45,266 nucleotides of DNA from an uncultured Gemmatimonadales bacterium (GTDB lineage: Bacteria > Gemmatimonadota > Gemmatimonadetes > JACCXV01 > JAHWKZ01), in NCBI GenBank assembly GCA_947259315.1, contig CAMYLR010000004.1, forward strand, positions 1 to 45,266, given 5' to 3'. Below are positions 1-45,266 of this stretch, in pieces (positions within the stretch are counted from its first letter, which is position 1; each line of letters opens with the position of its first letter). The notes under the pieces are model-generated. The model worked only from the letters and a program-made list of their open reading frames with translations, did not search any database and had not been told where the DNA came from. The translations under genes were made by a program, and so were the position numbers.

Positions 1-60
1 GGCGAGGCCGAGGACGACCATCGCGACCAGTGTCGGGCGCAGGTAATTCATCGTTTTCAA
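1..60 (-). CDS. Secreted protein, N-terminus only (cut by window edge)
   Basis: Only the first 20 codons are inside the window, reading leftward as MKTMNYLRPTLVAMVVLGLA. A short basic start followed by a hydrophobic stretch is what a signal peptide or membrane anchor looks like, so the product is probably exported. The TTG at 60 is preferred as start because a strong Shine-Dalgarno AGGAGG lies at 73-68, 7 bases upstream; the in-frame ATG at 51 would be 16 bases away. A c-di-GMP-I riboswitch sits in the leader at 230-140, so expression should respond to c-di-GMP. The function is unknown because the rest of the gene is outside the window. Confidence 0.6.
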   Translation of the reverse strand, partial: MKTMNYLRPTLVAMVVLGLA

Positions 61-139
61 GATTGTGCCTCCTAGATCGCTCCGCTGCCTGTGGAGCTGG
101 GGGGGGCTGCCTAAGGCGAGCTGTTCATGTTCATCAGCT

Positions 140-230
140 CCAGGTAGCCCGGCTGTCCGCTGGAAACCCGCTTCCGGCTAGGACCCGTGGCTTTGCGTCC
201 TCCACTTTCGTGGAGTTTGCCCTACCCTGG
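140..230 (-). promoter_or_regulatory. Cyclic di-GMP-I (GEMM) riboswitch, leftward
   Basis: Read on the minus strand, this has the GEMM-I core in order: AGGGCAAAC, a GAAA tetraloop closing a 5-bp stem (TCCAC/GTGGA), GGACGCAAAGCCACGGGTCC, then a second hairpin and CCGGGCTACC. The ends pair as a closing stem (CCAGG-TAG with CTACCTGG, one bulged base). Aligned to the Vibrio Vc2 aptamer, the ligand-reading position G20 is G and the intercalating A47 is present. This fits c-di-GMP rather than cAMP-GMP. Downstream, GGAGCTG (142-136) overlaps the closing stem and could instead pair with CAGCTCC (99-93), a possible expression switch. No U-tract terminator is visible, so control may be at translation of the gene starting at 60. 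Confidence 0.88.
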
Positions 231-314
231 CCATCTGCTCCCCAGAGGGAGCGCTTGGCATTTGGGCAAGTCACGTACCAAACGCCGCCAACGAGGACGC
301 TTTCACGCGGAACG

Positions 315-332
315 ACGGAAGGCGGCTTCCAC
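315..332 (-). promoter_or_regulatory. Palindromic box A (GTGGAAGC-N4-TTCCGT)
   Basis: On the minus strand the sequence is GTGGAAGC CGCC TTCCGT, a GGAA-N6-TTCC palindrome with the same left flank as the other three boxes in this window. It lies about 85 bases upstream of the leftward riboswitch and points the same way as that riboswitch and its gene. It is probably an operator for a dimeric regulator. The protein that binds it is not identifiable from the window. Confidence 0.55.
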
Positions 333-359
333 TCTCAGTGGTAACCGAGTTTCACGAGG

Positions 360-377
360 GTGGAAGCGTGCTTCCTA
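360..377 (+). promoter_or_regulatory. Palindromic box B (GTGGAAGC-N4-TTCCTA)
   Basis: An exact match to GTGGAAGC-N4-TTCCTA with spacer GTGC. It points rightward and lies 240 bases upstream of box C. No coding region begins close downstream, so it may be an auxiliary operator for either divergent gene, or it may drive a non-coding transcript through 400-590. Confidence 0.55.
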
Positions 378-414
378 TGGCGCCCAAAAAGCATGACGAC
401 CACTAGATGTACAG

Positions 415-478
415 GATTCTCGAGAATCGTTGCGCGGTCGGATGCTGATCCTCGGTTTCTTGCTTGGAGGCGACCGCA
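415..478 (+). other. Perfect 14-bp palindrome and 7-bp hairpin in a non-coding stretch
   Basis: GATTCTCGAGAATC at 415-428 is a perfect palindrome. Just after it GCGGTCG (434-440) can pair with CGACCGC (471-477). The segment lies between boxes B and C with no convincing coding frame on either strand. It could be an operator or a structured RNA. I see no further conserved riboswitch core here. Confidence 0.3.
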
Positions 479-599
479 CCTCATCGGATCGCAATTCGTC
501 GGGTGGAAGGCGCCTCGCCACAGAGCCGTGCATTTTGACACGACCGGAAGTTTTGAAGGTCGCCGCAAGTCGTTGATTGCGCATCAGTTTGGCTTCCAA

Positions 600-617
600 G
601 TGGAAGCGGTTTTCCTA
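600..617 (+). promoter_or_regulatory. Palindromic box C (GTGGAAGC-N4-TTCCTA)
   Basis: An exact match to GTGGAAGC-N4-TTCCTA with spacer GGTT. It ends 9 bases before the -35 element at 627, so its centre falls near -54 of the predicted transcript. That is a usual place for an activator. A second inverted repeat, GCTTCC-AAGT-GGAAGC (592-607), shares its right arm with the box. Confidence 0.6.
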
Positions 618-626
618 ACAAACTTC

Positions 627-657
627 TTGACTTTTAACGCCTATTGCTGTCTAATAC
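627..657 (+). promoter_or_regulatory. Predicted sigma-70-type promoter for the c-di-GMP-controlled lipoprotein
   Basis: A -35 element TTGACT (627-632) is followed after 17 bases by TCTAAT (650-655), or after 19 bases by TAATAC (652-657). Transcription would start near 662-664, just before the riboswitch aptamer that begins at 665. The placement directly downstream of box C supports it. Confidence 0.6.
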
Positions 658-664
658 GGGTGTT

Positions 665-756
665 AAACCCCATCCGATAAGGGCGATCCGGCTGGAAGGC
701 CGGGCCGCAAAGCCACGGATCTCATCGAGATGGCCGGGCTGCCGAACATGGGGGTT
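665..756 (+). promoter_or_regulatory. Cyclic di-GMP-I (GEMM) riboswitch, rightward
   Basis: The core reads AGGGCGATCC, a stem capped by GGAA (GGCT-GGAA-GGCC), then CGCAAAGCCACGGATCT, a hairpin and GGCCGGGCTGCCGA. The outer strands AACCCCAT (665-672) and ATGGGGGTT (748-756) pair with one bulge. The position equivalent to G20 of the Vc2 aptamer is G, which fits c-di-GMP. The 5' internal segment is CGATCC instead of the commoner CAAACC, so it is slightly divergent. A palindrome GTCGGCCGAC (757-766) follows, then the Shine-Dalgarno of the lipoprotein gene about 20 bases on. No intrinsic terminator is seen between aptamer and gene. Confidence 0.8.
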
Positions 757-797
757 GTCGGCCGACGACCTTCAACACTTCACTAAAGAGGCACAAC

Positions 798-1880
798 ATG
801 AATCGAACTGCACGTGCGGTCCTAGGACTTACCGTCCTGGGATGGGTTACCGTGGGCTGTTCGGATAGCTCGAATCCGGTTGGCGTTTCTGCTGCCGACC
901 GAACCACGCCGAGTGTTCTCAAGCTTGCTGCTGAAGAGACGATCGGTTTTGCGGCAATTCCCGCCGGAACCGTCGATCCAGTTATCAACGTCAATACGGG
1001 GACGGTCACGACGGCGGCGACGGGCTGCGTGGACATAGCTACCATCTATGACACTGCCGCGGCCACCGGTGTTGATCCCGACCTCGACAATCAATCGCAG
1101 CAAGGCAACGTCCTCATCGTCGAAGAGAACGATGGCGATGGCGTGTTCGTTGAGAGCCCGGACGACTGCTTCTCCGGCGGAACCCTGACGCTAGATTTCT
1201 CGGGCGTAGGTCCACTCGGCACGGTGACCCTCGAGGCGGCCAAGGTCCTCGACATCGAAGCGGCTGGTGTCAGCAAGATCGAGTTGTTCGGACCAGCCAG
1301 CGGAGGTGCGCCATTACTCTTCACCGTTTTTCTTCCGGTGACCTCGCCCCCACCCTCAGGTGATGGCGGCATCGCCACTGTGGGTCTAGGCCCGACCTCC
1401 GGGGTCGAGACGATGGTCGTGACGTTCGATACGTCAGGTGCGATCGACGACATCGAGTTCTCGCCCGATCGCGGCGGCGAAGGGTGCACGCCGGGAAGGT
1501 GGAAGAACTGGACCGGTCTCGGTCGCGGAAACCAGACCGACAACTGGTCAGCGACGGGTGTTGCTCCGCCAGGTCCAGCGGTTGGTGCCACGTTTGTGGG
1601 CGTTGTCGCAAGTCTCGCCGGGGAGAACTGGCTACAGGCCTTGCAGGGCGGCGGTGGCTCGGGCATCGAGGGCAAGCAGGAGATCCTGTTGCGGGCAGCC
1701 GTTGGGGCTCTCCTCAATGCGTTGCATCCGGACGTTGCCTATCCGCTCACGCCAGGCGAGATCATTGCGATGGTCAATGGGGCGATCGCGGCTGCGACAC
1801 CGACCGATACGAGTCCGTTGACCGACCTGGCGGACGAGCTCGACGACTTCAACAACCTCGGTTGCTCGTTAACCCGGTAG
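798..1880 (+). CDS. c-di-GMP-controlled lipoprotein with C-terminal CTPGxWKN domain
   Basis: A 360-residue exported lipoprotein: a type II signal peptide with lipobox VTVGC puts the lipidated cysteine at residue 21. Residues 30-220 are an acidic, beta-rich region with no recognised enzyme motif. From residue 229 it carries a domain I know from many bacterial secreted proteins: CTPGRWKNW (230-238), then a Trp-containing stretch, and a helical part ending in ALLNALHPDVAYPLTPGEI. That domain has no assigned activity. The ATG follows AAAGAGG at 785-791. Promoter, box C and a c-di-GMP riboswitch precede the gene and a terminator follows, so it is a single-gene unit. The regulation suggests a role at the cell surface linked to attachment or biofilm; this is inference. 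Confidence 0.85.
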   Translation: MNRTARAVLGLTVLGWVTVGCSDSSNPVGVSAADRTTPSVLKLAAEETIGFAAIPAGTVDPVINVNTGTVTTAATGCVDIATIYDTAAATGVDPDLDNQSQQGNVLIVEENDGDGVFVESPDDCFSGGTLTLDFSGVGPLGTVTLEAAKVLDIEAAGVSKIELFGPASGGAPLLFTVFLPVTSPPPSGDGGIATVGLGPTSGVETMVVTFDTSGAIDDIEFSPDRGGEGCTPGRWKNWTGLGRGNQTDNWSATGVAPPGPAVGATFVGVVASLAGENWLQALQGGGGSGIEGKQEILLRAAVGALLNALHPDVAYPLTPGEIIAMVNGAIAAATPTDTSPLTDLADELDDFNNLGCSLTR

Positions 1881-1946
1881 TGATTTGACCTGGTCACCGA
1901 TCGCTAACGATCGGCGTGGCCAACAGCACCTTCAATTCCCCTGTGC

Positions 1947-1981
1947 GAAGGGGCTCTCGACCCGAGGGCCCCTTCTTTTTT
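1947..1981 (+). terminator. Rho-independent terminator after the lipoprotein gene
   Basis: GAAGGGGC and GCCCCTTC form a strong GC-rich stem around a short loop, followed by a run of six T. It ends the 798-1880 unit. In the leftward direction no T-run follows the stem, so it is not expected to stop ligD transcription. Confidence 0.9.
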
Positions 1982-1991
1982 CTGTCTAGTT

Positions 1992-4553
1992 CTAGCCAGG
2001 GAGTTTCGCCTGCAGTCGCTCGAGTACCGCAAGCAGATCGGGAGAGTCTTCGAGTACGCGGCGGAAGGGGTCGCTCTTCAGTTGGGCGACGCGCCGGGGC
2101 ACCGAGCGGATCGTGTAGCGATGAATGTCCAGACCCTTCTTGATCTCGCTCCACTTGAGTGGCGTCGACACTGGCGCTCCGTCGATCGGCCGCACGCTGA
2201 ACGGCGCCACCAGCAGCTGGCCGCGACGGTTCTGTAGGTAGTCCAAGTATACCTTGCCCTCGCGGTCGGCGATCGTACGCGTCAGCGTCGTAATCTCGGG
2301 GAGGCGGGCGACGACGACCTGGGACAACAGCTCACCCAGCGCTCGCGACATGGCGTAGTCGAAGCGACCATCAAGCGGCACCAAGACGTGGAGACCGGTC
2401 GATCCGCTCGTCTTGATATATGTCGGCAGCTCGATCTCCTTGCAGAGCTGGTGGATAGCCCTGGCGACTTCGATCACATTCTCAAACGGGGCATCCTTGG
2501 GATCGAGATCGAGGATGCACCAGTCGGGGTGGTCGAGCGACTCGACCCGGCTGGCCCAAATGTGGAGCGGGATCGTTGCCATGTTGGCCAGGTAGAGCAG
2601 CGTCGCCAGATCGTCGCACACCACATACGCAAGCTCGCGCTCGGAGTGCTCGCTCCAGATCGGGACCGTACGGATCCAATCCGGAACAAAGCCCGGGGTG
2701 TTCTTCTGATAAAACGAGTTGCCCTCGATCCCGTCTGGGAAACGGGTCAAGACCAACGGTCGGTCGCGAAGGTAGGGAAGCAAGGCCGGGGCGATCTTGC
2801 GGTAGTATTCGAACAAGTCGCGCTTCGTATACCCATCGGCAGGCCAGAAAACTTTATCGGGATTCGACAGCCGGACTTCGGCGGCGGCCGGTTGTTCGAC
2901 TCCACGGCTTGCGGATTCAGATTCTCGGACCGAATCGGCTGGGCGGGGCGGCTGATCTTCGTCGACCCACGGCAGCTCGCATTCGGTGGGCTGCTTGTCA
3001 TCGCGCAAACGCAGGAACGCTGGTTGTCGAAGCAAGCCCTCCTCGGTCGCCTCGAGATACCGGACCTCGCACACCAGATCGGGCTCGACCCAACGGTGGC
3101 TAGCCCCGGTCGGTGTCGCTCCTGCGAGGAGTGGGGTCTCGCGCTGGCGTTCATCGAGCGTCTCGCGCAGGGAACGGAGTTGCGCGTTGCTGAACCCGGT
3201 CCCGACCCGACCCGCATAACGCAACTCGTCATCTCGGTAGCCACCGAGGTGCAACGCGCCGAGCCCGGAGCGTGATCCCTTGGGCAACGTGTATCCGACG
3301 ATCACGAAATCAGCGGTGTGATCGGCGCGGACCTTGATCCAGTCACCCGATCGAGCGCCCCGGTAACGGCTGTCCCCTTTCTTGCCGACGACGCCTTCGA
3401 GTCCCAGACCGACGACCTGGTGATAGAGGTCCTCGCCTTTATCGTCGAAATGCTCGACGTAACGGAGCGGTCCGGTGGGGGGGAGAACTGTCTGAAGGAG
3501 TTCTTTTCTCTCGGTCAGCGGGAGCGATCTCAGGTCGTGACCCAGCGCGCTCAGGATATCGAAGGCGTAGAAAGTCGTCGGCTGATGCCTTGAACCACGC
3601 TCGATGTCGATCGCTCGTGTCAGCTGCGCACGTTTCTGAAGTCGCTGAAAGCTGGGCAGTCCGGCATCGTCATGGGCGACGACCTCGCCATCTAGTACCA
3701 GCTCGTCGTAGGGTAGCGCAGCGATCGCCGCTGCCAGCTCGGGGAAGCTCGGCGTGGCGTCATTTCCGTTCCGGGTTATCAGCTCGACGCCGGAGGCCGA
3801 CTTACCGGCCAGCATTCGGTAGCCGTCAAGCTTGAGCTCGAAGATCCACCCCGGCCTGGAGAACGGTTCTCGACGCGACCGGGCCAGCATCATCTTGACT
3901 GTCGATGCGCGTAAGGCGCGTCGGGGCGCACCGAGCTCCTCCACGCGTCGTTTGAGGTCCACGCCGGGATCATACTCGTCACCGAGCTGCTCGACCGTGA
4001 GCCCCGAGTGGACCGACTCCGGGGGCAGGTCGTCTACGCCTCCGGGGTCGTCCGTCCCTCGTTGGGCGTACTTCTTTTCACGGATCATCAACCACTCGTT
4101 GTCGCTCTTCTTGAGCTTTACCAGCGTCCACACGCCGCGCAGCTTGTAGCCGCGGAGCTCGAACAAGAGCTTGCCCGTTTCGAGTCCCTCGATCGGGTCT
4201 TCCAGCGGACGCCAGGTTCCAAGATCCCAGACGATCATCGCGCCGGCGCCATAACTGCCGGCGGGAATCACGTTCTCGAAGTTGATGTACTCGATGGGGT
4301 GATCTTCGACGTGCACGGCGAGACGTTTGTCGGCCGGGTCCAACGATGGACCTTTGGGAACGGCCCACGATTTGAGAACGCCGCCCATTTCGAGTCGCAG
4401 GTCGTAGTGCAATCTCCGGGCGGCGTGCTTGTGAACGACAAACCCTCCACCAGCCAGATGGCGGTCGGGTGTCGAGGCTCGCCCCGCCGGCTCGGGCGTC
4501 TTCGCGGCCGTCCGCTTGGCGCGGTACTCACCTAGAGGATCGCGTTTTGGCAC
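1992..4553 (-). CDS. ligD: Multifunctional NHEJ DNA ligase LigD
   Basis: An 853-residue end-processing and sealing enzyme for non-homologous end joining, with the three domains in Pseudomonas-like order. Residues about 35-185 are the 3'-phosphoesterase domain (HKHAARRLHYDLRLE at 41-55, HVEDHP at 81-86). Residues about 215-520 are the ATP-dependent ligase, with nucleophile Lys241 in ELKLDGYR. From about 555 comes the primase-polymerase domain, with the DLDPKD metal motif and SGSTGLHV. All catalytic motifs look intact. The start is GTG at 4553. The gene diverges from ku across about 100 bases; an AT-rich TATAAG just upstream of the GTG may be its -10. LigD is recruited to breaks by Ku. Confidence 0.95.
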   Translation of the reverse strand: MPKRDPLGEYRAKRTAAKTPEPAGRASTPDRHLAGGGFVVHKHAARRLHYDLRLEMGGVLKSWAVPKGPSLDPADKRLAVHVEDHPIEYINFENVIPAGSYGAGAMIVWDLGTWRPLEDPIEGLETGKLLFELRGYKLRGVWTLVKLKKSDNEWLMIREKKYAQRGTDDPGGVDDLPPESVHSGLTVEQLGDEYDPGVDLKRRVEELGAPRRALRASTVKMMLARSRREPFSRPGWIFELKLDGYRMLAGKSASGVELITRNGNDATPSFPELAAAIAALPYDELVLDGEVVAHDDAGLPSFQRLQKRAQLTRAIDIERGSRHQPTTFYAFDILSALGHDLRSLPLTERKELLQTVLPPTGPLRYVEHFDDKGEDLYHQVVGLGLEGVVGKKGDSRYRGARSGDWIKVRADHTADFVIVGYTLPKGSRSGLGALHLGGYRDDELRYAGRVGTGFSNAQLRSLRETLDERQRETPLLAGATPTGASHRWVEPDLVCEVRYLEATEEGLLRQPAFLRLRDDKQPTECELPWVDEDQPPRPADSVRESESASRGVEQPAAAEVRLSNPDKVFWPADGYTKRDLFEYYRKIAPALLPYLRDRPLVLTRFPDGIEGNSFYQKNTPGFVPDWIRTVPIWSEHSERELAYVVCDDLATLLYLANMATIPLHIWASRVESLDHPDWCILDLDPKDAPFENVIEVARAIHQLCKEIELPTYIKTSGSTGLHVLVPLDGRFDYAMSRALGELLSQVVVARLPEITTLTRTIADREGKVYLDYLQNRRGQLLVAPFSVRPIDGAPVSTPLKWSEIKKGLDIHRYTIRSVPRRVAQLKSDPFRRVLEDSPDLLAVLERLQAKLPG

Positions 4554-4654
4554 GGCCCTAGCTTATATTCTTGTGTTCCATCCTTCACGAGTCACAGCTC
4601 CGGGTGCGTGTCGACCACCCAAGCTGGCGGACGATCAACCAGGAGGAATCGCAT

Positions 4655-5512
4655 ATGGCGGCGCGCCCCATGGGATCGGCAACTATTTCGTTCGGGTTGG
4701 TTTCTGTGCCGGTCAAGCTCTACTCGACCTCGGAAAGCTCTCGCCGAATCGCTTTCAACTGGATTCACGCCGAGTGCAATTCGCGCGTCCAGCAGCGCTT
4801 CTGGTGCCCGGTGGACGAACAGATCGTCGAGCGAGATGAGCTCATGAAGGGCTATGAGTTTGCCAAGGATCAGTATGTGCTCTTCTCACCGGAGGAGCTC
4901 AAGGTGCTCGATGCGCAGGCGACCAACAGCATCGATATCGCCGAGTTCGTTCCGCTCGACAAGGTCGAACGGCTATACCTCGATCGGGCGTACTATCTGG
5001 GTCCCGAAGGTGGGGGCGAGCGGGCCTATCGGCTGCTGAGCGCGACGCTTCGGGAGACCGGCCGCGCGGCCCTCGGGAGCTACGCTGCTCGTGGCAAGCA
5101 ATATCTGGTCCTGGTACGGCCGATCGAAGATGGACTCGTGATGGAGCAACTTCGGTACGCGGACGAGATCCGCCCGTTCTCCGAGGTCCCGATCGGTGAC
5201 GGCGAGGTGAAGAAGGAAGAGATGAAGCTAGCCGTTCAATTGGTCGAGCAGGGATCGAACGACGAGTACGATCCAAAGCAGTATACGGACGAGGTGTACG
5301 GACGGGTGATGGCGCTGATCGAGCAGAAGATCGAGGGTGAGGAGATTACCGCCGCCCCAGAGCCCAAGACAGACACCAAGATCATCGACCTCATGGATGC
5401 CTTGAAGGCCAGCCTCTCCGAGCCCGAGAAGCCGCAAAAGAAGGCCCGCAAATCGGCCAAGCGAACGGCGAGTCGGAAGAAGACCAAAGCACGTAAGTCG
5501 AGTCGAGGTTGA
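4655..5512 (+). CDS. ku: Ku DNA end-binding protein
   Basis: A 285-residue bacterial Ku, which as a homodimer threads onto broken DNA ends and recruits LigD. The N-terminus MAARPMGSATISFGLVSVP and the VKLYS segment are the family hallmark, and the core beta-barrel region continues without breaks. The last 30 residues are a Lys/Arg-rich tail (KKARKSAKRT and on), typical of Ku proteins and thought to bind DNA. The ATG at 4655 has AGGAGG 8 bases upstream; an in-frame ATG at 4571 has no such site and would add a non-family extension. The stop overlaps the TTG start of the next gene by 4 bases, so ku is translationally linked to a regulator and, through it, to kynA. Confidence 0.95.
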   Translation: MAARPMGSATISFGLVSVPVKLYSTSESSRRIAFNWIHAECNSRVQQRFWCPVDEQIVERDELMKGYEFAKDQYVLFSPEELKVLDAQATNSIDIAEFVPLDKVERLYLDRAYYLGPEGGGERAYRLLSATLRETGRAALGSYAARGKQYLVLVRPIEDGLVMEQLRYADEIRPFSEVPIGDGEVKKEEMKLAVQLVEQGSNDEYDPKQYTDEVYGRVMALIEQKIEGEEITAAPEPKTDTKIIDLMDALKASLSEPEKPQKKARKSAKRTASRKKTKARKSSRG

Positions 5513-6393
5513 GCAGGGCGGGGAGCAGGAAGCCCAAGGTCCCCGAGATGGAACACTTCACTACCCGCGACGTCACCCGGATCCTAGATCTTCCGGCGGA
5601 CAAGGTGCGGCGCTACGCGAGGGCCGATTTTATGGCTCCCGAGCGTGGGCCGCGCAACGAGTACCGCTTCACCTTCCACGATCTGGTTCTGATGCGAACA
5701 GCCCGGGAACTCGAGGTGGCCGAGGTGCCGCCGCGTCGCATCCATCGCGCGTTGCGGGACTTGAGAAGCCAGCTTCCAGCCGAGCGGCCACTCACGGCGC
5801 TCAGAATCGTCGCCGAGGGCGATCGAATCGTAGTCCGCGAAGGCGATACGACGTGGAGCCCCGAATCGGGCCAGGTCCAAATCGATTTTCGGGTCGCCGA
5901 CTTCGCGGCTGACGTCGAGCCGTTTGCTCCTGACCGAGGGGAGCGACCGTGGGACGACGACGATCGAACCGCCGACGACTGGTACGAGCTCGCGTTCTCG
6001 TTCGAGGGATCGTCGACCCGTGAGGCGCGAGAGATGTACGCGCGAGCGCTGGAGCTCGATCCCGATCACGCTGACGCGCTGGTGAATCTGGGTCGTCTGT
6101 TTCACGAAGAGGGCGCCTTCGAGGAGGCCCGCGAGCACTACGAACGGGCGCTGGCGATCAATCCAATGCATGCGACCGCAGCCTTCAATCTCGGCGTCGT
6201 GCTCGAAGACCTACAGCAAACCGACTTAGCCACCAAGGCCTACTTGAAGGCGATTGAAACCGACCCAACGATGGCTGACGCCTACTACAATCTTTCCCGG
6301 TTGTGCGAAGAGTCCGGGGATCGCTCGGCGGCGCTTAGGTATTTGCGCAGCTACGACCAACTCACCCGGACGCGTGGACCCCGACCGGGATGA
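5509..6393 (+). CDS. MerR-like HTH and TPR-repeat protein
   Basis: A 294-residue protein with a predicted MerR-type winged helix-turn-helix at residues 16-85 (RDVTRILDLPADKVRRYARA, then a helix ending in IHRALRDL). An acidic beta-containing linker follows. From about residue 158 there are three to four tetratricopeptide repeats with the LELDPDHADALVNLGRLF and LAINPMHATAAFNLG pattern. It probably binds DNA and a protein partner; the ligand or partner is unknown. The start is taken as TTG at 5509, overlapping the ku stop; an ATG at 5548, just before the HTH, is an alternative. Its stop overlaps the kynA start as ATGA. It is a plausible regulator of the following tryptophan genes, but its coupling to ku is odd. 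Confidence 0.85.
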   Translation: MSRAGSRKPKVPEMEHFTTRDVTRILDLPADKVRRYARADFMAPERGPRNEYRFTFHDLVLMRTARELEVAEVPPRRIHRALRDLRSQLPAERPLTALRIVAEGDRIVVREGDTTWSPESGQVQIDFRVADFAADVEPFAPDRGERPWDDDDRTADDWYELAFSFEGSSTREAREMYARALELDPDHADALVNLGRLFHEEGAFEEAREHYERALAINPMHATAAFNLGVVLEDLQQTDLATKAYLKAIETDPTMADAYYNLSRLCEESGDRSAALRYLRSYDQLTRTRGPRPG

Positions 6394-7166
6394 CGCTCAC
6401 CTACACGAGCTATCTGAAGATCGACGAGCTGCTGACGCTCCAGGAGCCAGAGAGCGACGAGCACGACGAGGTCTTGTTCATCATCATCCACCAGGTCTAC
6501 GAGCTGTGGTTCAAGCAGCTGCTACACGAGCTCGACCGACTCTGTCGCTTGCTGCGGGAGGGTGAGGCGCCGCCGGCACTCCATGCGCTGAAGCGAATTC
6601 TCACGATTCTCAAGCTCGCCGTGGCGCAGACCGATATCCTCGAGACGATGACGCCGCTCGAGTTTGTCTCCTTCCGCGATCGATTGGAGACCGCGAGCGG
6701 GTCGCAGTCGTTTCAGTTTCGCGAACTCGAGTTTTTGCTCGGTCTGAAGCAGTCCAGCTTTTTGGAGGACTTCGATCCCGATAGCGAAGGCCGGAATCGA
6801 TTAAAGAAACGACTGGTCGAACCAACAGTTTGGGACGCTCTGGGTAGCTACTTGTTGCGTCGGGGTTATGCCGTGCCGACCGATTTGTTGCAGCGCGATG
6901 TGACTCAGCAAGTCAAGCCGTCGACCGGCATGCAGGCGGTTCTCTTGCGTGTCTACCGGGAGGACCCGGAGGCGATGGAGCTATGCGAACGGCTGGTCGA
7001 TCTCGATGAAGGCGTCCAGGAGTGGCGCTACCGGCACGTCAAGATGGTCGAGCGGACGATCGGCGCAAAGCAAGGTACGGGTGGGTCGAGCGGAGTTCGG
7101 TTCTTGAGGCGTACGCTGTTCAACCCGGCGTTTCCCGATCTATGGGCGATTCGGAGCGAGCTCTGA
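6390..7166 (+). CDS. kynA: Tryptophan 2,3-dioxygenase
   Basis: A 258-residue haem dioxygenase that opens the indole ring of L-tryptophan with O2 to give N-formylkynurenine, the first step of tryptophan breakdown. Seen in the sequence: the active-site helix with His34 (HQVYELWFKQ), FQFRELEFLLG carrying the substrate-binding Arg, and the proximal haem ligand His216 in WRYRHVKMVERTIG, followed by the GTGGSSG loop. The length is slightly short of the usual 270-280, with a trimmed N-terminus. It overlaps the upstream MerR/TPR gene by 4 bases and kynU follows after 4 bases, so the three are one unit. Confidence 0.96.
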   Translation: MTLTYTSYLKIDELLTLQEPESDEHDEVLFIIIHQVYELWFKQLLHELDRLCRLLREGEAPPALHALKRILTILKLAVAQTDILETMTPLEFVSFRDRLETASGSQSFQFRELEFLLGLKQSSFLEDFDPDSEGRNRLKKRLVEPTVWDALGSYLLRRGYAVPTDLLQRDVTQQVKPSTGMQAVLLRVYREDPEAMELCERLVDLDEGVQEWRYRHVKMVERTIGAKQGTGGSSGVRFLRRTLFNPAFPDLWAIRSEL

Positions 7167-7170
7167 CGCG

Positions 7171-8367
7171 GTGATCCAACCCGCAGATCTGTACCGGCAC
7201 CCCAACACATTGGCGCCCGACTACTCCGAGTTTCGCGTCGGAGAGCGTCTGTTGCTCACCGGACACTCCCATCAAGCGTGGCCGGATCGCGGCTTCGACG
7301 GTCAGGTCCGTGCGTGGCGCGATGCGGCGGAGCAGGTCGATCTCAAGTGGGAGCTTGCTTTCGGTGCCGCCGAACGCGTTCGAAAGGGTTACGCCGCGTT
7401 GCTGGACGACGCCCCCGAGCAGATCGCACTCGGGGCCAACACCCACGAGGTGTTGGTGCGGTTTCTTTCCGGGTTACCGCTGCGAGAACGTCCCCGCATC
7501 GTGACCACGGATGGCGAGTTTCACACCTTGCGGCGACAACTCGATCGGCTGGCTGAAGAAGGGATCGAGATCATCAAGGTCTCGAGCACCGCACCAGACA
7601 GGATACCGGAGCTGTTGGTCGAAGCGATTGACGACCAAACCGCCGCGGTGTTCGTTTCGTGTGTGCTCTACGAGAACGCCCGCATCGTGGCCGGTCTCGG
7701 TGATGTGCTTTCAGCCACGCAGCGGGTTGGTGCCGAGCTGGTCGTCGACACCTATCACGCACTCGACGTGGTGCCGTTCTCGCTCGCCAAGGAAGGTCTG
7801 GTAGGCGCCTACGTGGTGGGCGGGGGTTACAAGTATTGCCAGCTGGGGGAGGGGAACGCGTTTCTAAGGTTCCCGGCTGACTGCGCGATGCGGCCCGTCG
7901 TCACCGGCTGGTACAGCGAGTTCTCGGCGCTGTCGGAAGGTTCGGCGCAGGCCGTCGTGTACGGCGCGGGTCCCGACCGTTTTGCGGGCGCCACCTACGA
8001 CCCAACCAGCCATTATCGGGCTGCGGCGGTGTTCGACTTTTTCGAGGAGCGAGGTCTGACGCCGGAGCTGCTGCGGGAAGTCAGCCAGCACCAGGTGGCG
8101 CTGCTCGCCGGGGCATTTGACAAACTGGACCTCGAGCCTGAGCTGATGACCCGCGATCGGTCGGCGTCGCTCGAGGGGACGGGTGGTTTTCTGGCGCTGG
8201 AGACACCCTATGCCAGCGATGTCTGGCGATCTCTGCTCGATCGTGGAGTGCACACCGATTACCGAGGAACGACGCTGCGACTCGGACCCGCACCGTACCT
8301 ATCGGACCATCAGCTGGTCATGGCGATGGACGCATTGGCCGACGTCGCATTCGGGTTGCGCGACTGA
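7171..8367 (+). CDS. kynU: Kynureninase
   Basis: A 398-residue fold-type I PLP enzyme that cleaves L-kynurenine to anthranilate and L-alanine. The Schiff-base lysine is Lys221 in GGGYKYCQLGEGN, and Asp193 in VVDTYHALD contacts the pyridine ring of PLP; both motifs are typical of kynureninases. The start is GTG at 7171, 4 bases after kynA. The anthranilate formed is the substrate of the CoA ligase encoded convergently, whose stop lies 5 bases beyond this gene's stop. No kynurenine 3-monooxygenase or NAD-synthesis gene is nearby, which points to catabolism through anthranilate. Confidence 0.93.
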   Translation: MIQPADLYRHPNTLAPDYSEFRVGERLLLTGHSHQAWPDRGFDGQVRAWRDAAEQVDLKWELAFGAAERVRKGYAALLDDAPEQIALGANTHEVLVRFLSGLPLRERPRIVTTDGEFHTLRRQLDRLAEEGIEIIKVSSTAPDRIPELLVEAIDDQTAAVFVSCVLYENARIVAGLGDVLSATQRVGAELVVDTYHALDVVPFSLAKEGLVGAYVVGGGYKYCQLGEGNAFLRFPADCAMRPVVTGWYSEFSALSEGSAQAVVYGAGPDRFAGATYDPTSHYRAAAVFDFFEERGLTPELLREVSQHQVALLAGAFDKLDLEPELMTRDRSASLEGTGGFLALETPYASDVWRSLLDRGVHTDYRGTTLRLGPAPYLSDHQLVMAMDALADVAFGLRD

Positions 8368-8372
8368 GCCGA

Positions 8373-9902
8373 CTACGGTGAGTGGTCGTGGCGCAGCTGT
8401 CCGCGGTCGACCTTGCCGAGGTGAGTTCGCGGCAGCGCCTCCAAAAAGACAACCGCGCGAGGGTACTTGTAGGGGTCGAGACGTTGGCGCACGAACTCCT
8501 GTAGGTCGGCGCTCAGCTCGGCGCTGGGCTCGCTGGCAACCACAAAGGCGTGCGGCTTGACCAGGCCAGTGCCGTCCTGAATACCCACCACCGCCACATC
8601 TTTGACCGCTGGGTGCTCGCGGAGACAGCTCTCGACCTCTTGGGGCGAGAGCCACTTTCCCGACACCTTGAGCATGTCGTCGGAACGGCCGCAGTACGCA
8701 AACGTCCCGTCCGGGTTACGGCGCACCATGTCGCCCGACACGTACCACTCGCCACGGAATGCGCGTTGAGTCTTGTCCATCGCCTGCCAGTAGCCGATGG
8801 CTCGCGATCCGCCGCGCACCCAGAGCCACCCGATCTCACCTTCCGCGAGTTCGTTCCCGTCATCGTCGCAGACCCGAACCTCGAAACCCGGCACGACTTT
8901 GCCAAGCGTGCCGGGCTGCACGTCACCGGGCCGATTCGAGATAAAGATGTGCCACATCTCGGCTGTGCCTAGCCCATCCAGAAGCTCGACACCAAACCGC
9001 TCGTTCCAACGCTCGTGCAACGGGATCGGCAACGCCTCGCCAGCCGAGGTAGCGAACCGGAGACACGATAGGTCCTCGTCGGCGGCCGAGGGATGATTGA
9101 CCATACGGTCCACCATCGTGGGCACGTTGACGAGAATCGTTGGTCTGAAACGATTGATCCTCTCGAACAGCGCGTCGGGTGTACATCGATCGGGAAACAA
9201 AACCGTGGATGCGCCGACAGCAAACGGAAACAACAGGTTCGAACCGGTGGCATAACCGAAGAACAGCTTGGGTACCGACAGCGTGACATCCTCCGGTTTG
9301 TAACCCAGCGCCTGCTTGGCATAGCACTCGGTGGTGTTCGCGAACGATCGATGGGTTTGCACAACCGCTTTCGGTTGGCCCGTCGTCCCACCGGAGAAAA
9401 GCCAGATCGCAGGATCGTCACAATGAGTTGAAAAGTTCTCGAGCGTCGGCAGGGCGTCTCCCAACTGGTCGGTAAAGTAGGGGCGGCCGACGACGAGCAT
9501 CGTGTCCAAGTGGGGCGCTGCCTCAGCGGCGGTTGCGAATCGCGCGTGCGCGTCTTCATGCACGATTGCGAGTCGGGCTCGCGTATAGTTGAGAAAGTAG
9601 GTGATGGCTTCGGGCTTGAGATCCGGGTTGACCATCACCACGACTGCGCCAATCTTGAGGATGCCGAACAGGGCGGCGACGAACTCGACCCCGTCGGGTA
9701 GACCGATGATGACCCGTTGCTCGGGCTCGACGCCGGCTTGACGCAGTAGGTTTCCGAACCTGTTGGCGAGGGCCTGGATCTCAGCGTAGGTGTACCGCAC
9801 GTCATCGGTCAACACCGCCTTGCGATCACCGAGTCCCTCGGCGACACGGGCATCCAGGAAGTACTCAGCGATGTTGAGATCCGGCGGCGGCCGATACGAC
9901 AT
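8373..9902 (-). CDS. 2-aminobenzoate (benzoate)-CoA ligase
   Basis: A 509-residue acyl-adenylate-forming enzyme of the benzoate-CoA ligase family. It activates an aromatic acid with ATP and CoA; here anthranilate is the natural substrate, judging from kynureninase on one side and a 2-aminobenzoyl-CoA-type monooxygenase on the other. Motifs: the P-loop-like LFSGGTTGQPKAVV, GLGTAEMWHIF, the YVSGDM adenylation motif, and a C-terminal catalytic Lys in HLGKVDRGQL. The ATG at 9902 is taken because MSYRPPPDLNIAEYFL matches family N-termini; an ATG at 9947 would overlap the divergent gene. It is transcribed against the rest of the pathway, with 43 bases between its start and that of the next gene. 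Confidence 0.9.
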   Translation of the reverse strand: MSYRPPPDLNIAEYFLDARVAEGLGDRKAVLTDDVRYTYAEIQALANRFGNLLRQAGVEPEQRVIIGLPDGVEFVAALFGILKIGAVVVMVNPDLKPEAITYFLNYTRARLAIVHEDAHARFATAAEAAPHLDTMLVVGRPYFTDQLGDALPTLENFSTHCDDPAIWLFSGGTTGQPKAVVQTHRSFANTTECYAKQALGYKPEDVTLSVPKLFFGYATGSNLLFPFAVGASTVLFPDRCTPDALFERINRFRPTILVNVPTMVDRMVNHPSAADEDLSCLRFATSAGEALPIPLHERWNERFGVELLDGLGTAEMWHIFISNRPGDVQPGTLGKVVPGFEVRVCDDDGNELAEGEIGWLWVRGGSRAIGYWQAMDKTQRAFRGEWYVSGDMVRRNPDGTFAYCGRSDDMLKVSGKWLSPQEVESCLREHPAVKDVAVVGIQDGTGLVKPHAFVVASEPSAELSADLQEFVRQRLDPYKYPRAVVFLEALPRTHLGKVDRGQLRHDHSP

Positions 9903-9945
9903 TCGCCGATGATACGCAGTACGCGAGCGAGGGGAAAGGCGCGGC

Positions 9946-10710
9946 ATGGCGATGCGGAAACTGGCTGATATGACGTGGGAAGAAGCCCGTGACCAGGGAC
10001 GTGCAGGGGCGATCGCTATACTCCCGGTGGGCGCGATCGAGGCCCATGGCCCCCACTTGCCGTTGATGACCGACGTCGTGATCGCGAGCGCGATGGCCGA
10101 AGCCGCAGCCGAGGAGCTGGTGAATCGCGACCAGCAGGTCGTGATCCTGCCACCGATCTGCTATACGTCGGCTGGCTTTGCGGCCGGTTTTGCGGGCACG
10201 ATAACGGTATCGCCGGCGACCGTGACCGCGATGATCGGCGATATCGCGCGGAGCCTCGCCCGGCACGGCTTTCCGATGCTCGCCATCGCCAACGCGCATC
10301 TCGATCCAGACCATGTCGCGGCGCTGCACGCTGCGGTTGAAACGTGCGGTGACGAGGCGATTCAGGTCATCTTTCCGGATATCACCAAAAAACCGTGGGC
10401 GCTCGAGCTGACCGAGGAGTTCCAGAGTGGCGCGTGTCACGCGGGTCAGTACGAGAGCTCGATCGTGATGGCTGCGGCTCCGAGCCTCGTGGCCGAAGAT
10501 CGGCGCTGCGGGTTGGCGCCAAACCCGATTTCGCTCTCCGCCGCGATCCGGGCCGGTCAGAAGACATTTGAGGAGGCCGGTGGACCGGCAGCCTATTTTG
10601 GTGATCCGGCGGCTGCCAGCCGTGAGGAGGGTCAGGGCACGATTCGAGTACTGGGGGCGATCCTGGTGGAGGCGATCGAGCAGAGGAGCGAACACACCGA
10701 TGAGGCTTGA
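9946..10710 (+). CDS. Creatininase-family amidohydrolase, candidate N-formylkynurenine formamidase
   Basis: A 254-residue metal-dependent amidohydrolase of the creatininase fold. The metal-site segment GAIEAHGPHLPLMTD supplies Glu32, His34 and Asp43. The family's NGHGGN loop is NAHLDP (116-121), so His118 and Asp120 probably replace the usual His and Glu ligands, and HAGQYES (165-171) holds the final Glu170. Known relatives cut cyclic amides or formamides, such as creatininase and the archaeal formylamino-pyrimidine deformylase ArfB. The pathway around it needs a formamidase between kynA and kynU and none of the known kinds is present, so this is the candidate. An alternative is hydrolysis of a later pathway amide or lactam. 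It overlaps the SDR by 11 bases. Confidence 0.85.
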   Translation: MAMRKLADMTWEEARDQGRAGAIAILPVGAIEAHGPHLPLMTDVVIASAMAEAAAEELVNRDQQVVILPPICYTSAGFAAGFAGTITVSPATVTAMIGDIARSLARHGFPMLAIANAHLDPDHVAALHAAVETCGDEAIQVIFPDITKKPWALELTEEFQSGACHAGQYESSIVMAAAPSLVAEDRRCGLAPNPISLSAAIRAGQKTFEEAGGPAAYFGDPAAASREEGQGTIRVLGAILVEAIEQRSEHTDEA

Positions 10711-11476
10711 CGGCAAGACCGCAGTGGTAACGGGTGGTGGGCGCGGGATCGGTGCGGCGATCGCCCGGGCGCTAGCCGAAGCCGGGGCAGCGGTGGTTGC
10801 AACGGCTCGCTCTGAGGCCGAAGTCGAGGCTGTCGCGGCCGAGATCACCCAGGGAGGCCATATCGCATCGGCGATCACGTGTGACGTGACGGACCCGGAG
10901 AGCGTGGAACGTCTGATGGACTGCGCGACTGAGGCCGGAAACGAAGTTGACATCTTGATCAACAACGCTGGCGCCGCTGAGGCCGCACCGCTGGCCAAGA
11001 CCACACTCGACGATTGGAACCGTGTGTTGGCGAGCAATGCCAACGGGACGTTCCTTTGCACGCGGGCTTTTGTGGGCCCGATGGTCGACCGGGGTTGGGG
11101 ACGGATCGTCAACGTCGCTTCGATCGCCGGGCTCACCGGGGCCAAGTACATCGCTGCTTATGCGGCCGCAAAGCATGCCGTCGTCGGTCTTACCCGTAGC
11201 GTGGCGGTTGAACTGGCGGCCACCGGTGTTACGGTGAACGCGTTGTGCCCGGGTTACGTCAACACCGACATGACGGCGACGTGGCTCAAGCGCAACATGA
11301 AGCAGACGGGTCGCTCACGCGAAGACACGCTCGCAGCGATGTTGAAGTCGGCCCGCCAAACCAGGTTGATCGAACCGATGGAAGTCGCCGATGCGGCGCT
11401 CTGGCTTTGTCGTGATGGCGCGGGAGGCGTCAATGGGCAGGCGATCGTGATCGATGGCGGAGGGTTGGTGGCGTGA
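10700..11476 (+). CDS. Short-chain dehydrogenase/reductase
   Basis: A 258-residue classical SDR using NAD(P)H. The cofactor loop is TGGGRGIG (11-18), the NNAG motif is present, and the active site has Ser in NVASIAG and YAAAK with catalytic Tyr and Lys. Closest in style to 3-hydroxyacyl-CoA or ketoacyl reductases. The ATG at 10700 is chosen because MRLDGKTAVVTGG is the standard SDR beginning; an upstream in-frame extension would run inside the previous gene. In this cluster it could interconvert the ring ketone made by the monooxygenase/reductase and an alcohol, or act in the beta-oxidation steps. It overlaps the next gene as GTGA. Confidence 0.9.
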   Translation: MRLDGKTAVVTGGGRGIGAAIARALAEAGAAVVATARSEAEVEAVAAEITQGGHIASAITCDVTDPESVERLMDCATEAGNEVDILINNAGAAEAAPLAKTTLDDWNRVLASNANGTFLCTRAFVGPMVDRGWGRIVNVASIAGLTGAKYIAAYAAAKHAVVGLTRSVAVELAATGVTVNALCPGYVNTDMTATWLKRNMKQTGRSREDTLAAMLKSARQTRLIEPMEVADAALWLCRDGAGGVNGQAIVIDGGGLVA

Positions 11477-11889
11477 GCTTCGAGATGATAAACCCTGACG
11501 AATTGGGGCCGCCGAAGGGGTGGAACAACGGTATGCTGGCCCCAACCGGTGGCCGAATCCTTTTTGTCGCCGGACAAGTCGGGAGCGACCAGACAGGGCA
11601 GGTCGAGGCGGTCGGATTTCTCGAGCAGTTCGACCGCGCGCTCGAGAATGTGTTGACTGTGGTACGGGATGCCGGCGGAGGACCCGAGGATATCGGCCGG
11701 CTGACGATCTACGTCACCGATCGCGAGGAGTATCTGGCCAGCCGCAAGCCACTGGGCGAGAAGTACAGGGCGCTCATGGGTTCTCACTACCCTGCGATCG
11801 CGCTGGTCGAAGTGACCGGCCTGGTGGAGGACAACGCGGTCGTCGAGATCGAGGCCACCGCCGTCCTGTCCGAGAAAGGAGGGTCGTGA
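11473..11889 (+). CDS. RidA-family (YjgF/L-PSP) enamine/imine deaminase
   Basis: A 138-residue RidA/YER057c/UK114-fold protein; family members are trimers that hydrolyse reactive enamines and imines. Visible landmarks are FVAGQVGSD, the helix with LENVLTVVRDAGG, IYVTDREEY, and the C-terminal PAIALVEVTGL-DNAVVEIEATA with the usual Val-Glu-Ile-Glu ending. The Arg that contacts the substrate carboxylate in archetypal RidA is not obvious, so it may be a substrate-specific branch. The GTG at 11473 has GGAGGG 8 bases upstream and overlaps the SDR stop. The 2-aminobenzoyl-CoA pathway makes a cyclic enamine, which gives a clear reason for a deaminase here. Confidence 0.88.
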   Translation: MSFEMINPDELGPPKGWNNGMLAPTGGRILFVAGQVGSDQTGQVEAVGFLEQFDRALENVLTVVRDAGGGPEDIGRLTIYVTDREEYLASRKPLGEKYRALMGSHYPAIALVEVTGLVEDNAVVEIEATAVLSEKGGS

Positions 11890-12689
11890 TGTTGGACCCC
11901 GGATCGTTCCTGTACGCGGTCGATAGCGACACCGGAGTGGCGACGTTTACACTCAATCGCCCCGATCGTCTGAATGCGCTGACGTTCGAGGTGTACGAAG
12001 AGCTGACCGACACGTTCCGGTGCATCGACCAAGAAGTCGAAGTCAGGGCGATCGTCATCACCGGTGCCGGACGGGCGTTTTGTTCCGGCGGCGACGTCGA
12101 GGACATCATCGGTGCGCTATTCGATCGTGATGCTGAGGGTCTGTTGGCGTTCACGCACTTGACGTGTGATCTGATAGCGGCGATTCGGTCGTGTAAACGA
12201 CCGGTGATCGCGGCCCTAAACGGCACGGTGGCCGGTGCCGGCGCGGTGATCGCTACCGCCTGTGACGTTCGGATCGCCGACGAATCAGCCAAGATCGCGT
12301 TCCTCTTTACCAAAGTCGGCTTGTCGGGAGCCGACATGGGTGCAGCGTGGTTGTTGCCGCGTCTCGTCGGATGGGGTCGAGCGACCGAGCTATTGATGAC
12401 CGGCGACTTCATTGACGCCCAGGAGGCGCACCGGATCGGGCTCTACAATCGAGTCCTTGCTGAAGGGGCTGACGTCGTGGCCGAAGCGCAGTCGCTGGCG
12501 GCCCGGTTGGCGACGGGCCCTTCAGAGGCACTGGCGGTCACCAAAGCGGCGCTGAACGCGGAAGCGTCGATGGAGCTCGATCTGGCCCTCGACGCCGAGG
12601 CCCGTGCCCAGGCCGATTGCATGCGACACCCCAACTTCAAGGAAGCATATGCGGCGTTCCGCGAGAAGCGTGATCCGCGCTTCACGTAA
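11889..12689 (+). CDS. Crotonase-family enoyl-CoA hydratase/ring hydrolase
   Basis: A 266-residue crotonase-fold enzyme acting on CoA thioesters. The two oxyanion-hole segments are present (GAGRAFCSGGD at 59-69 and NGTVAGAGAV at 111-120). At the active-site loop it has VGLSGADMG with Asp149, where hydratases have Glu. The Asp points away from simple hydration and toward isomerase or hydrolase-type chemistry, for example opening of a ring ketone as in BadI; this is inference. The start is the ATG at 11889, overlapping the RidA stop and preceded by AAAGGAGGG; a longer in-frame reading back to 11520 lies over RidA in another frame and is not real. It overlaps the acyl-CoA dehydrogenase by one base. 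Confidence 0.9.
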   Translation: MLDPGSFLYAVDSDTGVATFTLNRPDRLNALTFEVYEELTDTFRCIDQEVEVRAIVITGAGRAFCSGGDVEDIIGALFDRDAEGLLAFTHLTCDLIAAIRSCKRPVIAALNGTVAGAGAVIATACDVRIADESAKIAFLFTKVGLSGADMGAAWLLPRLVGWGRATELLMTGDFIDAQEAHRIGLYNRVLAEGADVVAEAQSLAARLATGPSEALAVTKAALNAEASMELDLALDAEARAQADCMRHPNFKEAYAAFREKRDPRFT

Positions 12690-13843
12690 TGCCCGTGCCC
12701 GACGTCACCACGGTCAGAGCTTTCCTCGAAGACGAACACGTTCAGCTGGCGGAAGACGTCTCACGGTTCGTAGACAGCGAGCTCGCACCGCTCCCCGAGC
12801 CACCCGACGACGCGGCCTGTCGTCTGCAGGCGCGCGAGATACTCACGCTCGTCGGTGAGGCCGGCTGGTTTCGACCGATCGAGAATCAGGATCTGCGCGG
12901 TTGTTCGCTCGTGAGAGAGGCGTTGGCTGGCGTTTCGCCGCTCGCGGATGCGGTTTTCGCCCTCCAGGGGTTGAGCGCGACGCCGATCCTGCTGTCTGGC
13001 GATAATCGACTGCGAGAGAAGTGGCTCGAGCCCGCCTGCGCTGGGCGCGTGATGGGCGCTTTCGCGATGACCGAGACCGAGGCTGGCTCGGATGTATCGT
13101 CGCTAGCGACTACCGCTCAGCGACATGGCGACGAGTACGTCCTCGACGGCACCAAAACGCTGATCTCTAACGCCGGTATCGCCGATTTCTATACCGTGTT
13201 CGCGGCCACCGATCGCGATCGCGGTGCCAAGGGGATCTCGTGTTTCGTCGTCGGGGCCGATCAACCGGGGCTCGACTTTGTCCGTCCCCAGATCATGAGC
13301 GCGCCCCATCCGCTGGGCGAGATTCGGTTCGACGGCTGCCGCGTCGACAAGGAAGCGCGGTTGGGGGAAGAAGGAGACGGGTTCAAGATCGGGCTGGCGA
13401 CGCTCGATCAGCTGCGAGCCACCGTGGGCGCGGCGGCGTGCGGCATGGCCGAGCGCGCGCTCGCAGAAGCCCGCCGACACGCGCTGGAGCGCGTCCAGTT
13501 CGGCAAGCCGTTGGCCGAGTTCCAGATCGTGAGACAGAAGCTGGCGCGGATGGCCGTCGGGCTCGCCGCATCGCGATTGCTCGTCTACCGCGCTGCATGG
13601 GAGAAAGATCAGGGTGCCGAGCGGGTAACGGTTGAATCGGCCATGGCCAAGGCGTTCGCTACCGAGGAGGCACAGCGTATCGTCGATGACGCGGTACAGA
13701 TAGTCGGTGGACGCGGCGTAATTGCTGACCATCCGGTCGATCGACTCTATCGTTCGGTTCGCGCGTTGCGGATCTACGAAGGCACGACCGAGATCCAACA
13801 CCTCATCATCGCTCGCCACCTACTACAAAACGAAGGCTCATGA
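12689..13843 (+). CDS. Acyl-CoA dehydrogenase
   Basis: A 384-residue FAD-dependent acyl-CoA dehydrogenase introducing a 2,3 double bond into a CoA thioester, passing electrons to ETF. Motifs: [14 protein letters not shown] and the middle beta domain with [11 protein letters not shown], then the C-terminal helical domain with [12 protein letters not shown] and the catalytic base Glu364 in IYEGTTEIQ. All regions are complete. The ATG overlaps the crotonase stop as TAATG, and the stop overlaps the next ATG as ATGA. In the cluster it would start beta-oxidation of the ring-opened dicarboxyl-CoA, or oxidise a cyclic intermediate. Confidence 0.92.
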
Positions 13844-16092
13844 AGGTCACGATCGTCGGCGGCGGTCCGGCGGGCCTATATCTAGCGATCCTGATGAAGC
13901 GGGCCGATCCGGCGCATCGGATAACCGTCCACGAGCGCAACCGGTTGGCCGATACGTACGGCTTCGGGGTTGTGTTCTCGGATGCGACGCTCGACAACCT
14001 CGCCGCAGCCGATGCCGAGACCCACGTTCGTATTACAACTGAATTCGCGCACTGGGACGATATCGAGATCCACTATCGGGGTGAGGTGGTGCGCTCGACA
14101 GGTCACGGGTTCGCCGGCCTTGATCGCCAATGCTTACTCGAGATTCTGGCTGAGCGGTGCGACGAACTCGGTGTTGAGCTGGAGTTCGAGTCTGAGCTGA
14201 CGGCTGTCACACCGATGAATGATGTCGATCTCGTGGTGGCTGCCGACGGTGCGAACTCGGTGCTCCGCGAGGAGCATGCGGCCGATTTCGAGCCCGTCGT
14301 CGATTGGCGCCCAAACCGATTCGTGTGGCTGGGGACGACACGCCCGTTTCCTGCCTTCACCTTTTACTTTAAGTACGATGGTCATGGGCTTTGGCGTGTA
14401 CACGCTTATCGATACGCAGAAGGTCGGTCGACGTTCATCGTTGAAACCACCGAGGAGACGCTTCGAGCAGCGGGGTTGGAAGACGCCTCCGAGAGGGAAA
14501 CGGTCGCCTTTTGCGAGGCGATGTTCGCGACCGAACTCGAGGGCCACCGGCTGATATCGAATCGCTCGATCTGGCGCCGGTTTCCAACGGTGAGAAACGG
14601 TTCGTGGTCGGTCGACAACATCGTTCTTATCGGCGATGCCGCTCACACCGCGCACTTCTCGGTCGGATCGGGGACAAAGCTGGCGATGGAGGATGCGATC
14701 GCGCTCGCGGACGCGCTGCACGCAGAGCCTGACGTGGGGGCCGCCCTGGCCACGTACGAAAAGGAGCGCAGACCCCCGGTCGAGAGCCTGCAACGGGCAG
14801 CGCAGGCCAGTCTGCAATGGTTCGAGGGCACGGAGCGCTACATGGAGACCGAGCCCATCCAGTTCGGTTTCAACTTGCTGACCCGAAGCCTACGCATCAC
14901 GCATGAGGATCTGCGACTTCGTGACCCTGAGCTGACGACGCAGATCGATCGGTGGTTCGCCGAGCAGGCGAGTCGACAAAGCGGGGTCCCGATCGATTTG
15001 GACGATCCTCCTCCTCCGCTTTTCACGCCGTTCAAGCTACGCGAGATGGTGCTCACCAATCGGGTCGTCGTCTCGGCGATGTGCCAGTACTCGGCCGAGG
15101 ACGGCAGTCCGACCGACTGGCACTTCGTTCATCTCGGAAGCCGAGCCGTTGGTGGCGCCGGACTGGTGTTTTCGGAGATGACCGATATCAGCCGCGAGGC
15201 ACGGATCTCGCCCGGTTGCGCCGGTATGTATCGACCCGAGCACGTCACGGCCTGGAAGCGAATCGTCGATTTCATACACGACAACACCGCGGCCAAAATC
15301 GGCCTGCAACTCGGCCATGCCGGTCGGAAAGGATCGACTCGGTTGGCGTGGGAGGGGATGGATGAGCCGCTCGACGACGGCAACTGGGAGATCGTGGGTC
15401 CATCATCGATCCCGTACTTCCCGCACAGCCAGATACCTCGGGAGATGAACCGCGACGACATGGACGCGATCCGGGATGACTTCGTGCTCGCCGCGGAGAT
15501 GGCTGAGGAAGCCGAGTTCGACATCGTCGAGCTGCACTTTGCGCACGGTTATCTCTTGGCCAGCTTCGTTTCGCCGCTGACCAACCAACGGCGCGACGAG
15601 TACGGGGGATCGCTCGAGAATCGCCTGCGGTTCCCACTCGAGGTGTTGGACGCCGTTCGCGCGGTTTGGCCCGAGCGCAAACCGATCTCGGTTCGGATTT
15701 CAGCGGTCGATTGGGCACCCGGCGGGACCGAGGTGACCGACGCGGTCGAGATCGCGCGGACGCTCAAGGCTCACGGTTGCGACATCGTAGATGTTTCGGC
15801 TGGTCAGACGGTTCCCGACGCCAAGCCGATCTACGGCCGGCAATTCCAGACGCCGTTTAGCGACCGGATTCGTCACGAGGCAGAGATCCCGACGATGGCG
15901 GTCGGCAATATCTCGTCGTACATGGACGTCAACACGATCTTAGCCGCCGGCCGGGCTGACCTGTGCGCATTGGCGCGGGCGCATCTGTGGGATCCGTACT
16001 GGACGCGAAACGCGGCCCAGAAGCTCGGATACCGCCTGCCTTGGCCTAAACCGTACTCGGTGCTCGACGATTACCGACCACGCTTCGAATGA
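13840..16092 (+). CDS. Bifunctional 2-aminobenzoyl-CoA monooxygenase/reductase-type flavoprotein
   Basis: A 750-residue fusion. Residues 1-380 are a class A flavin monooxygenase (GGGPAG at 7-12, and [19 protein letters not shown] near 265 for FAD binding). Residues from about 390 are an old-yellow-enzyme-type NADH:flavin oxidoreductase ([55 protein letters not shown]). This architecture is that of 2-aminobenzoyl-CoA monooxygenase/reductase from Azoarcus evansii and of salicylyl-CoA 5-hydroxylases. The first hydroxylates 2-aminobenzoyl-CoA at C5 and reduces the ring to 2-amino-5-oxocyclohex-1-ene-carboxyl-CoA. The neighbouring anthranilate-CoA ligase, RidA and kynureninase support the 2-aminobenzoyl-CoA assignment. 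It is the last gene of the run. Confidence 0.9.
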
Positions 16093-16133
16093 TGCGGGTG
16101 GTCCCTTACGCGTCCGCCTTCCCGATCGTTGCG

Positions 16134-17069
16134 CTATTCAAACGCATAGAGGTCAGTCGAGAGGTACTTCAGGCCTGAGTCACAAAGCAGCGTGACGACG
16201 GTCATACCGGAACCGAGCCGTTCGGCGACGCGCAGAGCCGCGACGACATTGGCTCCGGATGATGTACCGCCAAAGAGCGCCTCTTTTTGCGCCAACTTAC
16301 GGGTCATGCCCTTGGCGTCCGAGGTGGAGACTCGCAGGACGTCATCGACGAGGTTGTTGTCCCAAAGTGGAGGAACAAAACCTGGACCCACACCCTCGAT
16401 CTTGTGAGTGCCGGGATCCCCACCGGAAAGCACCGGCGATTCGGCTGGTTCAACGGCCACGATTTCGATCGCTGGATTGCGGGCACGAAGCAGCCTGGCA
16501 ACTCCAGTGATGCATTGCGCGGTGCCGACCGACTGCACGAAGGCGTCGATTCGTCCGCCCGTCTGATCCCACACTTCTTCGGCTAGAGGCCCATAACCGG
16601 CAGCGGCGTCAGGATTGTTGAACTGGTCGGCGTAGAAAACGTCCGGAGCAGCACTGAGCTCCGCGGCTTTCGCCATCATGCTCTGGATTAGCTCTCTCGT
16701 TGTACCACCCCCGTCGCTCGGGATCTCGATGACGTTCGCCCCCAGCGCACGCATGTGGTCACGCTTCTCCTGGCTGAACGCATCCGACGTCACCAGCGTG
16801 ATGGAGAACCCTCGAGCTGCGCAGACAAACGCCAAAGAGGTCCCCGTGCTGCCACCCGTGTACTCCACCAGTGTTCCGGACGGAACCAACCGCCCGGAGG
16901 CGGCAGCGCCATCGACGACGGACAGGGCCATCCGGTCTTTCATACTGCCGGTCGGATTCTGACTCTCGATCTTGACTAAGACGCGAGCGAATCCGCTGGG
17001 AACGATACGCGTGAGCTCGACGAGCGGCGTCTCGCCGACAGAGCCAATGATGTTCGTCGAGTCGGTCAT
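16134..17069 (-). CDS. Cysteine synthase-like fold-type II PLP enzyme
   Basis: A 311-residue member of the cysteine synthase/cystathionine beta-synthase family. The PLP lysine is Lys44 in NPTGSMKDR, and the phosphate cup GGTSSGAN is intact. The substrate loop that reads TSGNTG in O-acetylserine sulfhydrylases is TGGSTG here, so the Asn is Ser and the substrate may differ; a desulfhydrase or another beta-replacement reaction is possible. There is no CBS domain and the length is normal. The ATG at 17069 is used; a TTG at 17081 would add four residues. Neither has a good Shine-Dalgarno. It diverges from the haem lipoprotein gene and has no clear terminator. Confidence 0.85.
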   Translation of the reverse strand: MTDSTNIIGSVGETPLVELTRIVPSGFARVLVKIESQNPTGSMKDRMALSVVDGAAASGRLVPSGTLVEYTGGSTGTSLAFVCAARGFSITLVTSDAFSQEKRDHMRALGANVIEIPSDGGGTTRELIQSMMAKAAELSAAPDVFYADQFNNPDAAAGYGPLAEEVWDQTGGRIDAFVQSVGTAQCITGVARLLRARNPAIEIVAVEPAESPVLSGGDPGTHKIEGVGPGFVPPLWDNNLVDDVLRVSTSDAKGMTRKLAQKEALFGGTSSGANVVAALRVAERLGSGMTVVTLLCDSGLKYLSTDLYAFE

Positions 17070-17154
17070 TCTTGGTGACAAGTTACGTTTCTACTACATC
17101 GTGAGTCGATCGATCAAACCCGTGGCTTAACAATCGAGTCGATGGAGGCGTCAC

Positions 17155-18426
17155 ATGCTCATGCGAGCACTCTCGAACCCCGTGGCGCTTGGCGTGCTGG
17201 TCTTCGCATTCATCGGATGCGATGGCGATTCTCCTGGAGGAGCGCCGGTAGATCCGGATCCTCCGGCCGGCAACGCCACCCTTGGCGCTACGGCGTTTGT
17301 CGAGAGCTGCGCCGAATGCCACAGCTCACGAGATGCGTTTGACCTCGCCTTCTTCAGCTTTCCCGATTCAACGATTGTTCGCCGAGCGGTCTTCCACGTC
17401 GACTCGGCAACAGCACGCGACATCGCCGCCCATGTGCGGAGCCTGGACGCGGAGACCGTGGGTCGCGGAACCCGGGTGTTCCAACCCGGTGGCCGGATGG
17501 TGGTTGGCGATGTGGCGTTCGCGCTCGAGCTGTTTGGGACCGACAAATGGCCTGCCGATTTGACGACCGAGCGCTTGCGCGCGATCGATCCGTTGAATGT
17601 CCCGGTCGCGGTGCCGATGCCTCTGTGGTCGGATGAAGCCACCAACCGGGACTGGATGCCCGGTCAGCCGCTCAGCGCGCAGGTCTTGGAACACGGCGGT
17701 GGGGCCGTGGAAGATGTTCTGGCGGCGTACTACGCCAACCCAGAGCTCGATCGATTGGTTCGGGCTGTTCGGCTGCTGCGCCGAAGTCAGCGCGAGAACC
17801 TCGATACCGGTGGCGTATGTCAACACGTCGACGGAGTCGGCTTCATCGATCCAGTGGGGTGTTTTGAGTCCCGACGGTGGACCGCCAACCTCGTCGGCCA
17901 GCACATGCTGCGCGAAGATCTCGACGACCACGTCCATCCCGAGCTTCACGACGCGTGGTGGAATGTCGGCAACGTCGCCCGGCGGACAGCCCGGCGCGCC
18001 GGCCTGCTCGAGAATCGCGAGGAGAACTGGGCTGCATGGATGTATCTGGGGTGGATGTTCGACCCCGGCCGACACGCCAGCGTCTATACCGGTCTTGGCC
18101 TGGCAAACTTCGCTCTCGACCGTCACGCCACCTTTGTGGCATTGCGCTCCCAAGTCGCTAGGCCGATGGGAAGTTCGGCGATCTATAACGACGTCGATTC
18201 AGCGGCCAACTTCGCTCCGCCCCATTGGACATTCGAAGCGGTTCGCTTCGGGTTCAGTCACATCTTGGAACGGATCTCTAGCGGCGAGATTCCGCGCGAG
18301 CCCCGCCTCTCGGAGGCCAAGTTGCTCCTCGACCGCGCAGTCAACAGAGCCTCGCGGAAAGTCTCGGATGGTGAACTGACCGAGCTCCTACAGCTCCGAG
18401 ACGAGATCGTAGCCGCCCTACCCTGA
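17155..18426 (+). CDS. Lipoprotein with one c-type haem motif
   Basis: A 423-residue exported lipoprotein. The signal peptide ends in lipobox AFIGC with Cys22; a Pro/Gly-rich linker follows, then CAECH (52-56), a single covalent haem-binding motif at the start of the mature part. A Met ligand is not obvious. The remaining 350 residues are rich in Trp and Arg with His pairs (QHVDGVGF, HVHPELHDAWW) and helical segments; I do not recognise them. Two further cysteines (CQHV, GCFES) could form a disulfide. It is likely to be a periplasmic redox protein, but no oxidase or respiratory gene is beside it. The ATG has GGAGG 6 bases upstream. Confidence 0.75.
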   Translation: MLMRALSNPVALGVLVFAFIGCDGDSPGGAPVDPDPPAGNATLGATAFVESCAECHSSRDAFDLAFFSFPDSTIVRRAVFHVDSATARDIAAHVRSLDAETVGRGTRVFQPGGRMVVGDVAFALELFGTDKWPADLTTERLRAIDPLNVPVAVPMPLWSDEATNRDWMPGQPLSAQVLEHGGGAVEDVLAAYYANPELDRLVRAVRLLRRSQRENLDTGGVCQHVDGVGFIDPVGCFESRRWTANLVGQHMLREDLDDHVHPELHDAWWNVGNVARRTARRAGLLENREENWAAWMYLGWMFDPGRHASVYTGLGLANFALDRHATFVALRSQVARPMGSSAIYNDVDSAANFAPPHWTFEAVRFGFSHILERISSGEIPREPRLSEAKLLLDRAVNRASRKVSDGELTELLQLRDEIVAALP

Positions 18427-18495
18427 AACTCGGGCCCGACTTTCGTATCTTACAACGTTAGGCACGCCGTCCACGATGATCGGCGTGTTTGCGCT

Positions 18496-18572
18496 GCCCC
18501 GGTAGCTCAGCTGGATAGAGCGACGGCCTTCTAAGCCGTTGGTCGGGGGTTCGAGTCCTCCCCGGGGCGCCA
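18496..18572 (+). tRNA. tRNA-Arg (anticodon UCU)
   Basis: A complete 77-base cloverleaf with encoded CCA: acceptor GCCCCGG/CCGGGGC, D-arm GCTC/GAGC, anticodon stem ACGGC/GCCGT around loop CTTCTAA (anticodon TCT, reading AGA and AGG), and T-arm GGGGG-TTCGAGT-CCTCC. It stands alone, 45 bases ahead of the PAPS-synthase gene. Confidence 0.97.
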
Positions 18573-18617
18573 GAATTTTCGGCCGTTGCGGCGAACCTCA
18601 AGATAGATCGGACAAGG

Positions 18618-20297
18618 ATGCCTGAACTCTTGGAGTTGACAGCACTTTCAGACAAGCTGCGAGAGGCCGCCGAGCTGCCATCGGTTCGGCTGACACCAAG
18701 GCAACTGTGCGATTACGAGATGCTGGCCTCGGGAGCCTTCGCGCCGCTCGATCGCTTCATGGGGGCCGAGGACCATGCGCGCGTGGCGGAAGAGATGCGG
18801 CTCGCCGACGGTTCACTGTTTCCGATCCCGATAACGCTGCCCCTGCATGCCGATCAGCCTGGCTGTGCCGTGGGCGAGGTCGTCGCTCTCAGGGATAGCA
18901 GGAACGAGGTCCTGGCGACGATGCGAATCGAAGAAACCTATACCTGGAACAACACCGAGGTAGCGCAGGCCGTGTTTGGCACAACGGATGTTCGCCATCC
19001 GCTGGTCGCCGAGATGGAAAGTTGGGGCCGTCTCAACGTCTCCGGCGAGCTAACCGTCCTCAAGCTTCCAAAGCACTACGACTTCCAGGATCTGCGTCTT
19101 ACCCCCCGCGAGACGAAACGTGTGTTTGAAGCTGGGGACCCAGATCGCGCAAGCAATGTCGTTGCGTTCCAGACCCGAAACCCGCTCCACCGGGCCCACG
19201 AGTTCATGGCCGAGCGCGCCGCCCAGCGGGAGAGCGGCACGCTCTTTTTGCACCCAGTGGTCGGGATGACGCGCCCCGACGACATCGATCACTACACTCG
19301 GGTCCGGACGTACAGGCGATTTCTCGAGGTCAACCGGGCTGGCCCCAGCTTTCTCGCCCTGTGTCCGCTTGCGATGCGCTTTGCTGGCCCGCGGGAAGCC
19401 CTCTGGCACGCGATCATCCGACGTAACTACGGGGCGACCCACATCGTGATTGGGCGCGACCACGGGGGAATTGGCGGCTTCTATGAGCCCGCCGCTGCCC
19501 AATCGCTCGTTGCAGAGCACAGCGAGGAGATCGGAATCAAGCCCATCGCCTTCGATGAGGTCGTCTACGTTCCACAACGGGGTCGATCTGGGTTCTATGA
19601 GGAGCGAAGCGCTGTTCCACCCGACGCACCATTTCGACGACTTTCCGGTACGGCTGCACGGGAGGCGCTGGAAGCGGACCCGGGCACCCAGCCAAACGAG
19701 CAGTGGATCATGCGGCCAGAGATCATCGAAATAGTCAAGGGATCGCGTCCACCCCGCTACCAACAAGGGGTGTGCATCTGGTTCACTGGGCTCAGTGCCG
19801 CTGGGAAGTCCACCATCGCTGACGCATTGGCGGCTCAAATCCTGGAGAACGGTCGGCAGGTCACTGTTCTCGACGGTGATGTCGTACGCACCCATCTGTC
19901 GGCGAAACTGAGTTTCACTAAGCGCGACCGAGATGAGAATGTGCGCAGAATAGGCTACGTGGCATCGGAGATCGTACGACACGGCGGTGTCGTGATCTGT
20001 GCCGCAATCAGTCCGTATCGGGCCGCCAGAAACGAGGTGCGAGCGTTGATGCCGACGGGCGCATTCGTCGAGGTGTTCGTTGATACCCCGCTCGACGTCT
20101 GCGAGCAACGGGATACCAAGGGGTTGTACGCACGAGCGAGAACCGGCGAGATATCCAATCTCACGGGTATCGACGATCCCTACGAGCGTCCAAAAAGTCC
20201 GGAGCTGGCTTTGGACACCGTGGACGTGACTCCGGAAGAGAACGCTGCCCAGGTGCTGGAATATCTAGAGCGGGAGGGTTTTGTCAGAACAGCGTGA
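18618..20297 (+). CDS. Bifunctional sulfate adenylyltransferase/APS kinase (PAPS synthesis)
   Basis: A 559-residue fusion making PAPS from sulfate and two ATP. Residues 1-375 are ATP sulfurylase (QTRNPLHRAH at 185-194 and GRDHGG at 279-284, both active-site motifs). Residues 382-559 are APS kinase with P-loop GLSAAGKST (391-399), the SFTKRDRDENVRRIGYVA segment and ISPYRAARNEVR. Both halves look catalytically complete. PAPS is the donor for the sulfotransferases that follow, the first overlapping this gene by 17 bases. No PAPS or APS reductase is nearby, so the context favours sulfation over sulfur assimilation. Confidence 0.95.
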   Translation: MPELLELTALSDKLREAAELPSVRLTPRQLCDYEMLASGAFAPLDRFMGAEDHARVAEEMRLADGSLFPIPITLPLHADQPGCAVGEVVALRDSRNEVLATMRIEETYTWNNTEVAQAVFGTTDVRHPLVAEMESWGRLNVSGELTVLKLPKHYDFQDLRLTPRETKRVFEAGDPDRASNVVAFQTRNPLHRAHEFMAERAAQRESGTLFLHPVVGMTRPDDIDHYTRVRTYRRFLEVNRAGPSFLALCPLAMRFAGPREALWHAIIRRNYGATHIVIGRDHGGIGGFYEPAAAQSLVAEHSEEIGIKPIAFDEVVYVPQRGRSGFYEERSAVPPDAPFRRLSGTAAREALEADPGTQPNEQWIMRPEIIEIVKGSRPPRYQQGVCIWFTGLSAAGKSTIADALAAQILENGRQVTVLDGDVVRTHLSAKLSFTKRDRDENVRRIGYVASEIVRHGGVVICAAISPYRAARNEVRALMPTGAFVEVFVDTPLDVCEQRDTKGLYARARTGEISNLTGIDDPYERPKSPELALDTVDVTPEENAAQVLEYLEREGFVRTA

Positions 20298-21162
20298 TCC
20301 TGGAACGACCAGCGCGTCGCTAGCTCAGCTCGATCAACCCCCGATCTTCGTAGTTGGGGCGGCGCGATCGGGTACGACTTGGGTCTACGATATCCTGACG
20401 AGCCACCCCCAGGTCGCCGGGGTTTATGAGTCCTGGCTGTTCACGCGGAATAACGGTCTGGGCGCAGTCTTCAACTCAGCGCATTGGCCTCCAAACCGAT
20501 CCGGCTTGAGCGGGTTGCTCGAACGTGAAGCTCTATTGGAAGAGACACGGGCCTTCGCGGACAGGTTGCTTGCCAGGGCCCTAAAGCCCGAGCATCGCTT
20601 CTTGATAGAAAAGAGTCCGTCGCATGTTTTTGCAGTGCCGTTAATTCATGAGCTCTACCCGCGTTCCCGGTTCATCCACGTGCTGCGCGACGGTCGCGAC
20701 GTAACCGTTTCGGTACGCGCAGCCGCGCGTTCATGGGTGCCACAGTGGCGCCAGGCGTTCGGCCGCTCTGTTCTTACGTCTGCGCGAGCGTGGAGCCATG
20801 CCGTGCGACGGGCCCGGAAGCTCGGTGCTGAGCTGGGTGATCAGTTTCTCGAGGTTCGTTTCGAAGAGATCAAGCAAGATCCGCTCGGCGCCTATCGGCG
20901 GTTGCTGGAGTTTTGCGAGATATCGTATGACGACTCATTGCTGCAACAAATCCACGATCAGACTGATTTTGCGAGTAACTACAAATCGAACGAAGAGGGG
21001 TTTCGCCGTGGCGGCCGAGTCGGCGACTGGCGAACGCATTTCAATGTCCTGGACGCCGTTCAATTCAATCTCGCCGCTGGCGACACGCTGATTGAAACCG
21101 GGTATGAAGAGAATCGTCGTTGGGCCAGCTCGGTGCTGAGGAAGACGTCTCCTGGGCGCTGA
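20281..21162 (+). CDS. PAPS-dependent sulfotransferase
   Basis: A 293-residue sulfotransferase. The 5'-phosphosulfate loop is VVGAARSGTTWVYDIL (24-39), and the 3'-phosphate site is FIHVLRDGRDVTVSVR (131-146). The C-terminal FRRGGRVGDWRTHF is the usual PAPS-binding RxGxxGDW stretch. The acceptor (carbohydrate, lipid or small molecule) cannot be told. The start is TTG at 20281, overlapping the PAPS synthase; a GGAGGG lies very close upstream, so the exact start is uncertain. Its stop is directly abutted by the stop of the opposing sulfotransferase. Confidence 0.9.
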   Translation: MSEQRDPGTTSASLAQLDQPPIFVVGAARSGTTWVYDILTSHPQVAGVYESWLFTRNNGLGAVFNSAHWPPNRSGLSGLLEREALLEETRAFADRLLARALKPEHRFLIEKSPSHVFAVPLIHELYPRSRFIHVLRDGRDVTVSVRAAARSWVPQWRQAFGRSVLTSARAWSHAVRRARKLGAELGDQFLEVRFEEIKQDPLGAYRRLLEFCEISYDDSLLQQIHDQTDFASNYKSNEEGFRRGGRVGDWRTHFNVLDAVQFNLAAGDTLIETGYEENRRWASSVLRKTSPGR

Positions 21163-21990
21163 TCAGCGGTAGCCGAGACGTCGCATCGTCGGCCCGGCGA
21201 TCGCCATAACGCTCTCTAGCTCGGCTGATGACAACCCGCGACGGTAGTTGCCCACGCTGTCGGCGTGTATGTGTTGGGTCGGGAACCCCGCTGGCTCCAC
21301 CCCGAGGTATTCTCCCAACCCCCTGAGGACTGGTGTTGGGTCCCGGACGAGATCCTCGTATCGGATCACGTGCAAGTGTTGCCGGTACTTTTCCATCGTC
21401 TCGATCGCCTCGACCCAGCGCGTAGCGATCTGGTCAGCTGTTGAGACCCCCTTGATGAAATCGAGACCCTTCCAGTCGGTACGTACACGATGCAAGAAGG
21501 AGCTCGTGACGTCACGACAGTCTCGGTAGATGATGATCCGTTTTAGACCCTTGTCCTTGGTCAGCTCTCTCAGATTGAAGACGTAACGAGGATACTTGTC
21601 ACCAACGACCCTGCCAGCGGGAAAGGCTGGTTGCAGGAGGGAGCCGACCACGGCTGCATCGATCGAGCGATACCAGTAGCGCCTGAGGCGCCCCAAGTAG
21701 GCACGACGGAACGACGGTGCACGCCATTCTCGTTTACTCATCTGGGGGGTTTTCCAACGTTTCAAGAGATCGCGGCGGTACTTCCAGTAGTTGCGTCCCA
21801 AATTACGAAAATTGGCGAACTCATATGTCAATGCGATCGCTGGGTGGCGGTGGCAGGTCTTCCAGAGCAGTGAGGTTCCCGATCGAGAGAGACCACCTAT
21901 GATCGCTGCAACGGGCCCCGGGCTCTGCTCTGCTGGGTCAACCCGGAGTGACATGGGTTTCTGTGCGCTTCTGCGGGGGGTGCGATTCAT
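21163..21990 (-). CDS. Second sulfotransferase, opposed to the first
   Basis: A 275-residue sulfotransferase-family protein. The phosphate loop is IIGGLSRSGTSLLWK (30-44), followed by a Trp/Arg/Tyr-rich region, KRIIIYRDCRDVTSSFL as the 3'-phosphate site, and RYEDLVRDP. The C-terminal VGNYRRGLS resembles the PAPS-binding RG element. It is clearly different in sequence from the neighbouring sulfotransferase, so it is not a recent duplicate. The ATG at 21990 overlaps the ABC transporter gene by 53 bases; an in-frame ATG at 21954 would cut the overlap to 17. Neither has a clear Shine-Dalgarno. It is last in a minus-strand unit with the exporter and glycosyltransferase. Confidence 0.88.
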   Translation of the reverse strand: MNRTPRRSAQKPMSLRVDPAEQSPGPVAAIIGGLSRSGTSLLWKTCHRHPAIALTYEFANFRNLGRNYWKYRRDLLKRWKTPQMSKREWRAPSFRRAYLGRLRRYWYRSIDAAVVGSLLQPAFPAGRVVGDKYPRYVFNLRELTKDKGLKRIIIYRDCRDVTSSFLHRVRTDWKGLDFIKGVSTADQIATRWVEAIETMEKYRQHLHVIRYEDLVRDPTPVLRGLGEYLGVEPAGFPTQHIHADSVGNYRRGLSSAELESVMAIAGPTMRRLGYR

Positions 21991-23803
21991 AGAGTTGTCT
22001 GTGCAGTTGGTACAAGCCGGCGTACACGCCTCCGGTTGCGATCAGCTCGTCGTGGCTACCTTGCTCGACTAGCCGGCCAGCCTCCAAGACTAGGATACGG
22101 TTGGCCATGCGCACGGTTGAGAAGCGATGTGAGATCAGTAGTGTCGTTCGGCCGCGGGCCAGCTCGCGAAACGTCGAGAAGATCTCGTGTTCGGTTCGGG
22201 CGTCGAGATTTGACGTCGGCTCGTCCAAAACGAGAACCCGAGCCTCACGCGCCAGTGCGCGCGCCATGGCCAAGAGCTGCCATTGACCGGCTGACAGTGT
22301 CGTGTGGCCGAAAGAGCGACCTAGATGTGTGTCGTAGCCGTCGGGCAGGCGGGCGATCATTTTGGCCGCTCCGGTCCGAACCGCGATCTCCTCGATCGCG
22401 TCGGGGTCGTCGAGCAGCCGCCGCCAGTCACCATACGCGATGTTGTCACGGGCGGTCGCCTCGTACCGGGCAAACTGCTGGAAGACAAAGGACAGCTGGG
22501 ACCTCAGGTGCTCGGGGGACATGCTACTCAACTCATGTCCATCAAGCAGGATCGTGCCACGCTCGGGCTCGTAAAGCCCGCCCAGGAGCTTGACAAGGGT
22601 CGATTTCCCCGCGCCGTTTGGACCGACCAGGGCGACAACCTCGCCGGCTTGAACATCGAACGACACACCGTCCAGTGCACGCTCCTCGGACCCTGGGTAC
22701 CGAAACGAAATGTTGCGAAACTCGACCCCGCCGTGGATCGGTGGCGGAGTTCCGGCCACAACGGGTGCGACCGCCCTTGGAGCGGTACTCAGGAAAAGCG
22801 TGAGGTTGGACACCATGAGAGAGCTATGTATCGAGTGCGCGATGAGGTTGACGAGCCCGGTCACGGTGGCCGCGAAGCGCTCCACCGCCAGGAGATATGC
22901 GGCTACACTACCCAGCGTCGCCTCTCCGCGCAGCGCCTCGCCGGCGAGGTGAAACACGGCCGCATAGACGACGATGCCGCCGAGAACCCCGAATAACAAC
23001 CCGCCTAGCGCGCGCCGACGGTAGATCGTTGTGTTTTGATCACGAATCGTCTGCATCAGCGTACGAAAGCGGTCCATGAGATGCGGGGCTAGATCGAGCA
23101 GTTTCACCTCGGGAACCGACCCATGACCCATGAGCAAGCCCGAGAAGTACCGGGTCCAGCGTCGACGTCCCTCCCGATTGTGCTCGATCCAATAGTGGGT
23201 GCTCGATAGCCGCGTCTGATACAACAAGTAGGGGAGAGCGAGAACGGCCAGTGCGGCGACAACGATCGGTTCGATCAGAAGAATCACCAACAAGAGCGTT
23301 ACCAGTTGGATAGTGTGTCGGAGCAGGGCGGCTAGATCACGAACCAGCGCCTCCATGTGGCGGGCCGAGTTGGCCTGGGTTCGCGCGAGCATGTCCTGAT
23401 TGGCCGGATCTTCGAAGAAAGCGAGATCGAGACGAGCCGCATGCTCGAGGATTCGAAGGCTCGTGCTCAGCTGGAGCTCGTCGGACAGACGAGAGCTGGC
23501 AAATGCAGCGATCGGCCGCAGCGCGACCGACACAAAGGAGAGCAGTGGCACGATGACGATCCACGGCATGGCGTCGGCCAAGGCGGCCGACGTACGAAGA
23601 GCATCGATGACTTCCCGGATGGCGAATACGAAACCGGCTGGCACCAGACCCGTAATGACGGCAATAAAAAGACGCGTTGTGACGAGACCGGGTGTTGTCG
23701 ACCAAGCGAGCCGCAGCGCCCAACGGCCGTTGGCGATCAACGTTCCGATGTCGGCCCTGGGCTCCCGGGGTGGGGCTGTGTTGTGCTCTAGTTCTGTCGC
23801 CAA
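21938..23803 (-). CDS. ABC exporter half-transporter (fused permease and ATPase)
   Basis: A 621-residue half-transporter with an N-terminal membrane domain (about residues 40-335, five to six hydrophobic segments) and an ATPase domain. Walker A is GPNGAGKST (394-402), the signature is LSAGQWQ (503-509), where LSGGQ is usual, Walker B is VLVLDEPTSNLD, and the switch His is in LLISHRFS. Such homodimers export lipids, lipid-linked sugars, peptides or drugs. The setting between a glycosyltransferase and a sulfotransferase suggests a glycolipid or sulfated product; this is inference. The start is TTG at 23803, 22 bases after the glycosyltransferase stop. Confidence 0.92.
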   Translation of the reverse strand: MATELEHNTAPPREPRADIGTLIANGRWALRLAWSTTPGLVTTRLFIAVITGLVPAGFVFAIREVIDALRTSAALADAMPWIVIVPLLSFVSVALRPIAAFASSRLSDELQLSTSLRILEHAARLDLAFFEDPANQDMLARTQANSARHMEALVRDLAALLRHTIQLVTLLLVILLIEPIVVAALAVLALPYLLYQTRLSSTHYWIEHNREGRRRWTRYFSGLLMGHGSVPEVKLLDLAPHLMDRFRTLMQTIRDQNTTIYRRRALGGLLFGVLGGIVVYAAVFHLAGEALRGEATLGSVAAYLLAVERFAATVTGLVNLIAHSIHSSLMVSNLTLFLSTAPRAVAPVVAGTPPPIHGGVEFRNISFRYPGSEERALDGVSFDVQAGEVVALVGPNGAGKSTLVKLLGGLYEPERGTILLDGHELSSMSPEHLRSQLSFVFQQFARYEATARDNIAYGDWRRLLDDPDAIEEIAVRTGAAKMIARLPDGYDTHLGRSFGHTTLSAGQWQLLAMARALAREARVLVLDEPTSNLDARTEHEIFSTFRELARGRTTLLISHRFSTVRMANRILVLEAGRLVEQGSHDELIATGGVYAGLYQLHRQLYESHPPQKRTETHVTPG

Positions 23804-23825
23804 GTCGATCCGTGGCGGTGGGGGA

Positions 23826-25232
23826 TTAGGTGTCGAACGCGCCTACGGCAGGTCGCGCTCGAAGTACATAGTGGCGGAAGGTAGCTCGGAAAAAACGTCG
23901 CCACACGTAGCCGGCGCGTGGGCGGAAGCCAGTCCGGAGCGCCCAATGAGAGGCCTGGATCGCTTGGCGCCAGCGTCGATTCCAAACGTGTTGGGCGACT
24001 CCGCTCAGGTGCAACAGCGCTATGTCGTGGTGGCGTGGTGGTGGAGGCACGCTGACCCGCGTGAGATCTCTCCAAAAACGATTGATCGCCTCGACTCCGA
24101 CTGGTTCGGGCGATACAAGGAGCCAGTGTTGCGTCATCTTGAATATCTCCTCGTACTCCCAGTCGGCGTACGAGGCGAGCCTCGCCTTGGCGCGGTTATA
24201 ACGTTTCTTCTCGTACAGGCTCCATACGTCCGAGCAATGGACGATCGTGCGCTCCACGATCGGCCACCGCGAGGCATGAATGCCGCTAGCGCGACGCAGC
24301 AGATCGACACTTCCGATGAGTTCTTGGTGGTCGCATCCCTCGCGCGAAGCAAACCTGGCGAATTGAGCGAACCAATGGTAGACGATGTTTTCGCTGTTGT
24401 GACGGGTCATGATCGCGGTCTTGGCGAGATGGGATGCCGCTTGGTCGGAGAACCCGCAACGATACAGATGCCAGGCCGTCCATAAGGTGGTGTAGTAGAA
24501 GACCGTCCGCTTGAGCTTGCGCACCGATCGCGGCAATCCCTCGGTCGCGTAGAACTCTCGCAGGACCGTCAAGATCCCAGCAGCCTGGGCAGGTGCGTTT
24601 TGCATCGCACTGTTCGGATGCTGACGGTAAGCCACAGTCGGTTGCCTCAGCCAAGCCGCCCGACACCCGGCCAGCGAGAGGCGCAAGATGAGATCGACGT
24701 CCTCCGATTGCGAGTAACGAGTGTTGAACCCGCCAACCCGATTCAGCCAGCTGCGCTCGATCATAAGGCCCCCGGGAACCATCGGTTTCCACAACAGCCA
24801 TGTGCGGAGATCGAGCTTTGGGGCTTCCTTCCAGGGTTCGTGGTCACTGATCGGGGTCCCCGTGGCATCTATGGTTCGCCAGCCACTGTTGACGATCCCG
24901 GGATCGTGTGGGGATTGTTCGAAGCAGGCCACCTGATCTCGAAGCTTGCCGGGAAGCATCAGGTCATCCGCGTCGAGAAACGAGACCAGATCCCCCGTCG
25001 CGATCTCCATGCCCCGGTTACGAGCTGCCGACACGCCCTGGTTGGGCTGCCTTATGTGTCGGATCCGGCCGTCATAGCCCGAGAGGAGACGTTGGGTGTC
25101 GTCCGTCGATCCGTCATCGACGACGATTAGCTCGACGCTCGGGTACTCTTGCGACAGGACGCTCTCGACCGCTTCGCCGAGGAAGCGGGCGGAATTGTGA
25201 CTCGGGATGACGACGGAAACAGTGGGATTCAT
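23826..25232 (-). CDS. Family 2 glycosyltransferase
   Basis: A 468-residue GT-A fold glycosyltransferase. The first 230 residues carry the family: VSVVIPSHNSARFL, VELIVVDDGSTDDT, and the metal-nucleotide motif FLDADD (85-90), then QSEDVDLILR as the acceptor/catalytic-base region. Residues 240-468 are a helical, Trp- and Arg-rich extension without transmembrane segments that I do not recognise. It probably adds a sugar to a surface glycan or lipid at the cytoplasmic face of the membrane. It is first in the minus-strand unit with the exporter and second sulfotransferase. The gene diverges from a membrane glycosyltransferase across 124 bases. Confidence 0.9.
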   Translation of the reverse strand: MNPTVSVVIPSHNSARFLGEAVESVLSQEYPSVELIVVDDGSTDDTQRLLSGYDGRIRHIRQPNQGVSAARNRGMEIATGDLVSFLDADDLMLPGKLRDQVACFEQSPHDPGIVNSGWRTIDATGTPISDHEPWKEAPKLDLRTWLLWKPMVPGGLMIERSWLNRVGGFNTRYSQSEDVDLILRLSLAGCRAAWLRQPTVAYRQHPNSAMQNAPAQAAGILTVLREFYATEGLPRSVRKLKRTVFYYTTLWTAWHLYRCGFSDQAASHLAKTAIMTRHNSENIVYHWFAQFARFASREGCDHQELIGSVDLLRRASGIHASRWPIVERTIVHCSDVWSLYEKKRYNRAKARLASYADWEYEEIFKMTQHWLLVSPEPVGVEAINRFWRDLTRVSVPPPPRHHDIALLHLSGVAQHVWNRRWRQAIQASHWALRTGFRPRAGYVWRRFFRATFRHYVLRARPAVGAFDT

Positions 25233-25356
25233 AGCAGCCTGACGGCTATCCTAATAACGGGATTGAGCCCGAATCGCAAGGTGATCTATGACCCTGGCTG
25301 GTGTAGGCTACCCTCATTGTGAGCCCCAGATGTAATCCCCGAAGGGGAAACCGGCT

Positions 25357-26913
25357 ATGAACGATCGCACAGAATCAACCCTGACTGGGAGAGCGAAACC
25401 GTCAGGCTACTGGGCTCTGGTCGGGGGGGCCGTAGCGATGACCGTCGCGCTGGCGGTTTTCGACCCCTACCTGTTCACCGGGGGCGACAATGTCGCTTAC
25501 TACGCCCTCGCGCGCGCTCTCGCGACCGGTCAAGGGTACGTGAACCTGATCGCACCGGGTGCTCGGCCAGAGACAGTGTACCCGCCTGGATACCCGGCGC
25601 TCCTGGTTCCGTTCTATTGGGTGTTCGGGGGATCGTTGGTGGCGCTCAAGATCCAATCGCTGCTCGCTGGAGCGATCGTCCTGGTAGCAACCTGGGGCAT
25701 CGCAGCTCGGGATCGCGGCTTGCCGCCCTGGGCACCGGTCGCGGCTGTGTGGCTGGTCGGCTTGGCACCGGTCTTCCTTCTGTACACTCACTTTGTGCTC
25801 TCTGACATGTCGTATACCGCGGTTGCGCTGCTGGCGCTGTGGGCGTTTTCTCGCGCCAATGGTGACGATTCCGGAGACGGACCCTCGATGAGTTGGTGGG
25901 TGGTGGGATGCCTGGTCATGCTGCTCGGCTTCTGGGTGCGAACGGCCGGCGTAGCGTTGATCGGCGCGGTTCTGTGCTGGGCCCTGCTGTACAGACATTG
26001 GCGGCACGTCGCCGTCGTGGTGGTCGCGATTGTGGGGGGCGCCTTACCGTGGTTGTGGTGGACCGCGCGCCGTCCGCCGGCGACGGGTGGCTACCTGCAA
26101 CAAGCCCGGGCCGCTGATCGTCTCGATCCCGAGAGCGGAGCGATCTCGGTAGCCGAGTTCGTTGAGCGGGGTTGGGAGAACCTCTCGTACTACGTGCAAA
26201 TCGATCTGCCCCAGCTTTTCTGGCCAACGTTTCCGATTCCGACCTCGGTGCGGTTGGTCGGCGCGGTTATCGGTGTCGCGCTAGTGATTATCGGAAGCTG
26301 GTCGCTCTTGAGACGACGTGGTGTGGCGGTGTGGGACCTGTACTTGCTGGCGACCCTCGCACTGCTGCTCTTGTGGCCGTGGAGGGGCGACCGGTTCTTT
26401 CTGACTCTGGTCCCGTTCGTTTGGCTCTACGTGCTGACCGGGTTGGATCGGGTCTTGTCGATCACGGGTCGACGGTGGGCCGCGCCACTCGTGGCTGTTG
26501 CGCTGGCGCTCGTTCTTGTCGTGGGAGCTCTGCGCACCGTGCCCGGTCAGTGGGCTTACACGCGAGCTTACCTGGATGGCAATAAGATGGCAGGGTACCC
26601 CGTTTTTTGGCAGGACTACTTTGAATCCGCCAAATGGATCGGAGAGAACAACCCCCAGGCGGTGATCACGGCCCGCAAGCCGACCTTCGCATGGTACTGG
26701 AGCCAACGCCCTAGTCTCGTCTATCCTTTCCACGGCGACCCGGATCGGACATGGGCGTTTCTGCGCCGCCGGGGCGTGACGCACATCATCGTCGATCCGC
26801 TCACGCAATCGTTTCTGGCGCCAATGTTCGAGCGCCAGGTCGACAACCTCGCGCTGGCGTACGCCGGACCGCATCGCGAGGTATTCGTGCTCCGATTGAT
26901 CCCGGGCGAGTAG
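25357..26913 (+). CDS. Polytopic membrane glycosyltransferase (GT39/ArnT-like)
   Basis: A 518-residue membrane protein with around ten hydrophobic segments and a soluble C-terminal part (about residues 400-518). The first outside loop contains GGDNVAYYALARAL, with an acidic residue where GT-C enzymes keep their catalytic Asp, and then TVYPPGYPALL, a pattern shared by ArnT and family 39 transferases. Such enzymes transfer sugars from polyprenyl-phosphate carriers on the periplasmic side. AAGGGGA lies upstream of the ATG. The 124 bases before it, shared with the divergent glycosyltransferase gene, hold both promoters, but I cannot name their elements. Substrate unknown. Confidence 0.8.
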   Translation: MNDRTESTLTGRAKPSGYWALVGGAVAMTVALAVFDPYLFTGGDNVAYYALARALATGQGYVNLIAPGARPETVYPPGYPALLVPFYWVFGGSLVALKIQSLLAGAIVLVATWGIAARDRGLPPWAPVAAVWLVGLAPVFLLYTHFVLSDMSYTAVALLALWAFSRANGDDSGDGPSMSWWVVGCLVMLLGFWVRTAGVALIGAVLCWALLYRHWRHVAVVVVAIVGGALPWLWWTARRPPATGGYLQQARAADRLDPESGAISVAEFVERGWENLSYYVQIDLPQLFWPTFPIPTSVRLVGAVIGVALVIIGSWSLLRRRGVAVWDLYLLATLALLLLWPWRGDRFFLTLVPFVWLYVLTGLDRVLSITGRRWAAPLVAVALALVLVVGALRTVPGQWAYTRAYLDGNKMAGYPVFWQDYFESAKWIGENNPQAVITARKPTFAWYWSQRPSLVYPFHGDPDRTWAFLRRRGVTHIIVDPLTQSFLAPMFERQVDNLALAYAGPHREVFVLRLIPGE

Positions 26914-26954
26914 CGACGAATGAGTATCGGATTACTGACATACCAGACACCGAC

Positions 26955-27566
26955 ATGCTGAAGCTCTTCAACGCCACGCCGTCGGGGAACTGCTACAAGG
27001 TGCGGCTCATTCTGGCCCACTTGGGCGTTCCCTACGACACAGTCGAGATCGACGTCACCAGCAGTGAGCCTCGGCCGCCCGAACTTCTGGCCCACAACCC
27101 GCTCGGCAAGGTGCCGGTTCTCATCTTCGATGACGGACGCGGGATGGCGGAGTCGAACTCTATTCTCTGGCACTTCGGGCGGGGAACACCGTACTTGCCG
27201 GATGACGAGGACGATCGCACGGAGGTCCTCAGATGGCTGTTCTTCGAGCAGAACATCCACGAGTCTACGATCGCCGTGAATCGTTTCCTGATCTCGTACT
27301 TGGATCGCGCTGATCATTTCGCCGACGTCATCGCGTTCAATCACCGGCGCGGGGTGGGGGCGCTCGATACGATGGAGCGTCATCTGTCGGAGCATGAGTT
27401 CTTTGTCGGTGGTTGCTACTCGATCGCGGACATCGCGTTCTACGCCTATACCCACGTGGCGGACGAGGGCGGTTTCGAACTGGGATCACGGCCCGCGATC
27501 CAGTGTTGGCTCGACAGGGTGCGCGCGCAGCCCGGCCACGTGACGATGAGCGGTGACGCACCGTGA
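26955..27566 (+). CDS. Glutathione S-transferase-like protein
   Basis: A 203-residue protein of the GST superfamily. The N-terminal thioredoxin fold (MLKLFNATPSGNCYKVRL, with Ser or Asn near the usual catalytic position) includes the cis-Pro turn in KVPVLIFDDG and the glutathione-binding ESNSILWHF. The C-terminal half is helical, with the conserved SIADIAFYAY N-capping box. Glutathione conjugation, reduction or dehalogenation are all possible; the haloalkane dehalogenase lies 260 bases on, beyond two tRNAs, so a link is only suggestive. The start is the ATG at 26955; reading further upstream in frame runs back into the membrane protein gene. Confidence 0.87.
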   Translation: MLKLFNATPSGNCYKVRLILAHLGVPYDTVEIDVTSSEPRPPELLAHNPLGKVPVLIFDDGRGMAESNSILWHFGRGTPYLPDDEDDRTEVLRWLFFEQNIHESTIAVNRFLISYLDRADHFADVIAFNHRRGVGALDTMERHLSEHEFFVGGCYSIADIAFYAYTHVADEGGFELGSRPAIQCWLDRVRAQPGHVTMSGDAP

Positions 27567-27592
27567 CCCGGAGTGATACATTGATCTCGGGT

Positions 27593-27670
27593 GGTGGGCG
27601 TAGCTCAGGTGGTTAGAGCACCAGGTTGTGGCCCTGGGGGTCGGGGGTTCGAGTCCCCTCGCTCACCCCA
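27593..27670 (+). tRNA. tRNA-His (anticodon GUG)
   Basis: A complete cloverleaf with encoded CCA. The extra 5' G (-1) at 27593 faces C73, as histidine tRNAs require. Acceptor GTGGGCG/CGCTCAC has one G-T pair; the anticodon loop TTGTGGC carries GTG; the T-arm is GGGGG-TTCGAGT-CCCCT. Confidence 0.96.
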
Positions 27671-27705
27671 ACAACGACGGACGGTATCCCAGCAGACATC
27701 TCTGT

Positions 27706-27781
27706 GGGCCGCTAGCTCAATTGGCAGAGCAACTGGCTCTTAACCAGTAGGTTCCAGGTTCGATTCCTGGGCGGCCCACCA
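27706..27781 (+). tRNA. tRNA-Lys (anticodon CUU)
   Basis: A complete 76-base cloverleaf with encoded CCA: acceptor GGGCCGC/GCGGCCC, anticodon stem ACTGG/CCAGT around loop CTCTTAA (anticodon CTT), T-arm CCAGG-TTCGATT-CCTGG. It lies 35 bases after tRNA-His and is probably cotranscribed with it. Confidence 0.97.
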
Positions 27782-27828
27782 GAGCTCCTTCCCACAGCGT
27801 AGACCCGACAAAGCGAGGGATTGGCACC

Positions 27829-28722
27829 GTGATATTGAGAACCCCCGCGGAAAGATTCGAGAACCTTGCGGGTTATCCGTTCGAGCCGAATCACGTCGAC
27901 TTCGTCGGAGCACGAATGCATTACGTCGACGAACCCGGCGGATCGGGCGAGACCGTGTTGATGCTCCATGGGGAGCCAAGCTGGAGCTATCTGTATCGCA
28001 AGATGATACCGATCGTTTCAGCTGCCGGTCACCGCGTTGTGGCCCCCGATCTGATCGGCTTCGGAAAGTCCGACAAATTCACCGATCCCGGGAGGTACAC
28101 GTACCAGATGCATGTCGACAGTATCGTCAACTTGATCGAAACCCTCGATCTCAAAAACATCACTCTGATTTGTCAGGATTGGGGAGGGTTGATTGGCTTG
28201 CGGATCGCCGCCGAGCATCCCGATCGATTCTCCCGGATCGTGGCCGCGAATACCGCTCTTCCAACCGGAGACGAGAGAATACCCGCTGCTTTCAAGGTCT
28301 GGAGAGCCTTCTCTCAGGCGACCCCAGTTTTTCCCGTAGGCGGGCTAATCAAGTTCGCGTGCAAGACAAAGCTCACGAAGGGAATCGTGGATGGGTATAA
28401 CGCACCGTTCCCCAGCAGGAAGTACAAGGTCGCCGCAAGGGTGTTTCCGCTGCTTGTGCCGACTGTCCCGGATAACCCGGCTTCGGAAGCCAACCGCGCT
28501 GCGTGGAGGGCGCTAGAGAAATGGGAAAAGCCGTTCCTAACGGCGTTTAGCGATGGCGATCCGATCATGCGCGGGCTGGACAGGATCTTCCAGAACCGCA
28601 TTCCAGGCGCCAAGAACCAACCGCACGCGCTTATCAGAGGCGCCGGCCATTTCTTGCAGGAAGACAAGGGTGAAGAGCTCGCCGCGCTGGTTGTCGAGTT
28701 TATTGGTCGGAGTGAGGGGTGA
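27829..28722 (+). CDS. Haloalkane dehalogenase (HLD-I type)
   Basis: A 297-residue alpha/beta hydrolase that cleaves carbon-halogen bonds by an ester intermediate. The nucleophile is Asp117 in CQDWGG, the oxyanion region is HGEPSW (48-53), the catalytic acid is Asp244 in SDGDPI, and the base is His274 in GAGHFLQED. The Asp after strand 7 and the NTALPTG segment place it in subfamily I, like DhlA. Trp118 and perhaps Trp158 would hold the halide. The start is GTG at 27829. It is a single gene with its own terminator. Substrate range cannot be read from sequence; epoxide hydrolase is less likely given the DWGG/SDGDPI pair. Confidence 0.9.
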   Translation: MILRTPAERFENLAGYPFEPNHVDFVGARMHYVDEPGGSGETVLMLHGEPSWSYLYRKMIPIVSAAGHRVVAPDLIGFGKSDKFTDPGRYTYQMHVDSIVNLIETLDLKNITLICQDWGGLIGLRIAAEHPDRFSRIVAANTALPTGDERIPAAFKVWRAFSQATPVFPVGGLIKFACKTKLTKGIVDGYNAPFPSRKYKVAARVFPLLVPTVPDNPASEANRAAWRALEKWEKPFLTAFSDGDPIMRGLDRIFQNRIPGAKNQPHALIRGAGHFLQEDKGEELAALVVEFIGRSEG

Positions 28723-28764
28723 TGTAGCCTCGAGCTTAGCTCAAATGTGCCAGAACACAGGGAG

Positions 28765-28797
28765 GGGCGACCCACATCTTTGATGGGTCGCCCTTTT
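28765..28797 (+). terminator. Rho-independent terminator after haloalkane dehalogenase
   Basis: GGGCGACCCA and TGGGTCGCCC form a perfect 10-bp stem with a 9-base loop, followed by TTTT. It closes the dehalogenase unit and separates it from the tadE promoter region. Confidence 0.9.
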
Positions 28798-28853
28798 CAG
28801 TTTGCTGCCAACACTCATCCGCGCTGTGAGGTGGAAAGCCTTTTATCCCGGGT

Positions 28854-28871
28854 GTGGAAGCATGGTTCCTA
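28854..28871 (+). promoter_or_regulatory. Palindromic box D (GTGGAAGC-N4-TTCCTA) upstream of tadE
   Basis: An exact match to GTGGAAGC-N4-TTCCTA (spacer ATGG), identical in its 14 fixed positions to boxes B and C near the left edge. A degenerate half-copy, GTGGAA at 28831-28836, lies 23 bases before it. It points toward the TadE/TadG genes. A CATAAT at 28911-28916 lies where an activator-dependent -10 would be expected relative to the box. Confidence 0.6.
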
Positions 28872-28938
28872 TTCGCGGCAAGAAAGTGCCCGTTCGGCCA
28901 CGAGACTTTTCATAATCGGAAGCACCGCGCCAAAACTA

Positions 28939-28967
28939 TTGAACGCATTTCATCGTTCGGGTAGAGT
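28939..28967 (+). promoter_or_regulatory. Predicted promoter for tadE-tadG
   Basis: TTGAAC (28939-28944) and TAGAGT (28962-28967) with a 17-base spacer give a reasonable sigma-70-type promoter about 95 bases upstream of the tadE start. An alternative -10, CATAAT at 28911, fits better with activation from box D; both may be used. Confidence 0.45.
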
Positions 28968-28995
28968 GAGACATCCCCCGAGGAAAACTGTTTGA

Positions 28996-29037
28996 AGCGG
29001 CACCGAAACCGGACTAGGCAGAGCCGGACGAACCGCT
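28996..29037 (+). ncRNA. Structured 5' leader of tadE (candidate cis-regulatory RNA)
   Basis: In the leader of tadE, AGCGG (28996-29000) can pair with CCGCT (29033-29037). Inside that, CCGG (29009-29012) can pair with CCGG (29024-29027) around an 11-base loop. The nested stems end 25 bases before the ATG. It does not show the GCAAAGC core of the c-di-GMP-I class. It could be a small cis-regulatory element or chance pairing in GC-rich DNA. Confidence 0.3.
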
Positions 29038-29062
29038 GGTCGAGGAAGAACCGGAGGGAGTA

Positions 29063-29509
29063 ATGAGGGCAGGACGTTTCAATTGTAGGCGCGGACAGAC
29101 GATGATCGAGTTCGCAATGGTCATCCCGATCGTGGCACTCCTCTTTATGGGGATCTTCGATTTCTCGCGCTTTTTCTACACTCAGCTAACGCTGCAACAC
29201 GCCATTCATGAGGCGACGCGTTTCGCGGTCACTGGCGCCGCGCTCGATGATGGCCAGGGTAACACAATGTCGCGGGCTGAGTCGATCAAGAGCGTAATCA
29301 CGAAAGAGGCGATAGCGCTCGATCTCGACGTGAATGAGCTCATCGTTGATCCGGCCGACGGTGGCGGCCCGAGCGAGGTCGTGACGGTGACCGGCAACTT
29401 CGAGTTTCAGTTCGTGACCCCTGGCGTCAGCACGTTTTTCCCCGGTGGCAAGTATGACTTCACCGTTGCGACGGCTATGAAGAACGAGCCGTTCACGGGG
29501 GCACCATAA
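29063..29509 (+). CDS. TadE-like minor pseudopilin
   Basis: A 148-residue protein with a TadE-type N-terminus: a short basic leader, then RRG followed by QTMIEFAMVIPIVALLF and more hydrophobic residues. The Gly then Glu at +5 and Phe at +6 fits a prepilin-peptidase cleavage site as in Flp/Tad minor pilins. The remainder is a periplasmic beta-containing domain without Cys. It would be a minor component of a tight-adherence pilus or an anchored envelope protein. The ATG has GGAGGG just upstream. It overlaps the TadG-like gene as TAATG. No tadA, tadB, tadC, tadZ or flp gene is in the window. Confidence 0.88.
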   Translation: MRAGRFNCRRGQTMIEFAMVIPIVALLFMGIFDFSRFFYTQLTLQHAIHEATRFAVTGAALDDGQGNTMSRAESIKSVITKEAIALDLDVNELIVDPADGGGPSEVVTVTGNFEFQFVTPGVSTFFPGGKYDFTVATAMKNEPFTGAP

Positions 29510-30723
29510 TGACTAACGGGATGGGGAGTTCGTCCATGCGAAAGAAGAGCGCTTTCTGGCACCGAGTGATACGCAACGAGCGAGGAACCGTTTTGGCGTT
29601 CGTCGCAGTGAGCCTGGTCGGGCTGCTCGGGATCGCCGGTTTGGCGCTCGATTCGGGGCGCGCCTACGTCAAGCGATCCGAGCTGTCACGTGCGGTGGAT
29701 GCGGCTGCGCTCGGCGGCGCTGCTGCGCTGCGTCAAAGCCAGGCCGATGCAGAGCAGCGGATCATAACACTCGCCAAGGCCAATGGCGTTGATCCGGCCA
29801 TGCTCAACTACTCGTTCGGCGTCAACGCTGCTGGTGAGAACACTGTCTCTGTCAGCGCCAACGAGATCGTTCCGACGACCTTTATGCGCGTCCTAGGGCG
29901 GGATGAGGTCGGCGTCGCGGCAGCAGCCGAGGCGACGGTTCCGCCGCTCGACCTGGTCCTGGTTTTGGATCAGTCGGGCTCGATCGCCCGTGAAGGTGCG
30001 TGGGACGACCTGCAGAACGCAGCCAAGGACTTTATCGACAACTTCAGTGAATCGGTCGACCAGGTCGGGTTGGTCTCGTTCCAGGTTCGAGCCGGCCAAC
30101 ACGTGCCCCTGAGCCAGCCGTTCCGGAGCAACATCCGGGCAGCGATCGACGCCATGACTTCGGTCGGCGACACCAACACCGGTGAGGGGTTGAGGGTCGG
30201 CAAGGAGACACTCATCAATGGTCCGACACGGAACGGTTCGGTTCAGGTGGTCGTGTTCTTCACCGACGGCCGGCCGACAGCATTCCGTGGGAAGATCGGC
30301 GGCCAGGACCGCGCCGCAGCGGTGTCAACTCGCATTACCGGTAAAGTAAGAGGCTACTTCGACAACCCCGATGCGTTGCCACTGAATCAAATCGCGAGAG
30401 CCGACGGGTGTCGGGGCGTGCCGTCGTGTTTTGGCATGAACGAGAACGCGGTCCGCGCCCGCGGCAAGGCCAACGGACGGCAAGAGGCGAATCGAATCCG
30501 ACAGAACAACATCTATCTGTTCACGATCGGGCTCGGGAACCCGAACAACCCGGATCCGATCCTGACGCCGGACATGAACTACTTACGCGAGCTGGCGAAC
30601 GAGGACGGCGTCACCGATGCGAGCCAGCCGCAGGGGAGCGCGTACTTCGCGCCCACCGCTGCCGAGCTCGACGATGTGTTTCAAGCCGTGGCCCAAGACA
30701 TCCTGGTCCGGCTGAGCAAGTAA
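29509..30723 (+). CDS. TadG-like protein with von Willebrand factor A domain
   Basis: A 404-residue protein. Residues 25-75 are the TadG-type anchor (RNERGTVLAFVAVSLVGLL, then LALDSGRAYVKRSEL and a helix AVDAAALGGAAAL). From about residue 148 a VWA domain carries a complete MIDAS: DQSGS, Thr in DTNTGEGL, and Asp in FFTDGRPT. Within the VWA region is an inserted loop with two cysteines (GCRGVPSC), probably disulfide-bonded outside the cytoplasm. VWA-TadG proteins are linked to adhesion and pilus function. It forms a two-gene unit with the TadE-like gene, under box D. A GC-rich hairpin follows the stop. Confidence 0.9.
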   Translation: MTNGMGSSSMRKKSAFWHRVIRNERGTVLAFVAVSLVGLLGIAGLALDSGRAYVKRSELSRAVDAAALGGAAALRQSQADAEQRIITLAKANGVDPAMLNYSFGVNAAGENTVSVSANEIVPTTFMRVLGRDEVGVAAAAEATVPPLDLVLVLDQSGSIAREGAWDDLQNAAKDFIDNFSESVDQVGLVSFQVRAGQHVPLSQPFRSNIRAAIDAMTSVGDTNTGEGLRVGKETLINGPTRNGSVQVVVFFTDGRPTAFRGKIGGQDRAAAVSTRITGKVRGYFDNPDALPLNQIARADGCRGVPSCFGMNENAVRARGKANGRQEANRIRQNNIYLFTIGLGNPNNPDPILTPDMNYLRELANEDGVTDASQPQGSAYFAPTAAELDDVFQAVAQDILVRLSK

Positions 30724-30749
30724 CCCAGGCTTCCCCCGCTTCTCCCTCA

Positions 30750-30781
30750 GGCGCGGTCGATCTTTCGGGATTGGCCGCGCC
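30750..30781. other. GC-rich hairpin between convergent genes
   Basis: GGCGCGG (30750-30756) pairs with CCGCGCC (30775-30781) in the short gap between the TadG-like gene and the convergent GNAT gene. There is no T-run on either side, so it is not a standard intrinsic terminator, though it may still attenuate read-through. Confidence 0.4.
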
Positions 30782-30789
30782 GCCCTCGT

Positions 30790-31320
30790 TCAACCCTCGG
30801 AATCCTCAGCGTGCCAGACGAACACGTTCGTATAGCCACCATCCGAGTCGTGGGTGGTTTCCAGGTGAGACATACCGACCTTCAGGAGAACGCGATGTGA
30901 TGCGACATGCTCAGGGGCGGTCGTGGCGATGATCCTCCGCAGGCCGAGGTGCTCCACCGCGTAGGTGAGCATCCCGTCGACCGCTTCGGTGGCCAGGCCA
31001 CGACCCCAGTATGCGCGCAGGAGCGCATACTTGATCTCAGGTTCGGGTTGACCACCGGGGTGAACGATTCCGCAGAACCCGACCACCGAACCAGACTGCT
31101 TCAGCACCAAAGCCGACATCCCGTAACCCCGAGCGGCGTAGTTCTGCTTCGTCACCTCGATCCACCTGATGCAACTCTCTCGGTCGAGTGGCTGACCGTC
31201 GTCGACCCATCGCATCGCCTTGGCGTCACCGTAGACCGCCTGCATGGAGCCGACATCCCAATCGGTGATGTGACGCACGAGCAGGCGCTCGGTCTCATAG
31301 ATCGTTTCTAGGTCATTCAC
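30790..31320 (-). CDS. GNAT-family N-acetyltransferase (RimJ/RimL-like)
   Basis: A 176-residue acetyltransferase using acetyl-CoA. The start region ETERLLVRHITDWD is the RimJ/RimL-type opening, the core strand is VVGFCGIVH, the pyrophosphate-binding loop is YWGRGLATEAVDGML, and RRIIATTAPEHVASHRVLLKVGM forms the end of the fold. The substrate could be a protein N-terminus, an amino-acid-like compound or a drug. The GTG at 31320 is chosen as it begins just before the domain; the frame stays open to a TTG at 31440 but that extension is Arg-rich and unlike the family. It is convergent with the TadG-like gene. Confidence 0.85.
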   Translation of the reverse strand: MNDLETIYETERLLVRHITDWDVGSMQAVYGDAKAMRWVDDGQPLDRESCIRWIEVTKQNYAARGYGMSALVLKQSGSVVGFCGIVHPGGQPEPEIKYALLRAYWGRGLATEAVDGMLTYAVEHLGLRRIIATTAPEHVASHRVLLKVGMSHLETTHDSDGGYTNVFVWHAEDSEG

Positions 31321-31534
31321 GGCTGTGGGTACCTGAGTAAAAAGCGCGATTCGGGACGCGAGCCGATCGTCAGCCACTCGCCGATATCCTCGCGTGGCCT
31401 CATCTCGGGGGCGCGAGCCGTTCTCCGTAGCTCGTTGCAACGCAATCTAGTAGCCGGCCTTCCCCTGGTTCGGCCCACGCGTTGCCCATGGGGCACGCAC
31501 AAGATCGTAGAACGAGCCCGAACGGAGGGGAGGA

Positions 31535-31549
31535 ATGTTTCAAGAATGA
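31535..31549 (+). other. Possible four-residue leader peptide (MFQE) coupled to the lipoprotein
   Basis: An ATG at 31535 follows GGAGGGGAGG and reads Met-Phe-Gln-Glu-stop. Its TGA overlaps the lipoprotein ATG as ATGA. Ribosomes loading at this strong site could translate the peptide and re-initiate. Alternatively the site simply serves the ATG at 31546 with a long 12-base spacing. Confidence 0.3.
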
Positions 31550-32562
31550 GAACAGCAATACCAATCCTAGCGGGAGCGCTGATCGTCCTCGCGGCCTGCA
31601 ACGAAGATGCCACAGGGCCTACCATCGATCCCGGTCCAGACGCGACTCGACCCGACGTCGCCGTGCTCCCACCCGATCCGCAACTGCCCAACACGATCGA
31701 TACCGATCGGGACGGCCTGCCAGACACCGAGGAAGAGATCCTGCTGCGGCAGTTTCGACCTTATTGGTACTTCGATGGACAGGAATTCATCTTCCCGATC
31801 TCGATCGCTCAGTGGGGCCTAGCGACGGGCTCCATATCGCAGGGCAGCTCGAGAATTCAGTACAACAACCTCTACACGCTGAAGAATGCTGCGCTGTCCC
31901 TGAGCAGAGGCGTTATGAAGCCGATCGAGTTCCTCATCGTCGGCAATCGCGAGGATAATGCGCCGGTCTACGTGGATGCGGTACCGATGCCCGAGACTTT
32001 TTCGGTCGGTGGGAAGAACAACTTGGTCTGGCTTCACTATTACCTGTTTTTCGGCGACGATGCCAAGCTGATCCTATGGCCCAACAGTTTGCGACATCGG
32101 GGCGATTGGGAGCACATCTGCATTCTGGTCGAGCGCAGTGCCGCCGGTATCCGGCAGCGCCCGCCGGTCAAGCTCCACTTCCATCATCACGGCGATCTCG
32201 ACGTCAGCTCGACGGCGTACGCGTATCACACCGACTACTGGGGCCATAAGCATCCTCGGGTCTACGTTGAGGCCGGAGCTCACGGTATGTACCGCAATCC
32301 GGGTCGCGGCCCGGTCGGGCCACACAACAGCAACGCCGGATCACCCGACGACCCACTCGATAACCCGTTGCGCTTTATGGTGTCGCACTGGTCGACTCGG
32401 TTCGGCCAGGCACGGGACGAGAAAGAGATCTTGCAGCGATTCCGTGGTAAGTGGGGAGACAGCAGCGGCAGCCCCAAGGGACCGCTGCAGTACAACAACA
32501 GCTGTGATCACGACTACGTCAAGCGCCCTAAGTCGTTTAGCTTCCGTCTTTCGGATTGCTGA
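31546..32562 (+). CDS. Lipoprotein with Vps62-like domain
   Basis: A 338-residue exported lipoprotein: signal peptide with lipobox LAAC (Cys18), an Asp/Pro-rich linker, then DTDRDGLPDTEE, a calcium-binding-type DxDxDG repeat. The main domain has FRPYWYFDG, NLVWLHYYLFFGDD, HRGDWEHICILVE, KLHFHHHGD and YVEAGAHGMY. I recognise this layout as similar to the Vps62 (DUF946) family of eukaryotes and some bacteria, for which no reaction is established; it is His-rich and might bind metal. The ATG overlaps a possible four-codon leader peptide. The upstream frame to 31435 is not used, because it lacks a signal peptide. Confidence 0.8.
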   Translation: MRTAIPILAGALIVLAACNEDATGPTIDPGPDATRPDVAVLPPDPQLPNTIDTDRDGLPDTEEEILLRQFRPYWYFDGQEFIFPISIAQWGLATGSISQGSSRIQYNNLYTLKNAALSLSRGVMKPIEFLIVGNREDNAPVYVDAVPMPETFSVGGKNNLVWLHYYLFFGDDAKLILWPNSLRHRGDWEHICILVERSAAGIRQRPPVKLHFHHHGDLDVSSTAYAYHTDYWGHKHPRVYVEAGAHGMYRNPGRGPVGPHNSNAGSPDDPLDNPLRFMVSHWSTRFGQARDEKEILQRFRGKWGDSSGSPKGPLQYNNSCDHDYVKRPKSFSFRLSDC

Positions 32563-32593
32563 CGTACCAAACGTTGGATGTCGAGGTGTCCCA

Positions 32594-33007
32594 ATGAGGA
32601 TAGGGTTGAGTGCGTTGGTTCTGACGTTGCTCTTGCACGGTGGTGCACGGGCGCAATTCGGCCCGGTGGGGTTCAACGCCATTCAAGACGACTCGGTGCT
32701 CCTGCAAGTCGAGAACGACGGATGTGATTCGGACTTCGATGGCGCGTGGATCGGCGCCGGGATCGGTGCTGTCGGTGGGCTGGGTTTAGCGGCTCTCATC
32801 CATGACGGATGTGGTGAAGGGTTCTGCGCCGTCGGCGCGCTAGTGGGCTCGATCGCCGGCTTCTGGGCCGGGCTGGGTCTCGACTCGCGACGCTGCCGTC
32901 AGCCCTCCTCGAGTTCCTCGACCGAGCTCGGCCAGTCGTCTTTGAGCAATCGGCTGAGTGCGCGATCGGCCAGCACGCGGCCCTCCGTCTGGCACGTCGG
33001 GCAGTAG
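32594..33007 (+). CDS. Small exported glycine-rich protein, unknown function
   Basis: A 137-residue protein starting MRIGLSALVLTLLLHGGARAQF, a good signal peptide with cleavage after ARA. The mature part has three cysteines near Asp (CDSDFDGAW, DGCGEGFC) and two Gly-rich hydrophobic stretches (IGAGIGAVGGLGLAALI and LVGSIAGFWAGLGL) like a glycine-zipper membrane segment. The last 36 residues lie over the opposing DNA glycosylase gene and are Ser/Arg-rich, so the tail is probably unconstrained. The ATG has GAGGTG 7 bases upstream, and the gene comes 31 bases after the Vps62-like lipoprotein, so they are likely cotranscribed. Confidence 0.6.
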   Translation: MRIGLSALVLTLLLHGGARAQFGPVGFNAIQDDSVLLQVENDGCDSDFDGAWIGAGIGAVGGLGLAALIHDGCGEGFCAVGALVGSIAGFWAGLGLDSRRCRQPSSSSSTELGQSSLSNRLSARSASTRPSVWHVGQ

Positions 33008-33789
33008 TTCGTCTCACGCTCGGCGTACACGATGCGCTGAATCCGAGTATCACAGACGGGACACGGCTCACGATACTTGCCGTGGACGGCCATCTGGGGA
33101 TGAAAAGCGGTCACCTTCTCGGGAAAGCCATCTCCGACCTCGGTGCACCGGATATCGATCCACTCTTTGAGGATTCGCCGCGCCGCTCCCCAGAGGCGCT
33201 CGATTTCACTGGCGTCGAGGTTTGTGCTCAGTTGCAGCGGTGACAGCTTGGCGGCGTGCAAGATCTCGTCAGCGAATGCACCCCCGATTCCGCTAAAGGC
33301 CCGGGGGTCGGTCAACGCCCGCTTCAGGGTGTGGCGTCCACGAAGGAGGCCCTCGCGAAACGCTTCGAGCGACGCGTCGATGACCTCGATGCCACCAGGG
33401 TCGAGTGCTTGGAGCGCGTCGGCCCCGCGCACCACGTGCAGCGCCACGCGGCGCTTCGTGCCCGCCTCGGTCAGCAGCAGCGAGCCGGTCGAAAAGTCAA
33501 ACACCGCCAATCCGCGTTTTCGGGGGATCTCCCACTTCGCCTCCGCCCACCGCAGCCTACCGGCCACCATGAGGTGCAGGACCATAAACAGATCGGGGTC
33601 GAAGCCGATTACGAGACGCTTGCCGATCCGGTCGACGTTCCTGACCTGCCGTTCCACGAGCGCGTCCAGCGATGGTTCAAACGTCTTGAGCAGTGCGAAC
33701 GACCGCAGGCGAACCTCGGTCAGCGTCGCGCCCACGATCCGCGGCTCGAGCGCCCGCTGGTAAGCGACGATCTCGGGAAGCTCGGGCAT
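32899..33789 (-). CDS. Fpg/Nei-family DNA glycosylase
   Basis: A 296-residue DNA glycosylase/AP lyase removing oxidised bases. The start Met-Pro-Glu-Leu-Pro-Glu gives the catalytic Pro and Glu after Met removal, GKRLV carries the conserved Lys, and the C-terminal zinc finger is CPVC (243-246) and CPTC (263-266). In the zinc hairpin the Gly-Gly-Arg of classical Fpg is Glu-Arg-Glu (YAERETNYC), with the Arg kept. About 30 residues follow the finger, a longer tail than in E. coli Fpg. I call it Fpg-type but the base preference is open. It overlaps the tail of the small exported protein gene and is followed upstream by a membrane protein gene. Confidence 0.9.
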   Translation of the reverse strand: MPELPEIVAYQRALEPRIVGATLTEVRLRSFALLKTFEPSLDALVERQVRNVDRIGKRLVIGFDPDLFMVLHLMVAGRLRWAEAKWEIPRKRGLAVFDFSTGSLLLTEAGTKRRVALHVVRGADALQALDPGGIEVIDASLEAFREGLLRGRHTLKRALTDPRAFSGIGGAFADEILHAAKLSPLQLSTNLDASEIERLWGAARRILKEWIDIRCTEVGDGFPEKVTAFHPQMAVHGKYREPCPVCDTRIQRIVYAERETNYCPTCQTEGRVLADRALSRLLKDDWPSSVEELEEG

Positions 33790-33799
33790 TCTCTCTGGG

Positions 33800-34237
33800 T
33801 TACGGAGTCACGTACGATCGCACGAGCAGCCAGGTGAACACCTGCAGTCCAACAGCCATCGCGAGCATGACCGTCGACAACATGATGATGAACCTGGCCC
33901 GGCGACGAGCGGGTTCACCGTCGATGACGGGTGTGTCCACGAGGACCCGTGTTCCTGGTGGTGGCCACTCTCCCGCCGATAGCGAACGGCGGGCCTTTCG
34001 TGCCTCGCTCACCGCCACCAGAGCGGTCGTAACGCCGACCAGCGCCGCTGCCATCTTCAGGAACGATGCGGCCCGGTCGAAGGCGAGCTGGCGATCGTAC
34101 TGGGCCAGCTTTTCGACCTCTACCAATACCCGCTGGGACCAGTCGTAGGTGACAAACCCGGCGACCACGATGACGACCAGCGCGATCGCTGTGTAGACGC
34201 GGAGCCGATTGTCGGCCGGGATCACCTTGGCGTTCAC
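33800..34237 (-). CDS. Small membrane protein, unknown function
   Basis: A 145-residue protein with three hydrophobic segments: residues 15-31 (AIALVVIVVAGFVTYDW), 58-76 (FLKMAAALVGVTTALVAV) and 116-138 (FIIMLSTVMLAMAVGLQVFTWLL). A charged loop RKARRSLS and a Pro-rich loop lie between the last two. I do not recognise the family. The GTG start overlaps the stop of the upstream secreted-protein gene as GTGA, so they are translationally coupled, and fpg follows after 10 bases. Confidence 0.75.
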   Translation of the reverse strand: MNAKVIPADNRLRVYTAIALVVIVVAGFVTYDWSQRVLVEVEKLAQYDRQLAFDRAASFLKMAAALVGVTTALVAVSEARKARRSLSAGEWPPPGTRVLVDTPVIDGEPARRRARFIIMLSTVMLAMAVGLQVFTWLLVRSYVTP

Positions 34238-34980
34238 CGAGCCTCCAACTTGGCTTTGCTGAGCCGCACGTCGACCTCAGACACGGTCCCGTGGTGGCCG
34301 TAGGTATACGATGTGATGCCCACGCCCGAGACGTATTCGATGATACGGTGGTCGGGCAGGGTACGATGGCTGACGCGGTACTGAGTCCGGGCGATCTCCG
34401 GGTCGATGCCCTCGACGTCAAATCCATCGAGCGGCTGCACGCTTTCGACCAGCCAACAGTATAGGTAGTCCTGACGAGTTCGGGTTCGAAGATCACAGAA
34501 CCGCTTGAGGTGTGACAGTGGAAGATCCAGGAAAAGCTCATAATCGGCGAGCAGGTCGATTAGCGAATCGTCAGAGTCGCGCAGCCGTTCTTCGACCTCT
34601 CCGGCCCGTTCGTTGCTCAACAGGTAGAGTTGCTCGGTCTGGCCCTCGCCGATCGCGACTACTAGACGTCGGCGCCGCTGGCGGCCCTCCTCGTACCACG
34701 CGAGGTCACTCGGGTGACCCTCGAGTACAGCTGCTCGCAGCCCGCGGCGCTCGATCACGTCGACGATCTCCATCGTCCAGTCGATCTCCTTTTCGAGCAC
34801 CTCATTGGAGCCGGCCGGCGTCCAGCGTATCGTTCCGGTGTAGACCCAGGTGTTGCCGACCGCCATCGGAAAGACGGCCGGTGGCGACAGCTCCTGTCCG
34901 AGCGCCGTGCTGGCCACAAGGGCTAGCGCGGCCGCGACCGGTGACAGAGCCGCCGAGCACAAACAAGTTCGCCACGTCAC
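34234..34980 (-). CDS. Secreted protein, unknown function
   Basis: A 248-residue protein with a predicted signal peptide (LSPVAAALALVASTALG before QE). The mature part begins FPMAVGNTWVYTGTI, an opening seen in many exported bacterial proteins of unknown role whose first strands contain GNxWxY. It goes on with strands and a charged helical middle (EERLRDSDDSLIDLLADYE) and ends in beta structure (GVGITSYTYGHHGTVSEVDVRL). The start is taken as the GTG at 34980; the frame is open further upstream but runs into the divergent era gene. It is coupled to the membrane protein gene downstream. Confidence 0.72.
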   Translation of the reverse strand: MTWRTCLCSAALSPVAAALALVASTALGQELSPPAVFPMAVGNTWVYTGTIRWTPAGSNEVLEKEIDWTMEIVDVIERRGLRAAVLEGHPSDLAWYEEGRQRRRRLVVAIGEGQTEQLYLLSNERAGEVEERLRDSDDSLIDLLADYELFLDLPLSHLKRFCDLRTRTRQDYLYCWLVESVQPLDGFDVEGIDPEIARTQYRVSHRTLPDHRIIEYVSGVGITSYTYGHHGTVSEVDVRLSKAKLEAR

Positions 34981-34993
34981 CCTGTAAGGTCGT

Positions 34994-35005
34994 TTCTCAT
35001 GAGAA
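34994..35005. promoter_or_regulatory. 12-bp perfect palindrome in the era divergent region
   Basis: TTCTCATGAGAA lies in the 67 bases between era and the divergent secreted-protein gene, 43 bases from the era start. It could be an operator for one or both genes. The rest of this gap is AT-rich and presumably holds the promoters; era has no visible Shine-Dalgarno. Confidence 0.35.
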
Positions 35006-35047
35006 GCATGCAACACGATAAATGACAATCTATTACGATTCCTCACG

Positions 35048-35947
35048 ATGAACCCCCAAACGACCCGGGCAGGGTTTGTAGCGTTGATCGGTCGACCGAA
35101 CGTCGGCAAGTCGACGCTACTCAACCGACTCGTCGGCGTGCACCTGGCGGCGGTCAGCCCCAAGGCGCAGACGACCCGCCATCGGATACCCGGCTTCCAC
35201 GTCGAGGCAAACACCCAGATCGTATTCGTAGATACGCCTGGCCTACTCGAACCGGGGTACGCATTGCAGACGGCAATGGTCCAGAGCGCCCGGGCGGCGA
35301 TCGAGGGTGTCGACGCGATCTACTGGCTGGTCGATGCGGACGAAGTCTCCGATCCGGAGCGCAAGCTTTTGGCGGTGCTCCAGAACGGGTCCGCCCCGGT
35401 CTTTCTGGTGCTCACCAAGTCGGATCGGGAACCTCAGGGCGTGATCGATGCCAGGACCGCGATATGGGCCGACGCGTTTTCGTGGGCCGGTTGTTACGCG
35501 GTGAGCGCGACTACTGGTGAAGGGGTCGACGACCTGCTCACCGCGACCCGCAAGTTGCTACCCGAGCAACCGTTTTTTTATCCCGAGGAAGAGTTGACCG
35601 ATTTGAGTGTCCGGTTCTTGAGCGCCGAGCTCATCCGTGAGGCTTGTTATCGAGAGCTGGGCGAAGAGCTTCCGTACAGCGTTCACGCCGTGGTCACCGA
35701 TTGGACCGAGCCGGGTGACGACCGAAGAAAGACCAAACTAGCGGCAACGTTGTACGTAGAGCGCGAAAGCCAGAAGGGGATGGTAATCGGACAGGGGGGG
35801 AAGAAAGTGAAAGCGATCGGGATCCGCGCCCGTCACGCAATCGAGGCGCTGATCGGCGGCCCGGTTCACCTATCGTTGCAGGTCAAGGTCAGGAAAAAGT
35901 GGTCGCGACGCGAGGCGGACCTCAAGTTCTTTGGCTACAAGCCATGA
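35048..35947 (+). CDS. era: GTPase Era
   Basis: A 299-residue GTPase that binds the 3' end of 16S rRNA and helps mature the small ribosomal subunit. G1 is GRPNVGKS (15-22), the switch region is SPKAQTTRHRIPG, G3 is DTPG (62-65), G4 is TKSD (123-126; NKxD in most Era proteins), and SAT is G5. The C-terminal KH domain has VIGQGGKKVKAIG and ends in the usual KKWSRREADLKFFGY. The length is standard. The ATG has no clear ribosome-binding site. Followed by a Trm112-like gene and rnr, both RNA-linked. Confidence 0.96.
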   Translation: MNPQTTRAGFVALIGRPNVGKSTLLNRLVGVHLAAVSPKAQTTRHRIPGFHVEANTQIVFVDTPGLLEPGYALQTAMVQSARAAIEGVDAIYWLVDADEVSDPERKLLAVLQNGSAPVFLVLTKSDREPQGVIDARTAIWADAFSWAGCYAVSATTGEGVDDLLTATRKLLPEQPFFYPEEELTDLSVRFLSAELIREACYRELGEELPYSVHAVVTDWTEPGDDRRKTKLAATLYVERESQKGMVIGQGGKKVKAIGIRARHAIEALIGGPVHLSLQVKVRKKWSRREADLKFFGYKP

Positions 35948-35990
35948 GTTGCATCGATCGATCGAACAATAGCAGAGAAAGGAGCCCTCG

Positions 35991-36158
35991 ATGGCCCTGG
36001 ACAAGGAGTTGCTGGAGATCCTCGCGTGCCCTAAGTGCAAAGGGGACCTCGAGTACAAGGAGAGCGAACAGGTACTTGAATGTGGGGCTTGTCGGTTGCG
36101 TTATCCGATCAAAGACGACATCCCGATCATGTTGATCGACGAAGCGGAATCCTTTTGA
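35991..36158 (+). CDS. Trm112-like zinc-ribbon protein
   Basis: A 55-residue protein: ILACPKCKGDLEYKE, then LECGACRLRYPIKDDIPIML. Two Cys-x2-Cys pairs form a small zinc ribbon, and the YPIxDDIPxML ending is the signature of the Trm112/YcaR (UPF0434) family. Eukaryotic and archaeal relatives activate methyltransferases that modify tRNA and translation factors; the bacterial partner is generally not established. AAAGGAG lies 7 bases before the ATG. Its TGA overlaps the TTG start of rnr by 4 bases, so it is coupled to RNase R and sits 43 bases after era. Confidence 0.92.
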   Translation: MALDKELLEILACPKCKGDLEYKESEQVLECGACRLRYPIKDDIPIMLIDEAESF

Positions 36159-38290
36159 GCCATGACGCTCTCGAGCCCCGGATCGTCGAACACCTCGGAG
36201 AACGCGCTAAGCGGCCGCTAAAGCTAAAGGAGATCGCACGCGGCCTCGGGGTCGGCGACGCCGGCTATCAAGCCCTCAAGGCCACGCTCGCCCGTCTCAC
36301 CGACGAGGGCGTGATCTACCGGATCAAGGGTCAGCGATACGCCTTACCGGAGCAGATCAACTTGGTGGTTGGGCGGCTCGACGGAACTCGTGGGGGAGCC
36401 GGATTCGTGGTCCCGGAGCGACGGCTCCCGGGTCCGGACATCTTCGTGCCTTCGCACAGGCTCGCCGGGGCTCGCCACGGCGATCGTGTCGTGGCTCGAA
36501 CCGAGCATCGCCGGCGGGCCGGAAATCCCGAGGGCCAGGTCATCCGCGTTCTCGAGCGCGCCAGAACAAAGGTCGTCGGAACGCTCCAGCACGGGAAGCA
36601 CTTCGGTTTTGTTCGCCCCGACAACCCGCGACTCCGTTTCGACGTGTTCGTGGCGGGTGAACACTTGCAAGACGCTGGCGAGGGACAAAAGGTCGTCGCC
36701 ACGATCGATGACTGGGGTGACGGCACAAAGAGCCCCGAGGGTCGGATCACCGAGGTGCTTGGCGATGCTGATGCCCCCGGGGTCGACATCCTATCGATCA
36801 TCATGGGTCATGGGCTCGACACCGAGTTTCCCGGCGCCGTCGAGTCTGCGGCCACAGAAATCACCGTGGACTTGGAGCTCGAGGCTGGCCGGCGCCTCGA
36901 TCTGCGAGACAGGGTCGCCTTTACGATCGACCCGGCAGACGCCAAAGATTTCGACGATGCCCTGTCGGTGCGGCAACTGGACGACGATCTGTATGAGATC
37001 GGTATCCACATAGCCGACGTGAGCCACTACGTGGCGATGGACAGTGAGATCGACGATGAGGCCTATGAGCGCGCGACATCGATTTACCTCGTCGATCGCG
37101 TTATCCCCATGCTCCCCGAGCGCCTATCGAATGATCTCTGCTCGCTTGTGCCGAACAAGGATCGGCTCACGTACTCGGTCATCGCGACCGTCGATGGTGA
37201 GGCCAACGTTCGGGACTACAAAATCGCGGAGACGGTGATCCGAAGTCGTTTCCGGCTGAACTACGTGGAAGCCCAGGCGATGATTCAAAGCGAGCCCGAG
37301 GTGGAGGAGCACAAGGAGGTTATGTGGGAGCTGCAGACGCTGAGGAGGCTCGCCAAGGTGCTCAAGAATCGGCGCGCAGAGAGAGGGAGCCTCGATTTCG
37401 ATTTACCTGAAGCGGCCGTCGAGCTCGATGAGGAAGGGTTCCCGATCAACATCAACGAGAAAGTGCGACTCGACAGCATGCGGTTGATCGAGGAGTTCAT
37501 GCTGCTCGCCAACGAGATCGTTGCCCGGCACGCAAGCGAGCACAAGATCCCGTTCATCTATCGGGTCCACGAACGACCATCGCCGGAGAAGGTCGAGCGG
37601 ATCCGCCGCTTTGCTGCCGTCTGTGGCTGCCCGCTGACGGGTCGCGGAAACGAAATCGAACCGCAACACCTGGCCAAGCTTCTTTCTGACGTCAAGGGCA
37701 AACCCGAGGAAGAACTGACCAATAGCGTCGTTCTCACTTCTATGATGAGGGCCAGTTATCAAGTCGAGAACAACGGCCATTTTGGCCTTGCTGCCGAGCA
37801 TTACGGTCACTTCACGTCGCCGATTCGCCGTTATCCCGACCTGGTCGCACATCGGGTGCTGAAGCGACACAACGCGGGAGAGCGGTGGAAGGACGCTGCG
37901 CCGCGAGAGCGGTTGATCGCCAGGCTCGAAAAGACCGCCGATCACGCATCGCTTCGAGAGCGGATCGCCGATGATGCCGAGCGAGACTCGATCGATCTCA
38001 AAAAAGTCGAGTTCATGGAGCGCCACATCGGGGACGAATTCTCGGGTTGCATCAGCCGCGTGCGCTCGTTCGGGTTCTTTGTTCGGCTCGACGACTACTT
38101 CGTCGACGGCCTCGTACACGTGAGCGGGCTAGACGATGACTACTACGAGTTCAACGAGGACCATTACGCGCTGCTCGGTCAGAACACTGGGCGTCGATTT
38201 CGGTTAGCTGACCCGGTTCGGGTCTCAGTCGAGTCCGTCAACAAGGACGCTCGTCAGATCGACTTTGCACTCATCGAGCGAGAGACGTAG
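36155..38290 (+). CDS. rnr: Ribonuclease R
   Basis: A 711-residue processive 3'-to-5' exoribonuclease. Domains: an N-terminal winged helix (about 1-70, LKLKEIARGLGVGDAGYQALKA), two cold-shock domains (75-215), the RNB catalytic domain with the metal cluster DPADAKDFDDAL near 260 and HFTSPIRRYPDL near 550, and a C-terminal S1 domain (FSGCISRVRSFGFFVRLDDYFVDGLVHVS). It lacks the Lys-rich tail of E. coli RNase R. The TTG start overlapping the upstream stop is preferred; the open frame continues to 36080 only across the Trm112 gene. Era, the Trm112-like protein and RNase R together form an RNA-maturation group. Confidence 0.95.
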   Translation: MSHDALEPRIVEHLGERAKRPLKLKEIARGLGVGDAGYQALKATLARLTDEGVIYRIKGQRYALPEQINLVVGRLDGTRGGAGFVVPERRLPGPDIFVPSHRLAGARHGDRVVARTEHRRRAGNPEGQVIRVLERARTKVVGTLQHGKHFGFVRPDNPRLRFDVFVAGEHLQDAGEGQKVVATIDDWGDGTKSPEGRITEVLGDADAPGVDILSIIMGHGLDTEFPGAVESAATEITVDLELEAGRRLDLRDRVAFTIDPADAKDFDDALSVRQLDDDLYEIGIHIADVSHYVAMDSEIDDEAYERATSIYLVDRVIPMLPERLSNDLCSLVPNKDRLTYSVIATVDGEANVRDYKIAETVIRSRFRLNYVEAQAMIQSEPEVEEHKEVMWELQTLRRLAKVLKNRRAERGSLDFDLPEAAVELDEEGFPININEKVRLDSMRLIEEFMLLANEIVARHASEHKIPFIYRVHERPSPEKVERIRRFAAVCGCPLTGRGNEIEPQHLAKLLSDVKGKPEEELTNSVVLTSMMRASYQVENNGHFGLAAEHYGHFTSPIRRYPDLVAHRVLKRHNAGERWKDAAPRERLIARLEKTADHASLRERIADDAERDSIDLKKVEFMERHIGDEFSGCISRVRSFGFFVRLDDYFVDGLVHVSGLDDDYYEFNEDHYALLGQNTGRRFRLADPVRVSVESVNKDARQIDFALIERET

Positions 38291-38292
38291 CG

Positions 38293-38703
38293 ATGGAATT
38301 TGCCTATCCGATAGTCCGCTGGCTGTTGAAGGGGTGGTTCTTCGGTAGCGCCGTGCTTTTCCTCTACCTCTTCTCGATCGACGTCTTCGTCCACCGGTGG
38401 TTTATTCTCCTGTGGTCGCTCTTTAGCGTCGGCTTGGGCGCGTACGTGGCGCCAGCTATCCGTGTCGGGCCGAAGGGCCTCGGTGTCAAGTATCTATGGC
38501 GTTACCGGCGAATCCCGTGGGACCGCGTGCTGGATGTCCAGCGGACGATGTTCGGAGTCCAGATTCTGACTACAGAACCGAACTGGGCGTACCGGGTCGT
38601 TGGCTATCAGCGTCCGATGCCAGCGGTGTCGGAGTTGGCCGCGGCGGTTCGGCAGGCGATGCGCCGGTCAGCAACCGGTGGAGGCGGCGAGAACGGTGCA
38701 TAG
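38293..38703 (+). CDS. Membrane protein with PH-like domain, unknown function
   Basis: A 136-residue protein with two hydrophobic segments (residues 16-29 and 37-56), then a small domain with VGPKGLGVKYLWRYRRIPWDRVLDVQRT, resembling bacterial PH-like domains (YdbT/DUF304-style, in which a strand reads IPWDxI). The tail is Gly-rich. The role is unknown. It starts 3 bases after rnr and overlaps the next small gene by 8 bases, so the three are cotranscribed. Confidence 0.78.
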   Translation: MEFAYPIVRWLLKGWFFGSAVLFLYLFSIDVFVHRWFILLWSLFSVGLGAYVAPAIRVGPKGLGVKYLWRYRRIPWDRVLDVQRTMFGVQILTTEPNWAYRVVGYQRPMPAVSELAAAVRQAMRRSATGGGGENGA

Positions 38704-38863
38704 CCGCCCGAACCGGTGGACGCTGGCGCTGGTAGCGTTGATCGTTCTTCTGGCGACCGTTCTCTACGTGGATCATTTGCTGCGGCGGGGTGACAACAAG
38801 CCCACAACGATCGAGAACGGGGTCGAGATCGTCGAGCCCGAGATGGCTCGGGACAAACCCTAG
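38696..38863 (+). CDS. Small single-pass membrane protein
   Basis: A 55-residue protein: a basic start, one transmembrane helix (WTLALVALIVLLATVLYV), then a short acidic outside tail ending EMARDKP. The start is GTG at 38696, with GGAGG 11 bases upstream inside the preceding gene. No family is recognised. Its stop TAG shares bases with the stop of the opposing gene (CTAG at 38860-38863). Confidence 0.65.
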   Translation: MHSRPNRWTLALVALIVLLATVLYVDHLLRRGDNKPTTIENGVEIVEPEMARDKP

Positions 38864-39315
38864 CCCTGGTCGTGCTCGTAACCAACGATGGTGTGGTAGA
38901 TCGCCCGGTCGTAGAACATACCGATCGCCTTTGCCGCCTCTAGCTCGAGCCCGGTTGACAGCTGACGCCCAGCGACGATTCCGTCCCACAAGTGGCGCTT
39001 GGCGAGCAAGCTGGCGCGGATGACCTCGTTCATCGGGAAGCCGGCTTCGCGCCGGCAACGCCCGATCCGCTCGTAATGGGGATCGATCCGCGGGTCCCAT
39101 TTGGCCGTGCGGAGCCATAACGCCAGATAGTGATAGAGCGCCTCGGTGTCGCGGATCAGCTCCGCGGTGTCCTCGATATCGTGATAATGCTCCGTGCCCC
39201 CATCGGTCTTGACGGCATCAAGCCACGCCTCGACCCAGCGACGCGAGTGCTGCTTGATGTAATCCGCGAGCGCAGTCTGGGGTGTTCCCCCGTAGCGACG
39301 ATGTCTTACCGGCAC
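38860..39315 (-). CDS. RsbRD N-terminal-like helical protein
   Basis: A 151-residue all-helical protein: YIKQHSRRWVEAWLDAV, then HYHDIEDTAELIRDTEALYHYLALWL, an RREAGFPMNEVIRASLLAKRHLW segment and AIGMFYDRAIYHTIVGYE. The order resembles the RsbRD N-terminal (globin-like, haem-free) domain found as a sensory module in stressosome proteins and histidine kinases. Here it stands alone without any output domain. The GTG has GGGAGG 5 bases upstream. It follows purF by 15 bases and is the last gene of the purine unit; whether that is functional is unclear. Confidence 0.65.
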   Translation of the reverse strand: MPVRHRRYGGTPQTALADYIKQHSRRWVEAWLDAVKTDGGTEHYHDIEDTAELIRDTEALYHYLALWLRTAKWDPRIDPHYERIGRCRREAGFPMNEVIRASLLAKRHLWDGIVAGRQLSTGLELEAAKAIGMFYDRAIYHTIVGYEHDQG

Positions 39316-39330
39316 AACGCCTCCCGTCCG

Positions 39331-40758
39331 TTATTGCCCGAGCGGGGAAGGAATCCCCGTCGCGATCGTTGGCTCAAAAGCCGCCTTGTCGTCGATCCCG
39401 GGTTCAACCGATACCCGATAGTTGCCGCTAAAGCAAGCATCGCAATGGCGGTCGCGGGCTCCTACGGCGCGGTACAGTCCGTCAAACGACAGGTACGCCA
39501 GCGAGTCGGCTCCGACGCGCGCGGCGATCTCGTCGCTTGACATCTGCGCGGCTACCAGCTCCGATCGTTTAGGGATGTCGATCCCATAGTAGCAGGGGTG
39601 GCGTAACGGTGGTGATGCGATCCTCAAGTGAACCTCTTCTGCGCCCGCCTCACGAACCAGTCGCACCAACGCGCCCGAGGTAGTCCCGCGGACGATCGAG
39701 TCGTCAACGATTACAACTCGCTGCCCCTTGATGACGCTCGTTACCGGGTTGTACTTGATCTTGACGCCAAAGTCGCGCACGTCTTGAGCAGGCTGTATAA
39801 ACGTTCGACCGATGTAGTGGTTACGGATCAAACCATGCTCCAGCGGCAGACCACTCTGCTCGGCAAAACCGGCCGCGGCCGCGTTGCTCGAATCGGGGAC
39901 GGAGAAAACACAGTCACCATTGGCAGGATGCTCACGGGCGAGCTCGCGGCCCATACCACGCCGTGCGTCGGCCGCGCTCATGCCAAACACCACCGAGTCG
40001 GGACGTGCAAAGTAAATCTGCTCGAAGACACACATGCACTCGACATCGGCCGGTTCGTGTCGCAAGGTCGCCACATTCCCGCCCGGCGTCACCTTGATGA
40101 CTTCGCCTGGCTCGACCTCGCGCTCGAACTGGGCGCCGACGAGATCGAGTGCACACGTCTCTGATGCGACGACAATCGTTTCACCACGACGACCGACGGA
40201 GAGCGGCCGGAATCCATACGGATCGCGCGCGGCATACAGCGCATCCGGCGTGAGGATCAAGAACGAGAAAGCGCCGGCCAGCTGGTCGAGCGCTTCGAGG
40301 ACGGCCAGGTCACGTGACGGCTGACGCGACGCGGCGATCAAATGGACCAGCACTTCGGTGTCCATCGTCGATTGGAAGATCGACCCGGCGTCCTCGAGCC
40401 GGGTTCGGAGAGTCCGCGCGTTGACGAGATTGCCGTTGTGAGCAACGGCCAGAAAACCATCCCGGTAGTTGACCAAAATCGGCTGCGCGTTGGCAAGCGT
40501 CGGCGACCCGGTGGTCGAGTACCGGTTGTGACCTATCGCCGCCGTTCCCTCGAGGCGCTCGAGCGAGGCCTCATCGAACACTTCAGCTACGAGCCCCATG
40601 CCCCTGCGCGCCAGAGCGTTACCAGCGTTCGCAGCGACGATGCCAGCGGATTCCTGTCCTCGATGCTGAAGCGCGTAGAGCCCCAGGTACACCCACTCGG
40701 CCGCGCGTCGGTGACTCGTCACCCCGACGATGCCACACTCTTCGCGTGGTCCGCTCAT
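39331..40758 (-). CDS. purF: Amidophosphoribosyltransferase
   Basis: A 475-residue enzyme making 5-phosphoribosylamine from PRPP and glutamine, the first committed step of purine synthesis. A seven-residue propeptide (MSGPREE) precedes the catalytic Cys8 in CGIVGV, the glutaminase part has QHRGQESAG and GHNRYSTTG, and the PRPP loop is VVIVDDSIVRGTT. Cys in CVFEQIYFARPDS, HPCYYGID and HCDACFSGNY match the 4Fe-4S ligands of the Bacillus-type enzyme. The start at 40758 overlaps purL as ATGA; an in-frame start at 40806 would add residues before the propeptide. Confidence 0.96.
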   Translation of the reverse strand: MSGPREECGIVGVTSHRRAAEWVYLGLYALQHRGQESAGIVAANAGNALARRGMGLVAEVFDEASLERLEGTAAIGHNRYSTTGSPTLANAQPILVNYRDGFLAVAHNGNLVNARTLRTRLEDAGSIFQSTMDTEVLVHLIAASRQPSRDLAVLEALDQLAGAFSFLILTPDALYAARDPYGFRPLSVGRRGETIVVASETCALDLVGAQFEREVEPGEVIKVTPGGNVATLRHEPADVECMCVFEQIYFARPDSVVFGMSAADARRGMGRELAREHPANGDCVFSVPDSSNAAAAGFAEQSGLPLEHGLIRNHYIGRTFIQPAQDVRDFGVKIKYNPVTSVIKGQRVVIVDDSIVRGTTSGALVRLVREAGAEEVHLRIASPPLRHPCYYGIDIPKRSELVAAQMSSDEIAARVGADSLAYLSFDGLYRAVGARDRHCDACFSGNYRVSVEPGIDDKAAFEPTIATGIPSPLGQ

Positions 40759-43001
40759 CGGTTCGACTCCGAGAGTTGCATAGCGTTCGGGATCGCGTTC
40801 CTCCAAAGATCTTCCAGCGTGCCGCGATCAACGAGCCCAACACCGACGATGTCGTATGCGGCGCTGGCGACTACCCGCCCACAAGTGCGGTGCATCACCT
40901 CCAGCTCCGCCAGTAGTTGGGTTGCTTTGACAAGATCCTGGTCGGTTACGGTCACCAGGTAACGCGCGCTGTCCTCGCCAAAGAGCACGCCGTGCAGATC
41001 GCTATCATCTGAGGTTTCAAGCTCGACACCGAGATCGGCTCCGAGGCCAAACATCAGCTCCGCCGCAGCGACCGCGAGTCCACCATCGCCGATGTCGCGA
41101 CAGCTGCCGATCAGCCCCGCGTCGTTGAGTGCCCGGATCGCCTTGGCGCTTGTGCGCTCGGCCTCGAAATCGACCGCGGGCGGTCTTCCCGTGACCTGGC
41201 CCAGCACTTCCTTGAGCAACGACGAACCACCCAAATGGGCGCCGTCCGCGCCCACCAGCAGCAATCGATCCCCAGCCGCAGCTCGTCCGGGGGGGACTCG
41301 CTTTTCGATATCCTGCAACAGCCCAATCATGCCGATCGTGGGCGTCGGGTACACAGCGCCGGCACTCGACTGGTTGTAGAACGAGACATTGCCGCTCACC
41401 ACTGGCGTGTCGAGGGCACGGCACGCGTCCCCAACACCCCTCAGCGCTTCTACGAACTGATAGTAGATGTCGTCCTTCTCGGGGTTCCCGAAGTTGAGGC
41501 AATCGGTGATCGCGAGCGGTGTCGCGCCCACCGCCGTCAGGTTGCGCGCGGCCTCGGCTACGGCCAGCGCCCCACCCCGATACGGATCGCAGTAGACGTA
41601 GCGCCCGTTCCCATCTATGGTGAGCGCCAACCCGCGTTTCGTGCCCTTGATCGCCAAGAGGGCCGCATCGGCGCCCGGTCCAATGACCGTCGCGGTCCTG
41701 ACGTGATGGTCGTACTGCTCGAACACCCACCGCTTGTTGGCCAGGCTTGGCGCTGCGATCAACGTCGTCAGGGCCGTCAGCGGGTCGATGTCGTCCAGCC
41801 AACCGGGGTCCGGCGACCAGGCGTGGAGCGGAGCCAGGTAGGCCGGCGGTTCGACCTCACGCACGTACTTCGGTACAGCCTCTGTCAGAGCCTCGACCGG
41901 AATCGCGCACACCTCGTCGTGACCTTCGAAAACGCGCCATACTCCATCATCGGTGACCGATCCGATCCGAGTACAGGGGAGATCCCATTTGTCGGCGATC
42001 GTCATGAGCTCGGACTCGCGATGGGGATCGGCGACGACCAACATCCGTTCCTGCGACTCCGAGAGAAGCACCTCGTAGGCAGACATGGCGGGCTCGCGGC
42101 GCGGGACGAGTGAGATATCGAGTTCGATCCCGGTTCCGGCCCGGGTCGCCATCTCACTGCTCGACGACGTTAGGCCTGCGGCGCCCATGTCTTGGATGCC
42201 GATCACGACCCCAGAGCCGATCAACTCCAAGGTCGCTTCGAGCAGCAGCTTCTCCGTAAACGGATCCCCAACCTGCACTGTGGGTCGACTCTCGGCTGTG
42301 TCGTCACCGAGCTCGGCGGATGCAAGCAGGCTGGCGCCGTGGATTCCGTCGCGGCCGGTAGACGCGCCGAGTACATACACCGCATTGCCAGGACCACTCG
42401 CAAATCCACGCGTGAGATCGTCTTGAGCCAAGAGACCGACACACATCGCGTTGACGAGCGGATTGCCACGATAGGCGTTGTCGAAGACAACCTCGCCACC
42501 GACGGTGGGGACCCCGACGCAATTGCCATAGTCACCGATTCCGGCTACAACGTGTCGAAAGAGATACCGAACATGGGGATCGTCGAGCTCTCCGAAGCGC
42601 AAACTGTTGAGCAGCGCGATCGGTCGGGCTCCCATGGTGAAGACATCGCGTAGGATGCCACCCACACCGGTGGCTGCGCCTTGGTAGGGTTCTACCGCCG
42701 AGGGATGATTGTGCGACTCCATCTTGAAGACGATCGCCAATCCGTCACCGATGTCGATCGCACCAGCGTTCTCGCCGGGGCCCTGCAGTACCCGTGGTCC
42801 GCTGGACGGCAAATCCGCCAGACGGGCGCGGGAATGTTTATAACCGCAGTGCTCGCTCCACATGAGGCTGAAGACGCCCAACTCAGTCAGGTTGGGGTCA
42901 CGGCCTAGGAGCGTACAGATCTGCTCGTACTCGTCGGTCGTGATTCCGTGGGCGGCAACGACGTCAGCGGTCACTTCGGGATCTCGAAGTGTGATCGTCA
43001 T
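40755..43001 (-). CDS. purL: Phosphoribosylformylglycinamidine synthase subunit PurL
   Basis: A 748-residue small-type PurL, the ATP-using subunit of the three-part FGAM synthase with PurS and PurQ. It converts formylglycinamide ribotide to its amidine with ammonia from PurQ. Motifs: SHNHPSAVEPYQGAATGVGGI with the catalytic His, GVPTVGGEV, GIQDMGAAGLTSSSSEMA and ITDCLNFGNPEK; both PurM-like halves are present. The ATG overlaps the purQ stop and its stop overlaps purF, each by 4 bases. Confidence 0.97.
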   Translation of the reverse strand: MTITLRDPEVTADVVAAHGITTDEYEQICTLLGRDPNLTELGVFSLMWSEHCGYKHSRARLADLPSSGPRVLQGPGENAGAIDIGDGLAIVFKMESHNHPSAVEPYQGAATGVGGILRDVFTMGARPIALLNSLRFGELDDPHVRYLFRHVVAGIGDYGNCVGVPTVGGEVVFDNAYRGNPLVNAMCVGLLAQDDLTRGFASGPGNAVYVLGASTGRDGIHGASLLASAELGDDTAESRPTVQVGDPFTEKLLLEATLELIGSGVVIGIQDMGAAGLTSSSSEMATRAGTGIELDISLVPRREPAMSAYEVLLSESQERMLVVADPHRESELMTIADKWDLPCTRIGSVTDDGVWRVFEGHDEVCAIPVEALTEAVPKYVREVEPPAYLAPLHAWSPDPGWLDDIDPLTALTTLIAAPSLANKRWVFEQYDHHVRTATVIGPGADAALLAIKGTKRGLALTIDGNGRYVYCDPYRGGALAVAEAARNLTAVGATPLAITDCLNFGNPEKDDIYYQFVEALRGVGDACRALDTPVVSGNVSFYNQSSAGAVYPTPTIGMIGLLQDIEKRVPPGRAAAGDRLLLVGADGAHLGGSSLLKEVLGQVTGRPPAVDFEAERTSAKAIRALNDAGLIGSCRDIGDGGLAVAAAELMFGLGADLGVELETSDDSDLHGVLFGEDSARYLVTVTDQDLVKATQLLAELEVMHRTCGRVVASAAYDIVGVGLVDRGTLEDLWRNAIPNAMQLSESNR

Positions 43002-43696
43002 GCTGCCGTTTCCACCAAGCCCTCGAAGATGCCACGCCCGTCAGCGGAGCCCACCATTTCGTGCATCGCGCGATCGGGATGCGGCATCAAGCCGAGCACG
43101 TTACCGACTTTGTTGATCACGCCGGCGATATCATTCATCGAGCCATTGGGATTCGCATCCGGCCCGTTGCCACCTCGCTCGTCGACGTAACGAAACACGA
43201 CCCTGCCTTCGTCCTCGAGACGTTCGATGACGCTCGCATCGGCAGCGAAACTGCCCTCGGCGTGCGCGACGGGGAATGAGACGATTTGTCGATGCGCGTA
43301 CCTACGGGTAAAGGGCGTATCGCGGGCCTCGACCCTTAAGCGCTGCGGTCGGCAGACGAACGTCAATCGATTGTTCCTCATCAGAGCACCAGGCAGCAGC
43401 TCGGCCTCGGTCAATATCTGGAACCCATTGCAGATTCCGAGTACGGGGCCACCGTCGGAAGCGAACCGGATGACCTCCTCCATGATCGGACTGAACCTGG
43501 CGATCGCTCCGGCGCGCAGGTAGTCGCCGTACGAGAATCCACCCGCTAGCACGACACCCTTCACGTCTTGCAGGTTGGTCTCCTTGTGCCACAACCAGAC
43601 CGGACGGGCCAGTTCGATGTCCGCCACGGCATCGAACACGTCCTGATCACAGTTTGTACCAGGAAAGCGAACGACACCGATGGACACTTTACTCAC
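42998..43696 (-). CDS. purQ: Phosphoribosylformylglycinamidine synthase subunit PurQ
   Basis: A 232-residue class I glutamine amidotransferase feeding ammonia to PurL. It has RFPGTNCDQD at the start, GGFSYGDYLRAG, the nucleophile Cys89 in GICNGFQ, and His206 and Glu213 in PHPDRAMHE as the rest of the triad. The start is GTG at 43696, overlapping the purS stop as GTGA; the frame is open far upstream but that reading crosses purS. Normal length for the PurS-dependent form. Confidence 0.96.
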   Translation of the reverse strand: MSKVSIGVVRFPGTNCDQDVFDAVADIELARPVWLWHKETNLQDVKGVVLAGGFSYGDYLRAGAIARFSPIMEEVIRFASDGGPVLGICNGFQILTEAELLPGALMRNNRLTFVCRPQRLRVEARDTPFTRRYAHRQIVSFPVAHAEGSFAADASVIERLEDEGRVVFRYVDERGGNGPDANPNGSMNDIAGVINKVGNVLGLMPHPDRAMHEMVGSADGRGIFEGLVETAA

Positions 43697-43953
43697 GTGT
43701 GAGCTTCTCGAGTGACTTGATACTCGTAGCGTTCGATGATCGGGTTGGCGAGCAGCCTGCTGCACATCTCGTCGACCTGAGCCTCGACCGTATCGGGGTT
43801 GTCGGCTTCGATCTCGAACGTGATCCATTTGCCGACCCGCATGCCACGGACCCCTTGATACCCAATAGCGGCCAAGGCGTTTTCGAGCGTTTCGCCCTGG
43901 GGATCCAACATGCCTGGTTTGAGCTGGATGTGGACCTCGACCTGAGCCGTCAC
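43693..43953 (-). CDS. purS: Phosphoribosylformylglycinamidine synthase subunit PurS
   Basis: An 86-residue small subunit that bridges PurL and PurQ. It shows the PurS pattern of VHIQLKPGMLDPQGETLENAL, RGMRVGKWITFEIEA, then the final helix with CSRLLANPIIERYEYQV. The start is GTG at 43953, overlapping the purC stop as GTGA. Confidence 0.95.
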   Translation of the reverse strand: MTAQVEVHIQLKPGMLDPQGETLENALAAIGYQGVRGMRVGKWITFEIEADNPDTVEAQVDEMCSRLLANPIIERYEYQVTREAHT

Positions 43954-44888
43954 GCATACCTCGGCAAATCACGACCGGTGATGCGCCGGTGGGCTTCGCG
44001 GTATCGCTCAGTGGTAGCGCGAACCGCGGATTCGGTGAGGTGGGGCAGGGGCGGTTCGCCGTTCCAGCGACCCGCGGCACGTTCGGTATCGAGAAAATCT
44101 CGAACCGGCTGCTTATCGAACGACGCCTGGGCACCACCCGGTGACCATTCCTTGGCGTCCCAATAGCGCGACGAATCAGGTGTCAAGACCTCGTCGATCA
44201 GCAGCAACTCGCGCTCGCCATCCGTGCTCCAACCGAACTCGAACTTGGTGTCAGCCACGATGAGCCCCCGCTCGACAGCGTGTGCGCGTCCCTCGGCGTA
44301 CAGTGCCAGCGAGCGGTCTCGCAGGCGGGCCGCCAACTCAGCGCCGACCTTTGACTCGAGCTCATCGTACGAGATGTTCTCGTCGTGACCGCTCTCCGCT
44401 TTGGTAGCAGGAGTGAAGATCGGTTCCGGAAGGCGGCTCCCACGCTCGAGGCCCGGCGGCAACTCGATGCCCGTCACGGCTCCCGTTTCGCGGTACTCAC
44501 GCCAACCGGAACCCTCGAGGTATCCGCGGACCACGCATTCGACCGGCAGTGGTTCGGCCCGGCGGCAGAGCATAGAGCGTCCAGCGAGTGTCTCGCGATG
44601 GTCCGCGAGCTCGGGTGCGCGTTCGACGAGATCATCGATGTCGCTCGTAACCCGGTGGTGCGGAGTGGCCGCTTCGAGCCGATCGAACCAATAGTCGGAC
44701 AGATGCGTGAGAACGGCGCCCTTGTCTGGGATGCCTTGCTCAAACACGATGTCATGGGCCGACAAACGATCCGTGGTTACGATCAGCAGCTCATCGCCAA
44801 GCGCGAACATCTCGCGCACCTTGCCGCTCGCCAAGTGGGGGACGGGGAGGATGACGGATGTCACCTCGGGCGTCAGTGTTGGTTGCAT
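43950..44888 (-). CDS. purC: SAICAR synthetase
   Basis: A 312-residue enzyme joining aspartate to CAIR with ATP. It has GKVREMF, LLIVTTDRLSAHD, ECVVRGYLEGSGW, the ATP-site stretch LIVADTKFEFGW and LIDEVLTPDSSRYW. This is the longer SAICAR synthetase form, about 300 residues, versus 237 in E. coli. The ATG at 44888 has AGAGGAT 5 bases upstream, which sets the start; the frame is open further upstream into the preceding gene. It leads purS, purQ, purL and purF with 4-base overlaps. Confidence 0.95.
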   Translation of the reverse strand: MQPTLTPEVTSVILPVPHLASGKVREMFALGDELLIVTTDRLSAHDIVFEQGIPDKGAVLTHLSDYWFDRLEAATPHHRVTSDIDDLVERAPELADHRETLAGRSMLCRRAEPLPVECVVRGYLEGSGWREYRETGAVTGIELPPGLERGSRLPEPIFTPATKAESGHDENISYDELESKVGAELAARLRDRSLALYAEGRAHAVERGLIVADTKFEFGWSTDGERELLLIDEVLTPDSSRYWDAKEWSPGGAQASFDKQPVRDFLDTERAAGRWNGEPPLPHLTESAVRATTERYREAHRRITGRDLPRYA

Positions 44889-44898
44889 GTTTATCCTC

Positions 44899-45266
44899 TC
44901 AGCGCGTTGAGATCCGGGAGACGACGCCGTTGCGTTCGATGAACAGTGTGAGTGGCTGCCCCGATTGAAGGGCGGCGACAAACTCACTCAGATCTTCTGG
45001 ACCGTCGAGCCTGCGCTGACCGACCGCCAGCAATATGTCACCGGAGCGCAGGCCCAGCCGCCTGAAACCGGAACTCAGGTCGACCCGATCGAGATAGAAC
45101 CCGTAATCGTTGGCGAGGCTCAAGTGAGACGCGAGCGTCGGCGTGACCACCACCACCGAAGCATCGAAGGGAGTTTCGAGACGCTCCGCGACCACGAGCG
45201 GGTCCTCCTCGGGGACCAGGGTCACACTGAAAACTGCCCCGTCGCGTTCAGCCGTGATCGTGATTG
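44899..45266 (-). CDS. PDZ-domain protein, C-terminal part (cut by window edge)
   Basis: The reading frame enters from the right edge and ends at 44899, giving about 122 C-terminal residues. It contains a PDZ domain: GFRRLGLRSGDILLAVGQRRLDGPEDLSEFVAALQSGQPLTLFIERNG shows the usual GL-xxGD-IL, a helix, and the LxIxRxG strand. An earlier stretch, ITITAERDGAVFSVTLVPEEDP, may be the end of a preceding PDZ or beta domain. It is likely a periplasmic protease or secretion-type protein. Its stop lies 10 bases before purC, so it shares the purine operon. The N-terminal part and any catalytic domain are outside the window. Confidence 0.75.
   Translation of the reverse strand, partial: ITITAERDGAVFSVTLVPEEDPLVVAERLETPFDASVVVVTPTLASHLSLANDYGFYLDRVDLSSGFRRLGLRSGDILLAVGQRRLDGPEDLSEFVAALQSGQPLTLFIERNGVVSRISTR

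Follow-up and report, generated by a model that had tools for sequence, protein, structure and literature searches.

We identified two c-di-GMP-I (GEMM-I) aptamers lying back to back near one end of a Gemmatimonadota contig. The reading that we favor, with a probability of roughly 0.8, is that they belong to two independent riboswitches in the 5' leaders of divergent genes, each with its own promoter (probably sigma-54 on the left and probably of the sigma-70 type on the right), in which c-di-GMP would stabilize P1 and thereby alter the pairing of the leader and the expression of the gene. Ligand binding, promoter use and the switch mechanism are what we infer from the sequence. The riboswitches belong to a known class, and what is uncommon is how these known parts are arranged; the pair is not a new mechanism. 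The stretch analyzed, called the window below, takes up bases 1 to 45,266 of contig C4, which is 210,191 bases long and belongs to a genome of 2.4 Mb that is 96% complete. The PurL encoded by this genome has its best match in a Gemmatimonadota MAG (84%), followed by other Gemmatimonadetes. The features of the window are as follows, in window coordinates.

1..60, minus strand: 5' part of the left gene with TTG (60-58) as start codon, MKTMNYLRPTLVAMVVLGLA, signal-peptide-like, cut by the contig end
68..73, minus strand: AGGAGG, Shine-Dalgarno sequence of the left gene, 7 nt before the TTG (from sequence)
139..230, minus strand: c-di-GMP-I aptamer of the long type, 92 nt, AAA/GAC internal loop, GAAA tetraloop
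237..252, minus strand: stable hairpin GCUCCC-UCUG-GGGAGC, close to where the left leader is predicted to begin (from sequence and MFE fold)
265..280, minus strand: sigma-54-like promoter TGGTACGTGACTTGCC (-24/-12), its end separated from the left aptamer by about 35 nt
317-330 and 362-375: GGAA-N6-TTCC dyads, 37-95 bp upstream of the sigma-54 element, candidate activator sites
602-615 and 162-175: further copies of GGAA-N6-TTCC
627..655, plus strand: sigma-70-like promoter TTGACT-17-TCTAAT, upstream of the right aptamer
673..747, plus strand: c-di-GMP-I aptamer of the short type, 75 nt, GAU/GCC internal loop, GGAA tetraloop
748..756, plus strand: AUGGGGGUU, predicted from folds either to extend P1 through AACCCCAU at 666-673 or to form part of the hairpin at 749-774
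749..774, plus strand: strong hairpin without a U-run, 3' of the right aptamer, candidate expression platform (from MFE fold)
786..791, plus strand: AAGAGG, Shine-Dalgarno sequence of the right gene, 6 nt before the ATG (from sequence)
798..1880, plus strand: right gene (ORF), lipoprotein of 360 aa with one CTPGRWKN motif (codons at positions 1485-1508)

Both aptamers belong to the c-di-GMP-I class

The earlier note had proposed two c-di-GMP-I aptamers here, to be checked by a covariance-model search. In this search, the left aptamer (230-139, minus strand) scores 67.7 bits (E 5e-14) and the right one (673-747, plus strand) 61.6 bits (E 3e-12) with the Rfam family RF03167, and they score 63.9 and 60.4 bits, respectively, with the parent family RF01051. 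Both therefore lie above the gathering scores of both models (59 bits for RF03167 and 35 bits for RF01051), and the proposal holds. The core GCAAAGCCACGG, also pointed out in that note, occurs exactly twice in the 45-kb window, once in each aptamer (0.01 expected). The P2 tetraloop has the GNRA form in both (GAAA on the left, GGAA on the right), and its docking into P3 is predicted.

Positions are numbered after Vc2, and we placed this numbering on the Rfam models by way of the Vc2 structure. The pocket equivalents of G20, A47 and C92 are kept in the left and the right aptamer according to the Rfam alignments and our aptamer parse, which bears out the further claim that both have G at the ligand-reading position. 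A47 is found in all 84 cleanly parsed aptamers of the phylum. The best Rfam label, c-di-GMP-I-GGC, was rejected as a ligand call since both window aptamers keep A47, where the RF03167 consensus has G; we infer that 'GGC' in the family name refers to positions 20, 47 and 92. With G20, A47 and C92 kept, the pocket is that of an ordinary c-di-GMP-I aptamer. In the internal loop between P1b and P2, the 5' strand, a conserved AAA in RF01051, reads AAA in the left aptamer and GAU in the right one; as AAA is missing in 35 of the 84 clean phylum aptamers, its absence does not separate the right aptamer from RF01051.

An A at position 20 is the mark of cAMP-GMP (GEMM-Ib) aptamers, and both window aptamers have G there. 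A20 occurs in 19 of the 84 clean phylum aptamers, and the window genome itself has a c-di-GMP-I aptamer of this kind (G000:C11:7232-7342; L008:1501-1611). G20 is reported to act as a selectivity factor and not a hard filter (PMC9262584), hence it is not decisive alone, and c-di-GMP is the probable ligand of both aptamers. As G20 alone does not settle the ligand, and as the right aptamer has GAU/GCC with GGAA where the left one has AAA/GAC with GAAA, the two might differ in ligand or threshold through the loop and tetraloop changes of the right one, one sensing c-di-GMP and the other cAMP-GMP or another level of c-di-GMP. We consider such a difference rather unlikely, however, since G20, A47 and C92 are kept in both, the changes lie outside the pocket and fit a widespread subtype (next section), and neither aptamer belongs to the A20 type that does exist in the genome (C11:7232). 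Three full GGDEF domains and one partial domain are encoded in the genome, so c-di-GMP is probably made in this host. Should affinity differ between the subtypes, the two neighboring aptamers would offer a natural test, side by side, of how loop and tetraloop set the threshold.

The two aptamers represent a long and a short subtype

Our subtype statistics rest on the 84 cleanly parsed phylum aptamers, leaving out 19 unparsed loci and about 10 misparsed ones. Among long aptamers (>82 nt), 45 of 47 have AAA on the 5' side, the internal loop being AAA/GAC and the tetraloops mostly of the GAAA type, whereas AAA is missing in 33 of the 37 short aptamers (75-82 nt), which have the loops ACC/UCC, ACA/GCC or ACA/GUC and GNGA tetraloops, mostly GCGA. 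Fisher tests give p values of about 1e-16 for length versus loop and 2e-13 for loop versus tetraloop, which overstate independence because of the relatedness among the sequences and because some of the aptamers were sampled for their short length. When 18 short-type aptamers are aligned without gaps, 94.2% of the cells are paired and changes on both sides are seen in 10 of the 22 pairs; the covariation score is 0.250 versus 0.110 for shuffled alignments (reached by 0 of 500 shuffles), and structures slid along the alignment are 22-40% paired, far below the modelled structure. Covariation thus supports the helices of the short subtype and of the right aptamer within it.

By hit length, the right aptamer is the sole short one among the nine of its genome. 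The earlier note had contrasted the 5' segments of the two aptamers, CAAACT and CGATCC, and suggested that affinity or kinetics may differ accordingly. The difference is real and consists of the loop change from AAA/GAC to GAU/GCC together with the first P2 pairs, but a tuning mutation is a less apt description than two structural subtypes in the 84-aptamer parse, and subtype membership appears to be the better reading of it. Since the right aptamer falls in the short subtype, the pair joins two subtypes, and judging from these sequences it does not look like a recent duplication.

The GAU/GCC combination and the GGAA tetraloop of the right aptamer are each unique among the 84, as might be expected if it were a decaying or weakly functional riboswitch. 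Yet all of its 22 modelled pairs are intact and it reaches 60-62 bits with two models, and real decay looks like the 27-bit match at C24:142242 in the same genome; we therefore regard decay as very improbable. The match mentioned (G000:C24:142242-142299; L019:1501-1558) is a truncated aptamer whose 5' half is intact, and in which the 5' strand of P3 and GCAAAGCC are missing; it lies upstream of a gene for a lipoprotein with a beta-propeller (PD40), and an intact aptamer follows about 2 kb further on. It is the tenth c-di-GMP-I match of the genome, besides nine aptamers. Across the phylum, at least one c-di-GMP-I aptamer is present in 204 of 395 Gemmatimonadota genomes.

The genes downstream of the aptamers

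Only 20 codons of the left gene are visible because base 1 of the window is the end of contig C4; the TTG at 60 is in frame with an ATG at 51. A search for the remainder of the gene with window positions 1-300 matched no other contig end, and in relatives the significant matches of this segment were to aptamers only. Thus, of the two products named in the earlier note, the CTPGxWKN lipoprotein on the right stands, with the motif CTPGRWKN, but the secreted protein on the left amounts to 20 signal-peptide-like codons.

No Pfam family was found for the 360-aa lipoprotein. Homologues of its C-terminal part occur in 7 other genomes (61 searched), and a full-length homologue was found neither in the 60 relatives nor by the genome contig scan. 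One C-terminal homologue, a CTPGYWKN lipoprotein in a genome of another family (G030), starts 38 nt after a short-type aptamer, and all three CTPG-linked aptamers found are of the short type. More generally, the short subtype is often seen before envelope lipoproteins in Gemmatimonadota. The pair adds c-di-GMP riboswitches to the picture of how envelope lipoproteins are controlled in a phylum in which regulation has received little study; in the literature searched, we found no paper naming Gemmatimonadetes, riboswitch and c-di-GMP together. Just past the lipoprotein gene (1992-5512), LigD-like and Ku-like genes, named by eye, adjoin in opposite orientation, apparently an NHEJ pair.

The two leaders appear to have promoters of different classes

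On the left, TGGTACGTGACTTGC at 280-266 fits the strict sigma-54 pattern TGGYAC-N5-TTGC, with GG at -24 and GC at -12 spaced by 10, and the looser pattern TGGYRCN5TTGC has its single match in the 45-kb window at this site (0.27 expected). Strict matches were found upstream of 4 of 95 aptamers, compared with 0.01 expected from dinucleotide shuffles. All four are in the family of the window genome and start 37-50 nt before the aptamer, namely, at the left aptamer, at L004 of this genome, at L031 of the same genus and at L038 of the same family; as L004 and L031 are probably orthologous, they amount to about three independent cases. The genome encodes one RpoN. At two of these loci, the aptamer-led gene adjoins a c-di-GMP turnover gene, which encodes a GGDEF-EAL protein (EAL by eye) at L004 (G000:C29) and an HD-domain protein with TPR repeats (HD by eye) at L038 (G003).

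On the right, TTGACW-N16-18-TNTAAT has a single match in the window and 0 in 100 shuffles, although this pattern was written after the site had been seen and is fitted to it. A standard promoter scan missed the site because its -10 element is without the A at the second position (the usual A at -11). With a sigma-54-like element on the left and a sigma-70-like element on the right, the two genes are probably transcribed by different holoenzymes. The two promoter types, like the use of CAAACT/CGATCC as a subtype mark, go beyond what had been noted before on this DNA.

GGAA-N6-TTCC occurs seven times in the window compared with 0.65 expected, and four of these copies are in the intergenic region or an aptamer; the dyads could be activator sites. 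No copy of GGNAANNNNTTNCC, a motif conjectured from L004 and L031, was found in the window. Elsewhere in this genome, two aptamers (G000:C24:144440 and 150149; L005 and L006) are directly preceded by near-identical stretches of about 50 nt (CACAGACAGCCACGTCTT..CGCACTACAGTTGAGGTAA), which probably represent a common promoter of yet another class.

We tentatively propose, at somewhat less than even odds, that the short type, with its short P3, a non-AAA loop that co-changes on both sides, a GNGA tetraloop and its frequent position before envelope lipoproteins, is an undescribed c-di-GMP-I subtype common in Gemmatimonadota, and that in one family the long subtype is coupled to sigma-54 promoters, in which case transcription would require an activator signal and expression would depend on c-di-GMP as well. 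If the coupling is true, such a leader would form a two-input gate, with an activator acting at the promoter and c-di-GMP on the RNA. These two proposals, on a short subtype found across the phylum and on its long counterpart's coupling to sigma-54, are the more interesting parts of this analysis.

Leaders and proposed switch mechanism

Both transcripts would start within the intergenic region common to the two genes, that on the left probably at the activator-dependent sigma-54 promoter and that on the right probably at the sigma-70-type promoter. Binding of c-di-GMP in the three-way junction would stabilize P1, which would change the pairing options of the downstream leader and, in turn, expression. 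On the right, the switch would most likely be between the extended P1 (666-673 with 748-756) and the hairpin at 749-774, which are mutually exclusive in the predicted folds. In these predictions, the pairing of the right Shine-Dalgarno sequence hardly changes among the free, aptamer-formed and extended-P1 folds, so the switch between extended P1 and hairpin remains a candidate. A search for intrinsic terminators found none with a U-tract in the left or the right leader, which makes translational control or Rho-dependent termination likelier than intrinsic termination; the only terminator-like element (592-607) lies upstream of the right promoter and is within chance expectation.

The divergent arrangement is uncommon

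The aptamers lie on opposite strands (230-139, minus, and 673-747, plus) and point outward, before separate genes and with 442 nt between them, in the orientation first noted. That such divergent pairs are uncommon, as had also been claimed, agrees with three surveys with coordinates, covering about 251 aptamer places in 61 genomes, in which pairs were counted by hand: neighbors within 1 kb comprise about 21 same-strand pairs and one divergent pair, that of the window, which is not clearly above the roughly 0.1 close divergent pairs expected by chance (a rough figure from aptamer pairs summed over genomes of a few thousand genes each). The literature passages searched gave no description of a divergent c-di-GMP-I pair. 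Same-strand arrangements in the surveyed genomes include two aptamers of this genome 856 nt apart, each with its own gene (G000:C32:3827 and 4683; L007 and L003), for a small lipoprotein and a GAF-domain protein, and with long P3 inserts of similar sequence, as well as two triple-tandem c-di-GMP-I arrays in one other genome (G008:C36:1983-2385 and G008:C3:4761-5163) with a spacing of about 157 nt.

One might suppose that the arrangement has been selected as a single regulatory unit, with a joint response of the two genes to c-di-GMP and with activator sites between the promoters serving both, given its rarity in the survey, the four copies of GGAA-N6-TTCC within the shared region or next to it, and two genes that both apparently encode exported proteins. 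We consider this improbable. The pair was found in no relative of the order, although the nearest genomes are incomplete (79% for that of the same genus); the 0.1 pairs expected by chance also argue against selection, and the apparently different promoter classes and aptamer subtypes point to separate origins. Two independent riboswitches thus remain our preferred reading of the pair.

Comparison with known systems

The window pair resembles c-di-GMP-I (GEMM-I) riboswitches (RF01051) in its three-way-junction fold, G20/A47/C92 pocket, GNRA tetraloop on P2, position in 5' leaders and envelope-protein targets, but differs from them in that the right aptamer has GAU/GCC instead of AAA/GAC and a short P3, and in that the two aptamers are placed back to back on separate transcripts. 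It resembles c-di-GMP-I-GGC (RF03167) in bit scores, which exceed those with RF01051 for both aptamers, but not at the A47 equivalent, as described above. Tandem c-di-GMP-I riboswitches, of which 347 doublets and 12 triplets have been reported (PMC9481103), likewise place two aptamers of the same class close together, and tandems are common in this phylum. However, tandem aptamers share one transcript and one gene, whereas each window aptamer has its own transcript and gene, and thus no pseudo-cooperativity on one output arises. For the antisense-acting c-di-GMP riboswitches, 152 of which have been reported (PMC9943018), the orientation of the aptamer relative to neighboring genes is the point of interest, as it is here, but the window aptamers are in the sense orientation, immediately upstream of their own genes.
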